A stretch of DNA of 6,611 nucleotides from JBFLXN01 sp040755715 [NCBI: Candidatus Edwardsbacteria bacterium] (GTDB lineage: Bacteria > Edwardsbacteria > AC1 > JBFLXN01): the NCBI GenBank assembly GCA_040755715.1, contig JBFLXN010000153.1, positions 1 to 6,611 on the forward strand, in the 5' to 3' direction. Of this stretch, positions 1 through 6,611 are shown piece by piece. Numbering within the stretch: the first letter of the stretch is position 1; every line of letters begins with the position of its first letter. Made by a program: the position numbers and the translations under genes. The notes below the pieces were generated by a model. That model did no database searches, had not been told where the DNA came from, and worked only from the letters and a program-made list of their open reading frames with translations.

Positions 1-12
1 GCCTCCAGGCAG

Positions 13-34
13 GCCCTCGGCCTTGCCGAGAGGC
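13..34. repeat. GC-rich hairpin at the window edge
   Basis: CTCGGC (16-21), a CTT loop and GCCGAG (25-30) form a perfect 6-bp stem. It extends by GCC (13-15) pairing with GGC (32-34) around a bulged A. AGGCAGG also occurs as a direct repeat at 7-13 and 31-37. The stretch is much more GC-rich than what follows. There is no T-run after it, so it is not a standard intrinsic terminator. It looks like a small intergenic palindrome, but the window edge hides its full extent. Confidence 0.5.
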
Positions 35-139
35 AGGCAGGGCGTCGTTGTAAAGGCAAAACAGGCTTATATTATTGTGCCAGAAGGCTTCCAGGCAGAT
101 TTTGAGCCAAAATTTAACAAAGCACTGCAGGAGGTTATG

Positions 140-1330
140 ATGTCTGCTCGACAAAAAATTGGTTTTATCCTGTTAATAGTAATTATGAGTGGAATAACTT
201 GGGCACTTGAGCCACCTCAAGAAGTTAAGGTCTATGATACGCCAAATGACGAAGGAAGAAGTATTACGGCGGAATGGAAGAAGTCCGCAAGTGATAGCGG
301 GAAGGCCGGTGTTTTTAAAGGCTATGAAATCTATCGTTCGGAGAGAGCCAACGAAGGTTTTGAGAAGGTTGGCTCTGCTCTTTCCGGCAAAACTTCTTTT
401 GTTGACAGTGATGCAAGCATTGTGGAAGGAAAACCTTATTATTATGTCAGTGCTGTGAGTGAGAGAGAAAAGGTTAATTCTAATATTGCGGGTCCAGTAA
501 AGACCAAGGCTCAATGGTTTAACAGAAATCGGGTTAATGTTCTTATCCTGACGATTTTGGTTGGCACCCTTATTCTTTGGTATATTGAAAGAGCTAGGAG
601 AGGTGAAGAGTTATTTGTGCGCAAGATTCCGGGACTTGATGCTATTGATGAAGCGGTCGGCCGTTCTACTGAATTAGGAAGGCCGATTCTCTTTAGTTTT
701 GGTCTGGGGGAAATTAAGGATGTGGTTACTATTGCGGCTCTCTCTATCTTAAGACAGGTGGCAGTGAGATGTGCTGAACATGGCACCGAACTTCTGGTGC
801 CTAACTGGGATCCCATTGTGATGGCAGCAGCTCAGGAGACAGTTCAGCAGGCTTACGCCGAACCGGGTAGACCAGACCTTTATAAAGAAGGGAACATTAA
901 CTTCTTAACTTCTGACCAATTTGGTTATGCGGCGGGAGTAGATGGAATAATGTTAAGAGAAAAACCCGGCGCGATTTTTCTTTTGGGCTACTTCTATGCT
1001 GAGGCATTGATTCTGGCAGAAACCGGACATTCTGTGGGAGCCATTCAGATTGCCGGGACTACGGCAATCACTCAACTTCCTTTCTTTATTGCGGCTTGCG
1101 ACTATACCCTCATTGGTGAAGAAATGTTCGCCGCCTCCAGTTATATCAAACGAGAACCTCATATGCTAGGCAGTCTGAAAGGAGAAGATTTCATTAAGGC
1201 AATACTTCTTATCCTCCTTATTCTGGCTACACTCACAGGGACTTTAGGTTTTATTTTAGAAAAAAAATTTTCCCTTCCTAAAATCAACGCTATTTTTAAT
1301 TTGGTCAGAGATTGGTTTTCTAACGCTTAA
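140..1330 (+). CDS. Secreted/membrane fibronectin type III + DUF6754 domain protein
   Basis: Protein of about 396 residues, function unknown. Residues 1-22 are a signal peptide (basic start, hydrophobic core, likely cleavage after TWA). Residues about 24-122 look like one fibronectin type III domain (EPPQEVKVYD start, tyrosine-rich GYEIYRS and YYYVSAVS strands). Residues 132-150 are a membrane helix followed by a basic stop (ERARRG). Residues about 160-345 match what I remember of DUF6754 (IPGLDAIDEAVGR, LLVPNWDPIVMAAAQE, YFYAEALILAETG, AGTTAITQLPFF). Residues 353-373 form a C-terminal helix. After signal cleavage the fibronectin domain would be extracytoplasmic and DUF6754 cytoplasmic. The start at 140 (or the adjacent ATG at 137) is chosen because GGAGG lies just upstream and the signal peptide begins there, although the frame stays open to the window edge. 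It is the first gene of a four-gene membrane cluster. The domain name is recalled, not searched. Confidence 0.85.
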   Translation: MSARQKIGFILLIVIMSGITWALEPPQEVKVYDTPNDEGRSITAEWKKSASDSGKAGVFKGYEIYRSERANEGFEKVGSALSGKTSFVDSDASIVEGKPYYYVSAVSEREKVNSNIAGPVKTKAQWFNRNRVNVLILTILVGTLILWYIERARRGEELFVRKIPGLDAIDEAVGRSTELGRPILFSFGLGEIKDVVTIAALSILRQVAVRCAEHGTELLVPNWDPIVMAAAQETVQQAYAEPGRPDLYKEGNINFLTSDQFGYAAGVDGIMLREKPGAIFLLGYFYAEALILAETGHSVGAIQIAGTTAITQLPFFIAACDYTLIGEEMFAASSYIKREPHMLGSLKGEDFIKAILLILLILATLTGTLGFILEKKFSLPKINAIFNLVRDWFSNA

Positions 1331-1353
1331 CTCTAGTTAGACACCTGAAGCTC

Positions 1354-1412
1354 ACCGCGGAGGTCCAGAGAGCGCAGAGATTGCAGGTTTGCGTCCTCCG
1401 TTTCTCTGCGGT
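1354..1412. repeat. Imperfect palindrome of the CCGCAGAG intergenic type
   Basis: The left arm 1354-1375 (ACCGCGGAGG...GAGAGCGC) and the right arm 1391-1412 (GCGTCCTCCG...CTGCGGT) match at 15 of 22 positions as an inverted repeat around a 15-base loop. The GCGCAGAG / ACCGCAGAG wording is that of a short palindromic repeat I remember from intergenic regions of many unrelated genomes. It sits in the gap between the first two genes of the cluster and could act as an mRNA hairpin inside the operon. There is no T-run, so it is not an obvious terminator. Confidence 0.6.
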
Positions 1413-1434
1413 TAATATTCCACAAGAAGGAAAT

Positions 1435-2067
1435 ATGAAACGGGAAATTCCTTTGGCTATTACCGCTATTACTGGCATCTTGATTGTGGTTACTTTTTTC
1501 ATTCCACACCAGCCGTTCGGTGGAATTCAGCAGCGCCTTTTATTCTGGTATTCTATTGTTTTAGGTTTCACTTACCTTTTAGGGATTAACAGTCTGGTGG
1601 GGAGTCATCTAAAAAAAGTGCAAGCAAGACATAGTGGTTGGGAATCCAGTATTATTTTACTCGGGGGTTTCTTAATTACATTGGTTACCGGAATAGTTTC
1701 TTGGATTCAATTTGGCACACCTTTTCTTTTGGGTTCTTCGTTTATGTATGTCTATACCTATATGATTATTCCCCTTCAGGCGACGATGTTTGCTTTATTG
1801 TCATTTTTCATTGCTTCTGCTGCCTATCGAGCTTTTCGTGCCAGAACTTTTGAGGCGACTCTACTTTTGATTGCTGCGGCGATTGTGATGATTGGTCGTG
1901 TGCCAATTGGAGCCAAGATTTGGTCCGGACTGCCAGTTATTGCTGACTGGATTATGGATATTCCCCAGATGGCCGCTAAAAGAGGTATCTTCTTGGGTGT
2001 CGCTTTGGGGAGTATTGCAATGTCTCTACGAGTGATTATTGGTTTAGAGAGAACCTATTTGTCATAA
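1435..2067 (+). CDS. Six-helix integral membrane protein of the DUF6754 cluster, function unknown
   Basis: Protein of about 210 residues that I cannot assign to a named family. It is hydrophobic throughout, with about six predicted membrane helices near residues 5-23, 34-55, 72-92, 105-130, 140-155 and 184-203. A short basic loop (HLKKVQARH) lies at 59-66. The ATG at 1435 is preferred over an upstream in-frame TTG because AAGGAA lies six to eight bases before it and the upstream stretch belongs to the palindromic repeat at 1354-1412. No catalytic motif is visible. It follows the fibronectin/DUF6754 gene after a 104-base gap and precedes the next membrane gene on the same strand, so it is probably a membrane subunit of the same undescribed complex. 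That role is inference from position only. Confidence 0.85.
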   Translation: MKREIPLAITAITGILIVVTFFIPHQPFGGIQQRLLFWYSIVLGFTYLLGINSLVGSHLKKVQARHSGWESSIILLGGFLITLVTGIVSWIQFGTPFLLGSSFMYVYTYMIIPLQATMFALLSFFIASAAYRAFRARTFEATLLLIAAAIVMIGRVPIGAKIWSGLPVIADWIMDIPQMAAKRGIFLGVALGSIAMSLRVIIGLERTYLS

Positions 2068-2095
2068 CAAACAACCGCTACTCGCTATCTGCTTA

Positions 2096-2105
2096 CCGCT
2101 TGCGG
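2096..2105. repeat. Small CCGC-TT-GCGG hairpin in the intergenic gap
   Basis: CCGC (2096-2099) and GCGG (2102-2105) flank TT in the 96-base gap between the second and third membrane-protein genes. A second GCGG follows at 2109-2112, giving an alternative pairing. It is too short and lacks the T-run needed for a convincing terminator. Confidence 0.3.
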
Positions 2106-2163
2106 AATGCGGAAAAGTGGTAAATAGTATTTCCTCAATATCTTGCCTAAGGAGAGAAAAACT

Positions 2164-2985
2164 ATGGAACTATTTAAGAGACTCGGGACAATTGACCGCC
2201 GTATTATTTATTTGCTAGTGGCTTTGGTGGTGATTATCCCGTTACTTTTGCGTTTAGTTTTGCCCATTCGTATTTCCGAACCAGTGCGCAGAGCTTACGA
2301 AGCAGTAGACCGTCTTCCTCCTGGAGCTGTGGTAATCGTTTCAATAGACTACGATGCCGCTTCAGAACCAGAACTTCAGCCACAACTGCTGGCGATGTTG
2401 CGCCATTGTTTTTCCAAAGATTTGAAAGTCATTCTTACTGGCCATTGGGCTCTTGGATTGCCATTAGGTGAAATAGGGTTAAACCAGATTGCCAGAGAAT
2501 TTAAAGAAAAAAAATATGGAATAGATTATGTGAATCTTGGCTATCGCCCAGGTTACCGAGCTTTGATGGTTGGAATAGGTCGGGAAATTCGGGATTTTTT
2601 TGCTACTGATTATAGAGGAGTTTCCCTTGACAGTTTGCCGTTGACCAGGCCAATTCATAATTATAATGATATTGACCTCTTAATCAGCTTATCGGCCGGT
2701 CAGGCTGGTGACGAATGGATTCAATTCGCCGGAGCGCGTTATGGACTGAAGATAATGATTGGCTCTACGGGTGTAGTTGCTCCAGATATGTTTCATTATC
2801 TTCAGGCAGAACAGATTGAAGGAATTGTGGGAGGGCTTCAAGGAGCAGCAGAATATGAGACACTGGTTAAACATGCTGGCACGGCTACCCGGGGAATGAC
2901 CGCTCAATCAACCGCTCACATTTTAATCATTCTTTTCATTGTTCTAGGCAATATCGGATATTTTGTGATGCGAAGGAGGAAATAA
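2164..2985 (+). CDS. Two-helix membrane protein with a soluble alpha/beta-looking domain, function unknown
   Basis: Protein of about 273 residues. Residues 14-34 form an N-terminal membrane helix. Residues about 37-245 form a soluble domain with alternating strand and helix patterns (AVVIVSIDYD at 55-64, KVILTGHW at 88-95, DLLISLSAG at 171-179, KIMIGSTGVVAPDMF at 196-210, GGLQGAAEYE at 223-232). Residues 250-269 form a C-terminal helix ending in a basic RRRK tail. The ATG at 2164 is chosen because AAGGAG (2149-2154) stands nine bases before it; an in-frame TTG at 2143 lies upstream of that site. The order of elements parallels the DUF6754 domain of the first gene (LLAMLRH against LSILRQV, IGSTG against IAGTT, then a K/R-G pair before the last helix), suggesting remote common descent. 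I recall similar proteins beside DUF6754 genes. No function is known to me. Confidence 0.85.
   Translation: MELFKRLGTIDRRIIYLLVALVVIIPLLLRLVLPIRISEPVRRAYEAVDRLPPGAVVIVSIDYDAASEPELQPQLLAMLRHCFSKDLKVILTGHWALGLPLGEIGLNQIAREFKEKKYGIDYVNLGYRPGYRALMVGIGREIRDFFATDYRGVSLDSLPLTRPIHNYNDIDLLISLSAGQAGDEWIQFAGARYGLKIMIGSTGVVAPDMFHYLQAEQIEGIVGGLQGAAEYETLVKHAGTATRGMTAQSTAHILIILFIVLGNIGYFVMRRRK
2973..2979 (+). promoter_or_regulatory. Strong ribosome binding site inside the end of the preceding gene
   Basis: AAGGAGG lies seven bases before the ATG at 2987 and inside the last codons (basic tail) of the preceding gene, whose stop ends one base before that ATG. This implies tight translational coupling between the two genes and supports one operon. 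Confidence 0.8.
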
Positions 2986-2986
2986 A

Positions 2987-3598
2987 ATGTTGACTATTAT
3001 TGGAATCTGGCTTGCGGCGGGATTGACAATCGCTATCTTTTCTTTTCTCTACAAAGACAATCCTCTTTACAAATTTGCTGAGCACCTCTATGTTGGAGTC
3101 TCGGCCGCCTTTTCTATAATTTATGTTTGGGCTTTTGATGTGTGGCCAATGTTGGTTGACCGTTTTCGGACTGAGAGGGGAGTAGAAAAATGGATTCTAA
3201 TTGTTCCAGCTTTATTTGGTCTAATTATGCTCTCTCGCTGGATTCCAAAAATCAGTTGGCTTTCTCGATGGGCAATTGCCTTGACTGTTGGCATTGCCGC
3301 GGGTCTTGGTATTATTGGACAGATTCAGGGTATCCTTATCCCCCAAATTCAGGGAACAATGCTTCCACTTACTACCATTAATAATGTGATTTTGGTGGTG
3401 GGTGTCCTGGCGAGTCTGTTCTATTTCTATTTTTCCTTAGAGCATAAAGGCGTGCTGAAGGGAGGGGCCAGAGTAGGCATCATCTTCATAATGATTGCCT
3501 TTGGAGCTTCATTTGGCTATACAGTAATGGCTCGGATTTCCTTGCTAATTGGTCGTCTTTCCTTCCTTTTGCGAGATTGGCTACATCTGATTAGATAA
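2987..3598 (+). CDS. Six-helix membrane protein, last gene of the DUF6754 cluster, function unknown
   Basis: Protein of 203 residues with about six membrane helices, near 2-21, 36-55, 69-84, 95-112, 133-150 and 161-180. A conserved-looking loop FLYKDNPLYKFAEHLYVG (20-37) follows the first helix. I remember comparable KDNP.YKFAEHL proteins next to DUF6754 genes, which supports membership of the same system, but I cannot name the family. The start is secure: AAGGAGG lies seven bases upstream and the preceding stop codon ends one base before the ATG. The C-terminus (RDWLHLIR) is short and basic. A 344-base non-coding gap follows, so this is probably the last gene of the first transcription unit. 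It may be a membrane anchor or channel-like part of the complex; no residues visible here decide that. Confidence 0.85.
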   Translation: MLTIIGIWLAAGLTIAIFSFLYKDNPLYKFAEHLYVGVSAAFSIIYVWAFDVWPMLVDRFRTERGVEKWILIVPALFGLIMLSRWIPKISWLSRWAIALTVGIAAGLGIIGQIQGILIPQIQGTMLPLTTINNVILVVGVLASLFYFYFSLEHKGVLKGGARVGIIFIMIAFGASFGYTVMARISLLIGRLSFLLRDWLHLIR

Positions 3599-3626
3599 GG
3601 ACCAACTATAAACGATTACGGAGACC

Positions 3627-3647
3627 CGCCCCGCCAAAGGCGGAGCG
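3627..3647. repeat. GC-rich hairpin downstream of the membrane cluster
   Basis: CGCCCCGCC (3627-3635), an AAA loop and GGCGGAGCG (3639-3647) pair over nine positions with one C/A mismatch. It lies 28 bases after the last stop of the cluster, in a place where a terminator would be expected, but no T-run follows. It may act as a transcript-stabilising or weak termination hairpin, or be a dispersed palindromic element. Confidence 0.5.
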
Positions 3648-3721
3648 AGTGAAGAGATATGATTATAAGTAAAGGGAATAGGGTAAAGTAGATCGGTTAC
3701 GAAACTCATATCGTTAATCTT

Positions 3722-3815
3722 GAGAAAGTTTGCACAGTTTTTTGGGTTTACATAGTTTCTTGGGTTATAAAACTCAAGAAACTCAATGAACTCAATAAAC
3801 CCAATAAACTTATTA
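3722..3815. repeat. Symmetric dyad built of 9-bp tandem units, five per arm
   Basis: The right arm is five 9-base units starting AAC: AACTCAAGA (3771), AACTCAATG (3780), AACTCAATA (3789), AACCCAATA (3798), AACTTATTA (3807). The left arm has five 9-base units ending GTT at 3722, 3731, 3740, 3749 and 3758 (the last TCTTGGGTT), which are the same motif on the other strand. The loop ATAA (3767-3770) is the exact centre. The inner stem 3756-3766 / 3771-3781 pairs over 11 positions with one G-T wobble. The outer stem 3736-3750 / 3796-3810 pairs over 15 with one T-T mismatch. It does not look like protein-coding DNA. Confidence 0.85.
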
Positions 3816-3942
3816 ACTGAAACGAGCGTCGCAACCGTGACCGTAACCGATTTCTCCGACATAGAAGACTTCAAAAGGCAGATTACTATCGCCGGCATCG
3901 TCAAAATTATCGCTGTAATCATAATTTAGGTAGGGAGAAAAA

Positions 3943-4257
3943 ATGGAATTCTTAATGAGTATTGAAGGAGTAAAAGGTTATGTCCTCTTTCAAGAGGAAG
4001 GTCCGACTGTCTTGAGTAAAGGTGGAAATGTAAGCAGTAACTTTAGCGATTTGACCTTATTCTGGGTTCCAGCAGCCGCTGTGGTTCGTGATACCTTGGA
4101 TTTGGGTAGAATAGAAACGATAGGACTTAGTGGCACTAAAAAAAGGGTGGTTTTGATATATCATAAAGATAACTTGGTTGGCTGTGAAATTGGAGAAAAT
4201 GTTAATTTAAGTCAAATATTACCGCGCCTCCAAGAAGTATTGAAAAGGTCGTCCTAA
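3943..4257 (+). CDS. Roadblock/LC7-like small protein
   Basis: Protein of 104 residues, about the size of a stand-alone roadblock/LC7 domain (a dimerising alpha/beta regulator fold, often a partner of small GTPases). It starts with a short helix-like segment and a GYVLFQEEG strand-turn-strand (12-20), has a hydrophobic helix around 38-53, then strands IETIGLSG (57-64) and KRVVLIYHKDNLVGCEI (67-83), and ends with an amphipathic helix (SQILPRLQEVLKR, 90-102). The strand pattern fits the fold, but the match is by pattern only and no catalytic residues are expected. The ATG at 3943 has AGGGAG five bases upstream. The next gene, also roadblock-like, begins 13 bases after its stop, so the two probably form a co-expressed pair and may heterodimerise. 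No small GTPase gene is visible in the window. Confidence 0.75.
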   Translation: MEFLMSIEGVKGYVLFQEEGPTVLSKGGNVSSNFSDLTLFWVPAAAVVRDTLDLGRIETIGLSGTKKRVVLIYHKDNLVGCEIGENVNLSQILPRLQEVLKRSS

Positions 4258-4270
4258 GAGGGGAGATAAA

Positions 4271-4858
4271 TTGAGATTAGAAAGTATTATTTCCAAGAAG
4301 ACATTGCCCGGATTGATTACCGGGTTCTTCGTTGATAGAGTTGGTGCCTGTTTGGTAGAGGAATCACACGGGAACTTGGCGACCAAGATTTCACAAGTGA
4401 CTTCCTTAGTCAATCAAGTTTATGAAACGGTGGGAGACCGCGAGCTTAAGGGAGTCTTCATAAAAGGAGAGAAATGCTCTCTTTATGCTACCATTTTTGA
4501 GAAGGGAATTTGCGGACTGTTGCTAGAACCTCAAGCAGGATTGGAGAAAGCTGAAAGTCTTTTGAGCGAGATGATTCAGAGTATAACCGAGGCGCCCCTA
4601 AAAGCAGTTGTGGGATACCCGAAAGAAGTTTTAACTGAAATTGAAAAGATGGCCAAAGAATTTTTGAAAGATTTTGCTGAGACTGTTTTTATGGTGCAGA
4701 TGAAACAATGTCAGGTGGACAAAGAAAATCCCCCAAAAGAACAGATTGAGAAATTTGTTTTAGGATTGGAAAAAGCCGGTGGGATGATTATCGGCCCCAG
4801 TTTGGCAAAAGAAATGGTGGAAAAGATTCGTAAGGAACTGGGGAAATATAAGATATAA
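4271..4858 (+). CDS. Roadblock/LC7-like domain with a C-terminal helical extension
   Basis: Protein of 195 residues starting at TTG. No ATG occurs in this frame until far inside the domain, and GGGGAG (4260-4265) stands five bases before the TTG, so this start is well supported. Residues about 1-105 fit a roadblock/LC7 fold: opening helix (LESIISKKTLPG), strand GFFVDRVGACLVEE with the usual turn, a long helix (KISQVTSLVNQVYETVG), strands LKGVFIKGEKCSLYATIF and GICGLLLEP, then a last helix. Residues about 110-195 form a separate helical region rich in lysine and glutamate, with IIGPSLAKEMVEKIRKEL near the end. This resembles small helical tails seen on bacterial signalling proteins, but I cannot name it. 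It likely works with the preceding roadblock protein. Its downstream side is interrupted by a toxin-antitoxin module. Confidence 0.75.
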   Translation: MRLESIISKKTLPGLITGFFVDRVGACLVEESHGNLATKISQVTSLVNQVYETVGDRELKGVFIKGEKCSLYATIFEKGICGLLLEPQAGLEKAESLLSEMIQSITEAPLKAVVGYPKEVLTEIEKMAKEFLKDFAETVFMVQMKQCQVDKENPPKEQIEKFVLGLEKAGGMIIGPSLAKEMVEKIRKELGKYKI

Positions 4859-4922
4859 AAAGAAGGGATGATGAACAAAGTAATAGGATATACAAAGTAA
4901 AAATCAAAAATTGGAGATAAAA

Positions 4923-5138
4923 ATGTCCAAAAATTTAAGAGCAAGCGAACAATCAGGAATGTATAAAAGTTCATCTCAAAAGATAATAACTATTGAACAA
5001 CTGGAAAAAGATATGGAGTCTCTGAGAAAAAAAATGTTTCTCTACGAAACCTTACAAGCAGAGAAAGAAATTGAAAAGGAACAAGTGAAGGGTCCTTTTA
5101 AAAGTGGGAAAGAGGTCATCAATCACATCAAACGATAA
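4923..5138 (+). CDS. Probable antitoxin of a RelE-type toxin-antitoxin pair
   Basis: Protein of 71 residues, assigned mainly by its position directly before a RelE-like toxin. It has a charged helical middle (EQLEKDMESLRKKMFLYETL) and a C-terminal segment GPFKSGKEVINHIKR of the kind that wraps the toxin in such antitoxins. No clear DNA-binding domain can be named. The ATG at 4923 is chosen over an in-frame TTG at 4911 because GGAG (4913-4916) lies six bases before the ATG and would overlap the earlier start. The stop codon shares one base with the toxin start (TAATG), typical of coupled antitoxin-toxin translation. As in related modules it probably represses its own transcription, but no operator is evident. 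The base composition is more AT-rich than the membrane cluster, consistent with acquired DNA. Confidence 0.7.
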   Translation: MSKNLRASEQSGMYKSSSQKIITIEQLEKDMESLRKKMFLYETLQAEKEIEKEQVKGPFKSGKEVINHIKR

Positions 5139-5403
5139 TGTATGAACTTTACACAACAAAAACATTTGACCATCGGTTCAGGTTATTTCTAAAAAGACAT
5201 CCTGAACTTGAAGATGAAGTTAAACGAAAGATTGATTTACTTGTTCGCGATCCATTTACCTCAGAACTCAAAACGCACAAATTATCAGGTGCACTTAGGA
5301 ATCAATACGCAATCTGGTTGACCTATGAATACTGGATTCTCTTTTCCTTAAGAAAGATAAGATTTTTCTGACCAACATCGGTTCGCACGACGAAATTTAT
5401 TGA
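5138..5403 (+). pseudogene. RelE/YafQ-type mRNA interferase toxin, frameshifted near its C-terminus
   Basis: The uninterrupted frame runs from 5138 to the TGA at 5369-5371 (77 residues) and ends in a foreign tail, RKIRFF. The frame beginning at 5353 continues with KDKIFLTNIGSHDEIY to a TGA at 5401-5403, which is the usual end of RelE/YafQ-family toxins (NIGSHDEVY type). One additional A in the AAA run at 5353-5355 would restore a protein of about 88 residues: YELYTTKTFDHRFRLFLKRHPE start, LSGALRNQYAIWLTYEYWILFS core, then the restored tail. Family members cleave mRNA on the ribosome and use residues in this tail, so the product as written should be inactive or weak. A sequence error is equally possible. 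Start and spacing are secured by the one-base overlap with the antitoxin. Confidence 0.8.
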
Positions 5404-5443
5404 AAAAATAAAGAAATTCTTGTATGATTTCTGGTGTAAATTG

Positions 5444-5773
5444 ATGAAAAAATTTGTCGCAATTGTTGACCCTGAATTAGCCACGGGATTTCGTCTGGCT
5501 GGTATAGAGACGATTGAAGTCTCTACTAAAGAAAAAGCCTGGGAGAAACTACGACAAGTCTTTCATTCTTCAGAAGAAGAGTGGGGGCTGGTGGCGATTA
5601 ACGAGGATTTTTTGGTGGACACACCAGATGACCTTGAGAAAGAAATGCGGATTAGGCCGGTTCCTATTGTTATTCCCATTCCGGTATTGAAAGAGGGAAA
5701 AGTGCGGGGGGGGGAAGAATATATTGCTGGCTTGGTGAAAGAATGTATCGGTTACTATGTGAAGTTGAGATGA
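5444..5773 (+). CDS. atpF: V/A-type ATP synthase subunit F
   Basis: Protein of 109 residues, close to the usual 100-110 for this family. Subunit F is part of the central rotor stalk of V/A-type ATPases, binds subunit D and helps couple the catalytic A3B3 head to the membrane rotor. Family features visible: opening strand FVAIVDPELATGFRLAGIE (4-22), helix with KAWEKLRQVF, strand GLVAINEDFL, the RPVPIVIPIP strand, and the C-terminal helix EYIAGLVKECIGYYVKL. The ATG at 5444 gives the normal N-terminus; an in-frame TTG at 5420 adds eight unrelated residues. No good ribosome binding site precedes 5444, perhaps because the toxin-antitoxin module lies directly upstream. None of subunits I, K, E, C, A, B or D is next to it, which is unusual for this gene. 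Confidence 0.93.
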   Translation: MKKFVAIVDPELATGFRLAGIETIEVSTKEKAWEKLRQVFHSSEEEWGLVAINEDFLVDTPDDLEKEMRIRPVPIVIPIPVLKEGKVRGGEEYIAGLVKECIGYYVKLR

Positions 5774-5804
5774 AATGGGGGGAAAATTATAGACTAGGGC
5801 TGAG

Positions 5805-5843
5805 GGTTAGGAAGCCGGTATGGAAGTTAGGTTGGGAAGTTGG
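5805..5843. repeat. Short G-rich degenerate tandem repeat (GGAAGTTRGG type)
   Basis: GGAAG recurs at 5810, 5822 and 5835 (spacing 12 and 13). The last two copies read GGAAGTTAGG and GGAAGTTGG, preceded by GGTTAG and GGTTGG. It begins about 32 bases after the subunit F stop and directly precedes the AT-rich inverted repeat. Confidence 0.45.
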
Positions 5844-5848
5844 TGAAA

Positions 5849-5945
5849 AAATGCAAAAATCAAAATGCAAAATGACAAATCAAAATTCAAAGAGCAGATA
5901 ATTTTTACATTTTTGTCTGTCATTTTGATATTTGAATTGACATTT
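5849..5945. repeat. AT-rich inverted repeat of the CAAAATGACA type
   Basis: CAAAATGACA (5868-5877) is matched exactly in inverse by TGTCATTTTG (5918-5927). The arms extend outward as AAATGCAAAAATCAAAATG on the left against a TTTGAATTGACATTT-like right arm with several mismatches and one gap, and inward as CAAAATTCAAA against TTTTACATTTTTG. I remember this wording from intergenic repeats in many environmental genomes. It has no coding character. Confidence 0.7.
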
Positions 5946-6036
5946 CGTCTATCATCCCCAATTTAGTATAAAAAGCGAACTATTTGACTATGCTCAAGTT
6001 AGGCGATATTTACCTAAATAATGAGAAGATTAAACT

Positions 6037-6433
6037 ATGCCCAAATATCTAATTCTCATTTGCTTCATTGGTGCTTTTTCTATATTGTCATCGTCCTGTT
6101 CGAAAGGGAAATCAACCGGAAAAATGGGAAATAACGAAAATACCTACAGACAGTATTAGCGTTGGTCAGAAAACAGACAGCACAATAGCTTTTACTGCAC
6201 GTTCATGGGGGCTTAACGGTTGTTATGTTTATTCCCATAATGAAATTAACAGAGTGGGAAGGAACATAAACATAACAATATATGGTAAGTATCCCACTTC
6301 TGAATATTGCACCATGGCTTTAATTGCAATTTACACTCAAATGCAGGTTCACATACCGAAAGCTGACACATATTATTTTCATTTTTGGAACTACGAGATA
6401 TCAAGTTACGATACGACTATAATCGCCCCTTGA
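6037..6433 (+). pseudogene. Predicted lipoprotein with a small beta-rich domain, frameshifted after the signal peptide
   Basis: From the ATG at 6037 the first frame encodes a lipoprotein signal: MPKYLILICFIGAFSILSSS followed by Cys21 (6097-6099) and SKGK, then stops after about 40 codons. The next frame, open from 6068 to the TGA at 6431-6433, reads KGNQPEKWEITKIPTDSISV and continues with a beta-rich domain (WGLNGCYVYSHNEINR, INITIYGKYP, SEYCTMALIAIYT, DTYYFHFWNYE). Removing one base from the AAAGGGAAA run at 6103-6111 joins both into a 131-residue protein. The two cysteines of the body (NGCY and SEYC) could form a disulfide. GAGAAG (6023-6028) stands eight bases before the ATG. It would be exported and lipid-anchored; function unknown. 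It is either a pseudogene or carries a base-call error; the body alone, starting TTG at 6068, would be unexported. Confidence 0.75.
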
Positions 6434-6483
6434 GTTTTTGCATTGTTTTTTGGTAAACGCCGACGAGGATTTCATTAGTTTTA

Positions 6484-6500
6484 ATTCGTGTTTATTCGTG
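6484..6500. repeat. ATTCGTG direct repeat pair
   Basis: TTAATTCGTG and TTTATTCGTG stand side by side with a period of ten bases (ATTCGTG at 6484-6490 and 6494-6500). The same wording occurs, as I remember, in dispersed intergenic repeats of many genomes. It lies 50 bases after the lipoprotein stop, in the final 178 bases, where I see no gene on either strand. TGTCAA (6510-6515) and TTGACA (6532-6537) form a weak inverted pair just after it. Confidence 0.4.
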
Positions 6501-6611
6501 GACACACTATGTCAAGCTCTTTTTAACTTGTTTGACAAATTAATCGAAATTGACTGTCTGGCAAAATTAGCGAGCAAGAAATTTTCGTCGTAAGTGAGAT
6601 TGTTTTTCCAC

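What the first reader, a model, noticed from the sequence alone, without database searches (positions are those of the whole stretch)
3722..3815. 94-bp perfect-symmetry dyad made of 9-bp tandem units
Five 9-base units of the AACTCAATA type on the right arm face five units on the opposite strand on the left arm, exactly centred on a 4-base ATAA loop. Tandem repetition and dyad symmetry at once is unusual: it could fold as a long hairpin with slippable registers, bind an oligomeric protein, or be a dispersed repeat spread by an external transposase. A 9-base period is also codon-compatible (IEF, INS-like peptides), so automated annotation may call false proteins here.
Basis: seen in the sequence. 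Interest (0 to 1): 0.6.

Follow-up and report, generated by a model that had tools for sequence, protein, structure and literature searches.

The report
Exchangeable intergenic hairpin of nine-base repeats
Between two genes of a bacterial ATPase operon lies a non-coding, hairpin-shaped stretch built of nine-base repeats; look-alikes sit between genes of uncultivated phages, where close relatives carry a different repeat of this kind, or none, at the same spot.

Summary
At 3722-3815 two arms of 9-base units face each other around ATAA, but the symmetry is imperfect (31 of 47 positions). It exceeds chance: period-9 score 29 against at most 22 in 100 shuffles, RNA-fold z -6.0. It is neither unique nor coding. 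The unit is a 7-base core (AACYCAA) plus a 2-base variable spacer. Two patterns for the oriented dyad hit 24 and 17 stretches of viral contigs (overlapping lists), the arm-swapped control 0. In the fetched loci 0 of 32 dyads lie inside long ORFs, against 104 of 154 one-armed arrays. The window's gap is 344 bp; in seven related genomes the gap after the same gene is 32-38 bp. Most striking, related phages hold different short-unit dyads, different unit numbers, or nothing in the same intergenic slot. I read it as one family in a class of interchangeable intergenic tandem dyads. How they spread is unknown; REP/RAYT, terminator and coding readings are disfavoured. The closest published kind is the convergent GGGAATC heptamer repeat of Xanthomonas (PMC4692102).

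The parts
3722..3815 (.). dyad of 9-base tandem units (the finding)
3726..3766 (.). left arm (units read on the minus strand), partly decayed
   Evidence: inverted repeat I1; unit list
3771..3811 (.). right arm, cleaner 9-base array (TRF 3770-3810, period 9, 4.6 copies)
3692..3701 (.). left half of an outer 10-base inverted repeat ATCGGTTACG
   Evidence: paired in the fold; not shown to belong to the element
3842..3851 (.). right half of the outer inverted repeat CGTAACCGAT
   Evidence: paired in the fold; not shown to belong to the element
3599..3942 (.). enlarged gap of 344 bp between two operon genes
   Evidence: gap after the orthologous gene is 32-38 bp in seven related genomes
2987..3598 (+). 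gene before the gap (203 aa; 68-75% identical in L001-L008)
3943..4257 (+). gene after the gap (104 aa)
   Evidence: tblastn recognised its relative in L005 (29% identity)

Best explanation
The dyad is a non-coding intergenic element of a dispersed family: arrays of a 9-base unit (7-base core AACYCAA, 2-base variable spacer) on both sides of a centre, with the AAC side pointing towards the centre. It is one family of a larger class of short-unit tandem dyads (others by core: ACAGGAT, AACTCGG, AACGCNA, AAAATGC, ACACGAAT and more) that occupy, and replace one another in, the same gaps between genes, in phages and in bacterial chromosomes. Shown: anatomy, fixed polarity, non-coding place, enlarged gap in the window, different contents at orthologous phage slots, changing unit number. 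Inferred: elements arrive by copying from elsewhere into gaps where they do little harm, then grow and shrink by slippage; they are transcribed along with the operon as long imperfect hairpins whose role, if any, depends on shape rather than on sequence. The enzyme or route of copying is unknown.
For: Oriented dyad: 24 and 17 stretches (overlapping lists) against 0 for the arm-swapped control in viral contigs. Polarity: 32 of 32 AACYCAA dyads have the mirrored arm upstream, 0 downstream; 37 of 37 ACAGGAT dyads the reverse. Non-coding: 0 of 32 dyads in long ORFs against 104 of 154 one-armed arrays; 24 of 36 listed elements lie outside greedy ORFs that cover 92% of the sequence. Gap 344 bp against 32-38 bp in seven related genomes. 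Same slots, different families or none, among L036/L050/L060, five phages with 94-100% identical head protein, L034/L041, L046/L055, L045/L047, L047/L057, and the L051 group. Sister families in the window's relatives: ACAGGATNNACAGGAT in 7 of 10 genomes, 47 places, control 0. The window's own second dyad (5845-5945) matches phage slot repeats, 74% over 86 bases, E 9e-11 among fetched loci.
Against: The window's own genome is not held, so copies there were not counted. AACYCAA arrays are absent from the 10 genomes of the relatives' phylum (0 of 10; one place, control one place). No clear target duplication or end motif (no shuffled control). Slot exchange was seen in phages; in the window only an enlarged gap was seen. 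One L045/L047 slot keeps an AACYCAA dyad in both. Exchange by recombination between phages, or rewriting in place, cannot be told from transposition. Any function is inference.
Confidence: 0.6

Rival explanations
1. Origin in place: short palindromes in gaps grow by polymerase slippage and hairpin-templated copying, giving tandem dyads without any mobility.
For: Units vary in number at one slot, up to 16 AACTCG-type units on one side and 4 on the other in L318; a whole element shares its core (AACTCAA, AACTCGG or AACGCNA) in both arms; near-empty slot of L060 keeps AGTT..AACT ends.
Against: The same core recurs with the same polarity in unrelated contigs; unrelated families such as ACAGGAT replace AACTCAA at one slot; spacers do not match across arms as copying of one arm from the other would give.
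Confidence: 0.25
2. REP-like miniature element moved by a RAYT (Y1) transposase.
For: Dispersed intergenic palindromes; Y1_Tnp genes in 8 of 10 genomes of the relatives' phylum.
Against: No conserved tag beside the arms (at most 0.22 bits at positions 2-14 outside the last AAC, 0.64 at position 1). In 20 of the 26 Y1 places fetched with flanks, lone heptamers of the families occur in 8 but no tandem pair in any; other palindromes stand beside many of these genes, judged by eye. This tests sister families only: no genome with AACYCAA dyads could be searched.
Confidence: 0.05
3. Array of binding sites for a protein, for instance a phage or host regulator.
For: The core is kept while the spacer varies; spacers are mostly alternating purine/pyrimidine, 96 of 114 against 59.6 expected, best of 10,000 shuffles 80.
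Against: Close phages at the same slot have another core or nothing, so no particular site is required there. Ascertainment: the core was the search query.
Confidence: 0.07
4. Coding low-complexity sequence or an intrinsic terminator.
For: Open minus-strand frame 3581-3922; long stable hairpin.
Against: 0 of 32 dyads in long ORFs. No terminator-like site at the dyad (one elsewhere in the gap on the minus strand). By my reading of the table, a run of four T follows the hairpin within 8 bases at 8 of 66 ends (2 right, 6 left).
Confidence: 0.03

Closest known systems
GGGAATC heptamer repeats of Xanthomonas and GGGGAYT of Nostoc (PMC4692102; passages, sections 10 and 16 read)
   Same: Short tandem units, some positions variable, often about four units; intergenic, mostly between co-directional genes; many as two convergent arrays near each other (70 cases in Xcc, 75 in Xac); length and sequence differ between related species at the same gaps; function unknown.
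   Different: 7-base G-rich unit with quadruplex potential, reported in cellular genomes of single genera. Here a 9-base (7+2) A/C-rich unit, found in phages, with unrelated unit families exchanging at one slot.
REP elements, BIMEs and REPINs with RAYT (PMC3733652 abstract and section 14; PMC8266576 passages; PMC3116915 listing only)
   Same: Dispersed, intergenic, palindromic; inverted pairs; several families in one genome.
   Different: REPs are 20-50 base palindromes with a GTAG or CGTC tag; no tag and no repeats beside Y1 genes were found here.
Short tandemly repeated heptamers of cyanobacteria (Calothrix; mentioned in a passage of PMC4692102, details recalled)
   Same: 7-base tandem units dispersed in a genome.
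   Different: As recalled, direct arrays without the mirrored arm; not tested.
Small variable segments between strains of a species (PMC2884548; outline only)
   Same: Short sequences that differ at the same place between close genomes.
   Different: A general class in cellular genomes, not defined by tandem dyads.

Membership tests
Heptamer G-rich tandem repeats (GGGAATC type) | 7-base unit GGGANTN with G-tracts able to form quadruplexes | tested here: not met
   unit is 9 bases, AACYCAA plus two; spacing 9 in 113 of 154 successive same-strand cores
Heptamer G-rich tandem repeats (GGGAATC type) | intergenic, pairs of arrays in opposite orientation | tested here: met
   that the polarity is the same as in Xanthomonas was not tested
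REP/RAYT | conserved unpaired tetranucleotide (GTAG or CGTC) beside the palindrome | tested here: not met
   66 ends of 33 elements: no position 2-14 outside the last AAC above 0.22 bits
REP/RAYT | cognate Y1 transposase gene flanked by the repeat | tested here: inconclusive
   20 Y1 loci from 7 genomes: no tandem pair of any family; those genomes lack AACYCAA dyads, so this bears on sister families only
MITE / transposon end | target-site duplication | tested here: inconclusive
   longest direct repeat between the two flanks is 5 bases in 3 of 33 elements, 0-4 in the rest; no random control. One L082 slot has AAGGAGG on both sides of the repeat
Intrinsic terminator | G+C-rich stem followed by a T run | tested here: not met
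   no such site at the dyad in the window
Known RNA family (Rfam 15) | covariance-model match | tested here: not met
   no match up to E 1 in the window

The most novel reading that the evidence does not exclude
A large, so far unnamed class of intergenic modules, dyads of 7-to-10-base tandem units in many sequence families, moves between phages and bacteria of uncultivated lineages and replaces itself at fixed gene-to-gene slots, by a copying machinery that is neither RAYT nor a classical transposase.
Probability: 0.3. Interest if true: 0.8.

Novelty: new variant of a known kind. Interest (0 to 1): 0.6.

Why it matters
Gaps between phage or operon genes are usually read as regulatory or empty. 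Here closely related phages carry unrelated hairpin repeats, or none, in the same gap. That makes it directly testable whether such repeats are passengers, what copies them, and whether shape alone matters. The open frames inside them also create false proteins in annotation.

Tried and rejected
Own-genome copy count: not possible, no genome is held. DNA search of the genome of L001 with the 181-base element: no match, and the tool warned that an empty answer shows nothing without a positive. BLAST of elements against plasmids, phage records and E. coli genomes: only short or weak matches, none covering 80% of the query; the Acinetobacter plasmid matches are, in the one record looked at, a different head-to-tail 9-base repeat. 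Rfam: nothing. ACAGGAT dyad with the arms in the wrong order: 0; redone as one-sided arrays, 91 stretches.

Idea that spacers are kept mismatched so that paired blocks stay below the length cut by hairpin nucleases (8-16 bp for SbcCD as cited in PMC3733652, section 14): not supported as selection. A first set leaned that way (7 of 83 identical, expected 10.3, P 0.17); a larger set gave chance level (11 of 113, expected 12.9). Idea that arms are kept paired unit by unit: core positions 4, 6 and 7 match across arms more than in shuffles (66 against 54.8, P 0.0175; 76 against 69.4, P 0.024; 105 against 99.5, 0 of 2000 shuffles as high), but relatedness of elements is not controlled, so I draw nothing from it. 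RAYT link: Y1 and ACAGGAT counts both vary among the 10 genomes, but the gene flanks do not carry the repeats in tandem.

Rows dropped: of the 8 stretches, five (L032, L033, L037, L038, L039) were left out as one-armed or coding-like. L044, L051, L052 and L054 were left out of the element list as coding-like or weak, and one L047 place (6327-6401) was left out. Lists differ in size: 36 elements, 52 found automatically (48 with paired units). L040 is 99.95% identical to part of L042, so one or two elements are counted twice.

Full report
The thing itself. At 3722-3815 two arms of 9-base units face each other around ATAA. The symmetry is not perfect: 31 of 47 mirrored positions are complementary, 71% over the 41-base arms. 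The right arm is the cleaner one. Both the periodicity (29 against at most 22 in 100 shuffles) and the dyad (29 against at most 26) exceed chance, and the RNA fold of 3680-3860 has z -6.0.

Where it sits. The window holds a DUF6754 protein and an ATP-synthase F-subunit-like protein among nine scanned; the other seven had no Pfam match. The DUF6754 protein's one relative found in GTDB contigs is 63% identical (L001, UBP2 UBA4780). In the 10 held genomes of that genome's phylum the 273-aa protein has a match in all, 66-70% identical in seven. In those seven the gap after the gene that precedes the dyad is 32-38 bp (L001 and L006 are the same place); in the window it is 344 bp. The gene after the gap was recognised by tblastn only in L005 (29% identity); in the others I take it to be the same gene from its position and its start, which resembles that in L005. 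In the three other genomes the relatives are 45-46% identical at best and other genes follow. So about 300 bp are extra here. The dyad does not abut the genes: about 125 bp lie on each side.

Relatives of the element. A pattern with one left unit and two right units plus AAC hit 24 stretches of viral contigs, its sister pattern 17 (lists overlap); the same pattern with the arms swapped hit 0. The elements share one plan: TTGRGTT-type units, a centre that is often GTTAAC or a short loop, then AACYCAA-NN units. In 221 units with a perfect core the commonest spacers are TA 53, GC 36, GT 32, TG 22, CA 19, CG 19, AG 15, AT 9. In the dyads alternating purine/pyrimidine spacers are 96 of 114 against 59.6 expected, best of 10,000 shuffles 80. 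I cannot explain that rule. Successive same-strand cores are 9 apart in 113 of 154 cases. Length between the outer ends is 59-166 bp in 33 elements.

Not coding. In the fetched loci there are 186 places with three or more AACYCAA units in tandem; 32 have a mirrored arm, always upstream. None of these 32 lies in a long ORF; of the other 154, 104 do, and GG is the spacer in 362 of their 603 units, as in GTQ-type protein repeats. The two kinds are different things that share a core.

Genes around the viral copies. Of nine proteins from five of these contigs, seven have PHROG matches, among them major head protein, scaffold, head maturation protease, portal and tail families. Of 36 listed elements 24 lie outside greedy ORFs that cover 92% of the sequence; 21 of these 24 lie between co-directional ORFs. 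Background gene orientation was not controlled.

Slot exchange. L036, L050 and L060 share segments of 85-95% identity. Their gaps: at L036 365-430, AACTCAA units / AACTCGG-type (L060) / AACGCTA-AACGCGA (L050). At 1000-1112, AACTCAA / an 8-base ATTGAGTG repeat (L060) / ACAGGAT type (L050). At 1473-1667, ACAGGAT / GTCCAAA type (L060) / ACAGGAT (L050). At 1989-2096, AACTCAA / nearly empty (L060) / AACTCAA with AACTCTA units (L050). Beside the head-protein gene, five phages with 94-100% identical protein carry AACTCAA (L315, same contig as L036), AACTCAA (L322, as L050), AACTCGG (L316, as L060), an array with 16 AACTCG-type units on one strand and 4 on the other (L318), and nothing (L317). Of 31 loci found I printed 16; the 11 with 76% identity or less show no AACTC tandem there, judged by eye, though some have plain hairpins. 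Other pairs: L034 dyad against a GGGACACTTCCC hairpin in L041; L046 dyad against a GTAGGGGCGTTT hairpin in L055; L045 ATTCGTG repeats against an AACYCAA dyad in L047; L057 dyad against none in L047; L047 dyad against none in L057; one L045/L047 slot keeps an AACYCAA dyad in both. In the L051 group (21 contigs given to the call; not every contig yielded every slot) the gaps hold AAAATGC, AACTC, CAGAATT, TTGAACAT or GTCATTGCGAG types, or are empty (names given by eye).

The class. Sister families occur in the window's relatives: ACAGGATNNACAGGAT in 7 of 10 genomes, 47 places, reversed control 0; CGCAGAGNNCGCAGAG in 4 of 10, 12 places, control 1; CACGAAT with a 3-base spacer in 1 of 10, 3 places, control 0. 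AACYCAA itself is not there (0 of 10; relaxed pattern one place, control one). The G001 CGCAGAG places partly belong to a longer repeat, so that family is not simply a tandem dyad. ACAGGAT dyads have the opposite polarity and a longer loop (37 of 184 arrays with a mirrored arm, all downstream). The window carries a second dyad at 5845-5945 whose relatives fill phage slots.

How it may work. Shown: plan, polarity, non-coding place, enlarged gap, exchange at phage slots, unit-number change. Inferred: arrival by copying, later change by slippage, read-through as an imperfect hairpin. Against selection for unit-by-unit pairing: mirrored spacers match only at chance (11 of 113, expected 12.9). Against a required site: close relatives do without it. 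RAYT mobility is disfavoured by the lack of an end tag and, for sister families, by Y1 gene flanks without tandem repeats. No terminator signature lies at the dyad.

Literature. Sequence searches and keyword searches turned up no paper on these units; some searches listed only papers on other subjects. The library holds open-licence papers only. The closest description is PMC4692102 (passages, sections 10 and 16). PMC3733652 (abstract and section 14), PMC8266576 (passages) and PMC2884548 (outline) served for comparison.

Noticed in passing
window 5845-5945: Second dyad of short A/T-rich units (AAAATGC type); 74% identical over 86 bases to a repeat in phage contig L143 and related to slot repeats in L124, L144 and L051.
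   Followed up: partly
window 1358-1416: Inverted repeat with CGCAGAG/CTCTGCGG-like ends; the tandem CGCAGAGNNCGCAGAG occurs at 12 places in 4 of 10 genomes of the relatives' phylum. No match of 1335-1425 in the fetched loci.
   Followed up: partly
window 6484-6507: TTCGTGTTTATTCGTGG, like the ATTCGTG repeats seen in L045 and L322 slots; 3 places of the tandem in 1 of 10 genomes.
   Followed up: partly
window 3786-3929: Plus-strand frame that leaves the right arm and runs open as ..TSVATVTVTDFSDIEDFKRQITIAGIVKIIAVIII; weak PHROG match, E 0.0062, to residues 7-28. Gene remnant or chance.
   Followed up: partly
L165 about 1030-1160: A TTTGGTC-NN nine-base array (spacers TG, CA) directly followed by an AACCCAA array: perhaps a further family with the same 7+2 plan.
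   Followed up: no
L034 8123-8249: Dyad of AACYARAGA nine-base units around GGTTAACC in the same contig as two AACYCAA dyads.
   Followed up: no
L035 5419-5550, L046 6825-6976, L062 1527-1642: CCTGCNGCAGG palindrome in the centre of the dyad in three contigs, as if one palindrome were nested in another.
   Followed up: no
L295-L314: Y1 transposase genes of the relatives' phylum are often accompanied by other, mostly G+C-rich palindromes, as expected of RAYT genes (by eye).
   Followed up: no
dyad spacers in viral loci: Two-base spacers are mostly purine/pyrimidine alternating (96 of 114, expected 59.6), without an explanation.
   Followed up: partly
L064 1441-1556: Acinetobacter plasmid with a pure head-to-tail nine-base array (TTAAACTTA) and no mirrored arm seen.
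   Followed up: no
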